Source: Sphingopyxis sp. 113P3 | GTDB lineage: Bacteria; Pseudomonadota; Alphaproteobacteria; Sphingomonadales; Sphingomonadaceae | NCBI RefSeq assembly: GCF_001278035.1 | Contig: NZ_CP009452.1 | Location: forward strand, 1,831,501 to 1,895,500 | Length of the DNA stretch: 64,000 nucleotides | Reading direction: 5' to 3' | Shown here: one piece after another, positions 1-64,000 of the stretch | How positions within the stretch are numbered: position 1 is the first letter of the stretch | Layout: each line of letters starts with the position of its first letter | Made by a program: the position numbers and the translations under genes | The notes under the pieces: model-generated | Told to the model about the DNA's origin: nothing | What the model saw: the letters and a program-made list of their open reading frames with translations, nothing else | The model's database searches: none

Positions 1-1
1 C

Positions 2-268
2 GATAGCCTATCGCCGGTTGCGCCCTATCGGGTGGTGAATATCGGCAATTCGGAGAAAGTCCGCCTGCTCGATTTCATCGAAGCTATCGAGCAGGAGCTC
101 GGGGTCAAGGCGGTTCGCAATTACATGCCGATGCAGATGGGCGATGTGCCAGCGACATGGGCTGACGCTTCGCTCCTGCAAAAGTTGACAGGGTATCAGC
201 CCCAGACAAATTTTCGAGATGGGATCGCCCGGTTCGTCGGATGGTTCCGCGAATATTATCAAAAGTAG
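2..268 (+). CDS. NAD-dependent sugar epimerase, C-terminal part (5' end outside window)
   Basis: The open frame enters from the left edge and stops at 266-268. The 88 visible residues look like the C-terminus of an extended short-chain dehydrogenase of the UDP-glucuronate 4-epimerase type, including the typical stretch VVNIGN, the segment with MPMQMGDV, and the closing FVGWFREYY. Such enzymes interconvert nucleotide sugars in the cytoplasm. It is followed 5 bp later by a nucleotide-sugar dehydrogenase, so both probably make uronic-acid or amino-uronic-acid precursors for the polysaccharide encoded downstream. The catalytic Tyr-Lys and the NAD-binding motif lie outside the window, so the exact substrate cannot be judged. 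Confidence 0.85.
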
Positions 269-273
269 GTGGT

Positions 274-1560
274 ATGTCGATTTCTCCCATGATTTCCGAG
301 GAGACGCCGATCGGGGTGATCGGGCTTGGTTATGTCGGGCTGCCGCTGGCTGTCGAGTTCGGCAGGTTGCGGCCAGTGATCGGATTCGACATTGATGGTC
401 GCCGCATCGAGGAGTTGCGTGGCGGTATTGATAGGACCCGCGAGACGTCACCTGAAGAGCTGGCAAGCGCCAGCTGCCTACACTTAACAGACAAGATCGA
501 TGAACTGGCTGCTGCGAGCGTTTATATCGTAACGGTTCCCACGCCGATTGACACTCACAAGCGGCCGGATCTGACGCCGCTGCTCCGAGCCTCAGAAACT
601 GTCGGCTCTGTTTTAAAGCGCGGCGACATCGTCATTTATGAAAGCACGGTCTACCCCGGCGCCACGGAGGAAGACTGCGTCCCGGTTCTGGAACGAGCGT
701 CTGGCCTGATCTTCAACGAAGATTTTTTTTGCGGCTACAGCCCAGAACGAATTAATCCAGGGGACAAGGAGCATCGGCTTCCCAATATTAAGAAGGTAAC
801 GAGCGGATCGACGCCCGAGGTAGCCTCGCTCGTTGACGAACTTTACGCATCGATCATCACTGCCGGGACGTTCAAGGCGCAAAGCATCAAGGTGGCAGAA
901 GCCGCCAAGGTCATCGAAAATACGCAGCGTGACCTCAATATTGCGTTGATGAACGAACTCGCAATCATCTTTGATAAGCTCGGGATCGACACCCAGAGCG
1001 TTCTCGCAGCAGCTGGCACCAAATGGAATTTCCTGAAATTCTCACCAGGTCTGGTCGGCGGGCACTGCATCGGCGTGGACCCCTACTATCTTACACACAA
1101 GGCGCAGGCAGTAGGATATCATCCGCAAGTGATCCTCGCGGGGCGACGCGTAAACGATGGAATGGGGAGTTATGTAGCCGGTCAGCTCGTACGCCTGATG
1201 ATCAAAAGAAGTATCCAGGTTCAAGGTGCCCGTGTCCTCGTCTTGGGATTAGCATTCAAGGAAAATTGCCCTGATCTCCGGAACACCCGGGTGGTAGACG
1301 TGATCGACGAACTCAGGGATTATGGCATTGAGGTCGATATTCACGATCCTTGGGTCGACGCTGCCGAAGCGGAGAGAGAATATGGACTGTCGCTCACCGA
1401 TCCTGCACCAGGGTTTTATGATGCGGTGGTACTGACGGTCCCGCATCGCGAATTTGTCGATGGCGGCGCGGCGCGCCTGAGGGCCTGGACTCGAAGCGGG
1501 GGTGTTTTCGTGGATATCAAGGGCGTGCTTGCGCCTGAGGAGAGCGATCTTCGACTGTGA
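274..1560 (+). CDS. Nucleotide-sugar dehydrogenase (UDP-GlcNAc/UDP-glucose 6-dehydrogenase, TviB/WbpA type)
   Basis: This 428-residue protein has an N-terminal NAD-binding GLGYVGLP (about residues 17-24), a central helical dimerisation domain and the catalytic cysteine in [11 protein letters not shown] (about Cys265). The C-terminal UDP-binding domain carries [16 protein letters not shown]. The family oxidises the C6 hydroxyl of a UDP- or GDP-sugar in two steps to the uronic acid. The sequence is closest in style to TviB of Vi-antigen synthesis. ATG274 was chosen over an upstream in-frame ATG at 241, which would overlap the epimerase end. An AGGTGG-like ribosome site precedes 274. It sits in the polysaccharide operon. 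Substrate choice is inferred and not proven. Confidence 0.92.
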
Positions 1561-1635
1561 CGGGCGTTGCGATCGGGAGCCGCTTCCCGTCGAAACGATC
1601 ACGGCGCGCCGGAGGCGTCCAATGAAGGTTCTTTC

Positions 1636-2949
1636 ATGCTTGCTGCCTTTGATCGACTGGCAAGGCCTCGCTTTCATATGGTCAGCGCGATATCGATGCT
1701 ATGGTTAGGTTCGCTCGCCGGATCGGGATGTGCATTTCTAACCCAGATATTGCTGGCGCGTAATCTGAACCCGGCGGGCTTTGGCGCCTTCGCAGCTGCG
1801 CTCAACAGTGTAACGCTGGTCGCGCCCTTGGCTAGTTTTGGCCTGGGCGGTTTTTGGCTCCGCGCCTTCGGGGAAGAGGGCTGGGAGGCCGAGCGCTGGC
1901 TCAGAGCTTCACTGCGCTATGCCGCAGGCACGACGATCGCGGTGATGGCCGGTTTGATGCTCTGGGCTTTCCTAGGGCCGCATGATGACGCGACACGCTG
2001 GTTACTCGGTATATTGTCTTTCCACTTGGTCGGGTTTGTCGCGGTAGAGCTTGTAAGCTCGAAGCTGCAGCTCGAGGCGCGCTACAGGGCGCTCGCACTT
2101 TGGCAATTTTTTCCGCACATGGTCCGGCTGACCCTCGTTGCGACGCTCGCCCTGGCTGTGGCACGGGGACTTCGATTACAGGATGTCGTCATCGTCTACG
2201 CAATGACTGCCGCTGCCGTATCGGGGCTGGGCGTCCGCTACCTATGGCAGATGCGCCAAGGGCGTCTTCAACTCCACGGTCATGGTCCAAAGCCCGATAC
2301 TGCCGGATGGCGGCCGGCGCCCACCGCAATGCAGGTTATGGCGGAAGCGTGGCCGTTCGGGGTCGCTGGCGTCTTCTATTTGATCTATTTTCAGATCGAC
2401 ATCGTTCTTCTCAAATATCTTCAGGGAGATCAGGCCGCAGGTCTCTACAATGTCGCGTTCGTGGTCATGGGCGCGGTATATCTGCTGCCGAGCGTGCTGT
2501 ATCAGAAATTCCTGCTCCCAAAAATTCACCGGTGGGCAAGCCACGATAGGGAGCAGTTCGTCCGGGTCTATAAGATTGGCAGCGTCGCGATGCTCGGGAT
2601 TGGCCTTGGGGCCATGGCGGCGGTTTGGTTACTGGCCCCTTGGGCGGTCACGTTCCTGTTCGGCGCCCAATATGCCGAGGCGGCGGCGGTCCTCCGCATA
2701 TTGGCCTTGGCAATTCCGATGCGCTTTGTCTCGACGGCCGTTGGATCCACGTTGACGACATCCAATCATATGAAAACCAAGGTAAAGTTGATGGGAATTG
2801 TCGCAGTCGTCAACATTGTCGGAAATTTGCTCCTGATCCCCAGGTACGACATATACGGTTCGGCGGCTGCGACGCTGGCGAGTGAGGCGGTTCTTCTTTG
2901 CCTGTATGTCATGGTTTCGAAGCGATCCGTATTTTCGGAAACTAGGTAA
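1636..2949 (+). CDS. Polysaccharide flippase (Wzx/oligosaccharide translocase family)
   Basis: This 437-residue, strongly hydrophobic protein has about a dozen predicted membrane segments and the MATE-like polysaccharide-synthesis fold. It begins with a segment around WLGSLAGSGCAFLTQ, followed by LLARNLNPAGFGAFA, which is typical of Wzx flippases. Such proteins move undecaprenyl-diphosphate-linked repeat units across the inner membrane. ATG1636 is preceded by GAAGG at a good distance. An upstream in-frame start at 1567 would add a hydrophilic tail with no family resemblance. It lies between the sugar dehydrogenase and a FrhB-like gene, which starts 5 bp later, so cotranscription is likely. 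Confidence 0.88.
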   Translation: MLAAFDRLARPRFHMVSAISMLWLGSLAGSGCAFLTQILLARNLNPAGFGAFAAALNSVTLVAPLASFGLGGFWLRAFGEEGWEAERWLRASLRYAAGTTIAVMAGLMLWAFLGPHDDATRWLLGILSFHLVGFVAVELVSSKLQLEARYRALALWQFFPHMVRLTLVATLALAVARGLRLQDVVIVYAMTAAAVSGLGVRYLWQMRQGRLQLHGHGPKPDTAGWRPAPTAMQVMAEAWPFGVAGVFYLIYFQIDIVLLKYLQGDQAAGLYNVAFVVMGAVYLLPSVLYQKFLLPKIHRWASHDREQFVRVYKIGSVAMLGIGLGAMAAVWLLAPWAVTFLFGAQYAEAAAVLRILALAIPMRFVSTAVGSTLTTSNHMKTKVKLMGIVAVVNIVGNLLLIPRYDIYGSAAATLASEAVLLCLYVMVSKRSVFSETR

Positions 2950-2954
2950 GAAGA

Positions 2955-4328
2955 ATGTCTGATATTCAACGAGTGGTCGAGAATGGCTATTGCATCGGAT
3001 GCGGTGCCTGCGCGGTCCAGGATCCGGCGATTGCGATAGAGGTTTCGCCGCTCGGCCTTCCGCGCGCCCAGTTGCCGCGAACCGCCGACTCCGATGCGGT
3101 TTGCCCCTTTGCAGCCCGCAAGACCGAAGACGATCTGTCGCGTGAGCTTTATTCGGCGGACCTTGCGAACGACGCTCGCATCGGCCGGCATATCGGAACC
3201 TATGCGGGCGGGGTCCGCGACGAAGCGTTTCGGGAGAAATCCAGTTCGGGGGGGATGGTAACTTGGATTCTCCTCCAACTGCTGGAGCGCGGCGAAATCG
3301 ACGGCGTTGTTCATGTCGGACGAAGCGCGGGATCGGGATATGAATATCGAGTGTCGGAGACCGCCGATGACATCGTAGGCAACGCGAAATCCAGATACTA
3401 CCCGGTGCATTTCAACGAGGCGCTCTCCACCGTCTTGGATAGCGGCAAATCCTATGCGTTCGTAGGTGTGCCCTGTTTCGTTAAAGCGGTGCGGCTATTG
3501 GCCGCGGAGAATGCGCGTGTCCGGGATGTCGTGAAATATTGCATCGCGATCTTCTGCGGGCACATGAAGAGTAGATCTTTTTCGGAAATGATCGCGTTGC
3601 AGCAAGGCGTAACACCCGCTGCATTGAAATATGTCGATTTTCGCGTGAAGAACCGCGCCGCGCCGGCCAATCGCTACAGCAATCAGGTCCACTTTATCGA
3701 CGAGGACGGTGCGCTCCAGAGCCGTCCACCCGTGCCGACCAAGGATCTGCACGGCATGGATTGGGGATTGGGATACTTCAAAGCCCCACCTTGTGATTGG
3801 TGCGATGATATTGCTGGGGAAGTGGCTGATTTTTCCTGCGGCGACGCCTGGCTTCCCGAATATGTATCGGATTCGCTCGGGACCAGTGTGATGATCACCC
3901 GAAACGCGGTCATCGACGCGATCCTGAACGATGGCCGCGCCAGCGGTGTGCTGGCACTGGATGACGTCGATGTCGGCAAGATATATGAATCCCAGGCGGG
4001 AAACTATCGCCATCGGCAAGAAGGGCTGGCAGTTCGCTTGGCGGATGCGCAGCGCGCTGGGACCTGGACCCCAAAGAAGCGTATTCGTCCGGATAGCTTC
4101 AAAGTCGATGCGCGCCGCCGAGCGATATATCGCCACCGTCAGCGCCTGATGAGCAAGTCACACAGCGCTTTCCAGGCTGTCAGATCTGGAAACAAATATC
4201 TGATTTTTATGCTAAAAATGCTTCCATACGAAGTATATTATGCAATCCTGAACCGAAGGCTTGTCCGCGGAACCGGGAAGATACTCTTGCAATTCGTCAA
4301 ATATTTTAAAGTCAGGTACAAAAAATGA
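2955..4328 (+). CDS. Coenzyme F420 hydrogenase/dehydrogenase beta-subunit (FrhB) family protein
   Basis: This 457-residue protein has a near N-terminal iron-sulphur motif CIGCGAC (about residues 15-21), an FrhB N-terminal-like domain with SSGGMVTWILLQLLE, and a C-terminal domain with CDWCDD and FSCGDAWLPEY. These are features of the FrhB/FdhB family. Members encoded in polysaccharide loci are common and are assumed to be flavin and Fe-S oxidoreductases acting on sugars or pyruvyl groups. Their reaction is not settled. The stop overlaps the start of the pyruvyl transferase gene (ATGA), indicating translational coupling. Methanogen F420 chemistry itself is unlikely here. Confidence 0.85.
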   Translation: MSDIQRVVENGYCIGCGACAVQDPAIAIEVSPLGLPRAQLPRTADSDAVCPFAARKTEDDLSRELYSADLANDARIGRHIGTYAGGVRDEAFREKSSSGGMVTWILLQLLERGEIDGVVHVGRSAGSGYEYRVSETADDIVGNAKSRYYPVHFNEALSTVLDSGKSYAFVGVPCFVKAVRLLAAENARVRDVVKYCIAIFCGHMKSRSFSEMIALQQGVTPAALKYVDFRVKNRAAPANRYSNQVHFIDEDGALQSRPPVPTKDLHGMDWGLGYFKAPPCDWCDDIAGEVADFSCGDAWLPEYVSDSLGTSVMITRNAVIDAILNDGRASGVLALDDVDVGKIYESQAGNYRHRQEGLAVRLADAQRAGTWTPKKRIRPDSFKVDARRRAIYRHRQRLMSKSHSAFQAVRSGNKYLIFMLKMLPYEVYYAILNRRLVRGTGKILLQFVKYFKVRYKK

Positions 4329-5536
4329 GGCGCTTTTACTTGAGCGGTCAGCGGACGTTTGGAAACCGCGGTTGTGAAGCGATCGTCCGGAGCACGGTTG
4401 CCTTGCTGCGTGAGCGGTTCGAAGGGTGCGAGGTGCTCGTCCCCTCCGATGACGCCGAGCGCGACCGTCGACAATGGAGCGAGGCCGCCCAATCGGGCGT
4501 GCGGTTTGTCAAGGCATATCGCCCCTTCCATTCGAAGCTGTGGGCGCGGGTGCAAAAGGCTCCGGTGGGCTTGATCCAGCGCGCGGGTTGGCCGTTTCCG
4601 CTTCCGAGCTGGTTAAAGGCCGATATGGCGAGTGCGGACGCGGTCATCGCGGTGGGGGGGGACAATTACTCGCTCGATTACCTTTTGCCCTCACTTTATA
4701 TGGGAATTGACCGCCTTGCGATGGACATGGGTAAGCCGGTCTGTCTGTGGGGCGCATCGGTAGGTCCATTCGAGCGCGAACCAGCTTTCGTGCCGGCCAT
4801 TCGCGATCACCTGTCACAGATGAAGTGGATCGGCGTGCGGGAGAGCCTTTCGTATCGCTATCTCACCGAAACGCTAGGGCTCAAAAACGTTGGAATGATG
4901 GCTGACCCCGCGTTCACCTTGACGAAATCTCCCACCGACAGCGCTGCCTTCTGGCCAGAGGAGGCCGACATGGGGGTGATCGGGTTCAACATCTCGCCAC
5001 TCATCGAACGGTATAAGAGCGAACAGCAGAATTTGCGCGAGGAAGCGATCGGCTTCATCAGAGCGGCCGTTGCCAGAGGGTTTGCGATCCTTCTTGTTCC
5101 GCATGTCATCCCCAAGGAGGGGGACCCCAAGAATAATGACAGCATTTATATGGCGCGGATGCTGGAGGATGTGCAGGATCTCGGAGCCCGCGTTACCCTG
5201 ATGCCATCACTTAACGCCGCCCAGATCAAGGACGTCGTTTCGCGACTCCGCTTTTTCATTGGTGCGCGAACTCATGCCACGATCGCCGCATTATCAAGCG
5301 GAGTTCCAACCATTTCGATTTCGTACAGCGTCAAGTCGATCGGTATCAACCAAGACCTCTTGGGTGACAGGCCCGTTGTGCTTAAAACGCCGTCGCTGAC
5401 GACTGAGAGCCTGCTCGGTAAGCTCGATTATCTATTGGACAAGGAGACGGAAATTCGCGATCGGCTGCACACCCTCCTGCCGGAATGGCGGGGCAAGGTG
5501 CAGGACGCCATGCTATCGGTCGCGGAACGGCAATAG
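4325..5536 (+). CDS. Polysaccharide pyruvyl transferase family protein
   Basis: This 403-residue protein has the family hallmarks: an N-terminal GNRGCEAIVR loop, VGGDNYSLDY, LWGASVGPFE in the middle, and C-terminal GARTHATIAALSSGVPT followed by ISISYSVKS. The family transfers pyruvate from PEP onto sugars as a ketal, or acts as a related GT-B enzyme, in exopolysaccharide assembly. It overlaps the FrhB-like gene by 4 bp. That pairing is frequent in such loci and suggests a joint modification step. The stop is followed by a GT2 gene after about 20 bp. Confidence 0.9.
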   Translation: MRRFYLSGQRTFGNRGCEAIVRSTVALLRERFEGCEVLVPSDDAERDRRQWSEAAQSGVRFVKAYRPFHSKLWARVQKAPVGLIQRAGWPFPLPSWLKADMASADAVIAVGGDNYSLDYLLPSLYMGIDRLAMDMGKPVCLWGASVGPFEREPAFVPAIRDHLSQMKWIGVRESLSYRYLTETLGLKNVGMMADPAFTLTKSPTDSAAFWPEEADMGVIGFNISPLIERYKSEQQNLREEAIGFIRAAVARGFAILLVPHVIPKEGDPKNNDSIYMARMLEDVQDLGARVTLMPSLNAAQIKDVVSRLRFFIGARTHATIAALSSGVPTISISYSVKSIGINQDLLGDRPVVLKTPSLTTESLLGKLDYLLDKETEIRDRLHTLLPEWRGKVQDAMLSVAERQ

Positions 5537-5557
5537 ACGAAAGCGTATCAGAATCTC

Positions 5558-6511
5558 ATGTCCTGTCGGTTCTCCGTGGTCATCCCGCTTTACAACAAGG
5601 GTTCCCATATAGCGGATACGCTTGATCGTGTGCTGGCGCAGAGCTTTGCCGATTTCGAGGTAATTGTCGTCGACGATGGATCGACGGATGGCGGCGTCGA
5701 GATCGCGCGCGCCTTCGCATCGGCTCGGGTGCGGGTGATCGAACAGGCAAATGCAGGCGTGTCATCCGCCCGCAACCGCGGCATTGATGGAGCGAGAGGT
5801 GATTATATCGCCTTACTGGATGCCGACGACATGTGGACCCCCGATCATCTCGAAAAGCTCGATGCCCTGATCGAATCCTATCCTGGGCGCGCTATCTACA
5901 GCTGCGCCCATGCGTTGATCCGAAACGGCACCCATCATTACAAAAAGCAGCCGGACACGGAGCCTTTCATCGCAGACGGTCCTGAATTTCTCGAAGAATA
6001 TGCGAAAAGTTTTGCGCTCGTTCATAGCTCCACGGTGTGCATTCCCCGGCTGCTTTTTGCAAAAATAGGCGGATTCCCGGTAGGAATTACCAAGGGCGAG
6101 GACGTGTATGTCTGGATCCGGGCGGCCCTTGCGGGGGGTATTGCGTATAGTAGTGCGTTATGCACCTATTTGAATCAGGACGCCGAAAACCGCAGTGTGC
6201 TGAATAGGAATGGTGAGATACCCTATTATATCCGGTGGCTTGGAAAGGAGCTGGGGGCTGGTAAACTAGGCCCGGAGGAATCCAAGCACGCGCGACGGTT
6301 GCTGCGCCGGAGCATACTTTTTAATGCCGCGGCGTGCCGGGCTCAAGGAGATCCGACGTCATTGGCAGCGTATAGGTCGTTGTCCTGCGCACGATCGCCA
6401 GATATCTCTTTTCCGCTTGCCGCGATATCCGTCTTCCCTGAGGCCATTCTACGGCTGTTAAGAAGATACCGGCATAAAGCAGCCCCGGTACGTTTGAGCG
6501 AGGATATATAA
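5558..6511 (+). CDS. Glycosyltransferase family 2
   Basis: This 317-residue GT-A fold enzyme shows SVVIPLYNKG at the N-terminus, VIVVDDGSTDGG, ANAGVSSARNRG, and the metal-binding LLDADDMW (about residues 86-93). A central KGEDVYVW resembles the acceptor-side ED motif. Such enzymes add a sugar from a nucleotide donor to the lipid-linked repeat unit on the cytoplasmic face. The donor and linkage cannot be read from sequence. Its stop codon overlaps the next ATG by one base (TAATG). Confidence 0.92.
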   Translation: MSCRFSVVIPLYNKGSHIADTLDRVLAQSFADFEVIVVDDGSTDGGVEIARAFASARVRVIEQANAGVSSARNRGIDGARGDYIALLDADDMWTPDHLEKLDALIESYPGRAIYSCAHALIRNGTHHYKKQPDTEPFIADGPEFLEEYAKSFALVHSSTVCIPRLLFAKIGGFPVGITKGEDVYVWIRAALAGGIAYSSALCTYLNQDAENRSVLNRNGEIPYYIRWLGKELGAGKLGPEESKHARRLLRRSILFNAAACRAQGDPTSLAAYRSLSCARSPDISFPLAAISVFPEAILRLLRRYRHKAAPVRLSEDI

Positions 6512-7512
6512 TGAACTTTGCCCATCGCCGGCTAGGATTCTTCGCGGTAGCGATATTATTCATCGTCGTATCTATATTCGTAGGAAATAGAGATTTGTCC
6601 GTGGGAACGGACACGATGGCTTATAGCTACAACTTTTCTTCCATGTATTCAAGATTCGTCTTGAAGGAATACGATGTAGGGTTTTACTATCTTTCGGAGC
6701 TTATTCATTTTTTTACAGATGATTACAGAATATATTTCTCTATACTATTTTTGATATTTAATATATCTATATTTTTATTTTCAAAGAAGGTCATACCATC
6801 TGTAGATGTGGCAACATTGTTCATGTTGTCTGGATTTCTATTTATTTCAAGCTGGTATGAAAATGCCACCCTGAACACGATCAGGCATGGCTTGTCTTTG
6901 CCATTTTCATATTTATCTTTAATTCTCTTCCATGAAAAGAATTTCTTAAAGTCGGCTATTTGTGGAGCGGTCGCAACTGCGCTTCATTTTTCTGCTCTTA
7001 TGATATTTCCGTTTTTTGTGCTGATGATGATACCATTTCGGTTCGTATTTATATTGTTTGTGCTGATGTCAGTCGCCTACGTAACGGGAATATCTAACTT
7101 TATATTCAAGTTCATTTCAGGAGTCTTATCTTTATCATATTATGATGATATCCAGGAGTACGCGCCAGAAGTTGGTGGTTTTTTTGGCTTCTATGTCGGA
7201 TTCTTTCTTTACAGCACATTTTGGGGTATATTCTACTTCTGCCTGCAGCGTTTCATACGTAGGGAGTATATTGAAGATTTCAGGGTATCTCTGAAGATTT
7301 ACTACGTCCTGATTATGCCATTTTTTGCCTTTGCTCACGGCTCTTTGCCGAGCCGCTTTGCCTTTATTGCATGGCTATATCTTCCTATACTGCACTGTTC
7401 TTTCGTTCGGTGCAGTAAGCTCAAGGATTACGACATATATTATATTTCTTTTATAGTATTTACTATTGGAGTTTTTAATTACCTCGCGGTCATTCTAAAT
7501 TTTGCAAGGTAG
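6511..7512 (+). CDS. EpsG-like polysaccharide polymerase/membrane protein, AT-rich
   Basis: This 333-residue, highly hydrophobic protein has about ten membrane segments and the EpsG-family layout: an early VGTDTMAY motif, then YDVGFYYLSELIHFF, and later SWYENATLNTIRHGLS. In the middle it has ALHFSALM, where EpsG proteins often carry a histidine. By position it is the likely Wzy-type polymerase. The base composition is clearly AT-rich (many TTT, ATA and TAT codons), unlike the GC-rich genes on both sides, which is a sign of separate origin. It is coupled to the upstream GT2 through TAATG. Confidence 0.82.
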   Translation: MNFAHRRLGFFAVAILFIVVSIFVGNRDLSVGTDTMAYSYNFSSMYSRFVLKEYDVGFYYLSELIHFFTDDYRIYFSILFLIFNISIFLFSKKVIPSVDVATLFMLSGFLFISSWYENATLNTIRHGLSLPFSYLSLILFHEKNFLKSAICGAVATALHFSALMIFPFFVLMMIPFRFVFILFVLMSVAYVTGISNFIFKFISGVLSLSYYDDIQEYAPEVGGFFGFYVGFFLYSTFWGIFYFCLQRFIRREYIEDFRVSLKIYYVLIMPFFAFAHGSLPSRFAFIAWLYLPILHCSFVRCSKLKDYDIYYISFIVFTIGVFNYLAVILNFAR

Positions 7513-7517
7513 TTGTC

Positions 7518-9410
7518 GTGGCCGCGGAATATAGAAAAGATATAGATGGGCTGCGTGCGATTGCTGTTGGGCTCGTTATTGGGTACCATTTCTTTCCTAA
7601 TCATGTCAGGGCCGGATTTGTCGGGGTAGACATTTTCTTTGTTATATCCGGCTATCTCATTTCCTCCATTATTATGGATAAATTGGAGGATGGGAGTTGG
7701 CGGTACGGTAGTTTCTACACTCGGCGTATCAACCGGATATTCCCCGCCCTGATCGTCATTCTGTCCCTGAATTTGGCACTCGCCTGGTATGCATTGGTAC
7801 CGAACGAGTTTTCCACTTTGGGGAAGCACGTCGCAGCTAGCGCGGGCTTTGTAGAAAATTTCGTCCTGTGGGGCGAGGCTGGCTATTTTGATGGTGCTGC
7901 GGAGTCGAAACCGCTGCTTCACCTTTGGAGCCTGGCCATTGAGGAGCAATTTTATATCTTATGGCCGGTCATCCTAGCGCTCACCCTGCGAGCCCGCTTT
8001 TTATGGATCTGCGCCGCCCTGATCGCTGGGTCCCTAGTTTATAGCTGCTATGCCGCGTTTTATTCGTCGACAGCGGCCTACTATTCCCCGCTCTCTCGAT
8101 TTTTTGAGTTGGCAATCGGCGGCGTGCTCGCCTTCGTGCATCAAAGGTGCAGCCTCAAAATTGATCGATTGAAGGCGAATATCCTGGCCATATCAGGCGT
8201 GGCTGCGATGCTGGCGGCGCTGCTTCTAATCGACGCATCAAGCCCGTTCCCCGGCTATTATGCTCTCCTCCCGACCCTTGGCACGGCGGCGCTCATAGCG
8301 GCCGGACCAGGTTCGTCCATCAATCAGCTCCTTCTTTCTCCACGGCCGATGGTTTGGATCGGGCTAATCAGCTATCCTCTTTATCTGTGGCACTGGACAA
8401 CGTTGGTTTGGGCGAAAATACTCACGTTCAGCAATTCCATATCAGCTGGGCACCGGCTCGGTCTGATCGCAATCTCTTGCGCGTTGGCTTGGCTGACTTT
8501 CCTCTGGGCGGAGCGTCCGGTAAGAAAGCATAACACACCAAAGACAGCCCTCGGCCTTGCGTTCGTAATGGCCTCAATCGCCGCGATTGGCTTGCTGTTC
8601 TGGTCGGGACGAATTTCAAATCGCTTGGCGATGCCCGAGCTGGAAAAGGTCGTGGAGGCGGTTGATGACTGGGATTACCCTTCGAAAGATATGGCCGTAG
8701 AGACGCGCTTTTCTGATTATTATTTCTATCGCAAGGCTGGGCTGCCCGGACATTCCGTGCTGTTTGTCGGAGATTCAAATGCCGAGCAATACGCGCCACG
8801 GGCCAGCCGGCTTATTGCAGGGGATCCGCGCGTTCCCGGCGTGATTTTTGCTACCAAGGGCGCTTGTCCCTTTGCCTCGCCCAAACTCGCACGCGAGAAG
8901 CGAGACTGTGTGAATAAGCTGAGCGAAATTCAGCGCCTAGCTCAATCCCGTGAGGTGCAATCCGTTGTCATTGCTCAACAGTGGACTGCAATGGAAGTCA
9001 TGCTTGATGACCCCTCTGCTGCGCAATCGTTCGAAGCATGGCTCGCCTCCATTCCGGCCAGCAAGAAGAAGTTTGTAATACTAAATATTCCCAGCGGCGA
9101 AGGCTTCGGGCCGAGCGATTTGTTGAGTGGGTCACGCCTTGGTCAATTGCGATATCGACCTGCAGAATTTCGCGATGCGACGAGGCAGCGTCGCCGACTA
9201 TCGGACTTGAACGCATTGTTGCGTGCTATCGCTGCGCGGCAGGGCGCCATCGTTATTGACCCGTTCTATACTCTATGTCGGAAGGACGTTTGCCGCGTTA
9301 CTTATGGAGACGGTCGGCCTGCCTATAAGGATCGCGAGCACTTGGCGGCCAGCTTCGTAAGCGATCACGCTACGTTTATCGACCCGATTTTCCAGCCGGA
9401 CGAAAATTGA
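7518..9410 (+). CDS. Membrane O-acyltransferase with C-terminal SGNH domain (OafA/YrhL type)
   Basis: This 630-residue protein begins with a GTG codon at 7518. The N-terminal half (about residues 5-340) is an acyltransferase-3 membrane domain with YRKDIDGLRAIAV, FFVISGYLI and HLWSLAIEEQFYILWP. The C-terminal half (about 400-625) is an SGNH hydrolase-like domain with VGDSNAEQY as block I and DREHLAASF as the late Asp-x-x-His block. Proteins of this build O-acetylate surface polysaccharides: the membrane domain passes the acyl group out and the SGNH domain transfers it. It ends the first block of the locus, immediately before the insertion-sequence stack. Confidence 0.93.
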   Translation: MAAEYRKDIDGLRAIAVGLVIGYHFFPNHVRAGFVGVDIFFVISGYLISSIIMDKLEDGSWRYGSFYTRRINRIFPALIVILSLNLALAWYALVPNEFSTLGKHVAASAGFVENFVLWGEAGYFDGAAESKPLLHLWSLAIEEQFYILWPVILALTLRARFLWICAALIAGSLVYSCYAAFYSSTAAYYSPLSRFFELAIGGVLAFVHQRCSLKIDRLKANILAISGVAAMLAALLLIDASSPFPGYYALLPTLGTAALIAAGPGSSINQLLLSPRPMVWIGLISYPLYLWHWTTLVWAKILTFSNSISAGHRLGLIAISCALAWLTFLWAERPVRKHNTPKTALGLAFVMASIAAIGLLFWSGRISNRLAMPELEKVVEAVDDWDYPSKDMAVETRFSDYYFYRKAGLPGHSVLFVGDSNAEQYAPRASRLIAGDPRVPGVIFATKGACPFASPKLAREKRDCVNKLSEIQRLAQSREVQSVVIAQQWTAMEVMLDDPSAAQSFEAWLASIPASKKKFVILNIPSGEGFGPSDLLSGSRLGQLRYRPAEFRDATRQRRRLSDLNALLRAIAARQGAIVIDPFYTLCRKDVCRVTYGDGRPAYKDREHLAASFVSDHATFIDPIFQPDEN

Positions 9411-9526
9411 GAGTGAGGATATGGCTAGCGAGGCAATCGACCTCCCCTGAACGCTCAAACGATAGATCAGGCATGAACCTTCGTAACCGACCGATTGAGG
9501 CCGCCTGCCGAGGATTGATGTGAGTG

Positions 9527-9756
9527 GGTAAGTGACGTCCATAAGGACGTCGTTATGGACGTCCTGTTCGAGAGCGAGGGACGGACGGTGGAGATTCTGG
9601 GCCGGGAACGGCGGCGGCGATGGAGTGAAGCGGAGAAGCTGGAGATTCTGGCGGCGGTGGAAGCGCGCGGCGAGACGCTCGCGCGCGTTGCCCGGCGCTA
9701 CGATGTGTCGCGGAGCCAGATTTATACCTGGCGCCATCAGTTCAGGAAGAGCGGGC
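9527..9756 (+). mobile_element. IS66-family remnant (left end plus truncated orfA)
   Basis: A terminus beginning GTAAGTGACGTCC resembles IS66-type ends. It is followed by an open frame from 9555 whose first 66 or so residues (RRRRWSEAEKLEILAAVEA, ARRYDVSRSQIYTWRHQFR) match the helix-turn-helix OrfA of IS66 elements. The frame is cut at about 9756 by the left inverted repeat of an IS3 element. No OrfB or OrfC of IS66 follows on the far side of the IS3, so only a fragment remains. GACGTCC-ATAA-GGACGTC just before the start codon forms a small hairpin that may control it. Confidence 0.7.
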
Positions 9757-9806
9757 TGAGGTGGTGCCGGTTTTCCGGACAGGGTGTTAAGCTATTCCCG
9801 ACCTGA
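9555..9806 (+). pseudogene. Truncated IS66 OrfA (TnpA-like), fused into the IS3 left end
   Basis: The 83-residue frame starts as an IS66 OrfA (Trp-Ser-Glu-Ala-Glu-Lys stretch, then a homeodomain-like helix-turn-helix ending in TWRHQFRKSGL). From about 9757 it continues with residues read from the IS3 inverted repeat. The protein lacks the rest of the normal OrfA, about half its usual length. It is a dead fragment. Confidence 0.7.
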
Positions 9807-9821
9807 AGGAATGGTACGGGA

Positions 9822-10124
9822 ATGAAGACGACGAGGAAGCGCTACAGCGCGGATTTCAAGGCGAAGGTGGCACTGGAAGCGATCCGGGGCGATCTGACGC
9901 TGGCGGAGCTGGCCGCAAAGCATGGCGTTCACCACACGATGATTGCGTCGTGGAAGCGGCAGGCCATCGCGGGGATGACGGGCACATTTTCCGGTGCAGG
10001 TGAAGCGGCCAGGGCAGCGAGCGAGGCCGAGGTAGACAAGCTGCATGCGAAGATCGGGCAGTTGCTGGTCGAGCGGGATTTATATGAGGGCCGTTTTGTC
10101 AAGGAGGGCGCAATTCGTCGGTAG
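9822..10124 (+). pseudogene. IS3 OrfA, 3' end replaced by the inserted IS110-type element
   Basis: The first about 86 residues are a typical IS3 OrfA: RKRYSADFKAKVALEAIRG, the helix-turn-helix ELAAKHGVHHTMIASWKRQA, and the leucine-zipper-like tail ending LHAKIGQLLVERD. After about 10080 the frame runs into the inserted element and ends in unrelated residues. The missing orfA tail (reading LAKAS) is found at about 11575-11595, directly before orfB. OrfA would normally bind the IS ends and feed the OrfAB frameshift fusion, which is now impossible. Confidence 0.85.
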
Positions 10125-10380
10125 CCGTCCCGTTGGGACTGCTTTGCGCATGAGATAGAATTCTGCGGGGTCGATCATCATCGTGCAGCCGTGCGCCTGG
10201 CGCATCAACTTATATCCGGCAGCTCCGTGACGGCTTGCCACAATCCTGCATGCACAGCACAGACGATCGAGGGGACGGCTTCATACTTTTTACCGGTGCC
10301 TTCCGCACCAATCGCGCTCTCGAATTCCGTCACCCCGCTTTCAGACCCTGGCCAGGGTCTGAAACTGTTCAGTTCCGCCG
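10092..10380 (-). ncRNA. Candidate guide (bridge/seek) RNA region of the IS110-type element
   Basis: About 290 bp of non-coding DNA lie between the transposase stop and the element edge. Known IS110-family elements encode a structured guide RNA in such a non-coding end, and in IS1111-like members it lies downstream of the transposase, as here. A perfect 26-bp palindrome spans 10339-10364 (arms around TCAGACCCTGG), only 17 bp past the transposase stop. It could be an RNA hairpin or processing/termination site. No guide loops were identified by eye. Confidence 0.35.
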
Positions 10381-11514
10381 TCAGGCGAAGGCTTTGGCGT
10401 CCAGTTCGACGCCCTCCGGCACGGTGCCAGTCTCCACGTATCGCCAGAGGGTGATGGCCAACTTTCGTGCCATGGCCACCAGCATAATGCGCCGGATTCT
10501 TGGCGACTGCGCCTTCGTTCGCGCTTTATACCACCTTGACAGCGGACTTTCCGGATGTCGGCTCTGCCAAATCCATGCGATCTCGATAAGGATGCGCCTC
10601 GCCCAGCTGTTGCCGGCTTTGGAAATACCTTGGCATCGCGTCGATGAGCCACTGTCGAACGCACTTGGCGTCAACCCGAGATATGATCCCAGATGTGATC
10701 GGCTATTGAACGACCTAGCAAAAATTTCCCGCGCCATGACCGCGGCTGTCGTGCCGCCAATCCCTGGTATCAACATCAGCATCTGGCGCTTCTTTTCGAC
10801 GCTCGGGTCTTGCGCGTCCGCCAAATCTCGCTCTTTCTCGACGGATCGGATTTGATCTTCAACGACGGCGAGGCGGGCGTACTCACGCTCCAGTTCCCGC
10901 CGCAGGCGATCGGGCAAAGAATGGCCTTCGGCGGTAACAAGAGCCGCGAAGTCGATGCGGGTGAGGCGAAGCTTCGGTTCGATGCCCCGTATTCCTTGGC
11001 CGAAAAGCAGTCCTTTGATTCGATTGATATGGCCCGTTCGTTCGCGCACCAGGCGCTGACGTTCGCGGTGAGAGCGGCGAGCATCTTCTTCCTCTATGGT
11101 TGGTACTCGTACGACCGCACAAACGTGATGGTCTCCTCGGTCAATCGCAATCACTGCCCTGAGCAGCATCAACGCGTCGATCCGATCCGTCTTCACGCGC
11201 CGGGCTCGGCGGTTCACCTGAAGGCTCGCTGGATCCAGCACTCGACATTCAATACCCGCGCCGCCCAACCGCCGCGCGAGCCAAAAGCCATCGTACCCTG
11301 CCTCATAGCAGACCACGATCCTGACTACAGCGCCGGCCGCTGCGCGCAATCGCGCGACCAAGGCTTCAAAGTCGCCGCCCGCCAAGCGATAAATGCTCGG
11401 CTTCGTGCGATCTGGGTGCGCGACAGATAGGACCCAGCTCTTCTTGCTGAGCTCAATCGCCGCGTAGAGTGTTTGCTGCCGTTCGCTTTGTTCCTTCCCA
11501 ATTGTCATAGCCAA
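10381..11514 (-). CDS. IS110-family transposase (DEDD RuvC-like plus Tnp20 domain)
   Basis: This 377-residue protein appears intact. The N-terminal RuvC-like domain shows YAAIELSKKSW (Glu where many family members have the first Asp), CYEAGYDGF with the conserved Glu, and KTDRIDA with the two later Asp residues. The C-terminal Tnp20 domain has IPGIGGTTAAVMAREI, FNSRSHLGSYLGLTPSAF and ISKAGNSWARR with the expected serine region. These transposases cut and join DNA under guide-RNA direction. The gene lies antisense to the IS3 it occupies. The Asp-to-Glu change occurs in some relatives as far as I recall, so inactivity should not be assumed. Confidence 0.92.
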   Translation of the reverse strand: MAMTIGKEQSERQQTLYAAIELSKKSWVLSVAHPDRTKPSIYRLAGGDFEALVARLRAAAGAVVRIVVCYEAGYDGFWLARRLGGAGIECRVLDPASLQVNRRARRVKTDRIDALMLLRAVIAIDRGDHHVCAVVRVPTIEEEDARRSHRERQRLVRERTGHINRIKGLLFGQGIRGIEPKLRLTRIDFAALVTAEGHSLPDRLRRELEREYARLAVVEDQIRSVEKERDLADAQDPSVEKKRQMLMLIPGIGGTTAAVMAREIFARSFNSRSHLGSYLGLTPSAFDSGSSTRCQGISKAGNSWARRILIEIAWIWQSRHPESPLSRWYKARTKAQSPRIRRIMLVAMARKLAITLWRYVETGTVPEGVELDAKAFA

Positions 11515-11596
11515 TCTCCTCGATGACGACAGCGACAGGATACCGGCTGGTCCAACGCTGCCCTCATAGGATCTTTTTAGCGAAAGCCTCCGGTCG

Positions 11597-12487
11597 ATGA
11601 GCGTGGCATGGAGGCGATCGATGATCGAGCCTGCTCACCATCGCCTGTCGATTGCGGCGCAATGCCGGCTGCTGTCGATCAGCCGGTCGAGCTACTATTA
11701 CGCGCCAGTGCCGGAGACCGAGGAGACGTTGGCGCTGATGCGGGTGATCGACGCGGCGTTCCTCGACATGCCGTGGTACGGCAGCCGGCAGATGGTCCGG
11801 CATCTGCGCCGCAATGGTCATGACGTTGGGCGACGACGGGTGCGGCGGCTGATGGCGAAGATGGGTCTGTCGCCGATCTACCAGCGGCCGCGTACGAGCG
11901 ATCGGCATCCGCAGCATCGGGTCTATCCTTATCTGCTGCGCAAGCTGGCGATCGAGCGGCCGAACCACGTCTGGTGCGCCGACGTGACATACATCCCGAT
12001 GCGGCGAGGCTTCCTCTACCTGGTGGCGATCATGGACTGGGCAACCAGGAAGGTGCTGGCCTGGCGCCTGTCGAACACCATGGACGCAAGCTTCTGCGTC
12101 GCGGCATTGGAGGAAGCGCTGACGCGCTTCGGCAAACCCGAGATCTTCAATACTGATCAGGGCAGCCAGTTTACCAGCTTCGCCTTCACCAGCGTGTTGC
12201 GCGAGGCCGAGGTCCGCATCAGCATGGATGGTCGGGGCCGGTGGATGGACAATGTCTTCATCGAGCGCCTCTGGCGATCGCTGAAATACGAATGCGTGTA
12301 TCTGCACGCCTTCGAGACCGGCTCCGAGTTGCGGGCTGGTCTTGGCCGGTGGATCACCTATTACAACACCCAGCGTCCACACTCGGGCCTTGCCGGGAGA
12401 ACCCCGGCAGAGGCCTATCGGCGGATAGGGCAATCAGATCATGGGGGGCATGCCCCCCATGATCTGATGATCAAACAGGCGGCATGA
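11597..12487 (+). CDS. IS3-family transposase OrfB (DDE integrase core)
   Basis: This 296-residue protein shows the retroviral-integrase-like core: first Asp in CADVTYIPM, second Asp in FNTDQGSQFTS and Glu in NVFIERLWRSLKYE. The HTH_21-like region precedes it (WYGSRQMVRHL). The end NTQRPHSGLAGRTPAEAY is typical. In an intact IS3 it is made mainly as an OrfAB fusion by frameshifting. Here its upstream partner has been cut off by the IS110-type insertion about 15 bp away, so expression is doubtful although the frame is intact. Confidence 0.93.
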   Translation: MSVAWRRSMIEPAHHRLSIAAQCRLLSISRSSYYYAPVPETEETLALMRVIDAAFLDMPWYGSRQMVRHLRRNGHDVGRRRVRRLMAKMGLSPIYQRPRTSDRHPQHRVYPYLLRKLAIERPNHVWCADVTYIPMRRGFLYLVAIMDWATRKVLAWRLSNTMDASFCVAALEEALTRFGKPEIFNTDQGSQFTSFAFTSVLREAEVRISMDGRGRWMDNVFIERLWRSLKYECVYLHAFETGSELRAGLGRWITYYNTQRPHSGLAGRTPAEAYRRIGQSDHGGHAPHDLMIKQAA

Positions 12488-12690
12488 ACGACAACCGGGA
12501 TTAGCTTAACTTAGCCGCAAACCTGTCCAAATAGGCGGGACCACCTCAAAGGGGCTCACCATTTTTTTCTGGGCAGCTGGAAATGGAATTGCTGTAACGA
12601 TCCGCATTCAAATGCAGCTGGTATCGCGTTCAATTGCATTTTCGTCGCCTGCTATCCGCTTTTGAGAACGAGATGTAGCGTGGCGCCATC

Positions 12691-14037
12691 CTAGGCAATG
12701 GCGCTTATGGTAGCTTTTGTTCGCGGCCACTGAAGGCGGAAATGGTCAGCGACCAGGTCCGGTAAAGTGCTCAGTAGGACACGCCTTCCATTAGCACTGT
12801 CCGCCGTTTCGGCAGTGTCTATCAGATATCCGATGCCGTCGTGCTCGCCGTTCTTGATCGCGACGAAATTCACCATGCGGCGAAGGTCTGGGAAATGTTC
12901 GTTCCCGACCGCAAAACCAAAGCCGATTGGTATGTCCTTGGGATAGGTGAGCATCACGAACAGGCTGTCGCCCCGATTATCGACATCGAACAGTCGGAGG
13001 CCGTCATCACCCACCGCCATCTCAAGTCGCCTCTGGATCACTACGGCATTATCAGCCGACCCCGCTTCGACCAGAAAATCGCGCGACATGCGGGGTTGAA
13101 CGGTGAAATTTTCACATCCGATGCGGGAAAGAAACTTCCCGTGGTCCGCAAGGCGCCAGTAATAACATTCTTCGGGATAAGGATTCTGATGTAGTCCCGT
13201 CGCAATGACCAACCGATAATCGGGGAGAGCTTTCAGTATCTGCGCTACAAATCGGTCGTACTGGCTATAGACCGCAAGAAGGGGATCGTCTTGGGGTGAC
13301 AGCAACCAATCGGGGTTGCGGTGCGGTCCTTCATAAACCTCCGCATTGAACATGTAGTGGTGCTGAATATGAGCACCACCGTTCAAGAATAGCGTCACAT
13401 AGTCAGGCCGCGTGGCCTTCGTTTCGGAAAGCGTGATCGCGGTCAGCAATTCATCCAGAACGAGCGCCAGCGCCCACTTTCTCCCCCGCAAGGCATTAAG
13501 AGCATAGCTTGCGAGACGCGCTTGAACGCGCGGGCCGCAATAACGTGCGACAGCGAGAATTAGCGAAAATACGGTGCCGGCACCGAGCTTTGCACCGGCA
13601 TTTTCATTGACTGCTTCACCTGCGGCAGACGCCACGCGCTCGAGTAACCAGCTCCCGGTCACCTCTGTTTCGGTCCATGGGTCGGGGATAAAGAAGGCCG
13701 CCTCGCGTGTCTTGTTGCTTGCATTCATGGGGCTGACAGCTGCAACGCGCAAACCCTCGCCTTCGAGCCACTCCCAAACCTGATTTAAATCGCGATTTAC
13801 GATGTCACCCAGCCGGAAAACCCCATGCTCCTCAAATGGCAGGCCCGTGTGCGCGGTAACCCACTGGATCCATGGTTCCAGGTGTTCATATCGGGATTCC
13901 GATACGGTCTCGGTAATGCCATGGCTGCTTATCAGCTTGTTCAGGGTCGGCAGCTTTCCACGCTCGCAATAGCGTCGAATAAAGTCGAAGTTGATCTCGT
14001 TGAGTTCTAATTGGAAAAATTTGGGTTGCGTGGCCAT
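12691..14037 (-). CDS. Alkaline-phosphatase-superfamily protein of the polysaccharide locus
   Basis: The 448-residue protein starts MATQPKFFQLELNEINFDFI and contains EPWIQWVTAHTG and an FLNGGAHIQHHYMFN segment. This pattern is typical of uncharacterised sulfatase/type I phosphodiesterase-like proteins found in O-antigen and capsule clusters. Conserved metal-binding Asp/His positions are suggested (GGAHIQHHY, RLADHGKF), but I cannot assign all ligands. A possible role is phosphate or phospho-substituent chemistry on the polysaccharide. It is divergent from the next glycosyltransferase gene, and a GCGCCAT/ATGGCGC hairpin spans its stop codon and may end transcription. Confidence 0.6.
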   Translation of the reverse strand: MATQPKFFQLELNEINFDFIRRYCERGKLPTLNKLISSHGITETVSESRYEHLEPWIQWVTAHTGLPFEEHGVFRLGDIVNRDLNQVWEWLEGEGLRVAAVSPMNASNKTREAAFFIPDPWTETEVTGSWLLERVASAAGEAVNENAGAKLGAGTVFSLILAVARYCGPRVQARLASYALNALRGRKWALALVLDELLTAITLSETKATRPDYVTLFLNGGAHIQHHYMFNAEVYEGPHRNPDWLLSPQDDPLLAVYSQYDRFVAQILKALPDYRLVIATGLHQNPYPEECYYWRLADHGKFLSRIGCENFTVQPRMSRDFLVEAGSADNAVVIQRRLEMAVGDDGLRLFDVDNRGDSLFVMLTYPKDIPIGFGFAVGNEHFPDLRRMVNFVAIKNGEHDGIGYLIDTAETADSANGRRVLLSTLPDLVADHFRLQWPRTKATISAIA

Positions 14038-14201
14038 GGCTTAACGATGCGATATTTGTTTTGCGAAAGCAATCTGCAATGAGGTGACGTGGCAGTCTCG
14101 TGCGACTGTTCGATAGCTGCCTGGCATGGCCTGCCGTTGAAATCGGCCCTTGACCCCGGTACGGCGCATCGCTTCCCCTGCAATCACTTCGGATATTAGG
14201 C

Positions 14202-15404
14202 GTGTCACAGCATATCGATGATCCCGGCAACACTCCGATTGCTGTGCTATCCAGCTACGCAGAATCGCTCTACAATTTTCGGGGCGACCTGATCCGGTCA
14301 TTGGTTGAGCGCGGTCATCCTGTATACGCGCTGGCCCCTGATTTTGATTCGGTCAAGAAGGGCCGGGTAGAGGCGCTAGGCGCCACGCCCGTTGATATCC
14401 CTCTTGAGCGCAACGGGCTGAACATACTGCGCGATTTGAGAACGATTTGGTCCCTCTACCGTTTCTTTCGCACGCACCGGCCGCGTATCTTCTTTGGCTA
14501 TTTCATGAAGCCGGTGATCTACGGGACGATCGCGGCTTGGCTGGCGCGAGTGCCCCGTCGCGTCGCGATGGTGGCAGGTTTGGGATTTGTCTTTATCAAT
14601 GCCGAGCAGCACCCCTCCCTCAAAGCGCGATTGCTCCGCTGCGCGGTGAAAGCTTTATATGCGGTGGCGTTTCGCTGCGCCGACAAAGTGATCTTTCAAA
14701 ATCGCGATGATCTTTCGCTCATGCTCGATGGCGGGGTGGTGCCGCCTGAGCGGGTGGCGCTCGTGCACGGCAGCGGAGTAAATCTAAATCACTTTCGCCC
14801 CGCTCTTCCTCGACGAGGCGGGCGGCCTGTCACGTTTGTTTGGACGGGGCGATTGCTGCGTGAGAAAGGGGTGCTCGAATTGGTCGAAGCCACACGTGCC
14901 CTTCGCGACGACGGGTTGGACCTGAATGTGATCCTGGTCGGCGGCATCGATGGTAATCCCGGATCACTTCAGGAATTCGAAGTGCGACAGTGGCATGACG
15001 AAGGGATCGTGCACTGGGTCGACAAGGTGGACGATGTCCGCCCCTATTTGCAGGGTGCGGACGTTTTCGTTCTGCCATCTTACCGCGAAGGCCTGCCGCG
15101 CAGTACGCAAGAAGCGATGGCGACAGGTCTCGCGGTTATCACCACGGATGTTCCCGGCTGCCGCGAAACGGTAATTGATGGCTTGAATGGCATGCTGGTC
15201 CCTGTCCGGTCGGCTGTCGCGCTCGCGGCGGCGATGCGCCGATATCTGAACGAGCCTTCCCTCGCTGCTCAGCATGGAGAGGCTAGTCTTGACCGGGTTC
15301 GGTCAAAATTTGATGTGGAAGTTATCAACCAGGCGATGCGGAACATATTAGTTGGTTCAGAAGTTGTAGCGCCGCGGAATGACGAGCGCTCCCTGGATGT
15401 CTAA
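14202..15404 (+). CDS. Glycosyltransferase family 4 (GT-B)
   Basis: This 400-residue enzyme starts at GTG14202. The N-terminal Glyco_trans_4-like half contains RGDLIRSLVERGHPVYALAP and FGYFMKPVIYGTIAA. The C-terminal glycosyl-transferase-1 half contains VWTGRLLREKG and the EX7E-like region PSYREGLPRSTQEAMATG with DVPGCRETV. The style resembles PglA-type enzymes that extend undecaprenyl-linked amino sugars. It is transcribed toward the initiating sugar transferase gene. Sugar specificity is not readable. Confidence 0.92.
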   Translation: MSQHIDDPGNTPIAVLSSYAESLYNFRGDLIRSLVERGHPVYALAPDFDSVKKGRVEALGATPVDIPLERNGLNILRDLRTIWSLYRFFRTHRPRIFFGYFMKPVIYGTIAAWLARVPRRVAMVAGLGFVFINAEQHPSLKARLLRCAVKALYAVAFRCADKVIFQNRDDLSLMLDGGVVPPERVALVHGSGVNLNHFRPALPRRGGRPVTFVWTGRLLREKGVLELVEATRALRDDGLDLNVILVGGIDGNPGSLQEFEVRQWHDEGIVHWVDKVDDVRPYLQGADVFVLPSYREGLPRSTQEAMATGLAVITTDVPGCRETVIDGLNGMLVPVRSAVALAAAMRRYLNEPSLAAQHGEASLDRVRSKFDVEVINQAMRNILVGSEVVAPRNDERSLDV

Positions 15405-15549
15405 GTTGGAGTGTCTGGATAGGACATTCATAGTATATCTGGCGCCGCGGACGGGCTGCGGTAGGACGAGCTGAGAAAGGGGCGGATTGCGCCCAGAGTA
15501 CAACAACTTGGGATTGCCTTTGGAGCACGAAAAACCTAGGCGAAAAGGC

Positions 15550-16233
15550 GTGTATGTGAACAAGATAGATCGCTCGCGGTCGACAATCCGCTCGCTGTCG
15601 GCCGTGGCTCGATCGGCTCGCTTCCAGCTTGCTGTGTGTCTGCTGGCAGGGTTGATGCTTCCGCTTGGGTTTCGGGCGCTCTTTGCGGAGCCCCTCCCAA
15701 TCTCTGGTAATGCGGCGGCGCTGAATTCCCTGTCTGCGGCCGCGTTGGCGATCATCATCGGCGTGTTGGCCATTCGGAAATTCAGCGAATTTCCGGGTGT
15801 CATTGGCGCCAGTTACATTTTTCCTACCTTTGCTGCGACATTTGGCATTGCTGTAGCCATCATCCTCGTCACTCGCGCGCCTTACAGCGGTGTCCTGCTA
15901 TCGCTTTCCTTTGCTATCGTCCTCGCGGCACGCTTCGCTATTGGGGCGCTTGAACACCGCGAAGGCGGAAGCAGTTACTATCTGGTTCCGGGGGGAGAGG
16001 TCGACCGGCTTCTCCGGGACCTTGATGGCGCACCTGTCATACTCGAAGACCCGGTCTTGCCGGCGGACAGGCATGCTGCGATCATTGCGGATCTCCACCA
16101 CGACCATTCGCCCGAATGGGAGCGCACATTTGCACGGGCGGCCCTAAATGGCATCGGCGTCTACCATTACAAACAAGTCTGGGAGGCCCAAACGGGGAAA
16201 GTTCGTATCGAACACCTGTCAGAAAACAGCCTA
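15550..16233 (+). pseudogene. Initiating sugar transferase (WcaJ/PssY-like), N-terminal half, broken by an IS5-type element
   Basis: About 228 residues with several membrane segments (LAVCLLAGLMLPLGF, AAALAIIIGVLAI) followed by a nucleotide-binding-like cytoplasmic part ending SENSLG. This is the membrane half of exopolysaccharide polyprenyl glycosylphosphotransferases. The start is uncertain: GTG15550, GTG15556 or TTG15487. The frame runs on into the IS to 16317. Joining the TA at 16232-16233 to the base after the second TA at 17089 gives a continuous frame into the catalytic half, with NSLGSLIPSNSYAKLKW across the seam. So the intact gene was once about 435 residues or longer. Confidence 0.88.
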
Positions 16234-17087
16234 GGGTCGAGACTCAATCACAGCCAGAAGGCGACGGCAGCGGCGAGGCTTACGGCGGATAGGAAGTTGC
16301 GGGCGAGCTTGTCGTAACGAGTAGCGATGCGGCGGAAGTCCTTGAGGCGGCAGAACATGGCCTCGACCCGCCAGCGGTCCTTGTAGCGGCGTTCGTCATA
16401 CTGGATCGGGCGCTTGCGGTTGCGCCGTCCGGGGATCACCGGGATCGTGCCCTGCTCTCGTAAGGCGGCCCTGATGCGGTTCGCGTCGTAGCCACGGTCG
16501 GCGATCACCCGCTTCATGCCGATAGTTTCACCGATCAGTAGGTCTGCGCCTTTCACATCAGATGTGTTGCCGGGCGTCAGGACGAGGCGCAGTGGTCTTC
16601 CGAGAACATCGACAAGCGCGTGGATCTTCGTTGTCCTGCCTCCACGCGAGATGCCAATGGCATTGGCCCGCGCCCCCCTTTTGCGCCACCGGCAGAGCGG
16701 TGAGCCTTGATGTAGCTGCTGTCGATCTGGCCGGTCTCCGCGATCCAGCCTTGCTCGGTCAGCGCCGCCAGGATGCGCGTCCAGATGCCGCGGCGGCTCC
16801 ACCGGTTCCAGCGATTGTAGACCGTCGTCGAAGGGCCGTATTCGGACGGGCAGTCCGCCCAGCGGCCACCACACTTGAGCATGTGGATGATGCCCGAGAT
16901 CACCCTGCGATCATCGACCCGCCGCGCTCCGGGCTGGTTCTTCGGCAGGTGGGGCTCGATCGCCCGCCATGCTTCATCCGACAGCCAGAACAACGAACGC
17001 GACATCTCCAACAGCCTCCTGCTTCAGTGGAGACTCCCTGAATCAATGTACACGCCGATTTTCAAGAGGCTGATTGAGTTTGGACCC
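16234..17087 (-). mobile_element. IS5-family element (IS427-like) inserted in the sugar transferase gene
   Basis: This 854-bp element has inverted repeats GGGTCGAGACTCAATCA (left) and GGGTCCAAACTCAATCA (right, read inward). It is flanked by duplicated TA (16232-16233 and 17088-17089), within the sequence CTAG on both sides. Two overlapping transposase frames are on the minus strand. The clean duplication and the restored host frame indicate simple, recent transposition. Confidence 0.93.
16248..17005 (-). CDS. IS5-family transposase in two overlapping frames (programmed frameshift)
   Basis: Frame 1 (17005 down to 16577) carries FWLSDEAWRAIEPHLPK, VDDRRVISGIIHMLK and the first part of the DDE domain (TGQIDSSYIKAHR). 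Frame 2 (about 16700 down to 16248) carries ISRGGRTTKIHALVD, MKRVIADRGYDA and RYKDRWRVEAMFCRLKD with the last catalytic Glu. A run of A4G6 on the coding strand at about 16673-16684 sits at the join, a typical slippery site. Full length would be about 250 residues. The ATG at 17005 fits MSRSLFWLSDE. Confidence 0.9.
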
Positions 17088-17089
17088 TA

Positions 17090-17713
17090 GGCTCACTTAT
17101 TCCGAGTAATTCTTACGCCAAGCTCAAGTGGCTGACCGACATGGTTCTCAGCATAGCGATTTTACCTTTTTTGATAGTCCCGCTCGCGATCACGGCTTTG
17201 GCGATCCGGATCGATTCTCCGGGTTCTATTTTCTTCCGCCAAGAACGTATCGGCTATCGTGGCCGTCCTTTTCACGTCCTTAAATTTCGCACGATGGCTG
17301 AGAAGAAATCGAGATCGGGCGATGTTGATCTCGTCAACGATGCGATCACGAAAGATGATGACGTTCGAATAACGCGCCTAGGTCGCTTTCTCCGTCAGAC
17401 GCGGATCGATGAATTGCCGCAGATCTATAATATTCTTCGTGGAGACATGAGTTGGATCGGTCCCCGCCCGGAGGCGCGTCCGCTCTCCGAATGGTATGAA
17501 AAGGAAATCCCCTTTTATTCCTACCGTCACATCGTACGGCCGGGCATCACCGGGTGGGCGCAAGTTAATCAAGGGCATGTGGCCGGCATAAGCGAGGTCC
17601 ACGACAAATTGCGCTTTGATTTTTATTACATCAAGAATTTCTCGATGTGGCTCGACCTGGTTATCTTGTTCAAGACTGTCCTCGTCGTAATCAGGGGAAG
17701 CGGGGCGAAGTAA
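17090..17713 (+). pseudogene. Initiating sugar transferase, catalytic C-terminal half (separated by the IS5-type element)
   Basis: About 207 residues form the bacterial sugar-transferase domain: a hydrophobic re-entrant helix (SIAILPFLIVPLAITAL), RQERIGYRGRPFHVLKFRTM, RQTRIDELPQIYNILRGDM, and GPRPEARPL then RPGITGWAQVN. It moves a sugar-phosphate from UDP-sugar to undecaprenyl phosphate, the first step of repeat-unit assembly. An internal ATG at 17141 could allow a shortened protein starting just before the helix. Some relatives retain activity as catalytic domain only, so residual function is possible but unproven. There is no evident promoter. Confidence 0.88.
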
Positions 17714-17868
17714 GGCCAGGCCAAAGCTTTCGGAGCTGCTGGACCCCTTCGATCTTCAAGGGTGCATCGCGTTTCCAATCGGCCTTCGCGGCATGTTCTT
17801 GACTGAAGATTTATGAGGGGTGTGCACGCAGGCGCCCCCAACCGGACCGTTCGCGCGCTACCCTGTGA

Positions 17869-18627
17869 TCACGCCCGGTTGCGACGAACCGAAAGTCCCG
17901 CAACGCCGCCGCCCAGATCGGGCTCAACGTGGACCGAGACGTCAAAAATCTCGAAGGCTCGCTCGGCGATTTCTTCACCCTCGCTGGTTTCGGCGGCGAT
18001 GCGTCCATTCCTCATCCAGACGATCCTGTCGGCAAACTGCGCTGCCAGATTGAGGTCGTGAAGGACGGCCGCAACGCCCTGGCCCGCGCGGCTCCGCGCC
18101 ACCAGCCGTGTCATGACGTCGATCTGGCGGCGCGGATCGAGCGCGGCGGCCGGTTCGTCGAGGAGTAGGAGCGGCGCTTCAGCCGCAAAGACCCGCGCGA
18201 GCGCGACGAGCGCGAGTTCGCCGCCAGAAAGGGTGGCGGTTGAACGGCTGGCGAGGTGCGCGCAGCCGACTTCATCGAGCCAGCGCGCGGCTTCGCCGGC
18301 GCCGCGTGCGACTTCGGCCCCGCCAAAGGCGAAGCGTCCGAGCGCCACCATGTCGGCGACCGAGATCGGCCACGCAACCTCGGCGCGCTGCGGGAGGTAG
18401 GCAAGGCGGCGCGCTCGCTCGATGGGGCTGAGGCGTGCGATTTCGTGCGCGCCGAGTAGGACCGATCCCTTATCCGGCCTGGTCTGGCCTGCGAGGAGGC
18501 GCATCAGGCTGCTCTTTCCCGAACCATTAGGCCCCACGATGACGACGAGTTCGCCCGGCGACAGGCGAAAATCCGCATCCGCGAGCCGGTCGGCGAGCGT
18601 CAGTTCCCGCGCTGTAAGCTCAGTCAT
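17869..18627 (-). CDS. btuD: Cobalamin/heme-type ABC transporter ATPase
   Basis: This 252-residue ABC ATPase has Walker A GPNGSGKSS (about residues 34-42), the signature LSGGE, and Walker B LLLLDEPAAALD with the switch His in AVLHDLNLA. The FecE/BtuD-type layout fits import of cobalamin, heme or ferric siderophores. It is the last gene of the minus-strand operon headed by a cobalamin riboswitch, so vitamin B12 is the best substrate guess. Its start overlaps the end of the permease gene by 8 bp. Confidence 0.88.
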   Translation of the reverse strand: MTELTARELTLADRLADADFRLSPGELVVIVGPNGSGKSSLMRLLAGQTRPDKGSVLLGAHEIARLSPIERARRLAYLPQRAEVAWPISVADMVALGRFAFGGAEVARGAGEAARWLDEVGCAHLASRSTATLSGGELALVALARVFAAEAPLLLLDEPAAALDPRRQIDVMTRLVARSRAGQGVAAVLHDLNLAAQFADRIVWMRNGRIAAETSEGEEIAERAFEIFDVSVHVEPDLGGGVAGLSVRRNRA

Positions 18628-19603
18628 GGCGGACCGTCCCGCGGCGCAGCGCGATCAAGAGAAAGATCGGCGCTCCAGCCAGCGCCGCGACCACGCCGAG
18701 GCGCAGCTCGGTATCGGTCGGAAGCAGCCGGACGAGCATGTCGGCGACAATGAGCATCGCGGCGCCAGCAAGTGCAGCCGGGATGAGCGCGCGCCCCGGA
18801 TCATGGCCAACCCAGGGCCTGACGACATGCGGCGCGACGATGCCGACGAAACCCACCGCGCCTGCAAGCGCCACCGAGGCGCCGGATGCAAGTCCGGTGC
18901 CGACCACGACAGCGATCTGGGTGCGCCGGAAATCGAGCCCGTGCGCGCTCGCCGCCTCCTCCCCGATTGCGAGCAAGGACAGGCTCCTGCGCTGGGTCAG
19001 AAGCATCGCAGCGCCCGCAACCATGAAGGGAAGGGCGAGACCGAGATCGGTGAGCGAGCGGTTGGCGACCGACCCCAATGTCCAATTGACGAGATCGGAA
19101 AGCGAGAAGGGATTGGGCGCGAAGTTGAGGATGAGGGCCATCGCCGCGCCGGCAAGGCTTGAGAGGCCAACCCCGATGAGGATCAGCGTCGCCATTCCGC
19201 GCGTGCGCACGGCGGCCGAGGCGAGGAGCGCGGTGACCAGGCCCGCGCCGCCGATCGCGCCGAGCGGCAAGGCCCAGGACCAGGCCGCGGCGAGCCCGAA
19301 ATAAAGCGCCAGCGTGGCGCCGAGCGTCGCCGCGGCCGAGACGCCCAGGATGCCAGGCTCGGCGAGCGGATTGCGCGTCAGCGCCTGCAGGCCCGCGCCG
19401 CATAGACCAAGCGCCGCGCCAACCGAGGCGGCAGCCAATATCCGGGGCATGCGGATGTCGAACAAAATGATCGCTGCTGCTGGGTCGCGCCCGCTCAGCC
19501 AGTCGGCAAGCAGCGCGGGCGAAAAGCCGCGCGCGCCGGCCATCACGGCAAGCGTAGCGGTGAGCAGCAGCAGCGCTGCGAGCAGGAGGTTGACCCGGGT
19601 CAT
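18620..19603 (-). CDS. btuC: FecCD-family ABC permease for cobalamin
   Basis: This 327-residue permease begins MTRVNLLLAALLLL. It contains RMPRILAAASVGAALGLCGAGLQ with RNPLAEPGILGVS, the classic FecCD start, then GFVGIVAPHVVR, the coupling-helix region. About ten membrane helices are expected. The open frame extends upstream to 20527, but that extension is antisense-like and overlaps the binding-protein gene in another frame. ATG19603 overlaps the stop of the binding-protein gene (ATGA), which settles the start. Confidence 0.9.
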   Translation of the reverse strand: MTRVNLLLAALLLLTATLAVMAGARGFSPALLADWLSGRDPAAAIILFDIRMPRILAAASVGAALGLCGAGLQALTRNPLAEPGILGVSAAATLGATLALYFGLAAAWSWALPLGAIGGAGLVTALLASAAVRTRGMATLILIGVGLSSLAGAAMALILNFAPNPFSLSDLVNWTLGSVANRSLTDLGLALPFMVAGAAMLLTQRRSLSLLAIGEEAASAHGLDFRRTQIAVVVGTGLASGASVALAGAVGFVGIVAPHVVRPWVGHDPGRALIPAALAGAAMLIVADMLVRLLPTDTELRLGVVAALAGAPIFLLIALRRGTVRHD

Positions 19604-20406
19604 TTTGCCTTTGCCAATTCGGTCACGGCGTGTCCCATCAGCCAGTTCCCGCACGCGAGCCATGCGCCCGGCACCTCGGCCTCGCGCACACCCTGCGTCG
19701 CCTGCGCGACAACCGGATGGCGCGAGGATGTCCAATGATCCTGCTGATAGCGCGGACTGTCGAAAAAGGCGCGAAAGACCGCATCGGGCGGCCGCCGTAC
19801 CATATCCTCGACCGGCAGGCTTCCCCAGCCGGGGGCCGTGCGATAGGGTGTGTATCCGGCAGCCTCGATGACTTCGGCGACGAGCGATCCGGGCCCCGTG
19901 GTCACATCGCCGGGTGTGACATAGAGCGCAGTACCCTTGGCCGGGGTACGGCGCGCGGCCGCGAGCTCGCGCTCGAAGCCCGTAGCGCGGGCGCGCGCTT
20001 CTCTTTCGGCTCCCAGTTCCCGCCCGACACGGAGCATGTCGGCGCGGCTTTCGGCAAGCGAGGCCGGAAAGCCGAGCTGCACGACCTTGATTCCCATCGC
20101 GGCGAGCTGCCGGTCGAGCCGCGCGTCGCCGCCATAGCTGCGCACGACGACCGCGGGCCGAAGGCGCGCGATATCCTCCAGCTGTGGCCTCAGGCGCACG
20201 AGGCCCGCCGCGCGCGGCGCTGCAAAGCTCGTGTCGCTGTCGACCTCGAACGATACGGCGCGGATCTGGTGCCGGGGCAGCAGCCCGAGCACCATCTGGT
20301 CGGCGCAGAAATCGATGCTCGCGGCGCCATGGGGCGCAGGCAGCGGCGCGCGGCTCTGGCAGCCCGCAAGGACTGCCAGCACCGCCAGGGCCGCCACGCG
20401 CTGCAT
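19600..20406 (-). CDS. btuF: Cobalamin ABC transporter substrate-binding lipoprotein
   Basis: This 268-residue protein has a lipoprotein signal (MQRVAALAVLAVLAGC, lipobox LAGC) and a class III periplasmic binding fold: SIDFCADQMVLGLLP, then LRPQLEDIARLRPAVVV, and GLGW-like GWGSLPVEDMV late. ATG20406 overlaps the TGA of the receptor gene btuB (TGATG), so the two were once coupled. The frame upstream to 20691 lies within btuB and an IS and is not coding. With btuB broken, its expression may depend on the IS or on polar read-through. Confidence 0.85.
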   Translation of the reverse strand: MQRVAALAVLAVLAGCQSRAPLPAPHGAASIDFCADQMVLGLLPRHQIRAVSFEVDSDTSFAAPRAAGLVRLRPQLEDIARLRPAVVVRSYGGDARLDRQLAAMGIKVVQLGFPASLAESRADMLRVGRELGAEREARARATGFERELAAARRTPAKGTALYVTPGDVTTGPGSLVAEVIEAAGYTPYRTAPGWGSLPVEDMVRRPPDAVFRAFFDSPRYQQDHWTSSRHPVVAQATQGVREAEVPGAWLACGNWLMGHAVTELAKAK

Positions 20407-20570
20407 CAGAAACCCCAACGCACCCCGGCATAGGCCGAGCGGCCCGGGGTGTTGTACGTAGCGACATTCTGATATGTCTCGTCGAAGAGATTTTCGACGC
20501 GGCCGAAGAGTTCGATTCCCGCGGCAATCGGATAGGAGGCCCTGAGGTCGACCAGGATATAATCGCTGAG
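20406..20570 (-). pseudogene. btuB: btuB, C-terminal fragment separated by an IS1380-type element
   Basis: On the minus strand this encodes about 54 residues: LSDYILVDLRASYP, ELFGRVENLFDETYQ and NTPGRSAYAGVRWGF. This is the exact end of a TonB-dependent receptor barrel, with the terminal Phe that serves as the Bam recognition signal. The rest of the gene lies on the other side of the IS. Its TGA overlaps the btuF ATG. Confidence 0.92.
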
Positions 20571-22224
20571 CCTTAGCCGCTCTTATGCACCAAGGGGTGT
20601 CTGAGCGGTAGGCGGGAGTAGCGTAAAGCTCTGTTCTGAAGTAAGAAATTGGGTGTCTAAGCCGTCCCTGCTCCGGGACAGAAATTGCCATAGGCTACAC
20701 CCGCCATGACCGACGTTACCTCAAGCTCATTTCGATTCCCAGCGGTCCAACGCAAGAAAGTCACGGCTGCCTTCGACGGCGGTCGCATCACGTCGGACGG
20801 CGGGGTTCTGCTATTGGCGCAGGCCGAGCGCGAGATGGACATCTGCAGGCAGCTGGCCACCTGCATCGCCGATCGGCGCGATCCTTCGCGGGTGGTCCAC
20901 AAGCTGGATGACATTCTGCGGGCTCGGGTTCTGGCGATTGCCTGCGGCTACGAGGACGCCGACGACCTCGACGCCCTGCGTGACGATCCCGGCTTCCGCC
21001 TGGCGCTGGGCAAGCTACCGGGTTCGGGCGCGGGCCTTGCCAGCCAACCGACGATGAGCCGCTGGGAAAACGCACCCACCACGCGCGAGCTGGCCCGCAT
21101 GATGGCCGCGATGGTCGACATCTACTGCGCCAGTTATCCATCCCCGCCCGAGGCGGTGACGCTGGACATCGATGACACCTGCGATGTCGTGCACGGCTAC
21201 CAGCAGTTATCGTTCTGGAACGGGCATCACGGTGAGCGCTGTTTCCTGCCGATCCACGTCTACGACACGGCAACGGGGCGGCCGGTCGCCATGCTGCTGC
21301 GCACCGGCAAGACGCCGAGCGGCGCGGAGGCCGCGGGCCATATCCGTCGCCTGGTGCGGCAGATCCAGAGGCACTGGCCCACGACCCACATCACGATCCG
21401 GGGCGACGGCCACTACGGCAGACCCGAGGTCATGAACTTCTGCGAGGCACAGGGCATCGATTATGTCTTCGGCCTGCCCACCAACGCTGTGCTGCGCGCC
21501 GATCCACAGATCGTGAAGATTGCCGATGCCTGCGCGGTCAAGCGGGCCGAGGAACAGCACGTGGTCCTGCGAAATTATGCCCAGACCCGCTACGGGGCGA
21601 AAAGCTGGAAATGCCAGCGCCGTGTCGTCGCCCGGATCGAGGCCAGCACGCTCGGCATGGATATCCGCTACGTCGTCACCTCGCTCGAGCAGGGCTCGGC
21701 CGAGCACATCTACGACACACTCTACTGCGCCCGCGGCCAGGCCGAAAACCTCATCAAGTTGCACAAGGCCCAGCTCGCCAGCGATCGCACGTCATGCCGA
21801 TCAGCCAACGCCAATCAGATGCGGCTGATCCTGCACACCGCCGCATTCTGGCTGATGTGGCGCATCCAGCAGGCCATCCCCAAGGCAGCCGCGCTTGCCA
21901 ACGCTGAGTTCGCGACCCTGCGCCTGCGGCTCCTCAAAGTCGCCGCACGCGTCATCGAGACCGCCTCCCGCATCCGGGTCGCCTTCGCTTCCGCCTGTCC
22001 CGACGCCGCCCTGTTCCGGATCATCGCCGCCGCCCTCAGGCCCGCCCCGACATAGCCAGTGCGGCCGTGCCGCTGAACGTCCGAGCCCCTCCATCAAACC
22101 CGCAAGCCTCTCGATCCCACGCGATGAAAGACGCAGCGGAGGCACTCGGCCTGCTCAAACGCCCGCTGCCGCCAACGATTGATCTTCCCCAAGAACAACA
22201 TCGTCACGAATAAGAGCGGTTAGG
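20571..22224 (+). mobile_element. IS1380-family element inserted in btuB
   Basis: This 1,654-bp element has inverted repeats CCTTAGCCGCTCTTAT (left) and CCTAACCGCTCTTAT (right, read inward), each starting CCT as in ISEcp1-like ends. It contains one complete transposase gene. No matching target duplication is visible (left flank CTGAG, right flank TTGTT), so the insertion was followed by a change at one edge, or the boundary is off by a few bases. Confidence 0.85.
20706..22055 (+). CDS. IS1380-family transposase
   Basis: This 449-residue DDE transposase begins MTDVTSSSFRFPAVQRKKV. It shows FDGGRITSDGGVLLL, PTMSRWENAPTTRE, the first catalytic Asp in TLDIDDTCDVVHG, GDGHYGRPEVM with the second Asp, and the late region QAENLIKLHKAQLASDRTSC with the Glu and the DRTSC signature of this family. 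The frame is complete, so the element may still be mobile. It faces opposite to btuB. Confidence 0.95.
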   Translation: MTDVTSSSFRFPAVQRKKVTAAFDGGRITSDGGVLLLAQAEREMDICRQLATCIADRRDPSRVVHKLDDILRARVLAIACGYEDADDLDALRDDPGFRLALGKLPGSGAGLASQPTMSRWENAPTTRELARMMAAMVDIYCASYPSPPEAVTLDIDDTCDVVHGYQQLSFWNGHHGERCFLPIHVYDTATGRPVAMLLRTGKTPSGAEAAGHIRRLVRQIQRHWPTTHITIRGDGHYGRPEVMNFCEAQGIDYVFGLPTNAVLRADPQIVKIADACAVKRAEEQHVVLRNYAQTRYGAKSWKCQRRVVARIEASTLGMDIRYVVTSLEQGSAEHIYDTLYCARGQAENLIKLHKAQLASDRTSCRSANANQMRLILHTAAFWLMWRIQQAIPKAAALANAEFATLRLRLLKVAARVIETASRIRVAFASACPDAALFRIIAAALRPAPT

Positions 22225-24026
22225 TTGTTCGCCCGGTCATCGAAGCTCTTGCCGGCATAGCGCACCGCGACCGAGAGATCGGCGCCCGATGCGGCGCCGC
22301 CGGGTGTCCAGGCGAGCTCGGCGTTGGCAAGATGCCGGGGGCGCCGCGCAAGCCGATTGCCTTCAAGCGGCGATCCCGGGGTGCGGTCGGTTGCCACGGT
22401 CAGGCTGTAGTTCGCGCGCACCGCGAAGCTGCTGCCAAGCTTTGCGCCCGCCTCGACCTCGACGCCCTCTGCCCGGGCACGATTGATATTGTCATAAGTG
22501 CCGAACGGCCGGTTCCCACTCGCGCAGATCGCGGGCACGGGATCAGGGACGGGCGGGCAGGAGACGAAATCGATGAGGTTGCGGCTGTCGCGGCGATACC
22601 AGGCGACATCGACAAAGTGCCGCGCATCGCCCAGCCGCGCGCCGACCTCGTAGGATTTAGCGCGCTCCGGCAGGAGCTCAGGGTTCCCGTAGGCCCCCGC
22701 CGAGTCCGAAAGCTGGAACAAGGTCGGCGCCCTGAAACCCTCGCGGTAGCTTGCGCGCACCAGGACATGATCCCCGAGTTTTTGCCCGATGTCGGCGGCA
22801 AAGCTCGTCGCGCCGCCAAAATCGCGGTGATCATCGCGGCGAACGCCAAAGGTCAACGAAAATGCACCGGTCGGGCGCGCAGCGAGCATCGCCCAGCCGC
22901 CAGTGGTCGCGGTCTGCCCCCGGTCGGGCGCGAAACCGTCGTCGGTGAGCGCGCGCGTCCATTCGCGCTCGGCCCCGGCAATCAGGCGAAGGCTGTCGCC
23001 TGCCGTGCTCCCAAAGACATCGCCGAGGCCCCAGTCGATGCTGTAGCTCAGCCGCTCGCTGCGCCCGCGGGCGCGAAAGGTGGGAGCCTCGCCGAGATCA
23101 GGATTGAAGTTGTCGCGATTGACGTCTGCGAAGGCGAATTGCAGCCGGTGCGCAAAGCCGCCCGCGCTGCTGCTACCGCCGGGGCGATGCTCGAGGCTCG
23201 CCGCGGCATAATGTTCCCTTGTCTTCTGATATTCGTCCGTGTCACCGAAGGTAAAGGCCGGCGGGGCAAAGCCGTCGAGCTCGACGCGGCTCGCGGCATA
23301 AAGTCCGAACGCCCTGAAGAGGAGGGTGCTGCCGATCTCGGTGCGATTGCTGAGATTGGCCGAATATTGGCGGTAGCCGTCACGCTCGGTTCCGGCGGCG
23401 GCGCTGCTGAAGCCGCGGGTGCGGACAAAGCCGCCGCCGATCCCGAACTGCGAGGCGCCGAGCGCGGCCGTGCGCAGCTGCCCATTCACGCGCACCGTAT
23501 CGCGCGCACCATATTCGGCGCCGATCCGGCCCGAAGTGCCGCTTGCAAGGTCGGGGTCGGTCGAGGTGATGGACACCACCCCGCCGATCGCCTGGCTGCC
23601 CCAGGGCAGGCTGTTCGCGCCGCGCAGCACCTCGATACGGTCTATGCTCCCGAGCATCAGATTGGCAAAATCGAACGCGCCGTTCGGCGATGAGGGATCG
23701 CCGACACGCACTCCGTCGATGACGACGAGCGTCTGCGCGTCTTCTGCGCCGCGGATGCGCAGGCTTGCCACCCCGCCGAGCGCGCCATTCTGCGTGACAT
23801 GGACGCCGGGCAAGCGCGCGATGAGGTCGGCCGCGGCGCCGTTTTGGGCGCGGTCAATCTCTTCCTTGTCGATGATCGACACCGACGCATTGGTCTCGGA
23901 AAGCGCCAGCGGCGCACCGATGACGGTAATCGACTGGTCATCGAAGGGCGCTTCGTGCGCCAGCGCGGGCGACGCTGCGGCGAGCGCGAGAAGCGACAGA
24001 CTGGTTTTATGGGCAAGGGTCTTCAT
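22225..24026 (-). pseudogene. btuB: btuB TonB-dependent cobalamin receptor, N-terminal 600 residues (interrupted)
   Basis: The protein starts with a signal peptide (MKTLAHKTSLSLLALAAA...ALA), then a TonB box (QSITVIG), the plug domain (IDRAQNGAAADLIARLPGV, VVIDGVRVGDPS) and most of the barrel. The frame runs into the IS1380-type element after RANN and gains 23 foreign residues before a stop at 22155. The last two or so barrel strands and the terminal Phe are on the far side at 20406-20570. Family knowledge says loss of the C-terminal strand prevents outer-membrane assembly. The whole operon lies under the cobalamin riboswitch upstream. Confidence 0.92.
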
Positions 24027-24059
24027 TCAGGTCCTCCAGCGTTACGGTCTTGCCGTCAC

Positions 24060-24073
24060 GCGAGGATCCTCGC
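24060..24073 (-). promoter_or_regulatory. 14-bp palindrome in the btuB leader (possible expression-platform hairpin)
   Basis: GCGAGGATCCTCGC is a perfect palindrome between the riboswitch and the btuB ATG, about 35 bp upstream of the start. It could fold as part of the expression platform. Its function is inferred only from position. Confidence 0.35.
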
Positions 24074-24109
24074 CTGCTCCCGGTGCACCCCGCCCGCGCG
24101 CAGATAACG

Positions 24110-24285
24110 GCGACGCTCTGGCAGGTCTCCTGGCTTCCGGGTCGCCGGTGGATTGCGGCCTTCCCGGGGATATGGTCCCCAGTGGCATAGTCGCATCCGC
24201 CTCGCCGGTTACAGTTGCGGGGGCAGCGCCGGATTTCACACCGGACTTCCCTTTTCATGCCCGGTAAAGGGCAACCCGAGGTCAC
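24110..24285 (-). promoter_or_regulatory. Cobalamin (AdoCbl) riboswitch
   Basis: On the minus strand, the leader reads GGGTTGCCCTTTACCGGGCA, then GAAGTCCGGTG, CTGCCCCCGCAACTGTAA, ATGCCACTG and finally AGCCAGGAGACCTGCC. These are the conserved core elements of the cobalamin riboswitch, the last being the B12 box. It lies directly upstream of btuB. High cobalamin would be expected to reduce expression of the btuBFCD operon. Confidence 0.95.
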
Positions 24286-24378
24286 GAGGCGGGCCGCTAG
24301 CAAAAGCACGCTCGCGCTGCAACGCCAACTTGCAATCAATGATGGGAGGCTCGACATAGGCTCCAACCAGGAGCCGGC

Positions 24379-25842
24379 ATGCAAATCGCCTTCGACAATA
24401 GTTTTCACGCGACGATGGAAGGCTTTTATGCGCCAGCCGAGGCGGCGCGTCCTTCAACCCCGCGCCTTTTGGCGTTCAACCATGCGCTTGCCGCGCGGCT
24501 CGGGATCGACGCGACCGGCACCGGCGATGACGAACTGGCGCGTCTCTTTTCAGGTGCGGAGCTGCCTCCCGGCGCCGATCCGCTCGCGCTTGCCTATGCG
24601 GGACACCAGTTCGGCCATTTCTCGCCGCAGCTCGGCGACGGGCGCGCGCTGCTCCTTGGCGAGGTCGTGGCGCCTGACGGTGTCCGCTTCGACATTCAGC
24701 TCAAGGGTTCAGGACCCACGATGTTCTCGCGCAACGGCGACGGCAAGGCCGCAATCGGTCCCGTTCTGCGCGAATATCTCGTCTCGGAAGCCATGGCGGC
24801 GATGGGCGTGCCGACGACGCGCGCGCTCGCAGCGGTTGCAACGGGCGAGCGCGTCCAGCGCGAGCGCGCACACCCCGGCGCAGTGCTGACGCGCGTCGCG
24901 CGCAGCCATATCCGCGTTGGCACCTTCCAGTTCTTTGCCGCGCATTTCGGAGCAGAGCATGTCATCCGCCTCTCCGACTATGCGATCGCCCGCCACTTTC
25001 CCGAGCTCGCGGAGGCGGCGAACGCGCACCTTGCGCTGCTTGAGAGGGTCATTGACCTTCAATGTTCGCTCGTCGCTCATTGGATGAGCGTTGGCTTCAT
25101 CCACGGCGTAATGAACACCGACAATGTCGCGATCTCGGGCGAGACGATCGATTATGGGCCATGCGCTTTCATGGACCGCTTCTCGGTGAGCACCGTGTTC
25201 AGTTCGATCGACGCCCATGGCCGCTATGCCTATGGGCGCCAGCCGCAGATCATGCATTGGAACATGGCGCGCTTCGCCGAAGCGCTGCTACCTGCGATCC
25301 ACGCGGTCGATCCCGCTGACGTCGAGCGCGCAAAGGAGCTGGTCGCGGCAGTACCGGACCGGTTTCGGAGCGTCTGGCTCGACACCATGCGCGCGAAACT
25401 CGGGCTAGGTGAGGCAGCCGGTGGCGATCCTGAGCTTATCGATGAGCTGTTCGCCGAGCTTGAGCGCCATGGCGCCGATTTCACCGGCTTTTTCCGCGCG
25501 CTTTCGAGGCTTCTGCGCGGGGACCGCGCGGCGCTCGATGCACTGCTCCCCGGTGAAGGCGCGATGGGGTCATGGATCGCCGCATGGCGCGCGCGGATCG
25601 AGGAGGAAGGGGGAGATTTTGCAGAGCGTGCCGAAGCGATGGACGCGGTGAACCCGCTCTACATCCCGCGCAACCACCTTGTTGAGGCCGCGCTCGCCGC
25701 CGCCGAGGCGGGCGATATGACGCCGTGGCTCCGCCTCCTTGAAACGGTGCAGCATCCCTTTGCCGCGCGCGCCGACCGGGCCGAGTTTGCCGGGCCTGCG
25801 CCCGAGGACTTCGGTCCCTATACGACCTTCTGCGGAACCTGA
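24379..25842 (+). CDS. selO: Protein adenylyltransferase SelO (YdiU family)
   Basis: This 487-residue pseudokinase-fold enzyme shows AYAGHQFGHFSPQLGDGRA near the N-terminus, DIQLKGSGPTMFSRNGDGKA, LREYLVSEAMAAMG, the active-site NTDNVAISGETIDYGPCAF, and the C-terminal NPLYIPRNHLVE and TTFCGT. SelO transfers AMP to Ser/Thr/Tyr residues of proteins and is linked to the oxidative stress response. The end has a single Cys (Phe-Cys-Gly-Thr) where some relatives have CxxC or Sec-containing motifs. AGGAG precedes ATG24379. It is divergent from the btu operon, with the two starts about 350 bp apart across the riboswitch. Confidence 0.95.
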   Translation: MQIAFDNSFHATMEGFYAPAEAARPSTPRLLAFNHALAARLGIDATGTGDDELARLFSGAELPPGADPLALAYAGHQFGHFSPQLGDGRALLLGEVVAPDGVRFDIQLKGSGPTMFSRNGDGKAAIGPVLREYLVSEAMAAMGVPTTRALAAVATGERVQRERAHPGAVLTRVARSHIRVGTFQFFAAHFGAEHVIRLSDYAIARHFPELAEAANAHLALLERVIDLQCSLVAHWMSVGFIHGVMNTDNVAISGETIDYGPCAFMDRFSVSTVFSSIDAHGRYAYGRQPQIMHWNMARFAEALLPAIHAVDPADVERAKELVAAVPDRFRSVWLDTMRAKLGLGEAAGGDPELIDELFAELERHGADFTGFFRALSRLLRGDRAALDALLPGEGAMGSWIAAWRARIEEEGGDFAERAEAMDAVNPLYIPRNHLVEAALAAAEAGDMTPWLRLLETVQHPFAARADRAEFAGPAPEDFGPYTTFCGT

Positions 25843-25992
25843 CGGGCGCCGGCTCGTTGACCCCTTGGGTGATCGCACGGTCCTGTCAGGGGGATTTCAT
25901 CGCAAATGCTGCTTTTGTGCGATCTTCCTCGAGCAAAATCGCCTTGCGCCCCGCCGCGCCGCAAGCCACAAGTGCGCATCGGCTGTGCACAG

Positions 25993-28341
25993 ATGCAAAA
26001 TTCTGAAAATCCTCGCTTATTGACACCCGTCCGCCCGCCGCGGCTCCATCACGGACTGATTTTGTCCGCGTCGCTTTTCGCGTTTGGCTGGACGGGCTCT
26101 GCTTTTGCGCAGCAGGTGCCGCCTGCGGCCGCCGAAAGCCAGGAGGAAAGCCCCGCGCCGGACGCACCAGGCGAGATCGCGGCGCCGACCCCGCCGCCCG
26201 CCGACGTGATCCTGCCCGAGGTCGAGCCGATCATCGGCGACGACGAGTTTGACGATGCGATCCCGCCGATCAGCGCCGATGATGATCCCGAGCTCGACCG
26301 TCCGCTGGAATCGATTGCCGAATTTGAGCGGCGACAGGCGGCCGAGCGTGCGGCCGATGCCAGCAGCGATGGCGACGGGCCGCCGAGTGTCGATGGCACG
26401 CCGGTCCCGGCGCTCGCCGACGGGGATGCGGTCGAGGCGATCGGTGACGCACCGATCACCGATAGTGAACTTGCCGCACCGCTTCCTGCGCTCGAAAATT
26501 TCAACGTCGAGCCGGTCGAATTCGCCGAGCCCGAGGAGGCCGACGCGCATCGTACGATCGAATATACGGTGCAGGTCAACGGCCTTGCGGGCGCCGATGC
26601 GACGACGGGGGTCGATCTTGCCGACCTCTTCGGCGATCTTTCCGCGCTCTATGATGGCGATGGCAAAGCTGAAAATGGCGCGATGGTCCGCGCCCGCCTG
26701 TCGGCCGACGCCGAGCTCCTTCAGCGCATCCTCGCGTCCGAAGGCTATTATGACGCCAAGGTCGAAACGCGGATCGACCGGACGCCGCGAACCGAGGATG
26801 CCGGCGGGGATGGAGAGAGCCGGGCGCGGCGCCGGCGAGGGCCGCTCATCGCGGTCATCGACGTGACACCGGGACAGCGATACATCTTCTCCAGCATCGC
26901 TATCGATGCGAAGCCCACCGTTCCCCCGACGCTGATCAGCGACAACTTCCCGCTCAGCGTCGGTGAGCCGATCGTTTCCGAGCGGGTCCAGGGCGCCGAA
27001 GCCGCGCTCGCACTCAAGCTCCCCGAAGAGGGCTATCCTTTTGCGAAGATCGGCCAGCGCGACATTCTCCTCGACGGGGCGACGGGCGGGGGCGACTATA
27101 CGCTGCCCGTCGACATCGGTCCGCGCGCGCGTTTTGGCGGGTTCGAGACGACAGGCGATCTCGCCTTCGATGCCGACCATGTCGAGGTCCTCTCGCGCTT
27201 CAGGCGCGGCGAGCTCTACGATAGCCGCATGGTCGATGACCTGCGGCAGGCGCTCGTCGCGACAGGGCTCTTCTCGACCGTTGCGGTCGAACCGCAGAAG
27301 ACAGGCGAGAGCGCAGGGGATGACACCGAATATGTGACGATGCTCGTCACGCAGGATGCCGGCCCCCCGCGCACGATCGCGGCGAGCGCGGGCTACGGCA
27401 CGGGCGAGGGGATTCGGCTTGAAGGGAGCTGGACGCACCGCAACCTCTTCCCGCCAGAAGGCGCACTCATCGTCCGGGGCGTCGCGGGAACGCAGCAGCA
27501 AGGGATCGGCGCGACCTTCCGCCGCTCGAACGCAGGCCGGCGCGACCGGACCTTCGAGCTGGTCGCCGAAGCATCGCGCAACAATTACAACGCCTTCGAA
27601 GCGCTGACCGGGCGCCTCGCCGCGCGGGTCAGCGTTGAGTCGACGCCGATCTGGCAAAAGAAATTCACCTATGCCTATGGCGCTGAGGTGATTGCGACGA
27701 GCGAGGATGACTATGATTTCGCGCGCGGCGTGCGTGATCGCGACCTTTATTACATTCTCGGGCTGACCGGGCAGGTCGGCATGGACCGCACCGACAGCCT
27801 GCTCGACCCGACCAAGGGCTTCCGCGTCACCGCACTCGTGCAGCCTGAAGGCTCCTTGAGCGGAAAGTTCACCCCTTATGCGCGCACCCGTCTCGACGTC
27901 AGCGGCTATTATCCTGTCACCGACAGCATCGTCGTGGCGGGACGCGTGCGGGTCGGCTCGATCCTCGGCGCCTCGCGCGAGCGCCTCGCTCCGTCGCGGC
28001 GATTCTATGCTGGCGGCGGCGGTTCGGTGCGCGGCTTTGGCTATCAGGAGCTCGGGCCGAAGGATCCCAATCTCGACCCGATCGGCGGGCGCAGCATCAA
28101 CGAGGCGGCCCTTGAGGCACGCTACCGCTTCGGCAATTTCGGCGTCGTCGGCTTCGTCGACGCGGGCCAGGTCTATCGGGGTTCGACCCCGACCTTCTCC
28201 GACCTGCGCTTCGGGGCGGGGATCGGCGCGCGCTACTACACCAATTTCGGTCCGATGCGCCTCGACGTTGCGACGCCGATCGACCGCAGGCCAGGCGAGG
28301 CGCGGGTGAGCGTCTATGTCTCGATCGGTCAGGCGTTCTGA
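25993..28341 (+). CDS. tamA: TamA-type outer-membrane translocation/assembly protein (BamA superfamily)
   Basis: This 782-residue protein has a signal peptide (LILSASLFAFGWTGSAFA, cut before QQ) and a long acidic, Pro-rich leader of about 150 residues, then POTRA domains including LLQRILASEGYYDAKVET and ALKLPEEGYPFAKIG. A 16-strand barrel of the bacterial surface antigen family follows from about residue 440, with FYAGGGGSVRGFGYQ near the end. TamA works with TamB in outer-membrane protein and lipid homeostasis. ATG25993 begins MQNSENP. An upstream in-frame ATG at 25906 lacks support. The stop overlaps the tamB start (TGATG). Confidence 0.9.
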   Translation: MQNSENPRLLTPVRPPRLHHGLILSASLFAFGWTGSAFAQQVPPAAAESQEESPAPDAPGEIAAPTPPPADVILPEVEPIIGDDEFDDAIPPISADDDPELDRPLESIAEFERRQAAERAADASSDGDGPPSVDGTPVPALADGDAVEAIGDAPITDSELAAPLPALENFNVEPVEFAEPEEADAHRTIEYTVQVNGLAGADATTGVDLADLFGDLSALYDGDGKAENGAMVRARLSADAELLQRILASEGYYDAKVETRIDRTPRTEDAGGDGESRARRRRGPLIAVIDVTPGQRYIFSSIAIDAKPTVPPTLISDNFPLSVGEPIVSERVQGAEAALALKLPEEGYPFAKIGQRDILLDGATGGGDYTLPVDIGPRARFGGFETTGDLAFDADHVEVLSRFRRGELYDSRMVDDLRQALVATGLFSTVAVEPQKTGESAGDDTEYVTMLVTQDAGPPRTIAASAGYGTGEGIRLEGSWTHRNLFPPEGALIVRGVAGTQQQGIGATFRRSNAGRRDRTFELVAEASRNNYNAFEALTGRLAARVSVESTPIWQKKFTYAYGAEVIATSEDDYDFARGVRDRDLYYILGLTGQVGMDRTDSLLDPTKGFRVTALVQPEGSLSGKFTPYARTRLDVSGYYPVTDSIVVAGRVRVGSILGASRERLAPSRRFYAGGGGSVRGFGYQELGPKDPNLDPIGGRSINEAALEARYRFGNFGVVGFVDAGQVYRGSTPTFSDLRFGAGIGARYYTNFGPMRLDVATPIDRRPGEARVSVYVSIGQAF

Positions 28342-31300
28342 TGGCAACGGACGCGCCCTTCGATGCCGAGGATGGCGCGCCCGCCGCCGCCAGTCCCTGG
28401 CCGCGCCGCATCGCGCGCTGGGCCGCCGCCGGGCTCCTCGGTCTTCTCGCGCTAGTCGCGCTCTTCCTCGTTGGCCTCAACAGCGACGCGGGGCGACGCT
28501 TTGTCGTCACCCAGATCGAGAAATATGAATTTGAAAACGGGATGAAGATCGGCATCGGTCGGCTCGACGGGTCGCTCTACGGCGCGATGATCGTCCGCGA
28601 CTTTTCGCTGTCGGACACCAAGGGGCGCTTCCTCACCTCGCCTGAATTGCGCATCGACTGGCGGCCCTTTGCCTTCCTGTCGAACCATGTCGATGTGCGC
28701 TCGGCGACCGCGAGGCTGATCAATGTCGAGCGATTGCCCGAATTCAAGCCGGTGCCCGACACAGACGAGCCGCTGCTTCCCGACATCGACATCGACGTTT
28801 CAAGGCTTGAAGTCGACCGGATCGTCTTCGCACCGGCTGTTGCTGGCGAACGCCAGGAGGCGCGCCTCAGCGGCAAGATCGCTATCGCTGACCGCCGCGC
28901 GCAGGTGAATGCTGATGCCGAGACGATCGGCGCGAACGCCAAAGGGGACACGCTGAAACTGCTGCTCGATGCGGTGCCCGAGCAGAACCGGCTCGCGATG
29001 ACGCTCGATATGCGCGCGCCCGCAGGCGGGGTACTCGCGGCGATGGGCGGTTTTAGCGAACCGCTCACCGCGAAGCTCGATGGGCGCGGCGACTGGAAGG
29101 CTTGGAAAGGAACGCTCAACGCCAACCTTGGCGCCAGCCCGCTGGCGCGCATCGCCCTTACCGCGCGGGACGGCGAATTTGCCGCCAAGGGCGAGGCTCA
29201 GCCCGCCAGGCTCCTCGCCGGAGCAAGCGCCGCGCTTTTCTCGCCCAGGACCGACATCGACCTCAAGGCGCGGCTCGCCGAGCGCAAGGCCGATCTCGAC
29301 GGTCGACTTTCGTCGGAGGCGTTCCGCCTCGGGATCAGCGGCGGTGTCGATCTCGGCACCAATCGCTACGAGGACCTCGCTCTTGCCTTTGTGCTGCTGC
29401 GCCCCGGGGCCCTCGCGCCGGCGGTCCGCGGGAGCGGGGTGCGTGCAAGCGCGAAACTCAACGGCGCCTTCGCGCTTCCGACGGTCGAATATCAGGCAAA
29501 TGCGGCGGCGCTCGCGGTGAACGACATCGTGGTCGAGGCGCTTAGCCTCTCGGGCAAGGCGCGCGTCGATGCCGACCAGATCCTGATCCCCGTCGCGGGG
29601 CGCGCGGCGCGCATTCGCGGGCTCGATACCGTCGCTGGCGGGACGCTCACCGCCGTGCGCCTCGACGGCGACCTTGCCTATGCCGAGGGCCGCATCCTCA
29701 GCGACAATCTGCGCCTGCGCTCGCCGCGCATCGACGCCAAGGCCATCATCGTCGCTGACCTCAACAAGGGCTTCTACACCGGCGCGATCGACGGGCGCGT
29801 CAACAACTACCGGATCGAAAGCGTCGGCCTGTTCAATATCGATACGCGGATGGACCTCAAGACCGAGCCGCGCGGCGGCTGGGCGATCGCAGGCCGCGTC
29901 CGCGCACGCTCGACACAGCTCTTCAATTCAGGCGTGCGCGACCTTCTCGGCGGCAATGCCGTGACGAGCGCCGACGTCCGCTATGGCACCGACGGCATTG
30001 TCCACTTTTCGGACCTGCGGCTGAGCGCGCCGCGGCTTCGCGTCACCGGCGGACAGGGGAGCTACGCGCCTGACGGCCGCATCCGGCTCGCGGCCCGTGC
30101 GCAGTCGGCCGACTATGGCCCGCTCGGCGTCGAGGTCGCGGGCACGATCAGCGACCCGCGCGCGGTACTGCGGGCCGAGCGTCCGGGTCTGGGGATTGGG
30201 CTTGCCAATCTCGAAGCGCGGATAAACGGCGCGCCGAACGGCTACCGGCTCGCTGCAACCGGCGATACTGACTATGGTCCCTTGTCAGCTGATGTCGTGC
30301 TGCTCACCGCAAGCGGACCGCTGACAATCGACGTCGAACGCGCGGACCTTTCGGGCATCGTGATGCAGGGTCGGCTGGTCCAGAGCGGGGCGGGACCCTT
30401 TGTCGGGCGGCTCGACGCGGCGGGGCAGGGGCTTGGCGGGCTCGTCCGCCTCAGCGCGGACGGTCCGTATCAGGCCGCCGCAATCAATGTGCGGGCCAAT
30501 AATGTCACCTTGCCGGGCCCGGCGCAGCTCCGGGTCGGATCGGCAGTCGTCGATGCCGACGTCACGCTTTACGACCAGCCGCGGGTCATCGCGGACATCC
30601 AGCTTGCTTCAACGCGCATCCGCGAAGTCGACATTGCGGTGGGGCGCGTGAAGATCGATTATCAGGATGGACGCGGCAAGGCGCAGGCCCTCGTCGAGGG
30701 GGTGAGCGGCGTTCCGTTCCGCGTTGCGGTAAACGGCGACCTTCAGCCCGACCTCTGGCGCGCCTCGGTGCAGGGGCGCGCGGCGGGCATCGCCTTCAAG
30801 ACGGCGTCACCCGCGCGGATCGTCCCCGGCGCCGATGGTTATGAACTATTGCCGACCACCATCGATCTCGGGCGCGGCAGCAGCGCCCGTCTTGCCGGGC
30901 GGTTCGGGGAGGGGGTCATGCTCCAGAGCCGGCTCGACCGCGTCAACATGACGCTCCTCAACGCCGTCTATCCCGACATGGGGCTTGGAGGCCGCGCGAG
31001 CGGCAGCCTCGATTTCGAGCAGGCGAGCGCGGACGCCTTTCCCCGCGCCGACGCCAGGCTGACGGTCAACAATTTTACCCGGACGACCGCCGCGACGGTG
31101 AGCGAGCCGGTGGACATTAATTTTGCAGGCAAGCTGCTCGCCGACGGCGGCGAGGCGCGCGCCGTGATCCGCAAGCGCGGCAGCGTGATCGGGCGGCTGC
31201 AGGCCTCGCTCCGCCCGCTTGGGCCAGGCGCGGGACCCTGGACAACGCGCCTCAGCGCCGCCCCGCTGTCGGGCGGCGTCCGCTACAACGGACCCGCCGA

Positions 31301-32570
31301 AACTCTCTTCTCCTTCGTCGGAACGGGCGAGCAGCGCCTCTCCGGCCCGATCGCGCTGGCAGCCGATTTCAGCTGCCGCGTCGCCGACCCCTGTCTAAAC
31401 GGCGTCGTACGCGGGAACGGCATGGTCTATGAGAATCTCACCTACGGGACGCGGCTCACCGATATCGTGACGAACGGCCGCTTCACGGGCAACCGGCTCG
31501 AGATCGAGCAATTTACCGCAACCGCGGGCGACGGGTCGATCAAGGCGAATGGCTTTGTGAGCCTCGCGGCGGCCGATGGTTATCCGATGAAGATCGAGGC
31601 GACGCTCGACAATGCGCGGCTCGCGCGCAGCGACAATATCGGCGCGCGCGCCACCGGCAATCTGACCCTTGAAAAGGCTAAGGGGCAGGCGGCACTCCTC
31701 TCAGGGAGCCTCAGGCTTCCCGAAACGCGCTACCGGATCGTTCGCGAGGGCGCAGCGCAAGTCCCGGTGCTCACCGGCGTCCGCCGCAAGCCCCCGGCAG
31801 GACGCCAACGTATCAGCGGCGAGGGGCTCGCGGCGGTCGGCGGCAGTCTCTTTGATCTCATCCGTCTCGACATCCGCCTGCGCGCGCCAGACCAGATCTA
31901 TGTGAGCGGCATGGGGCTCGAAACCGAATGGCAGGCCGACGTGACGCTGCAGGGGACGACCGAGGCGCCGCGCGTGACCGGCGAAATCGACCTCGTGCGC
32001 GGCACGCTCGGCTTTGCCGGCCGCTCGTTCGATCTTGAGGAGGGCAAGGTGACCTTCCCGACGGGCGATGCCTATGATCCCTCGATCCGCCTTCTTGCGA
32101 GCGACACGATCGAGGAGGTGACGGTCAACGTCGCGGTCTCGGGCCGTGCGATGAACCCGCAGATCAATTTCTCAAGCGTGCCGGGGCTGCCGCAGGACGA
32201 AATCGTCTCGCGCATTCTCTTCGGCGACTCGATCACGACGCTGTCGCCGCTCCAGGCGGTGCAGCTCGCCTCGTCATTGAATGCGCTGCGCAGCGGCGGC
32301 GGGGGGCTCAGTCCTTTGGGCGCGCTCCAGTCGGCAACGGGCATCGACCGGCTGCGCATTCTGGGGCCCGATGATACGCAGGGCCGAGGCACAGCGCTCG
32401 CCGCCGGGCAATATATTTCGAACGATATCTATCTTGAGGTGATCACCGACGCGCGCGGCTATACCGCGACCCAGCTCGAGATCAGCCTGTCGCGCGCGCT
32501 GTCGCTTCTCAGCCAAGCGGGCGGCTCGGGCCAGTCGAACCTCTCGATCCGCTATCGCAAGGATTATTGA
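28341..32570 (+). CDS. tamB: TamB-type translocation/assembly protein (AsmA-like, DUF490)
   Basis: This 1,409-residue protein has one N-terminal membrane anchor (AAAGLLGLLALVALFLVGL) followed by a very long beta-rich repetitive region. It ends with the conserved TamB/DUF490 domain: VRGTLGFAGRSFDLEEGKVTF, then LPQDEIVSRILFGDSI and YISNDIYLEV. Such proteins span the periplasm as a lipid-conducting groove and pair with TamA. The gene overlaps tamA (TGATG) and is followed by a lipoprotein gene through the same kind of overlap, so the three are cotranscribed. Confidence 0.93.
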   Translation: MATDAPFDAEDGAPAAASPWPRRIARWAAAGLLGLLALVALFLVGLNSDAGRRFVVTQIEKYEFENGMKIGIGRLDGSLYGAMIVRDFSLSDTKGRFLTSPELRIDWRPFAFLSNHVDVRSATARLINVERLPEFKPVPDTDEPLLPDIDIDVSRLEVDRIVFAPAVAGERQEARLSGKIAIADRRAQVNADAETIGANAKGDTLKLLLDAVPEQNRLAMTLDMRAPAGGVLAAMGGFSEPLTAKLDGRGDWKAWKGTLNANLGASPLARIALTARDGEFAAKGEAQPARLLAGASAALFSPRTDIDLKARLAERKADLDGRLSSEAFRLGISGGVDLGTNRYEDLALAFVLLRPGALAPAVRGSGVRASAKLNGAFALPTVEYQANAAALAVNDIVVEALSLSGKARVDADQILIPVAGRAARIRGLDTVAGGTLTAVRLDGDLAYAEGRILSDNLRLRSPRIDAKAIIVADLNKGFYTGAIDGRVNNYRIESVGLFNIDTRMDLKTEPRGGWAIAGRVRARSTQLFNSGVRDLLGGNAVTSADVRYGTDGIVHFSDLRLSAPRLRVTGGQGSYAPDGRIRLAARAQSADYGPLGVEVAGTISDPRAVLRAERPGLGIGLANLEARINGAPNGYRLAATGDTDYGPLSADVVLLTASGPLTIDVERADLSGIVMQGRLVQSGAGPFVGRLDAAGQGLGGLVRLSADGPYQAAAINVRANNVTLPGPAQLRVGSAVVDADVTLYDQPRVIADIQLASTRIREVDIAVGRVKIDYQDGRGKAQALVEGVSGVPFRVAVNGDLQPDLWRASVQGRAAGIAFKTASPARIVPGADGYELLPTTIDLGRGSSARLAGRFGEGVMLQSRLDRVNMTLLNAVYPDMGLGGRASGSLDFEQASADAFPRADARLTVNNFTRTTAATVSEPVDINFAGKLLADGGEARAVIRKRGSVIGRLQASLRPLGPGAGPWTTRLSAAPLSGGVRYNGPAETLFSFVGTGEQRLSGPIALAADFSCRVADPCLNGVVRGNGMVYENLTYGTRLTDIVTNGRFTGNRLEIEQFTATAGDGSIKANGFVSLAAADGYPMKIEATLDNARLARSDNIGARATGNLTLEKAKGQAALLSGSLRLPETRYRIVREGAAQVPVLTGVRRKPPAGRQRISGEGLAAVGGSLFDLIRLDIRLRAPDQIYVSGMGLETEWQADVTLQGTTEAPRVTGEIDLVRGTLGFAGRSFDLEEGKVTFPTGDAYDPSIRLLASDTIEEVTVNVAVSGRAMNPQINFSSVPGLPQDEIVSRILFGDSITTLSPLQAVQLASSLNALRSGGGGLSPLGALQSATGIDRLRILGPDDTQGRGTALAAGQYISNDIYLEVITDARGYTATQLEISLSRALSLLSQAGGSGQSNLSIRYRKDY

Positions 32571-32791
32571 TGCGCGTGGCATTCCTCTTGCTTGCGCTTC
32601 TCTCCCTCGGTGCCTGCAAGGATGAGCCCGATTTCGAGACGCGCTACGAAAGGGCCGTGAAGGAGGTCGATGCGAGGGCGAAGGCGATGGACGCCGACAT
32701 CGCCGAGGCCGAGCGAGCGGCAAAGGCCGCAGGGGTAGATCCATCGGTCCCGGCCGAGCTCGGCGAACGAGGCGAACCACTTCCACAATAG
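32570..32791 (+). CDS. Small lipoprotein downstream of tamB, unknown function
   Basis: This 73-residue protein starts MRVAFLLLALLSLGAC with a clear lipobox (LGAC). The mature part is charged and helical (VKEVDARAKAMDADIAEAE), possibly a short coiled coil. ATG32570 overlaps the tamB stop (TGATG). I do not recognise a family, but similar small lipoproteins after tamB occur in related bacteria. An accessory role in the Tam system is a guess from position. Confidence 0.75.
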   Translation: MRVAFLLLALLSLGACKDEPDFETRYERAVKEVDARAKAMDADIAEAERAAKAAGVDPSVPAELGERGEPLPQ

Positions 32792-32837
32792 CCGGAGCTC
32801 GCGGGGCTTGCCTTGCGCCGATCCGCCGTCTAACGCC

Positions 32838-32965
32838 TCCCCGTCATCTGGGGAGTAGCCAGCCGCCCGTTCGGGGCGGGCCGCCGCGTCAACATGCTCG
32901 GCCGAGAGGTCGTGGTGCGGTGGAAGCGGGTCACCGCTTGGGCGAGACCAATGGCGTCGACCTTT
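32838..32965 (+). promoter_or_regulatory. yybP-ykoY-type (Mn2+) riboswitch
   Basis: The leader contains CATCTGGGGAGTAGCC, a variable GC-rich stem, GTCAACATGCTCGGC, GAGAGG, and later GGGCGAGACCAATGG. These match the conserved pieces of the yybP-ykoY Mn2+-sensing RNA. It lies about 70 bp upstream of a GDT1/UPF0016 gene, a usual target. It should turn the gene on at high manganese. Confidence 0.85.
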
Positions 32966-33033
32966 CGTCCGGGCCGGGCGGCGGGTTCGATAGCCGTTGG
33001 AATCGCGCTGCCGCCCGGCCCCGAGGTTTGTTC

Positions 33034-33603
33034 ATGGAAGCCATTTTGACGTCGACCGCCGTCGTCGCCCTCGCCGAGATCGGCGACAAGACGCAGCTGC
33101 TCGCCATTCTTCTTGCGACGCGCTTCAATCGTCCCCTTCCGATCATCTTCGGCATTCTGGTTGCGACCCTCGCGAACCATGCACTCGCCGCGCTGCTCGG
33201 CGCGCAGGCCGCCGCCTTCCTTGACAGCCATGTCTTTCGCTATGCGGTTGGCGCCTCGTTCCTTGCGATGGCGATGTGGACGCTCATTCCTGACAAGCTC
33301 GACGACGAGGAAGCACCCAAGCCGCGCTTCGGCGCCTTCCTGACGACGCTTGTTGCCTTCTTCCTCGTCGAGATGGGCGACAAGACGCAGGTGGCGACGA
33401 TCGCGCTTGGCGCGCAATATCAAAGCGTCCTCTGGGTCACGGCCGGGACCACGCTCGGCATGATGATCGCCAACGTCCCGGCGATTTTCCTTGGCAATGA
33501 GCTGCTGAAGCGCGTGAACCTTGCCACCGTGCGACGGATCACGGCGGCGCTTTTCCTGGTGATCGGTCTCTGGGTGATTGCGCAGACAGCGGGCTGGCTC
33601 TGA
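33034..33603 (+). CDS. GDT1/TMEM165 (UPF0016) family cation transporter
   Basis: This 189-residue membrane protein has two copies of the family signature, EIGDKTQ (about residues 17-23) and EMGDKTQ (about 114-120), each in a three-helix repeat. Family members export Mn2+ or exchange Ca2+/Mn2+ with H+. ATG33034 gives MEAILTSTAVVALAEIG. The longer frame from 32920 lies in the riboswitch and is not used. The Mn riboswitch in front supports a manganese-export role, similar to MntX-like proteins. Confidence 0.92.
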   Translation: MEAILTSTAVVALAEIGDKTQLLAILLATRFNRPLPIIFGILVATLANHALAALLGAQAAAFLDSHVFRYAVGASFLAMAMWTLIPDKLDDEEAPKPRFGAFLTTLVAFFLVEMGDKTQVATIALGAQYQSVLWVTAGTTLGMMIANVPAIFLGNELLKRVNLATVRRITAALFLVIGLWVIAQTAGWL

Positions 33604-33651
33604 TCCATGGTGTGAAGCGCTTGCTCATCGCCAGGACCGATCACTTATCGT

Positions 33652-34563
33652 TTACGGTGAGTCCGTCCGGAGCGCGTCAATATGCTCGCGACAAATCGTC
33701 TCGACGAGACCTTCGAGCATGGCGACGCGCTCGCCGATCCAGCTCAGCTCCTCGACGCTGATCTTGAATTGAGGCGAGTACCTGGCCTGGACATACGCGA
33801 GACGCAGCAGCTCGAAGCAGCGGCGGCTGAATTTGTCTTTGCGCGGCCAGGCCTCGGCGAGCGCGGGCGCGATCTGCTCGCACTGCGAGCGCAGGAAATT
33901 GAGACGGTGCGATTTTGGCGAGTACAGACACAGCACGAGCAAGGTGCAATGATAAAGGCGCTCGGTCGCCTGATGAAACGCGAACGCGGCTTCTTTTGGT
34001 GCGTCGGTTGAAGAAAAGAATTCCGCGCCACGCCGGAAATTCTGCGCACTCTTGAACCACTCATCAAAGTATTTCTCCGCCTCAACCCGCGCTTCCTCGG
34101 ACGGCAGGTTGCGCGGCTGCGCAAACTCGAACCCTTCGGCCTCGTAGAGCGCGATGCCTTGCTCGATGATATCGACGAAGAAAGGGCGCCCGCGCTCAAG
34201 CTGCGCGTTCACGTCCTTCAGCGAATGCACGATGAAGCTCACCGGTGCGCTCAGCGTCTTCGCGATCGTCACCTCGCGCATCAGCCGATCCTCGGCTGCC
34301 GACCAATGCTCGAACTCGGTGAGCCGGTCGTAGTTGACCACGACGAGGATGTCATAGTCAGAGTGATATCCACCGACCGGGTCATCGACCCAGTCACCGC
34401 GGGCGTAGCTCCCGTAGAGGATGACCTTGAGGATGCGGCCCTTGCGGTTCCAGTCGGCATTGCCGCGCGCGTGCGCGGTCTCGAATTCCTCGAACAGGAT
34501 GCGCACGACCTCGGCAATTTCGCGCTGCTTGGCTGGCGGGAGATGATCAAGGCCGGTTCGCAT
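33652..34563 (-). CDS. Nucleotidyltransferase-HEPN fusion protein
   Basis: This 303-residue protein has an N-terminal MNT-type nucleotidyltransferase domain with LYGSYARGDW and YDILVVV (GSX10DXD-like), and a C-terminal HEPN domain (from about residue 160) with AAFAFHQATERLYHC. Separate MNT and HEPN proteins form toxin-antitoxin pairs in which the MNT adds AMP to the HEPN RNase. Fused forms are common and less clear. ATG34563 (MRTGLDHLPP) is preferred over 34605. It lies at the end of an ardC-sigma-like block, typical cargo of conjugative elements. Confidence 0.85.
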   Translation of the reverse strand: MRTGLDHLPPAKQREIAEVVRILFEEFETAHARGNADWNRKGRILKVILYGSYARGDWVDDPVGGYHSDYDILVVVNYDRLTEFEHWSAAEDRLMREVTIAKTLSAPVSFIVHSLKDVNAQLERGRPFFVDIIEQGIALYEAEGFEFAQPRNLPSEEARVEAEKYFDEWFKSAQNFRRGAEFFSSTDAPKEAAFAFHQATERLYHCTLLVLCLYSPKSHRLNFLRSQCEQIAPALAEAWPRKDKFSRRCFELLRLAYVQARYSPQFKISVEELSWIGERVAMLEGLVETICREHIDALRTDSP

Positions 34564-34620
34564 ATTCTCTACCCTGAAAGGCGGCGGGCGGGAAGGCAAG
34601 CCCATCCGGCCCGCCGTGTC

Positions 34621-34875
34621 TCAAAGCCATGGCCAGACGAGCCAGGGCAAGCGCGCATGGAGGCAGCGCGACCAGATGCCGAGCGCGCGCGCGAATTCCT
34701 CGGTGACCTCCTCGACGGTAATGCCGTGCCGCGTGGCGAGCTCGTGATAGGAGGTCTTGTCGAAGCGGATCGCGAGCAGGATATCGCCTTGCCTCGCACT
34801 CATCTTGGCAAGCGCGATGCGCATGCGGCGCTCGGTATCCTCGATGCTGACCTTGGAAAGATCGCGCCGCCTCAT
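34621..34875 (-). CDS. Small sigma-factor-like helix-turn-helix protein
   Basis: This 84-residue protein has a region resembling sigma-70 region 4 (SYHELATRHGITVEEVTEEFARAL, helix-turn-helix). Such RNA polymerase sigma factor-like mini proteins recur beside ardC in mobile elements of related bacteria. The start ATG34875 overlaps the stop of the ardC 3' fragment (ATGA), indicating that it was coupled to ardC. It may regulate the element, but function is not shown. Confidence 0.65.
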   Translation of the reverse strand: MRRRDLSKVSIEDTERRMRIALAKMSARQGDILLAIRFDKTSYHELATRHGITVEEVTEEFARALGIWSRCLHARLPWLVWPWL

Positions 34876-35074
34876 GGTGCGTCTCCAGCAAGGGCGAGGA
34901 GATAATCGCTCGCCTTGCTCGCAAGGCTCGCTGCGCGAAAGATTGCCCTCTCGTCGTCACGAAGCACCGAGAGCCACGAGGCAATATAATCTGAATGCCG
35001 CACGGTCGGTGTGATACCGAGCGACGCGCAGGTGAAGGCCGCTGCAATCTCGGCGATATATCCTGACAGTCCAG
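34872..35074 (-). pseudogene. ardC: ardC 3' fragment (C-terminus), detached by the recombinase island
   Basis: It encodes about 64 residues: SGYIAEIAAAFTCASLG, ITPTVRHSDYIASWL, LRDDERAIFRAASLASKA. This is the usual end of ArdC-type antirestriction/zincin-like proteins. The N-terminal part is at 41951-42668 in the same orientation. Both pieces meet at a shared 10-bp sequence, and joining them keeps the reading frame. The fragment's own upstream reading (into 35189) is island DNA. Confidence 0.85.
35065..35074. repeat. Left direct repeat (candidate att core) of the recombinase island
   Basis: GACAGTCCAG here matches GACTGTCCAG at 41941-41950 in 9 of 10 bases, in the same orientation and the same ardC codon frame (Gly, Gln or Leu, Ser). 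Confidence 0.7.
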
Positions 35075-35432
35075 CGAAAAATGGCGGTTGGAAGGTGAAA
35101 ACCATCGGTGCCTCCAGCACTGCCCAAAAACCCCATGGCTCCCCCGAGGCGGGGGTGGGCGGCGAGAACGACCGGAGAGGCCCGCGCAAGCGGGGGGCCG
35201 CACCCGGAGGGGCGAAATGAAATGGAGCAGCTCGGCGAAGCCGGGCTTGCGGCGCGCCGTGGCGGGCCTAGCAGGGAGCGCCGACCAGACCCGCATCGAG
35301 GGAGGCACGAAAAATAAGCGCCGCCGCGCCAGCGGCGTCCGCTGGTGAGCGGGCGAAGCCCGCGCATCGCCGTGCGCGACGAAGCGGCCGAGCCCGCGAG
35401 GGATCGACCGCTCGGCTTTGGTCGCTGCTGGA

Positions 35433-36296
35433 TCATGGCTGACGGGCGTGCATCCAGTCGGCCGCTGCCTGCGCCTTGCTCGCCGCGGTGAAGATCGCCC
35501 GCGGCTCGTCCTTGAGCAGTTGCAGCCAAGAGGCGATATAGGCCGCGTGATCGGGTCGCGGTTCGTGCGCGATCCCAAGATCGGCGAGCAGGAACGATGC
35601 GGTCAGTTCGGCGGTCGCTTCCTCCATGGCGAGCGCGTGCCTGGTCCACTTGGCGCTGAAATCCCGGTCAAGCCGATGGGCTGCGCCACTGGCATGAGCT
35701 GCCTCGTGAATATGGGTGGCGTAGAAGCCGTGGGCATCGTGGAAGGCGCTGAAATCCGGCATGTGAATGCGGTCTTCGGCGATATGATAATAGGCGCTGG
35801 CCGAGCCGTAGACAGTATCGATGCCGAGCGCGGCGATGAAGGCTTCGGCGGCGGCGAGGCGTTCGCTCTCAGGCAGGTCCGGCGCCGGTTCGGGCGCGTA
35901 GCCATCGACCTGATCGGCGTTGAACAGGCTGAACGCCTTGGCGAAAAGCCGTCGATGGTCGTCATCGCCGCCGGCGTCGTCACCCTTCGCGCGAAACTCC
36001 TTCCAGAGGACGCCGAGGCTGGCGTGCTCGCCCTTGCGGACCTGCGCGCCGAGCGCCTGCCACTGGCGATAGGTGCCCCAGACCCCGCTCGCGTAGCCGC
36101 TGCCATAGGCGGCCGCCCAGAGCGAGATCGTATTTATGCCGCGATAGGGCTTGCCGCTGGCGACGTTGGTCGGGCGGGTGACGTCGGCGCCAAAATGATG
36201 CCACGGCATGCGCCAGGTGCCGGTGCCGGCTTCGATGGCGTCGACGATCGCTTGCGTGACGCGAGCGTAGACGTCTGAGCGTGGTGAGGCTGACAT
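35433..36296 (-). CDS. ardC: ArdC-like antirestriction/zincin metallopeptidase-like protein (island copy)
   Basis: This 287-residue protein has an N-terminal DUF1738 domain (VYARVTQAIVDAIEAGTGTW, GKPYRGINTISLW) that binds single-stranded DNA in ArdC. It is followed by a zincin-like domain with HIHEAAHASG (HExxH) and the downstream MEEATAELTASF with a further Glu. The C-terminus is HAAYIASWLQLLKDEPRAI. ArdC of plasmids protects incoming ssDNA against restriction. ATG36296 follows a GGAGAA site, and a longer frame to 36377 lacks support. It is the same family as the gene the island interrupts, but clearly diverged in sequence. Confidence 0.9.
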   Translation of the reverse strand: MSASPRSDVYARVTQAIVDAIEAGTGTWRMPWHHFGADVTRPTNVASGKPYRGINTISLWAAAYGSGYASGVWGTYRQWQALGAQVRKGEHASLGVLWKEFRAKGDDAGGDDDHRRLFAKAFSLFNADQVDGYAPEPAPDLPESERLAAAEAFIAALGIDTVYGSASAYYHIAEDRIHMPDFSAFHDAHGFYATHIHEAAHASGAAHRLDRDFSAKWTRHALAMEEATAELTASFLLADLGIAHEPRPDHAAYIASWLQLLKDEPRAIFTAASKAQAAADWMHARQP

Positions 36297-36465
36297 GATA
36301 TGTTCTCCGTTCTCGCGCCGGGGACCATCCCCGGCGGCGGAGGCCCGTTCGCGCCGGGCACAGGGGGGCTCGCGCACCCGTCAGGGCCGCAGCGAAGCGA
36401 AGGACGGCGAAGCCGTTGCGCGGGCGCGCCGACCGGCGCAGGACTCCGCCAACAGCCGGGGTGGT

Positions 36466-38628
36466 CTACGGCGCGGGAGGGTCGATCCCGGCAATCACCG
36501 CGGTCAGGCGATCAAGCTCGCGCTGGAGCGCCTGACGCTGGAGGTCGGAGATGCGCCGTTCGCGTAAGTGCGCCCGGGCATCGGCCGCCGCACGTTCCCA
36601 GGCCGGTCTGTGGCGGGCGGTGATGCAGGCGTTGGGACAGCGGGTCGGTTCGCACAGGGCGGTAAGCGGCTGCGCGGGATCGGGGGTCGTCACGCGCTTG
36701 AGGCAGAGCGCGGTCGCGGGATCGAAGAAGCAATCCGCGAGCGGGCCGACATGGAAGGTGCGCGCGACGCTGGCGAGCATGACGCGCAGGCGGGCGCGAT
36801 CGGCGATCATGGCGGGCAATGGCCCGAGCGTGACGGCGGCATCGTCGAGCGTCCGCGCGATGCGCGGACCCGCCGGACCGCCGAGCGATGCGCCGCCCTG
36901 CCGCCGGTCGAAATAGTCCAGCAGATCGTCAATCTGACCGAGCCGACGCTGCGCCTCGACCTCGGCGCGAAACCCCGATGCGCTGGTCCCGGCATAGCCT
37001 TCGAACGCGGCGACCGAGGCGTGCTTGTACTGGATCATGCCGGCGATGGTGCCGAACGGACGGTTGGCGATGTGCCACGCGATGGTGCGCCGGAACTGCC
37101 TCGTCGTGATGCGCCATGGGTTGCCATCGGGACCGGGCGGGATGACCGGCTCATCGGAGCTGCCGAAGGCGGTGTTGAGGTGATCGCGGAAGGTGTTGAG
37201 CTGGCGCACCACCTCACTCGACAGATGCGTCTTGCTGACAGCGCGGGGACGAAGCACCGGCCAGAGCGTATCGCTGCCGCTGGCGCGCGCCGCTCCTGCC
37301 GACAGACGTTCGAGCACCGCGATCGCGTCTGCGACCGGTTCGATCGTCACCCAGCTCGCCGCCTCGCCCGCGGCGGCGCGGCGCTTGTAGATGGTCGATC
37401 GGATGCGATGCCGTTCGATCAGGCCGTCCTCGCTGCGCGCGATCGAGAGACATCCGCGCCGCATCGCCTGCACCTCGCAGTCGCGCATGCCGGTCAGATA
37501 GGCGCACACGATATAGGCGGCGGCCTGGAGCATCCGTTCCTCGTGTGCGAGAGTCTTCGCGTCGAAGCGCTCGCGCCATGGCCGACCGCTATCGGGATCG
37601 ATCGAGATCGGCGTGTCCATGCCGCCGACCTCCACCCCCAGCTCGGCCGCCACTGCATCGATCAACCTCGCTTCGCCGCCGGTCAGCATGAGATGCGCTC
37701 CGGGCTCGGCCTGCGCGTCGATCCCGGCATGGAGATGCAGGAGATGGGCGTTGATCGGTGGGGTCACGGTGCCGGTGCCCGGATCGACGCGCAGCTTGCC
37801 GTTATGAGCGGTGGCCCAGATCGGTGCGCCGCGCCCCTCGCGGCGTCGGCGATCGAAATAGGCCTTCAGGCGGGTGCGGCGACGTTGCCGGCGATCAGCG
37901 TCCGAAAGGCCGGCGTCGGCGGTGACAAGGCGGTCCCGGCGCGCTTCGAGCCGATCAAGCTCGCGGCGGGCGGCGAGAATATCGTCAGCGAACATGGTGA
38001 CGTAGCGCAACGACCAGGCGAGCAGCGCGGCGATGACCTCTTCCGGGAAGCGCGGCGTGCGGTTCTCCCGGACATGGCGGTAGCCCGCAACGCGGGCGGG
38101 CGCCTGTCCGGCCCAGGGCTCGAATGCAAGGCCTGCGCCAGCGAGGTGGTCACGATAGTAATAGAGATCGGAGACCACTTCGAGGAGGTGACCGACGATG
38201 ACGGGTCGTCGGGCAGGATCGTCACGAAGATGACGGGCATAGGCATCGACCAATGGCTGATCGATACAGGAAACGTCGAGCCGTCCGAGCCGCTCACGGG
38301 CGAAGGCGAAGAACCGGCGAGCACGGTTGAATACCTGGCGGATACAGGCGGGTGGTAACTTCGTTCGATAGCCGGGAAGATCGACGTTGAGGCGCGCGTA
38401 GAGATAGGCACGCATCGCTGCCTGGACATCGGCATGTTCAAGCACGTCGAAATGCACGGTGACGTGGCAGCGCCGGGCGTTCTCGCGGAAGACGGCGGGA
38501 CCAAGATCCCAGCTTGGGTCGCCAACGCGCGATAGCTCCTCACGGATATGGCCTTCCTTGAGCGGCGCGCTCGCCAGCACGGGGCGATCGTCGAAGGCGG
38601 GCGCCTGGGCATGGGCGGGCATGGTCAT
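36466..38628 (-). CDS. Third tyrosine recombinase of the trio (GinC-like), 720 residues
   Basis: The catalytic domain shows CAYLTGMRDCEVQAM with the first Arg, ITTRQFRRT where HxxR would be expected (His replaced by Thr), IQYKHASVAAFEGYAG with the late His region and Tyr. Beyond it lies a C-terminal extension with cysteines (CFFDPATALC, CEPTRCPNACITA) that may bind zinc, then a helical tail. ATG38628 overlaps the stop of the previous gene (ATGA). The incomplete catalytic set suggests partner dependence. The longer frame to 38859 overlaps the second gene and is not used. Confidence 0.85.
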   Translation of the reverse strand: MTMPAHAQAPAFDDRPVLASAPLKEGHIREELSRVGDPSWDLGPAVFRENARRCHVTVHFDVLEHADVQAAMRAYLYARLNVDLPGYRTKLPPACIRQVFNRARRFFAFARERLGRLDVSCIDQPLVDAYARHLRDDPARRPVIVGHLLEVVSDLYYYRDHLAGAGLAFEPWAGQAPARVAGYRHVRENRTPRFPEEVIAALLAWSLRYVTMFADDILAARRELDRLEARRDRLVTADAGLSDADRRQRRRTRLKAYFDRRRREGRGAPIWATAHNGKLRVDPGTGTVTPPINAHLLHLHAGIDAQAEPGAHLMLTGGEARLIDAVAAELGVEVGGMDTPISIDPDSGRPWRERFDAKTLAHEERMLQAAAYIVCAYLTGMRDCEVQAMRRGCLSIARSEDGLIERHRIRSTIYKRRAAAGEAASWVTIEPVADAIAVLERLSAGAARASGSDTLWPVLRPRAVSKTHLSSEVVRQLNTFRDHLNTAFGSSDEPVIPPGPDGNPWRITTRQFRRTIAWHIANRPFGTIAGMIQYKHASVAAFEGYAGTSASGFRAEVEAQRRLGQIDDLLDYFDRRQGGASLGGPAGPRIARTLDDAAVTLGPLPAMIADRARLRVMLASVARTFHVGPLADCFFDPATALCLKRVTTPDPAQPLTALCEPTRCPNACITARHRPAWERAAADARAHLRERRISDLQRQALQRELDRLTAVIAGIDPPAP

Positions 38629-40412
38629 GCGCGGACCTCCGGCGGCAGATAAAGCCGCTCGCTCTCCATCTGCCGGCGCGCATCGGCGATGACGGCATCG
38701 GTGAAGGCCGGCACGATCTGGGCTGTGATGCGAGCATGGACGCGGCCGAACTTGGCTGCCCAATCGGTCGCGGGCAGGCTCAGCCGCTGCTCTTCGACGA
38801 ATGCGAGGAAGGCGAGGATCGCGGGGAGCTTGCGCACGGTTATGACGGCGTTGGGACAATCAAGGCAGCCCCAGAAGGGCTGCGCGCAGGGTGATCCGGC
38901 CTCGGCGAAGGGACTGTTGTGGAAGCCAGCGCAGGCGGCGAGCCAGACATCCTGTTCGCCGTCGAGCAACGGACTCACGGTATCGGGCGGCATCAGCGGC
39001 GCGGCCTGTTCGGGTGCTTCGCGCAGCGCCTGCTCGGCGGTGGGCGGAAGCACGGTCGGCATCGCGGCGGCGACCGCCGCGCGAAACGCATCGGCGACGG
39101 CCGTCTCGTGCAGGGGCCGGAGCGACGGCAGATCGGCATAGTGGCGCGCCGCCACCTCGCGCGAGTGGCCGACCGCGAAGCGCGTCATATGCCCCTCGGT
39201 CTTGGTGTACCACAGCGCCTTGTGGGTCTTGCGGAGCCGCGAAAGCAGCAGGTGGAGGGGCTTGCCGTCGTCATCGACAACATCGTGCCGAGCTACCCAG
39301 GCATCGATCCGTTCCGTCGGGTGGCGGATACCTGCCCGCAGGCCGCCAGCGTTGTGATAAACCCAAAGACGATCATCGTTCAGATGCTTGCGGGTAGTCG
39401 CCGTGACCTCGATCAGGCGGCGGATAAGACCGCCGGGCGTGCCGCTACCGCCATCGCGGACCCGCATGCCCTTGTGCTCGGCGCCGCGGGCGCGGCGCTT
39501 CAGATAGCGCAGCTCCACCGTGCCGGCATGCGGGTTGGCGAGACAATCTATGGTCAGGGCCTTCAAGCACTCGGGCTCGAGGCCGGTATCGAGCGTGAGC
39601 AGCACGAGCAGTGCCGGCAGGTCGCTCGCGAGCAGATGGTGCCGGCCATGCAGGTCATCGACCAGTGTGCTGATCGGCAGGCCGCGCCGCAAGCGCATGA
39701 AATAGAGGCTCTTCAGCGCCGGATGGTCTGCAACGATGAAGCCCTGCCGCGCGATGATCGCTTCGACATCGGCGCGCGCCCTGGCGATGACCGGGTCGCC
39801 TTCATCGGTGCGGTCGTCGGCGCCGAGACGGCGGAACATCGCTTCGACATCGGTCCTCGCGGCGTCGCGCAACGCGCGGGCGACGAAGGGGCTATAAGCA
39901 TCGCGCGGGGTCGAGCGGCCCGCCGATGTGGCCAGCGTGTAGCGCAGCCGCTCATGCAGGTCGGGCGCGATCCGATCGGGCCGGTCTGCATCGATCGCGC
40001 GCAATGTGTTGACGATCTTGCCGACCGATATGTGCCGATGGATCGCGCCCATCCCGCGCTGTTCGAGCGCGGAGGCGAACCCATCGATATGGACTGCGCG
40101 CAGGTCGCTGACGCCGGTTACCTCCGGTGCACCATCGCCAAGCCAGGCGAAGAAGTGACGATAGACCTGCACATACTGCTTGATGACGCTGGCCACACCG
40201 ATGGGGCCGCCGAGCGCTGCTGATCGACGCAGTGCGCCGGCGAAGGCGATAGCGAGCGGGCGAGGATCAAGCCCGGTCATATCGATCAGGACCGTTCCGC
40301 CATGCCGCGCCTCGATGGTGAACTTGAGGCCGAGCACGGGATCGGGCTGCACGGGCTCCGGCGTGATAGGCGAGAAGGCAACGGGCCTGCCCTTGCGGGG
40401 ACGCCCGCTCAT
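38625..40412 (-). CDS. Second tyrosine recombinase of the trio (GinB-like), 595 residues
   Basis: It contains the region DTGLEPECLKALTIDCL (Glu where the first catalytic Arg usually stands), LSRLRKTHKALWY, then TRFAVGHSREVAARHYAD with the GH motif and probable nucleophile Tyr. A C-terminal cysteine-bearing part (GSPCAQPFWGCLDCPNAVI) resembles the one in the third protein. ATG40412 overlaps the TGA of the first gene (ATGA). The gene probably acts with the other two as a complex at island ends. Confidence 0.85.
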   Translation of the reverse strand: MSGRPRKGRPVAFSPITPEPVQPDPVLGLKFTIEARHGGTVLIDMTGLDPRPLAIAFAGALRRSAALGGPIGVASVIKQYVQVYRHFFAWLGDGAPEVTGVSDLRAVHIDGFASALEQRGMGAIHRHISVGKIVNTLRAIDADRPDRIAPDLHERLRYTLATSAGRSTPRDAYSPFVARALRDAARTDVEAMFRRLGADDRTDEGDPVIARARADVEAIIARQGFIVADHPALKSLYFMRLRRGLPISTLVDDLHGRHHLLASDLPALLVLLTLDTGLEPECLKALTIDCLANPHAGTVELRYLKRRARGAEHKGMRVRDGGSGTPGGLIRRLIEVTATTRKHLNDDRLWVYHNAGGLRAGIRHPTERIDAWVARHDVVDDDGKPLHLLLSRLRKTHKALWYTKTEGHMTRFAVGHSREVAARHYADLPSLRPLHETAVADAFRAAVAAAMPTVLPPTAEQALREAPEQAAPLMPPDTVSPLLDGEQDVWLAACAGFHNSPFAEAGSPCAQPFWGCLDCPNAVITVRKLPAILAFLAFVEEQRLSLPATDWAAKFGRVHARITAQIVPAFTDAVIADARRQMESERLYLPPEVRA

Positions 40413-41758
40413 ATGCCCTGCGGTCCCGGCAACAGCGCGAGCAGCTCCTCGACCGCCGCATCCACCGTATCGGCGCGGGTCGCGATATGATCGAGATAGA
40501 TATAGGTGGTGGTGAGGCTCGCATGGCCGAGCAGGCGTTGCACCTGTTGCAGCGGGTCGCCAAGGATCAGCCGGTAGCTCTCCACCGGCCCCGCCGGCAA
40601 TGCGGCTTCGCGCAGCCGCTGCTGGATCAGCAAGGCGAGCATATGGACCGCGAATGTGTGGCGAAGCTGGTGCGGGCTGATCGACAGCGGGAAGCCGTTC
40701 TCCTCGCACCGCTTGCAGGCGCGGGTGAAGATCACCTCCCACGAGTTGGGGCGGACAGGCTGCCCGACCTCGGTCAGCCACAGCGCCGCCGGCTCGCGGG
40801 GCGGTCCATCCTCGTCGTACAGGATAAGGCGGCATCGTTCCTCCGGAGTGCAGACATCGCGCATGCGGTCGAGACCGGCGCGGGTGACAGGGATCGGTCG
40901 CTCGAAACTGGCCGCGCCATCGCGCGCGGCGAACTTGGCCACGCCCGCTGCGCGCTCGACGGCGACATAGGCGGCGATCTGACGAAGCAGCCGGCGTGGG
41001 ACCAGAACGCTGCGTCCCCGGTCGCCCTTGGTGAGCGGCGGCGGGAGAGGCAGCCAAAGTTGTTGGGCATCACCGTCCGCGCGGTCGATCGCCGCGAGCT
41101 CGACGGTGAGCAAGCCCGACGCCTCTTCGAGGCGCAGGCCGGTGGTGACGAGAAGATCCGCGAACAGCGCGTTGCGCAGCCCATTACGGTCGCGAGCGCC
41201 GGGGCGCTCCGTGCCGTCAGGGGTGAGCCCGCGCAGGCCGACCTCGCGGAAAATGCGGTAGTCGTCCATCGTGACGAACCGGACATCCGATCGCCTGGCG
41301 ACACGTTCATAGGCATCGTTGCGCGCCGCGATCATGCCGCGACGGCCACCTTGCGCCGGTCGCCACACGGCGCGGCGGCTGAACGGCGCGTCGGCGATCA
41401 ACCCTTGCTGCTCGCCCCAACGGTAAAGGCGATCGAGGCTGGCGACGGCGCGGTTCCAGCTTGCCGCCGTTATCCGGTGATCGGCATCGTCGCGGCGTCG
41501 CTCACGATGATAGGCGTCGACATCGTCGCGGGTCGCAGCCCACACGGTCTTGCCGCAGGCATCGAGAAAACGAAGCCAGACTACGACATCATAGGCGTAG
41601 GCGCGAAGCGAGTGCCGCGAGCGGACGCCCGACAGCGGCAGGTCGAGAAAGAAGCGATCCAGATCGGGATCGTAGAGCGCGTCGTCGCGCTGGATCAGCG
41701 GCACATGCGCATCGAGGCCCCTGGCCTCGCGACGCTCGCAAACAGTAATGATCGACAC
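40409..41758 (-). CDS. First tyrosine recombinase of the trio (GinA-like), 449 residues
   Basis: This complete tyrosine recombinase has an N-terminal SAM-like core-binding domain (SLRAYAYDVVVWLRFLDACG) and a catalytic domain with TGLRLEEASG (Arg I), SPHQLRHTFAVHML (HxxR), LLGHASLTTTYIYLDH (GH and Tyr nucleophile). All key residues are visible, unlike in its two partners. It begins 182 bp from the right edge of the island, a stretch that holds a strong inverted repeat. It is the promoter-proximal gene of the trio. Confidence 0.92.
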   Translation of the reverse strand: MSIITVCERREARGLDAHVPLIQRDDALYDPDLDRFFLDLPLSGVRSRHSLRAYAYDVVVWLRFLDACGKTVWAATRDDVDAYHRERRRDDADHRITAASWNRAVASLDRLYRWGEQQGLIADAPFSRRAVWRPAQGGRRGMIAARNDAYERVARRSDVRFVTMDDYRIFREVGLRGLTPDGTERPGARDRNGLRNALFADLLVTTGLRLEEASGLLTVELAAIDRADGDAQQLWLPLPPPLTKGDRGRSVLVPRRLLRQIAAYVAVERAAGVAKFAARDGAASFERPIPVTRAGLDRMRDVCTPEERCRLILYDEDGPPREPAALWLTEVGQPVRPNSWEVIFTRACKRCEENGFPLSISPHQLRHTFAVHMLALLIQQRLREAALPAGPVESYRLILGDPLQQVQRLLGHASLTTTYIYLDHIATRADTVDAAVEELLALLPGPQGI

Positions 41759-41833
41759 CGGCGCGAAGCCCTCCCCCCGGACCCCCCACCCGGAAGCTGA
41801 CCTTCACACCGATGCGCGCTATGGCCCGGCAGC

Positions 41834-41885
41834 AATCAGGCTGGCCTCCGCCAGCTCTTGGGTCAGCGCTACGGCCAGCCTGATT
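41834..41885. repeat. 13-bp inverted repeat upstream of the recombinase trio
   Basis: AATCAGGCTGGCC at 41834-41846 is repeated inverted as GGCCAGCCTGATT at 41873-41885 (26 bp between). It lies between the right att core and the first recombinase gene. Likely a recombinase arm-binding site or operator. Confidence 0.6.
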
Positions 41886-41940
41886 ACTGCCTACCGTGGG
41901 CGTCCATCGCCGACCTTACTGCAATGTTGCGGACGGCGCA

Positions 41941-41950
41941 GACTGTCCAG
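41941..41950. repeat. Right direct repeat (candidate att core) of the recombinase island
   Basis: GACTGTCCAG, 9 of 10 identical to the left copy at 35065-35074. Beyond it, the ardC 5' fragment resumes in frame. Confidence 0.7.
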
Positions 41951-42668
41951 ATAAGGCGACGAGCTCCTCCTTTGCGTAAGATTCCGAGCCAAAGCCGCCT
42001 GACTGATTGCGGTCCAAGCGCGAGGGATGTCCCGTCCAATGCCCGAGTTCGTGGAGCGCGGTGCGGTACCAGTCGATCGGCTGGTGGAAGGCCGCCTGCG
42101 GCGGCACCTGCACAAAGTCATGTGGAGGGCTGTAGAAGGCTTCATCGCCGCCGATCTGGACGCGGGCGCCGCATGCAGCGATCAGACTGTCGGCCCCAGC
42201 GACGGCCACCACGGGCTCGGGGCTCGCCATGGATGCAGTATAGTCTGCAGGCAATCCTTCGCACTGGTCGACATTGAAGACGACGAAGCGCTTGAGGAAC
42301 GCAACCCGCCTCGCTGCGCGATCGTCTGCCTTGGCCGCCTCGACCTCGGCTTTGGGGGTGAAGCGGTCGGCATAGCAAATGACGGTGCCCCTCTCGCCGC
42401 GCCGGACATTACCGCCTGCAGCTTCCGCCTGCCTATAGGTGAGCCAGCGCTGCGAGGCATAGCCCTCGGTTACCACCTCGGCCCAGAGGATCAGCACATT
42501 GATCCCGCTATAGGAGCGAAGCGTTCCGGCATTATGCGGCATGGTGCAGCCGCACGCGGCGCGATCCCAGGGCTGCACCCAGGGAAGCCGGCCGTCCTCG
42601 AGCTCGGCGATGATCCGCTTCGTGACCTCCGAATAGAGGCCTGCTCTCTCTTTTCGTACTCTACGCAT
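41951..42668 (-). pseudogene. ardC: ardC 5' fragment (N-terminal about 239 residues), truncated by the recombinase island
   Basis: It starts MRRVRKERAGLYSEVTKRII after a GGAGATGAGG ribosome site. It has the DUF1738-like domain (GTLRSYSGINVLILW, YRQAEAAGGNVRRGE) and the zincin motif TALHELGHWTGHPSRLDR (HExxH), then ESYAKEELVALSG. The frame runs 20-odd bases into the island and stops at 41916. The restored protein would be about 305 residues, a normal ArdC length. The part lost is C-terminal to the metal site, so the fragment could still bind ssDNA. Confidence 0.85.
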
Positions 42669-43209
42669 ATCCTCATCTCCTTCCAGCCAGCGCACCCGGC
42701 CCGGAAAAGGGGGCGAAGGTGGGCGGCAGGAAGGAGCCGGCAGCCCCGCTCACATCGGACGCGCCGCATCCGAAGGACCGCAACGAAGTGCAGGACCCGC
42801 GCACGCGGGTTGCGGCCCGGCCGGGAGGGGCTAAGGCGCGTGACGCCAACCTTCGTCCCCGCCGCGTCGGGACGAGACAGTGCCGCCGCGAGCGGCGTCC
42901 GCACGCGAGGACTGCGGCGCCTCGTCGCGAGCGAATCAGTGAGCGCAGTGCGCCATTTAGGAAAAGGTGGTCCTCGAAGACGGCGGCCTCAAGTCCCGCC
43001 GCGCGCTCCTGAGACGGCGTGAGAATAATTATTTTGCGTGCTCAAACCCCGCCGATTCTACGCTAGAGTTTCCTATTCTACGCTAAAGTACGATGGAGCC
43101 ACTCTGTGCCCCAAACCGCGCCCTTGGGCGGTGTTGACGGGGGAAGCGCGCATCATCTTCAATGCGGTCATGTCGGCATATCGCCCGCCAGCCCTAGGAG
43201 GATGACCGC
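42669..43209. other. Non-coding 541-bp region between divergent ardC and alpA-like genes
   Basis: No convincing gene. The ardC-proximal 300 bp are GC-rich with CGGCGTCCGC-type words also seen in the island's gene-free stretch. The alpA-proximal end is AT-richer and holds a tandem pair of 15-bp repeats (next entry) and the ribosome site AGGAGG for the alpA-like gene. Confidence 0.6.
43055..43089. repeat. Two 15-bp direct repeats spaced 20 bp (iteron- or operator-like)
   Basis: ATTCTACGCTAGAGT (43055-43069) and ATTCTACGCTAAAGT (43075-43089) differ at one base and start 20 bp apart, about two helical turns. The pair lies 120 bp upstream of the alpA-like start, in the divergent promoter region. 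It may be a regulator binding site or a replication iteron relic. Confidence 0.65.
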
Positions 43210-43437
43210 ATGGCACTTCAGTCTCGCTCGCGCATGATGCGTATCAACGAAGTCATGGATATCACCGGCCTCAGCCGCGCGACGCTCTACCGAAAGATCG
43301 CCGCAGGGACCTTCCCGGCGCAGCACAAGATCGCGGCGCGTTGCTGCGGCTGGCGTGCGAGCGAGGTCGATCTATGGCTGCGCAATCCTATGAGTTTCAC
43401 CGTCGCGGACCTCGACCGCGACCGCGACGCCGCCTGA
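43210..43437 (+). CDS. AlpA-family excisionase/transcription regulator
   Basis: This 75-residue protein has a winged helix-turn-helix of the MerR/AlpA type: MRINEVMDITGLSRATLYRKI, then GTFPAQHKI and CCGWRASEVDLWL. Proteins of this kind activate integrase expression or act as excisionases in phages and integrative elements. ATG43210 follows AGGAGG. It faces away from ardC and toward the transfer genes, marking an integrative element. It carries an unusual CC pair before GWR. Confidence 0.88.
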   Translation: MALQSRSRMMRINEVMDITGLSRATLYRKIAAGTFPAQHKIAARCCGWRASEVDLWLRNPMSFTVADLDRDRDAA

Positions 43438-43589
43438 GTACGGGCCCGGTCAGGGCGTCTGCGCGCAGCGAGGTGGCGCTCTTTTCCATATTGCCCGTGA
43501 AAGCGGAGCCTCAGCGCGCTCCCGTCAAGCGGCAACGAAGCGCGGACTTCATGCGTAGAAACCAGGACCAGCATTCCTGAGGAGTCTCC

Positions 43590-44147
43590 ATGAAAAAGCC
43601 CGTCCTTGCCGCCGGCGCGGCGACCGCGATCGCTGCACCGCTCGCCTACCTTCTCTGGAAATATTATCCGCGTCCCGGGCCAGTCGGAAACCACGCCGTT
43701 CCCGAGCCGGCCAAGGTCGTCGATCTTCAGCGCTACATGGGGCGCTGGTACGAACAATTCCGCTATGATGCTTCATTCGAGGAAGGGCTCGAGGCGGTGA
43801 CAGCGGATTATTCGCTCCGCGCTGACGGGAGCGTGCGCGTCGTTAACCAGGGTCGCTCGGGCGGCCCTCACGGCAAGCAGCGCACGTCGACCGGCAAAGC
43901 GAAGCTTGTCGACCCCGCGACCAATGCCAAGCTTAAAGTCTCCTTCTTTGGCCCCTTCTATGGTGATTATTGGGTCCTCGACCATGGCGACGACTATGAA
44001 TGGTCGATCGTGGGCGAGCCATCGGGCCGCTACCTTTGGGTACTGACCCGCGAGGCCAAGCCCGCGGCCCGAACTCTCGAGAAGCTCGAGGCGCGTGTCA
44101 GGGCGCTCGGCTACGACTGGTCGCTTGTCCACGTCACGCAGCACTGA
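43590..44147 (+). CDS. blc: Lipocalin (Blc-type)
   Basis: This 185-residue protein has an N-terminal membrane anchor/signal (AAGAATAIAAPLAYLLW, no lipobox) followed by the lipocalin fold: YMGRWYEQFRYDASFEEG with the GxW motif, VTADYSLRADGSVRVVN, FFGPFYGDYWVL, and a closing YLWVLTRE. Blc proteins bind lysophospholipids or other lipids at the envelope. AGGAG precedes ATG43590. It sits between alpA and the tra genes, so it is either accessory cargo or a captured host gene. Confidence 0.92.
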   Translation: MKKPVLAAGAATAIAAPLAYLLWKYYPRPGPVGNHAVPEPAKVVDLQRYMGRWYEQFRYDASFEEGLEAVTADYSLRADGSVRVVNQGRSGGPHGKQRTSTGKAKLVDPATNAKLKVSFFGPFYGDYWVLDHGDDYEWSIVGEPSGRYLWVLTREAKPAARTLEKLEARVRALGYDWSLVHVTQH

Positions 44148-44167
44148 CCTCCAAGCGCCGCGCCCGA

Positions 44168-44590
44168 TCACCGGCCATGACCATTCTCATCGGCCAGGGC
44201 GCGGCGTCCATGCGCGCGCCACAGCGATAGTTTCTCATCGCGTTCGTCGCTCTTGAGCGTCTCAGCCGCCACGAGGAAGAGCCCCAAAAGGACCGCGGGA
44301 TCATCGCCGGTAAGCTCGGCCAGCTCGGCTTTCACGACAAGCTTGCCGAGTTCGATCAATCGGCGCGCGCGCTGATAGCGCTTCATGAGCCGCACCCGCC
44401 TGTCATGCCAGGCGCGCGTCGCCTGAAGGCGATTGCGGGCCTGTGTGGCGCGGCGCTGCGCGGCGTGGGTCGCGGCGAGCCTCTTTGCGAGCGCGGGCGC
44501 GGCCCGCGCGAAAAAAGTCGGCGCCGCTCTCGCGCCACGCCTCCTTTCGCGAAACATCAGCGCCGCCAGCATCGAGGAGTGCGCCGGCAA
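44168..44590 (-). CDS. traD: TraD-like conjugal transfer protein (Ti type), start uncertain
   Basis: The core YQRARRLIELGKLVVKAEL with AELTGDDPAVLLGLFL matches the small TraD proteins of Ti-like transfer systems. The N-terminal part is Arg/Ala-rich and coiled-coil-like (AAQRRATQARNRLQATRA), as in relatives. The frame overlaps traC by up to 188 bp. A start at the ATG at 44386 would remove the overlap but drop the conserved basic stretch, so the exact start is open. It lies in the traC-traD unit divergent from traA. Confidence 0.7.
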   Translation of the reverse strand: MPAHSSMLAALMFRERRRGARAAPTFFARAAPALAKRLAATHAAQRRATQARNRLQATRAWHDRRVRLMKRYQRARRLIELGKLVVKAELAELTGDDPAVLLGLFLVAAETLKSDERDEKLSLWRAHGRRALADENGHGR

Positions 44591-44726
44591 GCTGTTCGAT
44601 CGAGAGTGCGGCAGCGCCGGTGGCTTCTACCAGTTCGCCAAGCTGGCTTTGCCTCTTCATCTTCAGCGCCTTTGATCGGTCGCTGAGCACTCGCAGTTCG
44701 GCGTCAAAATCACGCGGTTTTCGCAT
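44403..44726 (-). CDS. traC: TraC-like conjugal transfer protein (Ti type)
   Basis: This 107-residue protein starts MRKPRDFDAELRVLSDRSK, with LGELVEATGAAALSIEQLAGALLDA, the pattern of small relaxosome/TraC proteins next to Ti-type traA in related genomes. GGAAGGA lies a few bases upstream of ATG44726. It is divergent from the relaxase across a probable oriT. The Arg-rich tail is typical and likely binds DNA. Confidence 0.72.
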   Translation of the reverse strand: MRKPRDFDAELRVLSDRSKALKMKRQSQLGELVEATGAAALSIEQLAGALLDAGGADVSRKEAWRESGADFFRAGRARARKEARRDPRRAAPRHTGPQSPSGDARLA

Positions 44727-44896
44727 CGTCCGTCCTTCCATCAGTGGGTCGGACGAACCAACTATGCCGAGTCGCTCTGTCTAACAAGGCGCTGAAATAT
44801 AACGAGATAATCTGACACGGTCCGCGACGGAATCGTCAAGGGAAAGGGCTTTGCATCGTGCGGACGCGCGCATCTTGCTGTAAGTGGATCGCCCTT
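44727..44896. other. Probable oriT and divergent promoter region between traC and traA
   Basis: In Ti-type systems the transfer origin lies between divergent traCD(G) and traA, as this 170-bp gap does. TGTAAGTGGATCGCCCTTATG next to the traA start (from about 44879) resembles the TAAGTG-GCCCT nick cores of MOBQ origins with three extra bases. The assignment rests on position and this partial similarity. Confidence 0.5.
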
Positions 44897-47740
44897 ATGG
44901 CGATCTATCATTTCCAGGTGAACGTCATTTCCCGCTCTTCGGGCAGCAGCGCGGTCACCGCTGCGGCCTATCGTTCGGCAAGCAGGCTCTACGATGAGCG
45001 ATACGGGCGCACCCGCAATTTCACGAACAAGGCTGGCGTCGTCCACAGCGAGGTCCTGCTGCCCCTAGGCGCGAACGAGCGCTGGCTCAATCGAGAATGG
45101 CTCTGGAATGATGTCGAGGCCCGCGAGATCCGTTGGGACGCGCGACTGGCGCGCGAGGTGGTGTTTGCCATTCCCAGCGAGATGACCCAGAGGCAGGGGA
45201 TCGAATTGGCCCGCGATTTCGTCGGACGCGAGTTTGTCGAACGCGGCATGGTCGCCGACCTCAATGTGCATTGGGACATCGGTGCCCGAGGGGGGCCCAA
45301 TCGGCACGCGCACGTCATGCTGACAATGCGCGAGATAAGGGCCAGCCAGGATGGTCCCGCAGCGTTCGGGCTCAAGGTAACCGAATGGGACCGCAGAGAG
45401 CTATTGATGGATTGGCGCGTCGCATGGGCGGATCACGTCAATGAGCGCCTGGCGACCCTCGATATCGATGCCCGTATCGATCACCGCAGCTTGAAGGCGC
45501 AAGGGAGCGACCTTGAACCCCAAAACAAGATCGGTGCTGCCGCCTTGCGTATGGCGGCGCGCGGCCTCCGCTCCGATCGTCTTGCCGAACATGCCGGGAT
45601 CGCGCGGTCAAACGGCGAAGGGCTTATCGCCAACCCCGTAATCGGACTCGACGCGATCACCCATGGGCAAGCAACCTTCACAACGAGAGACCTCGCGATG
45701 TTCGCGCACAGCCATAGCGACGGCAAGGAGCAGTTCGACGCGGTGATGGCAGCTCTCAAATCCTCGCCCGACCTGATTGCGCTCGGCAAGGACGCGCGGG
45801 GCGACGAGCGCTTTACGTCGCGCTCGATGATCGAGATCGAGGAGCAGCTCGAGCGCGCGACCGCCGCACTCGACGCGAGGCGCCGTCACGGGGTCAGCGA
45901 TCGTCACCGCCAGCATGCTCTTGCTCAGGCGGCGGCTCGCGGCTTTGAGCTTTCCGCCGAGCAACGCGGCGCACTCGAGCACATCACCAGCGCGCGCGGG
46001 ATCAGCAATGTCATTGGCTATGCGGGGACGGGCAAGAGCGCGCTGCTTGGCGCCGCGCGCGAGGCATGGGAGGCCGCGGGCTACCAGGTGCAGGGAGCGG
46101 CGCTCGCGGGCGTCGCCGCCGAGGGCCTCGAGCGGGGCTCGGGCATCGCCTCGCGAACGCTTGCAAGCCTTGAGCATCAATGGGCAAATGATCGCGAGCG
46201 GCTGACCGGCAAGCATGTCCTCGTCATCGACGAGGCGGGTCTCGTGGGGACGCGTCAACTCGAACGCATTGTGTCTGAGGCCGAGCGTCAGGGCGCCAAG
46301 ATCGTTCTCGTGGGGGACCCGCAGCAGCTCCAGGCGATCGAGGCGGGCGCTGCCTTTCGCGCCGCCGCCGAGCGGCACGGCGCGATCGAGATCATGGACA
46401 TCCGCCGGCAGCGGGCGGACTGGCAACGCGAAGCAACGCGCGAGCTTGCCACAGGGCGAACAGGCGAGGCGATCGCGCGCTATGCCGCGGCCGGCTTTGT
46501 CCATGCGGCCGCCACACGCGAGGCAGCGCGCAGCGCGCTGGTCGATGCCTGGGAACGCGACCGCGAAGCCCATCCCGATGCAAGCTGCATCATCCTCACC
46601 CACACCAATGACGAGCGCAAGCAGCTCAACAAGGCGGTACGCGAACGGCTGAAGGCGCGCGGCGAGCTCGGCGGTGAGGTGGCGCTCAAGGTCGAGCGTG
46701 GAGCGCGCGCTTTTGCGGCGGGCGACCGGATCATGTTCCTCAGGAATGAGCGCGCACTCGGCGTCAAGAACGGCTCGCTCGGGACGGTCCAGTCCGTGGA
46801 CGCGGTGCGGATGGCCGTGATGCTCGATGACGGGCGCAGCGCCGCGTTCGACCTTGTGGATTACGGCCATGTCGACCATGGTTATGCAGCGACGATTCAC
46901 AAGGCGCAGGGGATGACGGTCGATCGCGCTCAAGTGCTCGCGACCCAGGGGGTAGACAGTCACTCGATCTATGTCGCGCTGTCCCGGCATCGCGAACAGG
47001 TCGAACTCTACTATGGCCGCGACGATTTTGCGACCCAATCGAAGCTCATAAGCGCGGCATCGCGTGAGCGCGGAAAGGATATGGCGAGCGATTATCGAGT
47101 GCAGCGCGGTCCCGGGATTTCGGGCTTGCGATCGAGCGTTCGATCGCTCGCTGCTGCTTCAGCGTGCAGCGAGCTCGAGGAGGCGATCGAACGCTTTGCG
47201 CGCCTTACCAAGGAGATTGTCGAGATCCGGCGCGAGGGCGGCAAAGAGTCGCCGGATGAGCTCGCGAATTACCGCAGCGCTGGGGAGGCGCTCGATGCGC
47301 TGTGCCCCGGGGGCGCGAGCGAACTGCGAGAAGCGTTCGGGCAGAGCGAGGCGCTCACCCGCGAGGCGGCCGAAGGGCGGACCGCGCGCGCGATCGCCGA
47401 GATGGAGCAGCGCCAAGCGGCGCGGGCGGCCGAGCGCAGTGCCTCAGCGTGGGAGCAGACCCGCCTTACGGCCGAAGCCGAGAAACGCGCGGAGCGGTTT
47501 GTCAGCGCCTGGACGAAGGAAAGCGCGCTGGCGAAAGATGGAGCAAGCCATGCCGCGCGCAGCGAAGCGCGCGCCAATCTGGCGAACATGGCGAAGGGCC
47601 TGCAGCGCGACCCGGAGCTCGAGGCGCTGCTCATGAGCCGGCGAACGCAGCTTGGCCTCGACGCCGCCAGCACGAAAAAGCTGTCCCGGGATATCCAGCA
47701 ATATCTTGGGCGTGGACGGGGGACCGGTATTTCGATGTAG
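44897..47740 (+). CDS. traA: Ti-type conjugative relaxase-helicase TraA (MOBQ)
   Basis: This 947-residue protein starts MAIYHFQVNVISRSSGSS. The MobA/MobL relaxase domain (about residues 1-230) has SAVTAAAYRSASRL and the metal-binding GGPNRHAHVMLTMR. The RecD-like helicase part (from about 355) has Walker A GYAGTGKSAL, Walker B VIDEAGLVGTRQL, VGDPQQLQAIEAGAAF, and late TIHKAQGMTVD with VALSRHREQVELYYG. TraA nicks oriT and unwinds DNA for transfer. It is shorter than Ti TraA (about 1,100). No traF, traB, traG or mating-pair genes follow, so the element is probably mobilizable or decayed. Confidence 0.93.
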   Translation: MAIYHFQVNVISRSSGSSAVTAAAYRSASRLYDERYGRTRNFTNKAGVVHSEVLLPLGANERWLNREWLWNDVEAREIRWDARLAREVVFAIPSEMTQRQGIELARDFVGREFVERGMVADLNVHWDIGARGGPNRHAHVMLTMREIRASQDGPAAFGLKVTEWDRRELLMDWRVAWADHVNERLATLDIDARIDHRSLKAQGSDLEPQNKIGAAALRMAARGLRSDRLAEHAGIARSNGEGLIANPVIGLDAITHGQATFTTRDLAMFAHSHSDGKEQFDAVMAALKSSPDLIALGKDARGDERFTSRSMIEIEEQLERATAALDARRRHGVSDRHRQHALAQAAARGFELSAEQRGALEHITSARGISNVIGYAGTGKSALLGAAREAWEAAGYQVQGAALAGVAAEGLERGSGIASRTLASLEHQWANDRERLTGKHVLVIDEAGLVGTRQLERIVSEAERQGAKIVLVGDPQQLQAIEAGAAFRAAAERHGAIEIMDIRRQRADWQREATRELATGRTGEAIARYAAAGFVHAAATREAARSALVDAWERDREAHPDASCIILTHTNDERKQLNKAVRERLKARGELGGEVALKVERGARAFAAGDRIMFLRNERALGVKNGSLGTVQSVDAVRMAVMLDDGRSAAFDLVDYGHVDHGYAATIHKAQGMTVDRAQVLATQGVDSHSIYVALSRHREQVELYYGRDDFATQSKLISAASRERGKDMASDYRVQRGPGISGLRSSVRSLAAASACSELEEAIERFARLTKEIVEIRREGGKESPDELANYRSAGEALDALCPGGASELREAFGQSEALTREAAEGRTARAIAEMEQRQAARAAERSASAWEQTRLTAEAEKRAERFVSAWTKESALAKDGASHAARSEARANLANMAKGLQRDPELEALLMSRRTQLGLDAASTKKLSRDIQQYLGRGRGTGISM

Positions 47741-47789
47741 GCTCACCCATCCTTCGCGAACCCGCCCATACGTCCCCAAATGCGTCCCA

Positions 47790-48273
47790 TCAGCCGTGCC
47801 GCAGATGGGCGAAAATATCGATCCCCGCTGCACGTGCGCATGTCAGAACCTTGTCGAACTCGACGCTCGGTTTCCCGCCTTCAAGTTCCGAAAGGAAGCG
47901 CCGCCCCACCCCCGCACAAGTCGCAAATTCCTCTTGGCTGAGCTTCATTTGCCTACGTGCTTTGCGGATGATGGGGCCAAGATCGCTAGCGCTCTCGATG
48001 GGTTGCGGCGCGCGCATCTCGGGCGCTGACGTCGCCGAGACCGATAATTCAGGCTTTGTTCGCGTCCGACCTTGTCTCGTACCGGTCTGACCGAGCGTCC
48101 CTTCGTCGCCCGCAAGCTGGAGGGGAGGGAACGGGGGCACCGAGCCTGCGGTCGCGGAGCGATATTTCTCGATCGATGCATCATAGGCGCGTAAGATCTT
48201 GTCGCTGCTCGCGTTCTTCAACTTGGCGCGTTGGAGATTGATAGCGTCAAGCATGCGCTTGCTGGTGGAGTTA
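47790..48273 (-). pseudogene. XRE-type regulator, body separated from its start codon by an IS5-type element
   Basis: The C-terminal 70 residues are a helix-turn-helix of the HipB/XRE kind (IIRKARRQMKLSQEEFATCAG, then FLSELEGGKPSVEFDKVL). The N-terminal part (MLDAINLQRAKLKNASSDK) is of unknown type, followed by a linker rich in Ser/Thr/Pro. The present frame continues into the IS to 48347. Removing the IS and one TA copy gives MITNSTSKRMLDAIN from ATG49123, whose upstream GAAAGGG fits a ribosome site. So only the first ten bases were separated. An internal ATG at about 48256 could still start a near-full protein. Confidence 0.85.
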
Positions 48274-49113
48274 GGCCGTAGACTCATAAGCGTTGATCCA
48301 GAGGCGTGCTGAGAAGAGCTTGATGGCAGCGAGGAAGTTGTCGGCACGCTTGTCGTATCGTGTGGCCAAGCCTCTGGCGTGTTTGAGTTTTCCGAAGAAG
48401 CGTTCGATCAGGTTGCGATAGCGGTAGAGGAATGGGCTGAAGGCGAAGCCCTGTCTGCGGTTTCGCTTGGCGGGGATGTTGGCGAAGCCTCCTTGTGCCG
48501 TGATTTGCGCGCGAATGGCGTCGCTGTCATAGGCCTTGTCGGCGAGGAAGGTGCTGCCTTCCGGCACGGCGCCGAGCAGCGGATCGGCCTCTCTGCAATC
48601 GCTCGCCTGCCCTTCGGACAAGTGCAGCTGGATCGGCAGACCCCGTCCATCGACCAGAGCGTGGATCTTGCTCGTCAAGCCGCCGCGGGAACGTCCCATG
48701 CAGCGATTTGGGTCCCCCTTTTTAGGGTCGCACCATGCTGATGGACCCGGATGGAGGAACTGTCGATCATCACCAGTTCGCCGTCGAAAGCCTGCGAGAC
48801 CGCCGCCAAAAGCCGATCCCACACACCCGCTTTGCGCCAGCGGACGAAGCGGTTGTAGCAGGTGGTGTGCGGACCATAGCGCTCGGGAATGTCAGCCCAG
48901 GGGCTGCCGGTGCGAAACCGCCACAATATCCCGTTGATCACCCGGCGATCATCCACCCGCGGTACGCCGCGTGGCTTGTTGGGAAGCAGCGGCTCGATCA
49001 CCGACCACTCGAAATCGGTCAGCTCAAAACGACGACGCATCTGCAAGGCTCCTTTCCCGAGCCTTGAATCAATCAACCTCGCTTTACGCAACACCGTTTA
49101 TGAGTTTACCGCC
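48274..49113 (-). mobile_element. IS5-family element inserted ten bases into the XRE regulator gene
   Basis: This 840-bp element has inverted repeats GGCCGTAGACTCATAAGCG (left) and GGCGGTAAACTCATAAACG (right, read inward). It is flanked by TA at 48272-48273 and 49114-49115. It belongs to the same broad family as the copy at 16.2 kb but is a different element by sequence. Confidence 0.92.
48283..49040 (-). CDS. IS5-family transposase in two overlapping frames (programmed frameshift)
   Basis: Frame 1 (49040 down to 48675) has RRRFELTDFEWSVIEPLLP, VDDRRVINGILWRFRTG and the first Asp in MIDSSSIRVHQHG. Frame 2 (to the left end) has MGRSRGGLTSKIHALVD, LADKAYDSDAIRA and FLYRYRNLIERFFGKLKH with the late Glu. 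A run of A5G5 on the coding strand near 48713-48723 sits at the overlap and is a plausible slippery site. Combined length about 250 residues, normal for this group. Confidence 0.88.
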
Positions 49114-49115
49114 TA

Positions 49116-49454
49116 GTGATCATTCTTGATCCCTTTCGGGAGCAAGAATTATGATAGAAGGCGCCCAAGTCAACATTGCACCCGATCAGGTGCAATTTAG
49201 CAGGAGCTCGTCCCATCCGACGAGGTCGTCTCTGGAATCAGGATAATATGGGATCCCGCTTATCAGCCCGAAGCAGCCGACGCAGCCAGATATTCACCCA
49301 TGTGGTGATCCAGAACGCCCCGGGAAGAGGAACCCTGTCCTTGGATTCTCCAATTTTCTACACGGAGCGAAGCCGATCGTCCCCGGCAACAACGACGGAA
49401 CCTAAAAGGCGCCCGTCTGTTGCCGAAAATCTCATCATTAAACCGGCTTAAGCT
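49116..49454. other. Gene-free region carrying the original start and promoter of the XRE regulator
   Basis: The first ten bases here, with ATG at 49121-49123 (minus strand), are the detached start of the XRE gene, preceded by its ribosome site at about 49130. No other gene is convincing. Small open frames exist but lack family resemblance or ribosome sites. A palindromic operator-like site is listed separately. Confidence 0.65.
49176..49195. promoter_or_regulatory. Palindromic operator-like site upstream of the XRE gene
   Basis: TTGCACC-6 bp-GGTGCAA has perfect 7-bp arms and lies about 55 bp upstream of the original XRE start codon, where an autoregulatory operator would be expected. The link to the XRE protein is inferred. 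Confidence 0.55.
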
Positions 49455-50213
49455 TCAATTCCTCAGATACTTGCTGGGCGGTACGCCGAAGGCCCGCCGG
49501 AACATCGCGGCAAATCCGCTCGGGCTGTCATAGCCCACATCATAGGTGACCTGCGTGATCGACGCACCCGCAGCGAGGAGCGAGAGCGCCTCCATCAAGC
49601 GCACCTGCTGGCGCCAGACGGCAAGGCCCATTCCGGTTTCCTCCTTGAAGGACCGCGTGAAGGTTCGCCGCCCCATGGCTGCGAGCGCGGCCCAGTCGTC
49701 GATATCGCGCGGATCCGCGGGGTCGGCGAGGATGGCGTTGCAGACGCGCAGCAGCCGCGGATCGGTGGGCATGGAAACCTGATAGGGCGCATTGGGCATC
49801 CGCTCGATCTCCTCGATCAGCAAGTCGATGATACGGCCCTCACGCCCGGTCACATCGTAGAGCGGAGGAAAGTCGACAATTTCGAGAATCAGCGCCTTCA
49901 AGAGATTCGAGACCTCGAACACCCGGCATTCGGTGCCTTGCCCGTCATGGCCGCTCGGCAAATAGAGCGTTCGCAGCGAAACCGGGCCCCGGCACGCGAC
50001 CTCATGTTTCATCCCAGCCGGCATCCACACTGCACGCTGAGGGGGTATGACGAAGCTGGTTTCGGGCGTCCGGACCGACATGACGCCCGATGACGCGTAA
50101 AGGATCTGGACATGGTCATGGCTGTGCATCGGATCGACAAATCCCGCAGGATATTCGTCCTGCAGCGCCATGACGGGCCGCGCGGTGCGCAATATATCGA
50201 TGCTGTGCTTCAT
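49455..50213 (-). CDS. AraC-family transcriptional regulator (cupin plus HTH)
   Basis: This 252-residue protein has an N-terminal cupin-like sensor domain (PAGFVDPMHSHDHVQILYASSG, PPQRAVWMPAGMKHE). Its C-terminal double helix-turn-helix ends with ASITQVTYDVGYDSPSGFAAMFRRAFGVPPSKYL, the AraC signature. ATG50213 (MKHSIDILR) is chosen over 50258. It is divergent from the hydrolase-PaiB-deacetylase operon and probably controls it in response to a small molecule. Confidence 0.93.
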   Translation of the reverse strand: MKHSIDILRTARPVMALQDEYPAGFVDPMHSHDHVQILYASSGVMSVRTPETSFVIPPQRAVWMPAGMKHEVACRGPVSLRTLYLPSGHDGQGTECRVFEVSNLLKALILEIVDFPPLYDVTGREGRIIDLLIEEIERMPNAPYQVSMPTDPRLLRVCNAILADPADPRDIDDWAALAAMGRRTFTRSFKEETGMGLAVWRQQVRLMEALSLLAAGASITQVTYDVGYDSPSGFAAMFRRAFGVPPSKYLRN

Positions 50214-50386
50214 GGCCCAATCCCCACAAATGTCAGCCGATCCCATCCTACAGGCCAAAGGCCTTCGCGGCTAGCCGGTACGCAGCCGATGGCCTTTCCC
50301 GCACAGTGATTGGCCCGCACGGGCGATACGGACGGGGCCGCAGAGGCTATCAATGCCAATAAAGCAGAATCGGAGAGGAGACCCAT

Positions 50387-51349
50387 ATGCCCAAGGGCAT
50401 CGATGCGATGCAGGACGATTTGGTCGATCCGGATATCCGCCGCTTTGTCGATGCGATTGCCGCCGCCTACGCTGGGCAGGGCGCGCCCGCCGGGATCGCG
50501 GCGAGGCGGCGGATCGCCGAAGAGGTTCGCAAGCCCTGGAGCGAAGGTGGCCCGGTCATGGCCGAAAGCATCGATCTCGACATGGGGGGTGTCCGTTTGC
50601 GCCTCCACCGGCCGGTGCCCGATGTCACACTGCCCGTCATGCTCTACATCCACGGGGGCGGCTGGGTGCTGTTCAGCGTCGAAACGCACGACCGGCTGAT
50701 GCGCGAATATGCCGCGCGCGCCGGGATCGCAGTGATCGGGATCGACTATAGCCTCGCGCCGGAGAATAAATTTCCGGTCGCGCTCGAGGAATGCGCCGCC
50801 GCCCTCGACTGGATCGGAGCGCACGCGGCGGCGCTGAACCTCGATGCACGCCGCATCCTCATCGGGGGCGATTCAGCCGGAGCCAACCTCTCGGTCGCAA
50901 CTTGCCTTCTGCAACGCCAGCGGGGACGCCCACTACCCCAGGCGATGGTGCTGAACTATGGTGCCTTCGCGCCCGAAGCTTTGCCGAGCTATGCGCGCTT
51001 TGGCGGCGAGGGCTTTTCGCTTGAAGTGGATGAGATGGACGCATTCTGGGCCGATTATGTTGATGAAGCCGGCCAGCTCGCCGATCCGCTCGTCGCGCCT
51101 ATGCGCGCCGATTTGACGGGCCTGCCGCCCGCGTTTCTGGCGATAGCGGAATGCGACATATTGGCCGACTGCAACCACGCCTTTGCCAAGGCGCTCGCAG
51201 CGGCGCACGTGCCAGTCGAAGCGGTGACCTATTGCGGCGCGACGCACAGCTTTCTCGAGGCCGTCTCGATCGCGCCGCTCGCCGAGCGCGCCTTTGACGA
51301 GCAGGCGGCCTGGATCGCGAGGACTATCGGCCATGACCACGCCCTTTGA
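50387..51349 (+). CDS. Alpha/beta hydrolase, HSL (lipase/esterase) family
   Basis: This 320-residue esterase shows the oxyanion motif HGGGW (about residues 86-90), the nucleophile elbow GDSAG (about 161-165), the acid in AECDILAD and the late His in GATHSFLEA, i.e. the full HSL-family catalytic triad. It probably cleaves short acyl esters in the cytoplasm. A GGAGAGGAG site precedes ATG50387. Its 3' end overlaps the PaiB-like gene by 17 bp, so they form one operon divergent from the AraC regulator. Confidence 0.92.
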   Translation: MPKGIDAMQDDLVDPDIRRFVDAIAAAYAGQGAPAGIAARRRIAEEVRKPWSEGGPVMAESIDLDMGGVRLRLHRPVPDVTLPVMLYIHGGGWVLFSVETHDRLMREYAARAGIAVIGIDYSLAPENKFPVALEECAAALDWIGAHAAALNLDARRILIGGDSAGANLSVATCLLQRQRGRPLPQAMVLNYGAFAPEALPSYARFGGEGFSLEVDEMDAFWADYVDEAGQLADPLVAPMRADLTGLPPAFLAIAECDILADCNHAFAKALAAAHVPVEAVTYCGATHSFLEAVSIAPLAERAFDEQAAWIARTIGHDHAL

Positions 51350-51911
51350 GCCGCGCGCCGCCGCCGACGCGGCCCGGTTGATTGCCGGCTACCCGCTCGC
51401 CTGGGTCGTTTCGCGCGCCTTTCATTCAAGCCCGCTGCCGCTGCTCGCCGAGACTGACGCAAACGGCGCGATCGTTTCGCTCTTTGGCCATTGCGGCCGC
51501 CGCAACCCGCTCGTCGCCGATTTTCGCGCCGACGCGCGGGGGCTCATCCTGTTTAACGGGCCGCAGGGCTATGTGACGCCCCAATTGCTGTCCAGGTCCG
51601 ACTGGGCGCCGACATGGAATTATGCCGTGCTGCGTTTCACCGTCGACGTCGAATTTGTCGAGGAGGAGACGCGCGAGGCGATCGAGCGGCTGGTGGCTGC
51701 GATGGAGGGCGATCGCTGGTCGACCGATCGCCTGGGCGCGCGCTATGAAGCGATGCTGGGTGAGATTATCGCCTTTCGCGCGCATGTTGTTGCGGCCGAA
51801 CATAGCTTCAAGCTCGGACAGGACGAGAGCGCTGAGGACTTTGCAGAGATTGTCGCCGGGCATCCCGACAGGATATTGGCGGCGTGGATGGAGGAACAAG
51901 CGAAGCCGTGA
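51333..51911 (+). CDS. PaiB/FMN-binding negative regulator family protein
   Basis: This 192-residue protein shows YPLAWVVS, then FGHCGRRNPLVADF and LILFNGPQGYVTP and late FRAHVVAAEHSFKLGQDES. These match the PaiB-type FMN-binding split-barrel family. PaiB was linked to regulation of polyamine acetylation genes in Bacillus, which is notable beside a polyamine-deacetylase-like gene. Start ATG51333 lies inside the previous gene. The stop overlaps the next GTG start (GTGA). Its biochemical role is not settled. Confidence 0.85.
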   Translation: MTTPFEPRAAADAARLIAGYPLAWVVSRAFHSSPLPLLAETDANGAIVSLFGHCGRRNPLVADFRADARGLILFNGPQGYVTPQLLSRSDWAPTWNYAVLRFTVDVEFVEEETREAIERLVAAMEGDRWSTDRLGARYEAMLGEIIAFRAHVVAAEHSFKLGQDESAEDFAEIVAGHPDRILAAWMEEQAKP

Positions 51912-52915
51912 AGCTCTTTTTCGACGACCGTCAGACCGCGCACGCGCCGCTACGCGAGCTCCACAATGGGGAATGGGTGCCTTTCGCCGAAAATGTTGCG
52001 CGCCCGCGCGCGATCGTTGCAGCCTTTCCCGACTGGCAGACGGTGCGCGACTTCGGGATGGCGCCGTTGCTCGCGGTCCATGACGCTGCCTATCTTGGCT
52101 TTCTCGAGCGGGCGCACCGCGAATGGAGCGCGGCAGGCCGGAGCGGCGATGCGATCGGCTATACCTTTCCCGTAGTGCGCCGCCGACCGCTCGCCTTTGG
52201 ACGCATCGACGCTGATCTCGGTGCGTACAGCTATGATGCAGGAACGCCCATCGCCGAGGGAACCTGGCTGTCGGCCTACTGGTCGGCGCAGGGCGCGTTG
52301 ACCGCGCTCGATCATCTGGCAACAAGCGGCGACGCGCATGGCTTCGCGCTCTGCCGCCCGCCAGGACACCATGCCGGGCGCGATTATATGGGCGGCTACT
52401 GCTATCTCAACAATGCCGCGATCGCGGCGCGCGCGGCGGTGGCGCGCGGGCTCGGGCCGGTTGCGATCCTCGACATCGACTATCATCACGGCAACGGCAC
52501 GCAGGATATATTCTACGCCGACGCGGATGTCTTCTTCGCATCGATCCACGCTGATCCCAGCACCGATTATCCCTTTTACTGGGGTCATGCCGACGAGCGC
52601 GGCGAGGGGGAGGGCGAGGGCGCGACGCTCAACCTGCCGCTGCCGCGCGGCACCGACGGCGCGGCGTATCGCCCGGCGCTGGATCGGGCGCTGCGGGCGA
52701 TTGCGGATTGGGGCGCGAGGCTGCTCATAGTCTCGTTCGGGGCGGATACCCACAAGAGCGATCCGATTTCGAGCTTCGCACTGGAACGCAAGGACTATGG
52801 CGATCTCGCAAGCGACATTGCAGCGCTCGCGGTCCCGACGCTCATCGTCATGGAAGGCGGCTACGCCGTCGACGATCTCGGCCATAACGTCGCGGCATTT
52901 CTCGAAGGTTTTTGA
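51908..52915 (+). CDS. Acetylpolyamine amidohydrolase/histone deacetylase family protein
   Basis: This 335-residue arginase-fold zinc deacetylase starts at GTG51908. It carries PPGHHAGRDYMGGYCYLNN (active-site His pair), LDIDYHHGNGTQDIFY (zinc Asp and His), SIHADP and SFGADTHKSDPISSF (third zinc ligand Asp), and GGYAVDDLG. Bacterial members deacetylate acetylated polyamines or similar amides. Sequence style fits acetylpolyamine amidohydrolases, which work as dimers. It follows the PaiB-like gene with a 4-bp overlap. Confidence 0.92.
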   Translation: MKLFFDDRQTAHAPLRELHNGEWVPFAENVARPRAIVAAFPDWQTVRDFGMAPLLAVHDAAYLGFLERAHREWSAAGRSGDAIGYTFPVVRRRPLAFGRIDADLGAYSYDAGTPIAEGTWLSAYWSAQGALTALDHLATSGDAHGFALCRPPGHHAGRDYMGGYCYLNNAAIAARAAVARGLGPVAILDIDYHHGNGTQDIFYADADVFFASIHADPSTDYPFYWGHADERGEGEGEGATLNLPLPRGTDGAAYRPALDRALRAIADWGARLLIVSFGADTHKSDPISSFALERKDYGDLASDIAALAVPTLIVMEGGYAVDDLGHNVAAFLEGF

Positions 52916-52922
52916 ATAAGGA

Positions 52923-52949
52923 GGCGCCGCTTCTCCTCGAAGCGACGCC
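52923..52949. terminator. Bidirectional hairpin between convergent genes
   Basis: GGCG-C-CGCTTC, a TCCTC loop, then GAAGCG-A-CGCC forms a 10-bp stem with one mismatch. It lies between the convergent deacetylase and TonB-dependent receptor genes and can serve both. No long T run is seen. Confidence 0.6.
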
Positions 52950-52957
52950 GCCCGTCC

Positions 52958-55162
52958 TCAGTTCAGACTGAAGCGCAGCGAAGCGCCGAGCGTGCGTGGC
53001 CGCGTGACCGACCCCGCGAAGGAGAAAGGCGCGTTGAGGATGCCATATTGGTTGAACAGGTTCTTGGCGAAGAGCCCGAGTTCAAGCCCGTCGGCGACCG
53101 TCACCGACGCGTTGAGGTCGATGAGGTGATAGTCGCCCTTTTCCAGCGTCGCGCCGAACGCCACCGGCGCCGCCGACATATAGCGGTGCGAGAGGTTGAA
53201 ACGCGGCGCCATCGGCGAATCCGGGAAGCTCAAATCGAGCGAATTGGAGAGGATCCAGTCCGACGCTCCGGGAAGCCTTGTTCCCTTTGCATAGCCGCCG
53301 CCGGGCGCGAAGCTGTCGGGCAGCAGCGATGAAAGACGCGCGTCGTTGTAAGTGATATTCGACGCGAGGCTGAGGTGGCGCGTGGGGCGCAGCGTCAAGC
53401 TGATTTCGGCGCCATCGACGTCCGCGCCGCCGCCATTCACCGTATAGGCGTTGAAGTCGACAGGGGTGAACAGGCGGGCCTGAATATTGCCCCAGTCGAT
53501 ATGAAAGGCGGAGACGTCGACGCTGAGGGTCTGGCCGATCAGGTCGACGCGCGCGCCGATTTCGTAATTCCTGGTCGTGTCGCTTCCAAAGGTCAGAGGC
53601 AGGCCGGGTACCGCTGCCGAATAGACGTTGATGCCGCCGATCCGGAACCCTTCCGAATAGAGCGCATAGACCATGGCATCGCCCGTGGGTTTCCAGGTCA
53701 GCGAGATTTTCGGAATGAAGTCTGAATCCTTGCTGGTGCCGGGCGCGAAATCGAACGGCGGGATGAGGTTGGCATTGGGAAGATATTGAAGGCGCGGGCT
53801 CGACCGATATTCGAAGAGGCGCCCGCCCAAAGTCAGCGTGAGCCTATCGACAATGTCGAAAGAGGCTTCGCCGAAGATCGCCTTTTCGGAGACGCGGTTG
53901 CTGCTGACGGTGCGCGTTGCAAGATCGCCAGGTGCGAGCGTGTCGCCCGACTGGCCGCCGAACATGGCGGGGTTGGCGTCGATATAATCCCCGATACCCT
54001 CGATATAGGTTCCATCGGTGTTCGCCGAGCGCAGGCGTGTGTAGTTGGCGCCGACAAGCCAGCGAAAGCGGCCGCTATCGGGCGATGCGAGGCGGAGCTC
54101 GTAATAGTTGGTTTTGGACTTGCCGTCGCTGCTCGCGAGTTCGGGCGTCCCGGTGCGCGGATCATTGCCACCGAAGATCGAATTGTCGAACGCAAGATCG
54201 GCTTTTTTCTCGGTATAGCTGCCGATCGCCGTCAGCGTTGCAAAGCCCAGATCCTGTTCGAGCTTCAGGCTGTGCAGCATGAAGCTCGTGTCCTGGAACT
54301 CGGCGACGTTGGTCGCGCGCTCATAGGTCTTGGGCGGGCCGAAGAGGACGTAGGTCTGATCGTCGAGATCATATTCCTGATACATGCTGAGGGCCGAAAT
54401 CGTCGTTCCCTCGGCCGGGGTGAAGACGAGCGATCCGCGCAGGCCGCGAACGCGCAGGTCATTGCTGCCCTTCTCGCCGAGCAGACTGTTGTCGAGATAG
54501 CCCGCATCGAAGCGCTGCAAGGCGACGAGGCGCACCGCGAGCTTGTCGGCCGCGATGGGGACATTGACCATCGCCTTGGCGGCATAATTTGCCTCGCCCG
54601 CACGCTTGGTCGACGACAGATTGCCCTCGAAACCCGCGTCGAAGCCGCTCGCGTCGGCTTCGTTCACGACATAGTTGACGGCGCCGCCCAGCGACGAGGA
54701 GCCGAAGAGCGTTCCCTGCGGACCGCGGAGCACCTCGACGCGGCTGACGTCGAAGCTGTCGACATCGGGGATGACGAGCGGGAAGCCTGGTTCGATCAGC
54801 GGAATCTGGTTGAGATAATAGCCCGTCGTCGCCTGATTGGCCTCATGATAGGTGGTCGACGCGATGCCGCGGATCACGACCTCGGAGACCCCGGGCTGAT
54901 AGTCGTTGAAGACGACGCCGGGGACGCGGGTGATATAGTCGGACAGGCTTTGTGCGTTGAGCTTTTGCAGCGTCGCCTCGCTGACCGCGGCGACCGAACC
55001 CGCAACCTCGCGCACCGATTCCTGGCGCTTTGTCGCGGTCACCACGATGTCGCTGTCGTCGGTGGTTGCCGATGCAGACTGGGCAAATGCCGCCGGGGTT
55101 TGCCCGAGCGCGAGCAACGAAATGCCACAAATTACGACGCGCTTTACCGATGCAAAGGACAT
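52958..55162 (-). CDS. TonB-dependent receptor (sphingomonad type)
   Basis: This 734-residue receptor begins with a signal peptide (MSFASVKRVVICGISLLALG...FAQ) and a TonB-box-like DIVVTATKRQESV. A plug domain follows with LNAQSLSDYITRVPGVVF, VVIRGIAST and VEVLRGPQGTLFGSSSLGG, then a 22-strand barrel ending with a C-terminal Asn after ASLRFSL. ATG55162 is chosen over 55192. It faces the deacetylase operon and is divergent from an S9 peptidase gene, so it likely imports the substrate that these enzymes degrade. Confidence 0.92.
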   Translation of the reverse strand: MSFASVKRVVICGISLLALGQTPAAFAQSASATTDDSDIVVTATKRQESVREVAGSVAAVSEATLQKLNAQSLSDYITRVPGVVFNDYQPGVSEVVIRGIASTTYHEANQATTGYYLNQIPLIEPGFPLVIPDVDSFDVSRVEVLRGPQGTLFGSSSLGGAVNYVVNEADASGFDAGFEGNLSSTKRAGEANYAAKAMVNVPIAADKLAVRLVALQRFDAGYLDNSLLGEKGSNDLRVRGLRGSLVFTPAEGTTISALSMYQEYDLDDQTYVLFGPPKTYERATNVAEFQDTSFMLHSLKLEQDLGFATLTAIGSYTEKKADLAFDNSIFGGNDPRTGTPELASSDGKSKTNYYELRLASPDSGRFRWLVGANYTRLRSANTDGTYIEGIGDYIDANPAMFGGQSGDTLAPGDLATRTVSSNRVSEKAIFGEASFDIVDRLTLTLGGRLFEYRSSPRLQYLPNANLIPPFDFAPGTSKDSDFIPKISLTWKPTGDAMVYALYSEGFRIGGINVYSAAVPGLPLTFGSDTTRNYEIGARVDLIGQTLSVDVSAFHIDWGNIQARLFTPVDFNAYTVNGGGADVDGAEISLTLRPTRHLSLASNITYNDARLSSLLPDSFAPGGGYAKGTRLPGASDWILSNSLDLSFPDSPMAPRFNLSHRYMSAAPVAFGATLEKGDYHLIDLNASVTVADGLELGLFAKNLFNQYGILNAPFSFAGSVTRPRTLGASLRFSLN

Positions 55163-55411
55163 TCTCGCCTCCCTTTTGGTAGAAAGTTCCAATTGTCACG
55201 CTAACAGGTTCAATGATCATGTCGGCGATGGTTGGGCCATTCTCTCTCTTTATCGGGCCAGCAAAAGTGCGAATCTGGTCCATCGGGCCATGGCGATTTG
55301 CCCGATCGATGGACTGGGCGGCCTGATCGGCGCTGAAAGGCAAAGCTTCTTCCATAAGCTGTGGGCGCGGATGATGGTCCCGACGAATGAGGTTCGGCGA
55401 TGGAGAGGCAG

Positions 55412-57565
55412 ATGAATGAGGCTCGGCGGCGGTTTCTGGGCGGTGCCGCCGCGATGGCGCTGCTGTGGGCCGGGCCGCGCGCATGGGCGCACGCCGCCAA
55501 GGCGCCCTGGCCGAAGGTCACCCCGCCGCAATCGCCCCGCATTTCAGATATCATCGAGCAGCTGGGGCGCACGCGCGATGACGTCTACAGCTGGATGAAG
55601 TTCATTCCCGAAAATGGCGAACGGACGCGCGCCAATCTGCCAGGACGGGTCGCCGCGATGCTGGAGGACGAGAACGCCTATGCCGAGGCGGTCCTGGAGC
55701 CGCTCGCCGCCGAGCGTGCGGCCCTGCTCGAGGCAATGCTCGCACGGACCGCGGGGGAAATGGCGGCGCCCGCAATCGTGCAGGATGGCTGGGCCTATAC
55801 CAGTGAAATTCCTGCCGGCGCACATCACGCCGTCTACCGTCGGCGCCGAGCGGACGGGGAGGCCGAAGTGCTGGTCGACGAGGCGGTCCGCGCCGAGGGG
55901 CAGCCTTATTTCCGCAGCACCGGGCATCAGCCGAGCCCCGACCACCGCTGGTTCGTGTGGGCCGAGGACGTCATCGGCAACGACCGCCACCGCATCGTCG
56001 TTCGCGACAATCAAAGCGGTGCGATCCGAACGCTCGTCGAGAAAGATGCCTATGGCTATGGCGGGCTTGTCTTCGCACCCTCGTCACAATGGCTCTTCTG
56101 GATCTGGCGCGACGCGCGCAACCGGCCGACGCGGCTCTATCGCACCTCGCTCGACGGCAAGACGACACAGCTTGTCTATGAGGAAAAGGACCCTGCGATC
56201 TTCATGGGGGTGCGGCGCACCGCGGCGGGGGGTTTCGTCGCGCTCACGCTCTCGGGTCCCGAGACCGCCGAGGTGCGGCTGATCCGCGCTGGCGCAGAAA
56301 CCGAGCCGCCCCAGGTCGTCTGGCCGCGGCGGGCGGGCGTGCTCTACGAGATTGACGAATGGAACGGCGATCTCGTCGCGGTGACCGATGCGGGCGGCGC
56401 GTTCGACAAAAAGCTCATCCGGCTCGATGCGACAGACTTTGCGGTCAAGGAGACGCTGGTCGAACACCGCGCCGGGACGCCAATCCTGTCGGTCCATCCT
56501 TTTGCCGCCGCGCTGGTTCGTCTCGAGCGCATCGATGGCCAGCACAGCGTTGCGATCCTGCGGCCCGACGGGACCGAGCAGCGCGTCGCGTTCGACGATC
56601 CCGCCTACGCGATCGAGGTTCCGGCCGATCAGCCCTATTCGGCGCGGCATGTGCTCATCGTCCACCAGTCGCCCAAATCCCCTCGCCGCTGGATAAAGGT
56701 CGATCTGAAGGACGGCAGACAGCGCATCGTCCAGCAGCAGGCCGTTACCAATTTCGACCCCGACGATTATGAGGTCGAGCGCCTGTTTGCGCCCGCACCC
56801 GATGGCGAGCTCGTTCCCATTACCCTGCTGTCGCGGCGCGGGGCGCCCAAGGACGGCAAGGCGCCGCTGCTCCAATATGGATATGGCGCCTATGGTATTT
56901 CGAGCGACCCCGAATTTTCGATCCCCGCGCTCACTCTCGTCGATCGCGGCTGGCGCTATGCGATCGCGCACGTGCGCGGCGGCTCCGAAAAGGGCCGGCA
57001 ATGGTTCCTGAGCGGGCGCCGGTTCACGAAACGCAACAGCTTCACCGACTTCATCGCCTGCGCCGATTATCTGGCCCGCGAGGGCTATACGGCGAAGGGC
57101 CGAGTTGTGGCATATGGTCTGTCTGCAGGCGGCCTTCTGGTCGGGGCGAGCATGAACATCGCGCCGAATCTCTGGGCCGGGGTGATCGCGAAAGTGCCTT
57201 TCGTCGACATGCTCAACACGATGAGCGATGCTGCGCATCCGCTGGTGCCGCTCTTCCGTCCCGACTGGGGCGACCCGCTCGCCGATCCCGAGGCCTATGA
57301 CTATATCGCGTCGATATCGCCCTATGAGAATGTGAGGGCAAGCGCGTATCCGCCCTTGCTTTGCACCGCGGGGCTCAAGGATGACCGCGTTTCCTATTGG
57401 GAGCCGGCGAAGTTCGTGGCCGAGGTGCGGCACAAGTCGACGAGCGGCAACCCCGCGTTACTCCTCACCGATATGGAGAGCGGCCATCAAGGCAGCGCCG
57501 ACCTTGCGAGCGAATATCGGGAGAAGGCGCTTTTCTGGGCGTTTGCGATCCATTGCGTGACCTGA
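55412..57565 (+). CDS. Prolyl-oligopeptidase family serine peptidase (S9, oligopeptidase B-like), probably Tat-exported
   Basis: This 717-residue enzyme has a twin-arginine signal (MNEARRRFLGGAAAMALL, then AWAHA) and a seven-bladed propeller in the N-terminal half. The hydrolase domain has AYGLSAGGLLVGASMN as nucleophile elbow, VPFVDMLNTMSDAAHPL, and late CTAGLKDDRVSYWEPAK with Asp and then GHQGSADL with the catalytic His. Family members cut peptides below about 30 residues after basic or proline residues. The Tat signal points to the periplasm. It is divergent from the TonB-dependent receptor gene. Confidence 0.9.
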   Translation: MNEARRRFLGGAAAMALLWAGPRAWAHAAKAPWPKVTPPQSPRISDIIEQLGRTRDDVYSWMKFIPENGERTRANLPGRVAAMLEDENAYAEAVLEPLAAERAALLEAMLARTAGEMAAPAIVQDGWAYTSEIPAGAHHAVYRRRRADGEAEVLVDEAVRAEGQPYFRSTGHQPSPDHRWFVWAEDVIGNDRHRIVVRDNQSGAIRTLVEKDAYGYGGLVFAPSSQWLFWIWRDARNRPTRLYRTSLDGKTTQLVYEEKDPAIFMGVRRTAAGGFVALTLSGPETAEVRLIRAGAETEPPQVVWPRRAGVLYEIDEWNGDLVAVTDAGGAFDKKLIRLDATDFAVKETLVEHRAGTPILSVHPFAAALVRLERIDGQHSVAILRPDGTEQRVAFDDPAYAIEVPADQPYSARHVLIVHQSPKSPRRWIKVDLKDGRQRIVQQQAVTNFDPDDYEVERLFAPAPDGELVPITLLSRRGAPKDGKAPLLQYGYGAYGISSDPEFSIPALTLVDRGWRYAIAHVRGGSEKGRQWFLSGRRFTKRNSFTDFIACADYLAREGYTAKGRVVAYGLSAGGLLVGASMNIAPNLWAGVIAKVPFVDMLNTMSDAAHPLVPLFRPDWGDPLADPEAYDYIASISPYENVRASAYPPLLCTAGLKDDRVSYWEPAKFVAEVRHKSTSGNPALLLTDMESGHQGSADLASEYREKALFWAFAIHCVT

Positions 57566-57684
57566 CGCTCAGAGAGACCATCTCTTGTCCGGTCTCCTTC
57601 GCGGTTGGAACTGCTATGGATTGGCGCCGCCGGCGGTGACAGTCGCTCAGGCGCGAGCTATGGTGCGAGCCTCGGGGAGGCACC

Positions 57685-58257
57685 ATGCGCAAGTATCGCG
57701 GACGGCAGCGAAAGCAGTGGAGACGACCACCGCGGCGGCGGCGGTCCCGACAGACGTTTCCCGTCTTCCTTCTGTTTCTGCTTGCCTTCGCCGCGACCCT
57801 TGCGTTCACCAAAGGCTATCGGCCGACCTGGATTGAAGAGGTGGCAGGCGGGTCGATGTCGCTGGTTGGCGCAGCAACCGCTGAAACGTCCGGGCTGAGC
57901 GAGCCTTCGAAGCGCATAAGCTTTTCCTTCTGCCATAGGGGCGGGGGCTACAACTGCGTCGTCGATGGCGACACGATCTGGCTTGAGGGCGTGAAGATCC
58001 GGATTGCGGACATCGATACGGCAGAGACCCACGATTATCGGTGCCCGGCGGAAAGGGAACTTGGAGACAGGGCGACGGTGCGGCTGCGGGAAATTCTCGA
58101 GGCTGGGACCATTACGCTCCAACCCATCGACAGGGATACGGACCGTTATGGCCGCAAGCTGCGCATCGTGCTGGTCGACGGCAAAAGCGTCGGAAAGACC
58201 CTCGTCGATGAAGGGCTCGCGCGCTGGTACGAAGGCGGGCGAAGGCCATGGTGCTGA
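57685..58257 (+). CDS. Thermonuclease (SNase-like) family protein, membrane-anchored
   Basis: This 190-residue protein has a very basic N-terminus (KYRGRQRKQWRRPPRRRRS), one hydrophobic segment (FPVFLLFLLAFAATLAF), and a C-terminal SNase-like domain with CVVDGDTIWLEGVKIRIADID and DRYGRKLRIVLVDG. Family catalytic residues (Asp of DGDT, Arg-Ile-Ala-Asp-Ile-Asp, Glu in TAETHD, Arg of DRYGR) are visible. GGGGAGG precedes ATG57685. The target (DNA or RNA) is not known; many small relatives are export-bound nucleases. Confidence 0.85.
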   Translation: MRKYRGRQRKQWRRPPRRRRSRQTFPVFLLFLLAFAATLAFTKGYRPTWIEEVAGGSMSLVGAATAETSGLSEPSKRISFSFCHRGGGYNCVVDGDTIWLEGVKIRIADIDTAETHDYRCPAERELGDRATVRLREILEAGTITLQPIDRDTDRYGRKLRIVLVDGKSVGKTLVDEGLARWYEGGRRPWC

Positions 58258-58299
58258 AAACGCCTGGCGGCTGTGTAACGGGCCTGCGCTGCCCTGGCC

Positions 58300-58560
58300 T
58301 CAAGCGCCGATACATTCTTGCCTAACGGCGGTGATCGCACGAAGATCCGCATCTTCGTCGCGCGCCTGGTCGGGCGTGAGCCCTTGCGTCAAAATCAGCT
58401 TGCGGGCAGCGCGCTGGTCTTGGGGACGATTGACCGACTCCACGGCCAGAAGTCGCCGATCTCTGAAACAGAACACCGAAAATGCGCCGGTGGCCGGGTC
58501 GCCGCGGAGGCTCAGCTCATTTGCTCCACTGCTGATGCCGGCCATCGCGGTGCGGGCGTT
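58300..58560 (-). pseudogene. Ferredoxin reductase C-terminal domain remnant
   Basis: The minus-strand stretch reads GISSGANELSLRGDPATG, then FSVFCFRDRRLLAVESVNRP and AARKLIL. This is the Reductase_C domain of FAD-dependent ferredoxin reductases of aromatic or alkane oxygenase systems. No FAD or NAD domains precede it, so this is only the tail of a once complete gene of about 400 residues. Weak upstream similarity in other frames suggests frameshift decay. Confidence 0.7.
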
Positions 58561-58699
58561 GGCGTTCGCTCCATTGAGCATCGGGTACCGCCATCGGATC
58601 TGTCCACTGGGCATCTCGCTGGCTCGCCGAAGCGAGCCCCGCGACAATCTCAGTGCCCCGGATATTGGGGGCGAAAGGAGCAGTTATGGACAAGGTAGG

Positions 58700-58815
58700 C
58701 GAGGGGGCCGGGATGGAAGCTCGAGGGCCGTGTCGCCCTTGTGACCGGCGGCTCAAGCGGCATCGGGGCGAGCACGGCACGCGCCCTGGCAGCAGCGGGA
58801 GCGTGCGTGAGTTTT
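58700..58815 (+). pseudogene. Short-chain dehydrogenase N-terminal remnant
   Basis: A plus-strand frame reads GWKLEGRVALVTGGSSGIGA, then STARALAAAGACVSF, the NAD-binding TGxxxGIG start of an SDR. It stops being SDR-like after about 35 residues at the edge of an AT-rich repeat. The ATG at 58686 is in a different frame, so a base change has also broken the start. Confidence 0.75.
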
Positions 58816-58833
58816 CGGCCATGCCTCGGGACG

Positions 58834-58895
58834 ATTTTTAGGTTATTATGATGTGCAAGATTTAGGTTATTACGCGAGATGATTTTTTAGGTTGT
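58834..58895. repeat. Three direct repeats of a TTTAGGTTATTA-like word
   Basis: TTTAGGTTATTA occurs at 58837-58848 and 58861-58872, and TTTAGGTTGT at 58886-58895, at 24- and 25-bp spacing. They lie at the break point of the SDR fragment. Spacing and position suggest protein-binding repeats or the scar of a lost element. Confidence 0.6.
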
Positions 58896-59226
58896 CGCAC
58901 CCGACCGGAGCAGCCCACCGGCTTGGCTCGGCCACTTGGCGCCCCACCCCTCAATTCCTGAACACTGATTCCTATCGCCATCGCGCGATAGGACGACTTA
59001 TAGACGGGGTATTCGGGCGTTCCAAACTGCAGCTTCGAGCCAGTTCCTGTCGTTCTCCCGGCGCCCCAGGAACAACCGCTGTGGGCCCTCAATTCAGCTG
59101 AGGCCTGCGTCTTTCTAAGCTTCCGATGCGGACATTTTGAGAGACGATATCGGGTAATCCGCCCTCGATTTTGCCAGCTCTTCCACGGGCTTGCGAGTCT
59201 TTTCGGCGACCCGAATCGGGATGCAG
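58896..59226. other. 331-bp gene-free stretch before tRNA-Thr
   Basis: No gene is recognisable. Both strands have short open frames without a family or ribosome site. It is probably degraded DNA linked to the gene remnants on its left. Confidence 0.5.
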
Positions 59227-59302
59227 TGGTGCCGGCTGTCAGACTCGAACTGACGACCTACCGCTTACAAGGCGGTTGCTCTACCAACTGAGCTAAGCCG
59301 GC
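59227..59302 (-). tRNA. tRNA-Thr (anticodon TGT)
   Basis: The minus strand gives GCCGGCTTAGCTCAGTTGG, D-arm GAGC, anticodon stem ACCGC-CTTGTAA-GCGGT with anticodon TGT, TTCGAGT in the T loop, and the 3' end GCCGGCACCA with encoded CCA. It is 76 nt long and all arms pair. Confidence 0.97.
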
Positions 59303-59320
59303 TTCCGATGGCCCTTTGCT

Positions 59321-60193
59321 TCAAATGATGCCGAAGGTCCAGCCTTCCGTTGCAGCGAGTGCATCGGTGAGGGGCGAGGGCGACCAGGGCGCCTCGGCGC
59401 TGGCGATCGTGCGAAGCCAGGCAGCGGTGAGGAGCGCATCGCTTGCATGGTCGCTGATTGGCCCGCAAAGACCCAGAGGCGGCGATCCTATCGCGGTGAG
59501 CGCTTTATCGAGCACCTGGCCCTCGCGAATCTTGCTGCGTCCCGGCGGAAGCCCGGCTGCACGCGCTGCGAGACTGGTGTAAATTTCGACCAGGACCGGG
59601 CCCCTCGCCGGAACCGGGTCGAGCGGCCAGAGCGGAATCCGGCCGCCGAGGCGGTGGAGGAGGCGCATTCCCGAGAGGCTCGCCTTGCCGACTTGCGCTG
59701 CACCGACGAGATTGAAATTGCTGACGCTCGCCGCCTGCTTCGTTGCGCGCTGATGCCTTTCGACGACGCGCAGCCTTCCGCCCCCTTGGCCGAAGAGATC
59801 CCCGACGACGCCCCCGCCATGGCGAAAATGACGCTGGGCTTCAGGGTGCGCCAGAAAGGCGGCGGCTTCAAAATGCGGATCGTCCGCCGCGATCCGGTCG
59901 ACGAGCGCCCAAAGCGCGCGAATGTTCGCCGGACTCTCGCGCCATTCGGGAAAATAGGCGGCGCGGTCGGCAAAGGCGAAGGCCGCAGAAAAGTCAAAGC
60001 CGATCAGCATGTCGGTGCCCGACGCCGCGACATCCTTAAGCCAATCCCCTATCTCGGCGCGCGACCAGACATGTCCAGGCTTTACAAGCGCGGGCGCGGC
60101 TGCGCCGCTTGCCACGGCCAGCGCAATGCCGCGCTGGCGCTCGCCGCGCGCGCCCGACCAGTCGAGAGCGGCAAAATGGGTGAAACGGCGCAT
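59321..60193 (-). CDS. Hypothetical protein with RNase H-like (DUF429-like) features
   Basis: This 290-residue protein opens FAALDWSGARGERQRGIALAV, an early Asp on a first beta strand as in RNase H-like folds, and has MLIGFDFSAAFAF with further Asp and late SDHASDALLTAAWLR with Asp residues. This is the general look of DUF429-like proteins, but I cannot match it securely. ATG60193 is chosen; a TTG six bases earlier is possible. It is downstream of tRNA-Thr and divergent from nfu. Confidence 0.6.
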   Translation of the reverse strand: MRRFTHFAALDWSGARGERQRGIALAVASGAAAPALVKPGHVWSRAEIGDWLKDVAASGTDMLIGFDFSAAFAFADRAAYFPEWRESPANIRALWALVDRIAADDPHFEAAAFLAHPEAQRHFRHGGGVVGDLFGQGGGRLRVVERHQRATKQAASVSNFNLVGAAQVGKASLSGMRLLHRLGGRIPLWPLDPVPARGPVLVEIYTSLAARAAGLPPGRSKIREGQVLDKALTAIGSPPLGLCGPISDHASDALLTAAWLRTIASAEAPWSPSPLTDALAATEGWTFGII

Positions 60194-60256
60194 CGCCAAG
60201 CCCTAGCGCATGTGTGTCACCTTGCACAAAGCGCGATTGCGTCCCACATGCACCCC

Positions 60257-60835
60257 ATGCTGATCGAAACCGAATCGACGCCCAATCCCGCGACGCTCAA
60301 ATTCCTGCCCGGCGAGGCGGTGATGGAAGCGGGAACCCGCGATTTTGCCACGCCCGAAGAGGCCGAGGCCTCGCCGCTGGCGACTGCGCTCTTTTCGCTC
60401 GGTGACGTGACCGGCGTCTTCTTCGGCCGCGATTTCATTTCGGTGACGATTGCGCCGGGGGCCGAATGGGCTGATGTGAAGCCCGACGTTCTTGGCATCA
60501 TCATGGATCATTTTCTCGCGCGGATGCCGCTGTTTCATCCTGCAAGTGCCGCAGGGATCGGCGTTGCGGCAGAAGAGGAGGGCGGTTTCGCGGACGATCC
60601 CGCCGACGCCGACATCATCGAGCAGATCAAGGAGCTCATTGAAACGCGTGTCCGTCCCGCGGTCGCCAATGATGGCGGCGACATCATCTACCGCGGTTTC
60701 GACAAGGGCAATGTTTACCTCAAGATGCAAGGGGCCTGTGCGGGCTGCCCCTCGTCGACGGCGACGCTGAAGAACGGCATTGAGTCCCTGCTCAAACATT
60801 ATGTTCCCGAAGTGACGGCCGTCCACGCCGTCTGA
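60257..60835 (+). CDS. nfuA: Nfu-type iron-sulphur cluster carrier (NifU C-terminal domain)
   Basis: This 192-residue protein has an N-terminal Nfu_N domain (MLIETESTPNPATLKFLPG) and a C-terminal NifU-like domain with RPAVANDGGDI and the cluster-binding CAGCPSS. It holds and passes Fe-S clusters to apo-proteins. Starts at 60248 and 60257 are both possible; the family usually begins MFIETE or MLIETE, so 60257 is given. It is followed 24 bp later by a nitroreductase gene. Confidence 0.93.
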   Translation: MLIETESTPNPATLKFLPGEAVMEAGTRDFATPEEAEASPLATALFSLGDVTGVFFGRDFISVTIAPGAEWADVKPDVLGIIMDHFLARMPLFHPASAAGIGVAAEEEGGFADDPADADIIEQIKELIETRVRPAVANDGGDIIYRGFDKGNVYLKMQGACAGCPSSTATLKNGIESLLKHYVPEVTAVHAV

Positions 60836-60859
60836 TCCCATCCCGACAGGAGAAAGCCC

Positions 60860-61453
60860 ATGAGCGAGCCGCTTGCCGATAGCGCCCTCGACCAGCTGTT
60901 TCGTACCGCGCGCACCTATAACGGCTACATCGACCGGCCCGTTTCGGATGAGCAGCTCCGCGCGATCTGGGATCTCATGAAATATGGCCCGACGAGCGCC
61001 AACAGCCTGCCGGCGAGGATCGTGTGGTGCGTGTCTGACGAGGCGAAGGCAAAGCTCGCCGCGCTGGCGTTGCCCTCGAACGGCGAGAAAATCCTGAAGG
61101 CGCCGGTTACCGCCATCATCGCGATGGATACGGAATTCTACGAGCTTCTGCCCGAACTCTTTCCGCATACCGACGCGCGAAGCTGGTTTGCGGGCAATGC
61201 GCAGCATGCCGAGACGACCGCCCTTCGCAACTCGAGCCTGCAGGGCGCTTATTTCATCCTCGCCGCGCGCGCGCTGGGTCTCGATACGGGGCCGATGTCG
61301 GGCTTCGACAATGCCGCGGTCGACGCAGCCTTTTTTGCGGACGAGCCCAATGTGAAGAGCAATTTCATCTCGACGCTCGGATATGGCGACCCTGCGACAA
61401 TCTTCGAGCGCAGCCCGCGGCCCGATTTCCCCCGCTTCAACCGCATCGCCTGA
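60860..61453 (+). CDS. Nitroreductase family protein, RutE/malonic semialdehyde reductase-like
   Basis: This 197-residue FMN-dependent protein shows [21 protein letters not shown], then [40 protein letters not shown] and late [11 protein letters not shown]. The pattern matches RutE/HadB-type NADPH-dependent reductases. RutE reduces malonic semialdehyde or related aldehydes in pyrimidine breakdown, but no other rut gene is present, so the substrate is open. An AGGAGA site precedes ATG60860. Confidence 0.9.
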
Positions 61454-61472
61454 TCGGCGGGAGGCGCGGGGG

Positions 61473-62090
61473 GTGCTGCGACTGGTCATCGACACGGCGA
61501 GCGAGGCCTGTTCGGCTGCGCTGTTCGATGATGCGACGCTCCTCGATTTCCGGCACGAACTGATAGGGCGCGGGCACGCGGAGCGGCTGGTGCCGCTGAT
61601 AGCCGAACTGAACGACGGCGGACGCGCTGCGGCGATCGCCGTCGGCTGCGGCCCCGGCAGCTTCGCGGGCGTTCGGATCGGCGTTGCTGCCGCGCGGGCG
61701 CTCGCGCTCGGATGGGGCGTGCCCGTCGAGGGTTTTTCGAGCCTTGCGCTTGTTGCGGCAGTTGCAGCTAAGGAGCTCGCCGAGGCCGATGGCGGCCTTG
61801 TCGTGATGGAAGGGGGGCACGGGCAATGGTTCGTCCAGCCGTTCGCGGCTGACCTCGAGCCCGCCGCCGAGGTGCGCTCGCTTCTCCCCGATGAGGCGGT
61901 CGCGCTCCCGCACGCCCTCGTTGTCGGCAACCGCGCCGAGGCCTTTATTGCGCGCCGCGGACATGGCCGCGCGGTGCCCGCGCTCCCCGACGCGCGAGCC
62001 TTTGCTCTGCTCCCGCGTGTCGCGCTCTTTGCCGACCCGAGCCCGATCTACGGCCGCGCGCCCGACGCGAAGCCGATGGCAGCGCAATGA
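61473..62090 (+). CDS. tsaB: tRNA threonylcarbamoyladenosine biosynthesis protein TsaB
   Basis: This 205-residue protein starts at GTG61473 (VLRLVIDTASEACSAALF). It has RGHAERLVPLI and the ASKHA-fold core VGCGPGSFAGVRIG, typical of TsaB, the partner of TsaD in making t6A37 of tRNA. Sequence from 61383 in the same frame belongs to the previous gene's region. The stop overlaps rimI (ATGA), a common arrangement. Confidence 0.93.
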   Translation: MLRLVIDTASEACSAALFDDATLLDFRHELIGRGHAERLVPLIAELNDGGRAAAIAVGCGPGSFAGVRIGVAAARALALGWGVPVEGFSSLALVAAVAAKELAEADGGLVVMEGGHGQWFVQPFAADLEPAAEVRSLLPDEAVALPHALVVGNRAEAFIARRGHGRAVPALPDARAFALLPRVALFADPSPIYGRAPDAKPMAAQ

Positions 62091-62548
62091 GCGGCGCGAT
62101 CGTCCTCGCTACCGCGCGCGTCGGCGATGTCGGCGCGCTGATGGAGGTCATGGAGGCCGCCTTTGACCCAGCCTATGGCGAGGCATGGAGCGCCGCGCAG
62201 CTACTCACCCTCTTCGCGCTGCCCTCGGCGCGCATTTGCCTCGCGCGCGAGGACGAGCAGCCCTGCGGCTTTTCGGCCGCGCGCGTCGCTGGCCCTGAAA
62301 GCGAGTTGCTTCTCCTTGCCGTCAATCCGCTGTGGCGCGGTCGCGGGATCGGGCGGCGGCTGATCGAGGACTGGCAGGCATGGGCGGCAGGGGAAGGCGC
62401 GGAGGAATATTTTCTTGAAATGCGCGCCGACAATTCAGCGGTTCACTTGTACCGGGAAGCAGGATTTACCGAATGCGGGCGCCGCACGGCTTACTATCGC
62501 GGCGGTGACGGGGTCGTTCGCGACGCGATTACCATGCGGCGTCGATAA
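62087..62548 (+). CDS. rimI: Ribosomal-protein-alanine N-acetyltransferase RimI-like (GNAT)
   Basis: This 153-residue GNAT shows WSAAQLLTLFALPSAR, then LLLAVNPLWRGRGIGRRLIEDW with the acetyl-CoA-binding RGRGIG, LEMRADNSAVHLYREAGFTE and the closing MRRR. RimI acetylates the N-terminus of ribosomal protein S18. It overlaps tsaB by 4 bp, the usual gene order in this group. Confidence 0.92.
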   Translation: MSGAIVLATARVGDVGALMEVMEAAFDPAYGEAWSAAQLLTLFALPSARICLAREDEQPCGFSAARVAGPESELLLLAVNPLWRGRGIGRRLIEDWQAWAAGEGAEEYFLEMRADNSAVHLYREAGFTECGRRTAYYRGGDGVVRDAITMRRR

Positions 62549-62676
62549 ATTCCTTCGTAACCGAATTATCTTAGATTGCTAAATTGTCGCCAAAATGGCA
62601 TAAATAGCTGTGGACGAAGAAAACTCGACCTATTCGCCGTCCATTCTTCTGGGATGAATAGATAGGAACTGCCCCC

Positions 62677-63108
62677 ATGTCGGAACAAGCCGATACCAGT
62701 GAAATGCTCGTCACCCTTACGGCCGATATCGTCGCTGCGCATGTCAGCAACAATAGTGTTGCGATCTCTGATCTTGCGATGCTGATCAATAATGTACACG
62801 CCGCGCTGTCGGGATTGGGCAGTGAAGCTGCGCCCGAGGAAAAGCCGGTTCCCGCGGTTTCCATTCGCGCGTCGGTGAAGCCCGACTACATCGTGTGCCT
62901 CGAGGACGGCAAGAAGCTGAAGATGCTGCGTCGCCATTTGATGACGCATTATGAGATGACCCCGGAGGATTATCGCGCGAAATGGGGCCTCCCCGCCGAT
63001 TACCCGATGGTCGCCCCGAACTACGCCGCCAAGCGCCGGGCGCTCGCGAAGGAAATCGGTCTTGGTACCAAGGGGCGGGGTGGCGGGCGCAAGCGCCGAA
63101 AGGCTTAA
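62677..63108 (+). CDS. mucR: MucR/Ros family zinc-finger transcriptional regulator
   Basis: This 143-residue protein has VTLTADIVAAHVSNNSV near the N-terminus, then KPDYIVCLEDGKKLKMLRRHLMTHY with the degenerate Ros zinc finger and MTPEDYRAKWGLPADYPMVAPNYAAKR. MucR proteins are nucleoid-associated regulators of exopolysaccharide, motility and cell-cycle genes in alphaproteobacteria. A basic tail follows. It is a possible regulator of the polysaccharide locus at 1-17 kb. Confidence 0.95.
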   Translation: MSEQADTSEMLVTLTADIVAAHVSNNSVAISDLAMLINNVHAALSGLGSEAAPEEKPVPAVSIRASVKPDYIVCLEDGKKLKMLRRHLMTHYEMTPEDYRAKWGLPADYPMVAPNYAAKRRALAKEIGLGTKGRGGGRKRRKA

Positions 63109-63145
63109 AGCCTTCGCCCATAACCCTCTTGCGGGGGAACGAACG

Positions 63146-63176
63146 GGGCGGCGCCGCAGGGGGCCGCCCTTGTTCT
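63146..63176 (+). terminator. Rho-independent-type terminator after mucR
   Basis: GGGCGGC (63146-63152), a 10-base loop and GCCGCCC (63163-63169) are followed by TTGTTCT. It lies 40 bp past the mucR stop and before the fur gene. Confidence 0.75.
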
Positions 63177-63244
63177 ATTCCCGGCACCACCCTATACAAT
63201 GGGTGAAGGAAGAAAGACGACTGCGTCTTGCAGGAAAGGCCCGC

Positions 63245-63670
63245 ATGTCCGGTACCATCGATCTTGAAGCGCTGTGCCACGAAAAGGGCCTGCGCATCAC
63301 CGAGCAGCGCCGGATCATCGCGCGCGTCATTTCGGATTCGGAGGATCATCCCGACGTCGAGACGCTCTATGAACGCGCGTCCAAGATCGACAGCGGCATT
63401 TCGATCGCCACCGTCTATCGCACCGTTCGCCTGTTCGAAGAGGCGGGCATACTCGACCGTCATGATTTCGGCGATGGCCGCTCGCGTTACGAGGCGGCGC
63501 CCGAGGCGCATCACGATCATCTGATCGACGTCGAGACGGGAAAAGTGATCGAGTTCGTCGATCCGGAACTCGAAGCTCTGCAGAAGGTGATCGCCGAAAG
63601 GCTGGGTTTCCGCCTCGTTGACCACCGCATGGAACTTTATGGTGTCTCCCTCGATCGCAAGCGCGACTGA
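63245..63670 (+). CDS. fur: Fur family transcriptional regulator
   Basis: This 141-residue protein shows GLRITEQRRIIARVISDSEDHPDVETLYERA, the winged helix SIATVYRTVRLFEEAGI and the regulatory metal site HHDHLID. It lacks the C-terminal CxxC pairs seen in some Fur proteins, as in many alphaproteobacterial members. ATG63245 starts MSGTIDLEAL; upstream frame to 63062 is not used. It may control the TonB-dependent uptake genes of this strain. Its end overlaps plsC by 32 bp. Confidence 0.93.
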   Translation: MSGTIDLEALCHEKGLRITEQRRIIARVISDSEDHPDVETLYERASKIDSGISIATVYRTVRLFEEAGILDRHDFGDGRSRYEAAPEAHHDHLIDVETGKVIEFVDPELEALQKVIAERLGFRLVDHRMELYGVSLDRKRD

Positions 63671-64000
63671 TCGCGCTCCGATCACCTGGCGCCTGGTGCT
63701 GCGCCTCACCTTGATGGTGCTGGCGCTCATCTTCCTCATCGTCCCGCATCTTTGCTACCGCGCCGTCGGCAGACCCTCGCCGATGGTGATGGCCTTCCTC
63801 AACGCTGCCGGCTGGATTGCAGGGCTTCGCATCCGAACGAGAGGGACGCGGCTGAGGCGCGACGTATTGTTCGTCTCCAACCATGTGAGCTGGCTTGATA
63901 TTCTCGCGCTCGGCGGCGCAGCGCGCTCGGCCTTCGTCTCGAAGGCCGAGGTCGAAACAACCCCGCTTGTCGGCTGGCTCGCCGACCAGAATCACACCAT
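63639..64000 (+). CDS. plsC: 1-acyl-sn-glycerol-3-phosphate acyltransferase, N-terminal part (3' end outside window)
   Basis: The visible 120 residues begin MVSPSIASATDR, followed by a membrane segment (LTLMVLALIFLIVPHL) and the acyltransferase motif NHVSWLD (HX4D, about residues 89-95), then SKAEV. This is a PlsC-type enzyme that makes phosphatidic acid at the inner membrane. The frame is open to the right edge. Confidence 0.92.
   Translation, partial: MVSPSIASATDRAPITWRLVLRLTLMVLALIFLIVPHLCYRAVGRPSPMVMAFLNAAGWIAGLRIRTRGTRLRRDVLFVSNHVSWLDILALGGAARSAFVSKAEVETTPLVGWLADQNHT

Follow-up and report, generated by a model that had tools for sequence, protein, structure and literature searches.

The window analysed here is a 64-kb stretch of a 4.66-Mb genome in two contigs, and its closest plasmid relatives point to a sphingomonad as the probable host. 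It contains an ardC gene that is interrupted by an element of 6897 bp (35058-41954; the element, its genes and the interrupted ardC are all given on the minus strand). The element runs from TTAT (41954) to GGATAT (35058). Its ends are fixed by relatives, which keep them, and by empty sites. The N-part of the interrupted gene (41955-42668) has the ssDNA-binding domain, HExxH and EEL, and it matches PF08401 and positions 3-83 of PF18818. The C-part (34872-35057) matches positions 81-125 of PF18818. The first-pass annotation had described ArdC N- and C-terminal fragments around a 6.9-kb block with three recombinase genes. The Pfam matches bear out the fragments, and the three genes are there. Absent from that annotation was a second, complete ardC inside the block (35433-36296). 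It encodes a 287-aa ArdC with EEATAE in place of EELVAE, which matches PF08401, PF18818 and the ArdC crystal structures 6i89/6sna (E about 3e-56).

R1 (40409-41758) is a tyrosine recombinase of 449 aa that matches PF02899 and PF00589. All five catalytic residues are there (TGLR, HQLRH, LGH, IY), assigned by eye on an alignment. R2 (38625-40412) is a recombinase-like protein of 595 aa. It has no Pfam match and in the alignment lacks the first Arg and the box-II His, and its profile matches the second gene of GInt/SE-like modules (E 8.7e-20). R3 (36466-38628) is a large recombinase of 720 aa. It has no Pfam match either, its aligned residues are R, R replacing H, R, H and Y, and its profile matches the third gene of the same modules (E 4.8e-18). 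NCBIfam gave generic Xer-type matches for R1 only and none for R2 or R3. The order ardC N-part, R1, R2, R3, full ardC, ardC C-part is the usual one in nearly all loci analysed.

Ends and direct repeats

The left end TTATCTGGACAGTC (41941-41954) contains the left copy of the decamer GACWGTCCAG (41941-41950), which comes after the terminal TTAT. The right end GACTGTCAGGATAT (35058-35071; reverse complement ATATCCTGACAGTC) is overlapped by the right copy (35065-35074), which stops 7 nt before the end (AGGATAT). The left end matches the inverted right end at 11/14 positions. Elsewhere in the family the inverted ends are imperfect too: a comparison of eight elements gave 11-13 matches over 14 positions for the inner halves. 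The family consensus is TTATCT[G/T]GACAGTC on the left and GACTGTCAGGATA[T/A] on the right. Contig breaks mark the same ends. Contigs L072 and L093 begin with TTAT and L034 and L052 with GCC + TTAT, all four finish with GGATAT, and they look like collapsed repeats. A search for long inverted repeats across the whole island found chance-like pairs only.

The decamer varies among relatives. The left form is CTGGACAGTC in 62/95 ends and CTTGACAGTC in 33/95, and the right form is CTGGACTGTC in 63/80; these counts exclude loci without a recognised end (at one stage 6 had no end, 21 the left only and 7 the right only). It must be noted that the part of the ends that is constant is just GACWGTC with the outer bases, and the end searches demanded exactly that part.

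The first-pass annotation took the decamer as the edge of the island and as a core common to the target. Recombination would then take place inside the GACWGTCCAG repeats and leave one copy behind in the empty ardC. There are points in favour of this. The decamer occurs exactly twice in 64 kb as two direct copies in phase with ardC, the joined frame is open, and the pair is not a matter of chance (0.12 copies expected, two copies in 0/100 shuffles). However, the element does not end at the decamers. In relatives the breaks are at TTAT and GGATAT. The annotation had proposed a comparison of the edges of homologous islands as a test of its core, and on the left roughly one edge in three (33/95) has no decamer. 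Joining at the decamers leaves nine extra codons, which would add LSGLSGYIA (read by eye) within the metal-ligand helix of ArdC. This insert is seen in 0/188 aligned ArdCs (120 database relatives of one target, 65 element-borne copies and 3 from empty sites). The host frame is indeed restored on removal, as had been claimed, but at the true ends, where keeping a single 6-bp spacer gives the native EELVAE. Since empty sites have no decamer, we reject it as the crossover core, unless a scar is the usual outcome of excision, and a decamer-based excision seems to us next to impossible. The repeats are the element's own ends, and they recur in direct orientation because the GACWGTC inside them is nearly palindromic.

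Target site and six-base footprints

The element enters ardC at a 6-bp spacer, RTNGCN, which comes after the EEL codons and before the next E. In R388 ArdC numbering the EE ahead of the insertion is E228-E229, and E229 is described as a metal ligand (PMC7213743). The left spacer in the window is GTCGCC (41955-41960), the codons V-A of the interrupted gene. The right spacer is ATCGCC (35052-35057), unlike the left, and is read under the footprint rule as the footprint of a previous site. Where flanks of at least 90 nt were available among the loci analysed, the flank is ArdC, in frame, in 75/81 on the left and 61/65 on the right. The 43 targets left after removal of near-copies are scattered across the ArdC tree. 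In the empty sites L107, L108, L109 and L110 ardC is uninterrupted and reads straight through as EELVAE, so the two pieces are contiguous in related genomes, a point the first-pass annotation had wanted checked. L110 is the best match to the window's target (73.7% identical) and is empty. The earlier proposals of a complete targeted element and of ardC as its conserved attachment site are thus supported, although base-by-base conservation is absent from the 6-bp spacer.

Some elements have other targets. L019 and L076 cut another gene, and L106 carries ArdC with a left flank that is not ardC. L104, L116, the second element of L024 and L101 (right side) are in a small PF27469-family gene. Other mobile DNA also hits ardC. 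RIT-looking recombinase trios sit next to the HWTGH codons as separate insertions in the ardC that the element also cuts (L004 1-2815, L005 1-2803, L015 1-2807). The ardC upstream of the element in L006-L009 and L026 is hit as well, and reverse-transcriptase genes, one of them annotated as a group II intron, split the same ardC. By the ardC locus of the window are a nucleotidyltransferase-HEPN protein and a MobA/MobL relaxase-helicase (33652-34605 and 44858-47740), so the site probably lies in an integrated conjugative or mobilisable region.

Another copy in the genome of the window, L010, interrupts a second ardC gene and agrees with the element at every one of its 6897 bp; a further copy on the second contig, L011, has diverged, with an R1 that is 67% identical. 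Among within-genome copy pairs, window/L010 included, 12 of 13 differ by 0 bases over 6.9-9.4 kb and the remaining pair by 1. Judged by sequence, the spread within genomes is recent. Relatives came from plasmid matches and from a one-genome-per-species scan, which gave 80 of the 136. Their hosts are alphaproteobacteria plus a few MAGs labelled otherwise, and in the genomes examined the family is seen almost only in Alphaproteobacteria. In sparse class- and phylum-wide samples, with three candidates scored per genome, the element is in 1/385 and 2/398 genomes, its own genome counted. The plasmid pCHQ1 of Sphingobium indicum UT26 holds one of the elements. In two identical 9386-bp copies, arsenic genes occupy the stretch from the carried ArdC to the right end (L016 8519-10912, L017 9612-12005), and L090 carries a DnaB-like ATPase domain protein (5742-6488) in place of ArdC.

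The left 6 bp are the target's own, equal to the empty-site spacer wherever empty sites are known, and the right 6 bp are often foreign. Empty site L107 has the spacer GTGGCT. The insertions L016, L031 and L111 at this type of site all have GTGGCT on the left, with three different right spacers (GTCGCC, GTGGCG and GTAGCA respectively). Empty site L108 has GTCGCC, and L014 and L017 at that type of site have GTCGCC and GTGGCC. In seven multi-copy genomes the right spacer equals the left spacer of a sister copy in 9 of 17 cases; this set leaves out the plasmid matches H14, H15, H17, H19, H21, H22 and H24, and other multi-copy genomes may exist. Shuffling gives a mean of 2.02 and a maximum of 8 matches, with 0/20,000 shuffles reaching 9, a figure that is a guide only since sister copies are not independent. 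Left spacers never match left spacers in these genomes, nor right spacers right ones (0 and 0). The ceiling would be 10 matches if every multi-copy genome had one outside founder.

Some of these matches form histories. In one chain the spacers agree at every base: the left GTAGCG of L030 is the right of L029, and the left GTGGCG of L029 is the right of L031. Rare spacers are shared as well, CGGGCC between the left of L005 and the right of L004 (both Tardibacter) and TGCGCC between the left of L013 and the right of L012 (both S. baderi SC-1). These point to a donor in the same cell. The window copy fits as the donor of L010, whose right spacer GTCGCC is the window's left. The reverse does not fit, as the window has ATCGCC on the right and L010 has ATTGCC on the left. 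This case is weak because GTCGCC is common.

Not everything agrees with a simple one-way history. There is no donor in the genome for 8 of the 17 right spacers, and the pairs L004/L005 and L007/L009 match both ways, which such a history does not predict. The right spacer GTGGCC of L017 differs in its last base from the left spacer GTGGCT of L016. Left and right spacers are equal in 13/61 loci against 5.8 expected by shuffling. Separately, L008 and L112 have the ardC of one target on the left and that of another on the right, probably because element copies on two plasmids underwent homologous recombination.

We propose that R1 (catalytic), R2 (catalytically degenerate) and R3 (large) would act on the 14-bp inverted ends and the 6-bp spacer. 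The element would enter the ardC of plasmids and related islands between the metal-ligand EEL codons and the next E. The target's 6 bp would remain on the left, and the left 6 bp of the donor copy would be placed on the right. A circular intermediate, a strand bias and copy-out may be expected by analogy with SE/Tn554-type elements. The host ardC would be cut, and the element would usually bring along its own intact ArdC as a presumed functional replacement. One could instead take the element for a dead remnant that is spread by homologous recombination between plasmids alone. The chimeric flanks of L008 and L112 show that such recombination happens. However, the same nucleotide has been entered in many unrelated ardC genes, the footprints alter just 6 bp, and identical copies lie in different targets within one genome. 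A dead remnant is hard to believe given these three observations. We argue that the elements probably make up a site-specific, target-replacing, transposon-like family with three recombinases, an ardC target, a footprint rule and a recoded ArdC of its own. The ends, the target and the footprint rule can be read off the sequences; mobility and the replacement of ardC are what we infer from them.

The carried ArdC and a probable second carried homologue

An intact ArdC is found in 65 of 72 two-ended elements. The others are L043, L076, L085, L088, L089, L090 and L104, of which L088 and L089 are inside ardC all the same. The carried ArdCs are one clade: 19 distinct rows fall on one side of a branch (98/96), and 43 targets and 24 others fall on the other side. 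One row of this tree, t_L027, is a frame artefact with a very long branch. The carried gene is conserved under purifying selection (dN/dS 0-0.22 in 9 pairs). L020 and L023 have distant recombinases and close ArdCs, which suggests that the ArdC gene is exchanged between elements.

The carried copies differ from the targets at the insertion site. Leu after EE is kept in 2/65 carried copies, while at least 110 of the 120 database relatives have it; this background consists of the best relatives of one target and is biased to target-like motifs. The spacer Ala is Val in 22/65 carried copies. These altered codons may make the carried copy immune to self-insertion. With its target codons changed, the carried ArdC should replace the lost gene and not itself be a target. 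It must be noted that the right footprint of L049, ACCGCC, is identical to the codons that stand in the place of the spacer in the window-type carried ArdC (GCG ACCGCC GAACTG), as would be expected if a carried ArdC had at some time housed a donor copy.

A sister lineage has a different pair of genes. The gene interrupted in L104, L116, L101 and the second element of L024 encodes some 54 residues, and the cut falls at ...EELR-A|ELR.... Precomputed annotation assigns PF27469 to 33/33 of the matches listed as intact relatives of this target. Right behind R3 these elements have a 57-residue protein with a start and size as in the target protein, and PF27469 is assigned to 4/33 of its relatives, P0141 among them. 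A local Pfam scan of four small-gene sequences did not report PF27469. Target and carried protein match in hhalign at 92.7% (E 4.3e-7). In pairwise shuffles 5 of 12 pairs beat all 5000, and the worst pair was reached by 79/5000; the half-gene comparisons were reached by 46 and 2 of 2000. The carried protein is probably homologous to the cut target. In L076, which cuts another gene, no homologue of its target was noticed in the element. In P0141 the N-terminal start is that of the PF27469 target and the remainder that of the element-borne homologue; it is apparently a chimera and may be a recombination product.

There are two other ways to explain the carried ArdC. It might be ordinary antirestriction cargo, its kinship with the target a coincidence because ardC is common on mobile DNA. 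ArdC is reported to help plasmid entry (PMC7213743), and L016 and L017 carry arsenic genes as cargo. We consider this unlikely, since in the sister lineage, whose target is another gene, the carried protein is a probable homologue of that target, and the carried ArdCs depart from the targets precisely at the insertion codons. It might also serve as a transposition factor instead of replacing the target, as a Spartan-like protease that binds ssDNA and takes the place of the missing fourth gene (GinD/Srap). Its role could be, for example, to clear the DNA-bound covalent recombinase during strand-biased copy-out. The gene is directly behind R3 in most copies and under purifying selection, and no GinD-like gene was found in the family. 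The ArdC fold resembles Spartan (PMC7213743), and the SE model invokes the removal of covalently bound integrase (PMC10214605). However, elements without ArdC exist, so as an obligatory mobility gene it is rejected. L088 and L089 are inserted in ardC without carrying it, L090 and L043 lack it and end at contig breaks like multi-copy repeats, and the other lineages (L104, L116, L076) do not have it. Even if the host ArdC could still act in trans, such a role strikes us as quite improbable.

If the carried gene is a replacement, the broader reading would be target substitution. Each lineage would follow one plasmid gene, destroy a conserved stretch of it and supply its own site-recoded copy. We offer this tentatively, as a possibility on the doubtful side. 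The protease function of R388 ArdC is reported to be dispensable for conjugation (PMC7213743), and this counts against replacement. If target substitution is true, plasmids would depend on the element for the function, and the element would travel with any plasmid in need of that function. The family would then supply two independent examples, ArdC and the PF27469 gene, and Tn552-II/Tn553 would add one from elsewhere. With a target and a carried homologue paired in two lineages, the idea that such elements make good the genes they destroy can be put to the test; ardC, the gene concerned, helps plasmids get past restriction.

Comparison with known systems

The first-pass annotation placed the trio with RIT, Tn554-like and GInt-type elements. 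This was right in kind, and the nearest relatives found, distant ones, are GInt/SE-like modules. R2 matches B and R3 matches C of four-gene modules on a Paraburkholderia and a Pseudomonas plasmid (hhalign 99.2% and 99.0%). The matches span most of each protein, the gene order is shared, and the crossed comparisons are null (0.2% and 0.5%). These modules are called GInt/SE-like from their layout only, and the comparison covers R2 and R3. Their middle protein is degenerate (by eye), as in the R1-R2-R3 family and in SEs. In GInts, in contrast, the degenerate protein is said to be GinC. The fourth gene of the modules encodes 167-172 residues. No GinD-like ORF was found in the family loci, and an HMM from two GinD/Srap-like proteins matched only L113-L115 and none of the family loci.

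The SEs (PMC10214605, PMC9345347) are similar in their order of a small recombinase, a degenerate recombinase-fold protein and a large recombinase, and in their few selected targets. Their intA-tfp-intB layout corresponds to a complete R1, an R2 without the first Arg and His, and a large R3 (residues by eye). The imperfect inverted ends of 13-19 bp and the 6-bp spacer are of the SE type as well. In SEs the 6 bp beside the donor left end are reported to enter the circle and reappear at the new right end (PMC10214605, PMC9345347), and here the same rule holds in 9/17 cases against 2.0 by shuffling. The SE authors report SEs only from Gammaproteobacteria and did not find Tfp/Srap homologues in alphaproteobacteria (PMC10214605). 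The present family differs from the SEs as those sources describe them in its alphaproteobacterial hosts, its ardC target, the ArdC it carries and a GinD-like fourth gene not found.

GInts (Tn6571 family; PMC5385486) also have three recombinase genes at one end with cargo behind them and a high site specificity, and 6-nt staggered cuts have been proposed for them (PMC5385486). The second and third genes of the GInt/SE-like modules have homologues in order here, R3 and R2 being matched to C and B. The full set ginABCD was not found, although ginD is described as essential in GInts (PMC5385486), and GInts are reported mostly at gene ends such as ssb (PMC5385486). Their direct att repeats of 10-17 nt are chimeric. 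The 10-bp direct repeat here is no chimera and belongs wholly to the element. RIT elements (PMC3414803) likewise have three overlapping tyrosine recombinase genes. All three RIT families are described with a possible catalytic motif (PMC3414803), so membership is rejected, as R2 is degenerate and lacks key residues. Transposition of GInts and RITs is stated not to have been reproduced in the laboratory as yet (PMC10214605).

Elements of this kind are already known as SEs, GInts and Tn554 relatives. In the part of the literature that was surveyed, no published report of an ardC-targeting three-recombinase element was found. Within that scope, what appears to be new is an alphaproteobacterial family directed at ardC, together with its recoded ArdC, a second target gene and footprint histories that can be followed inside single genomes. 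Three-recombinase elements are poorly understood. In this family natural insertions into a single kind of gene are numerous, and with their empty sites and 6-bp footprints to hand, genomes reveal the rule that links donor and recipient and part of the genealogy of the jumps.

The closest parallel for the carried gene is in Tn552-II/Tn553, which are related to Tn554 (PMC12486829). There too the donor att arrives at the right end, a Tn554 feature that is present here. The tnpA+tnpB+tnpC make-up of Tn554 differs from the three recombinases of the family, in which no TnpC-like gene was noticed, and Tn552-II/Tn553 are tnpABC elements of Staphylococcus (PMC12486829). Tn552-II is the one report found of a target-like gene within such an element (PMC12486829). 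It carries the target-gene-like gene tgl, for which its authors suggest a rescue role (PMC12486829). As described there, tgl keeps a copy of the att site, whereas the site is altered in 63/65 of the carried ArdCs.
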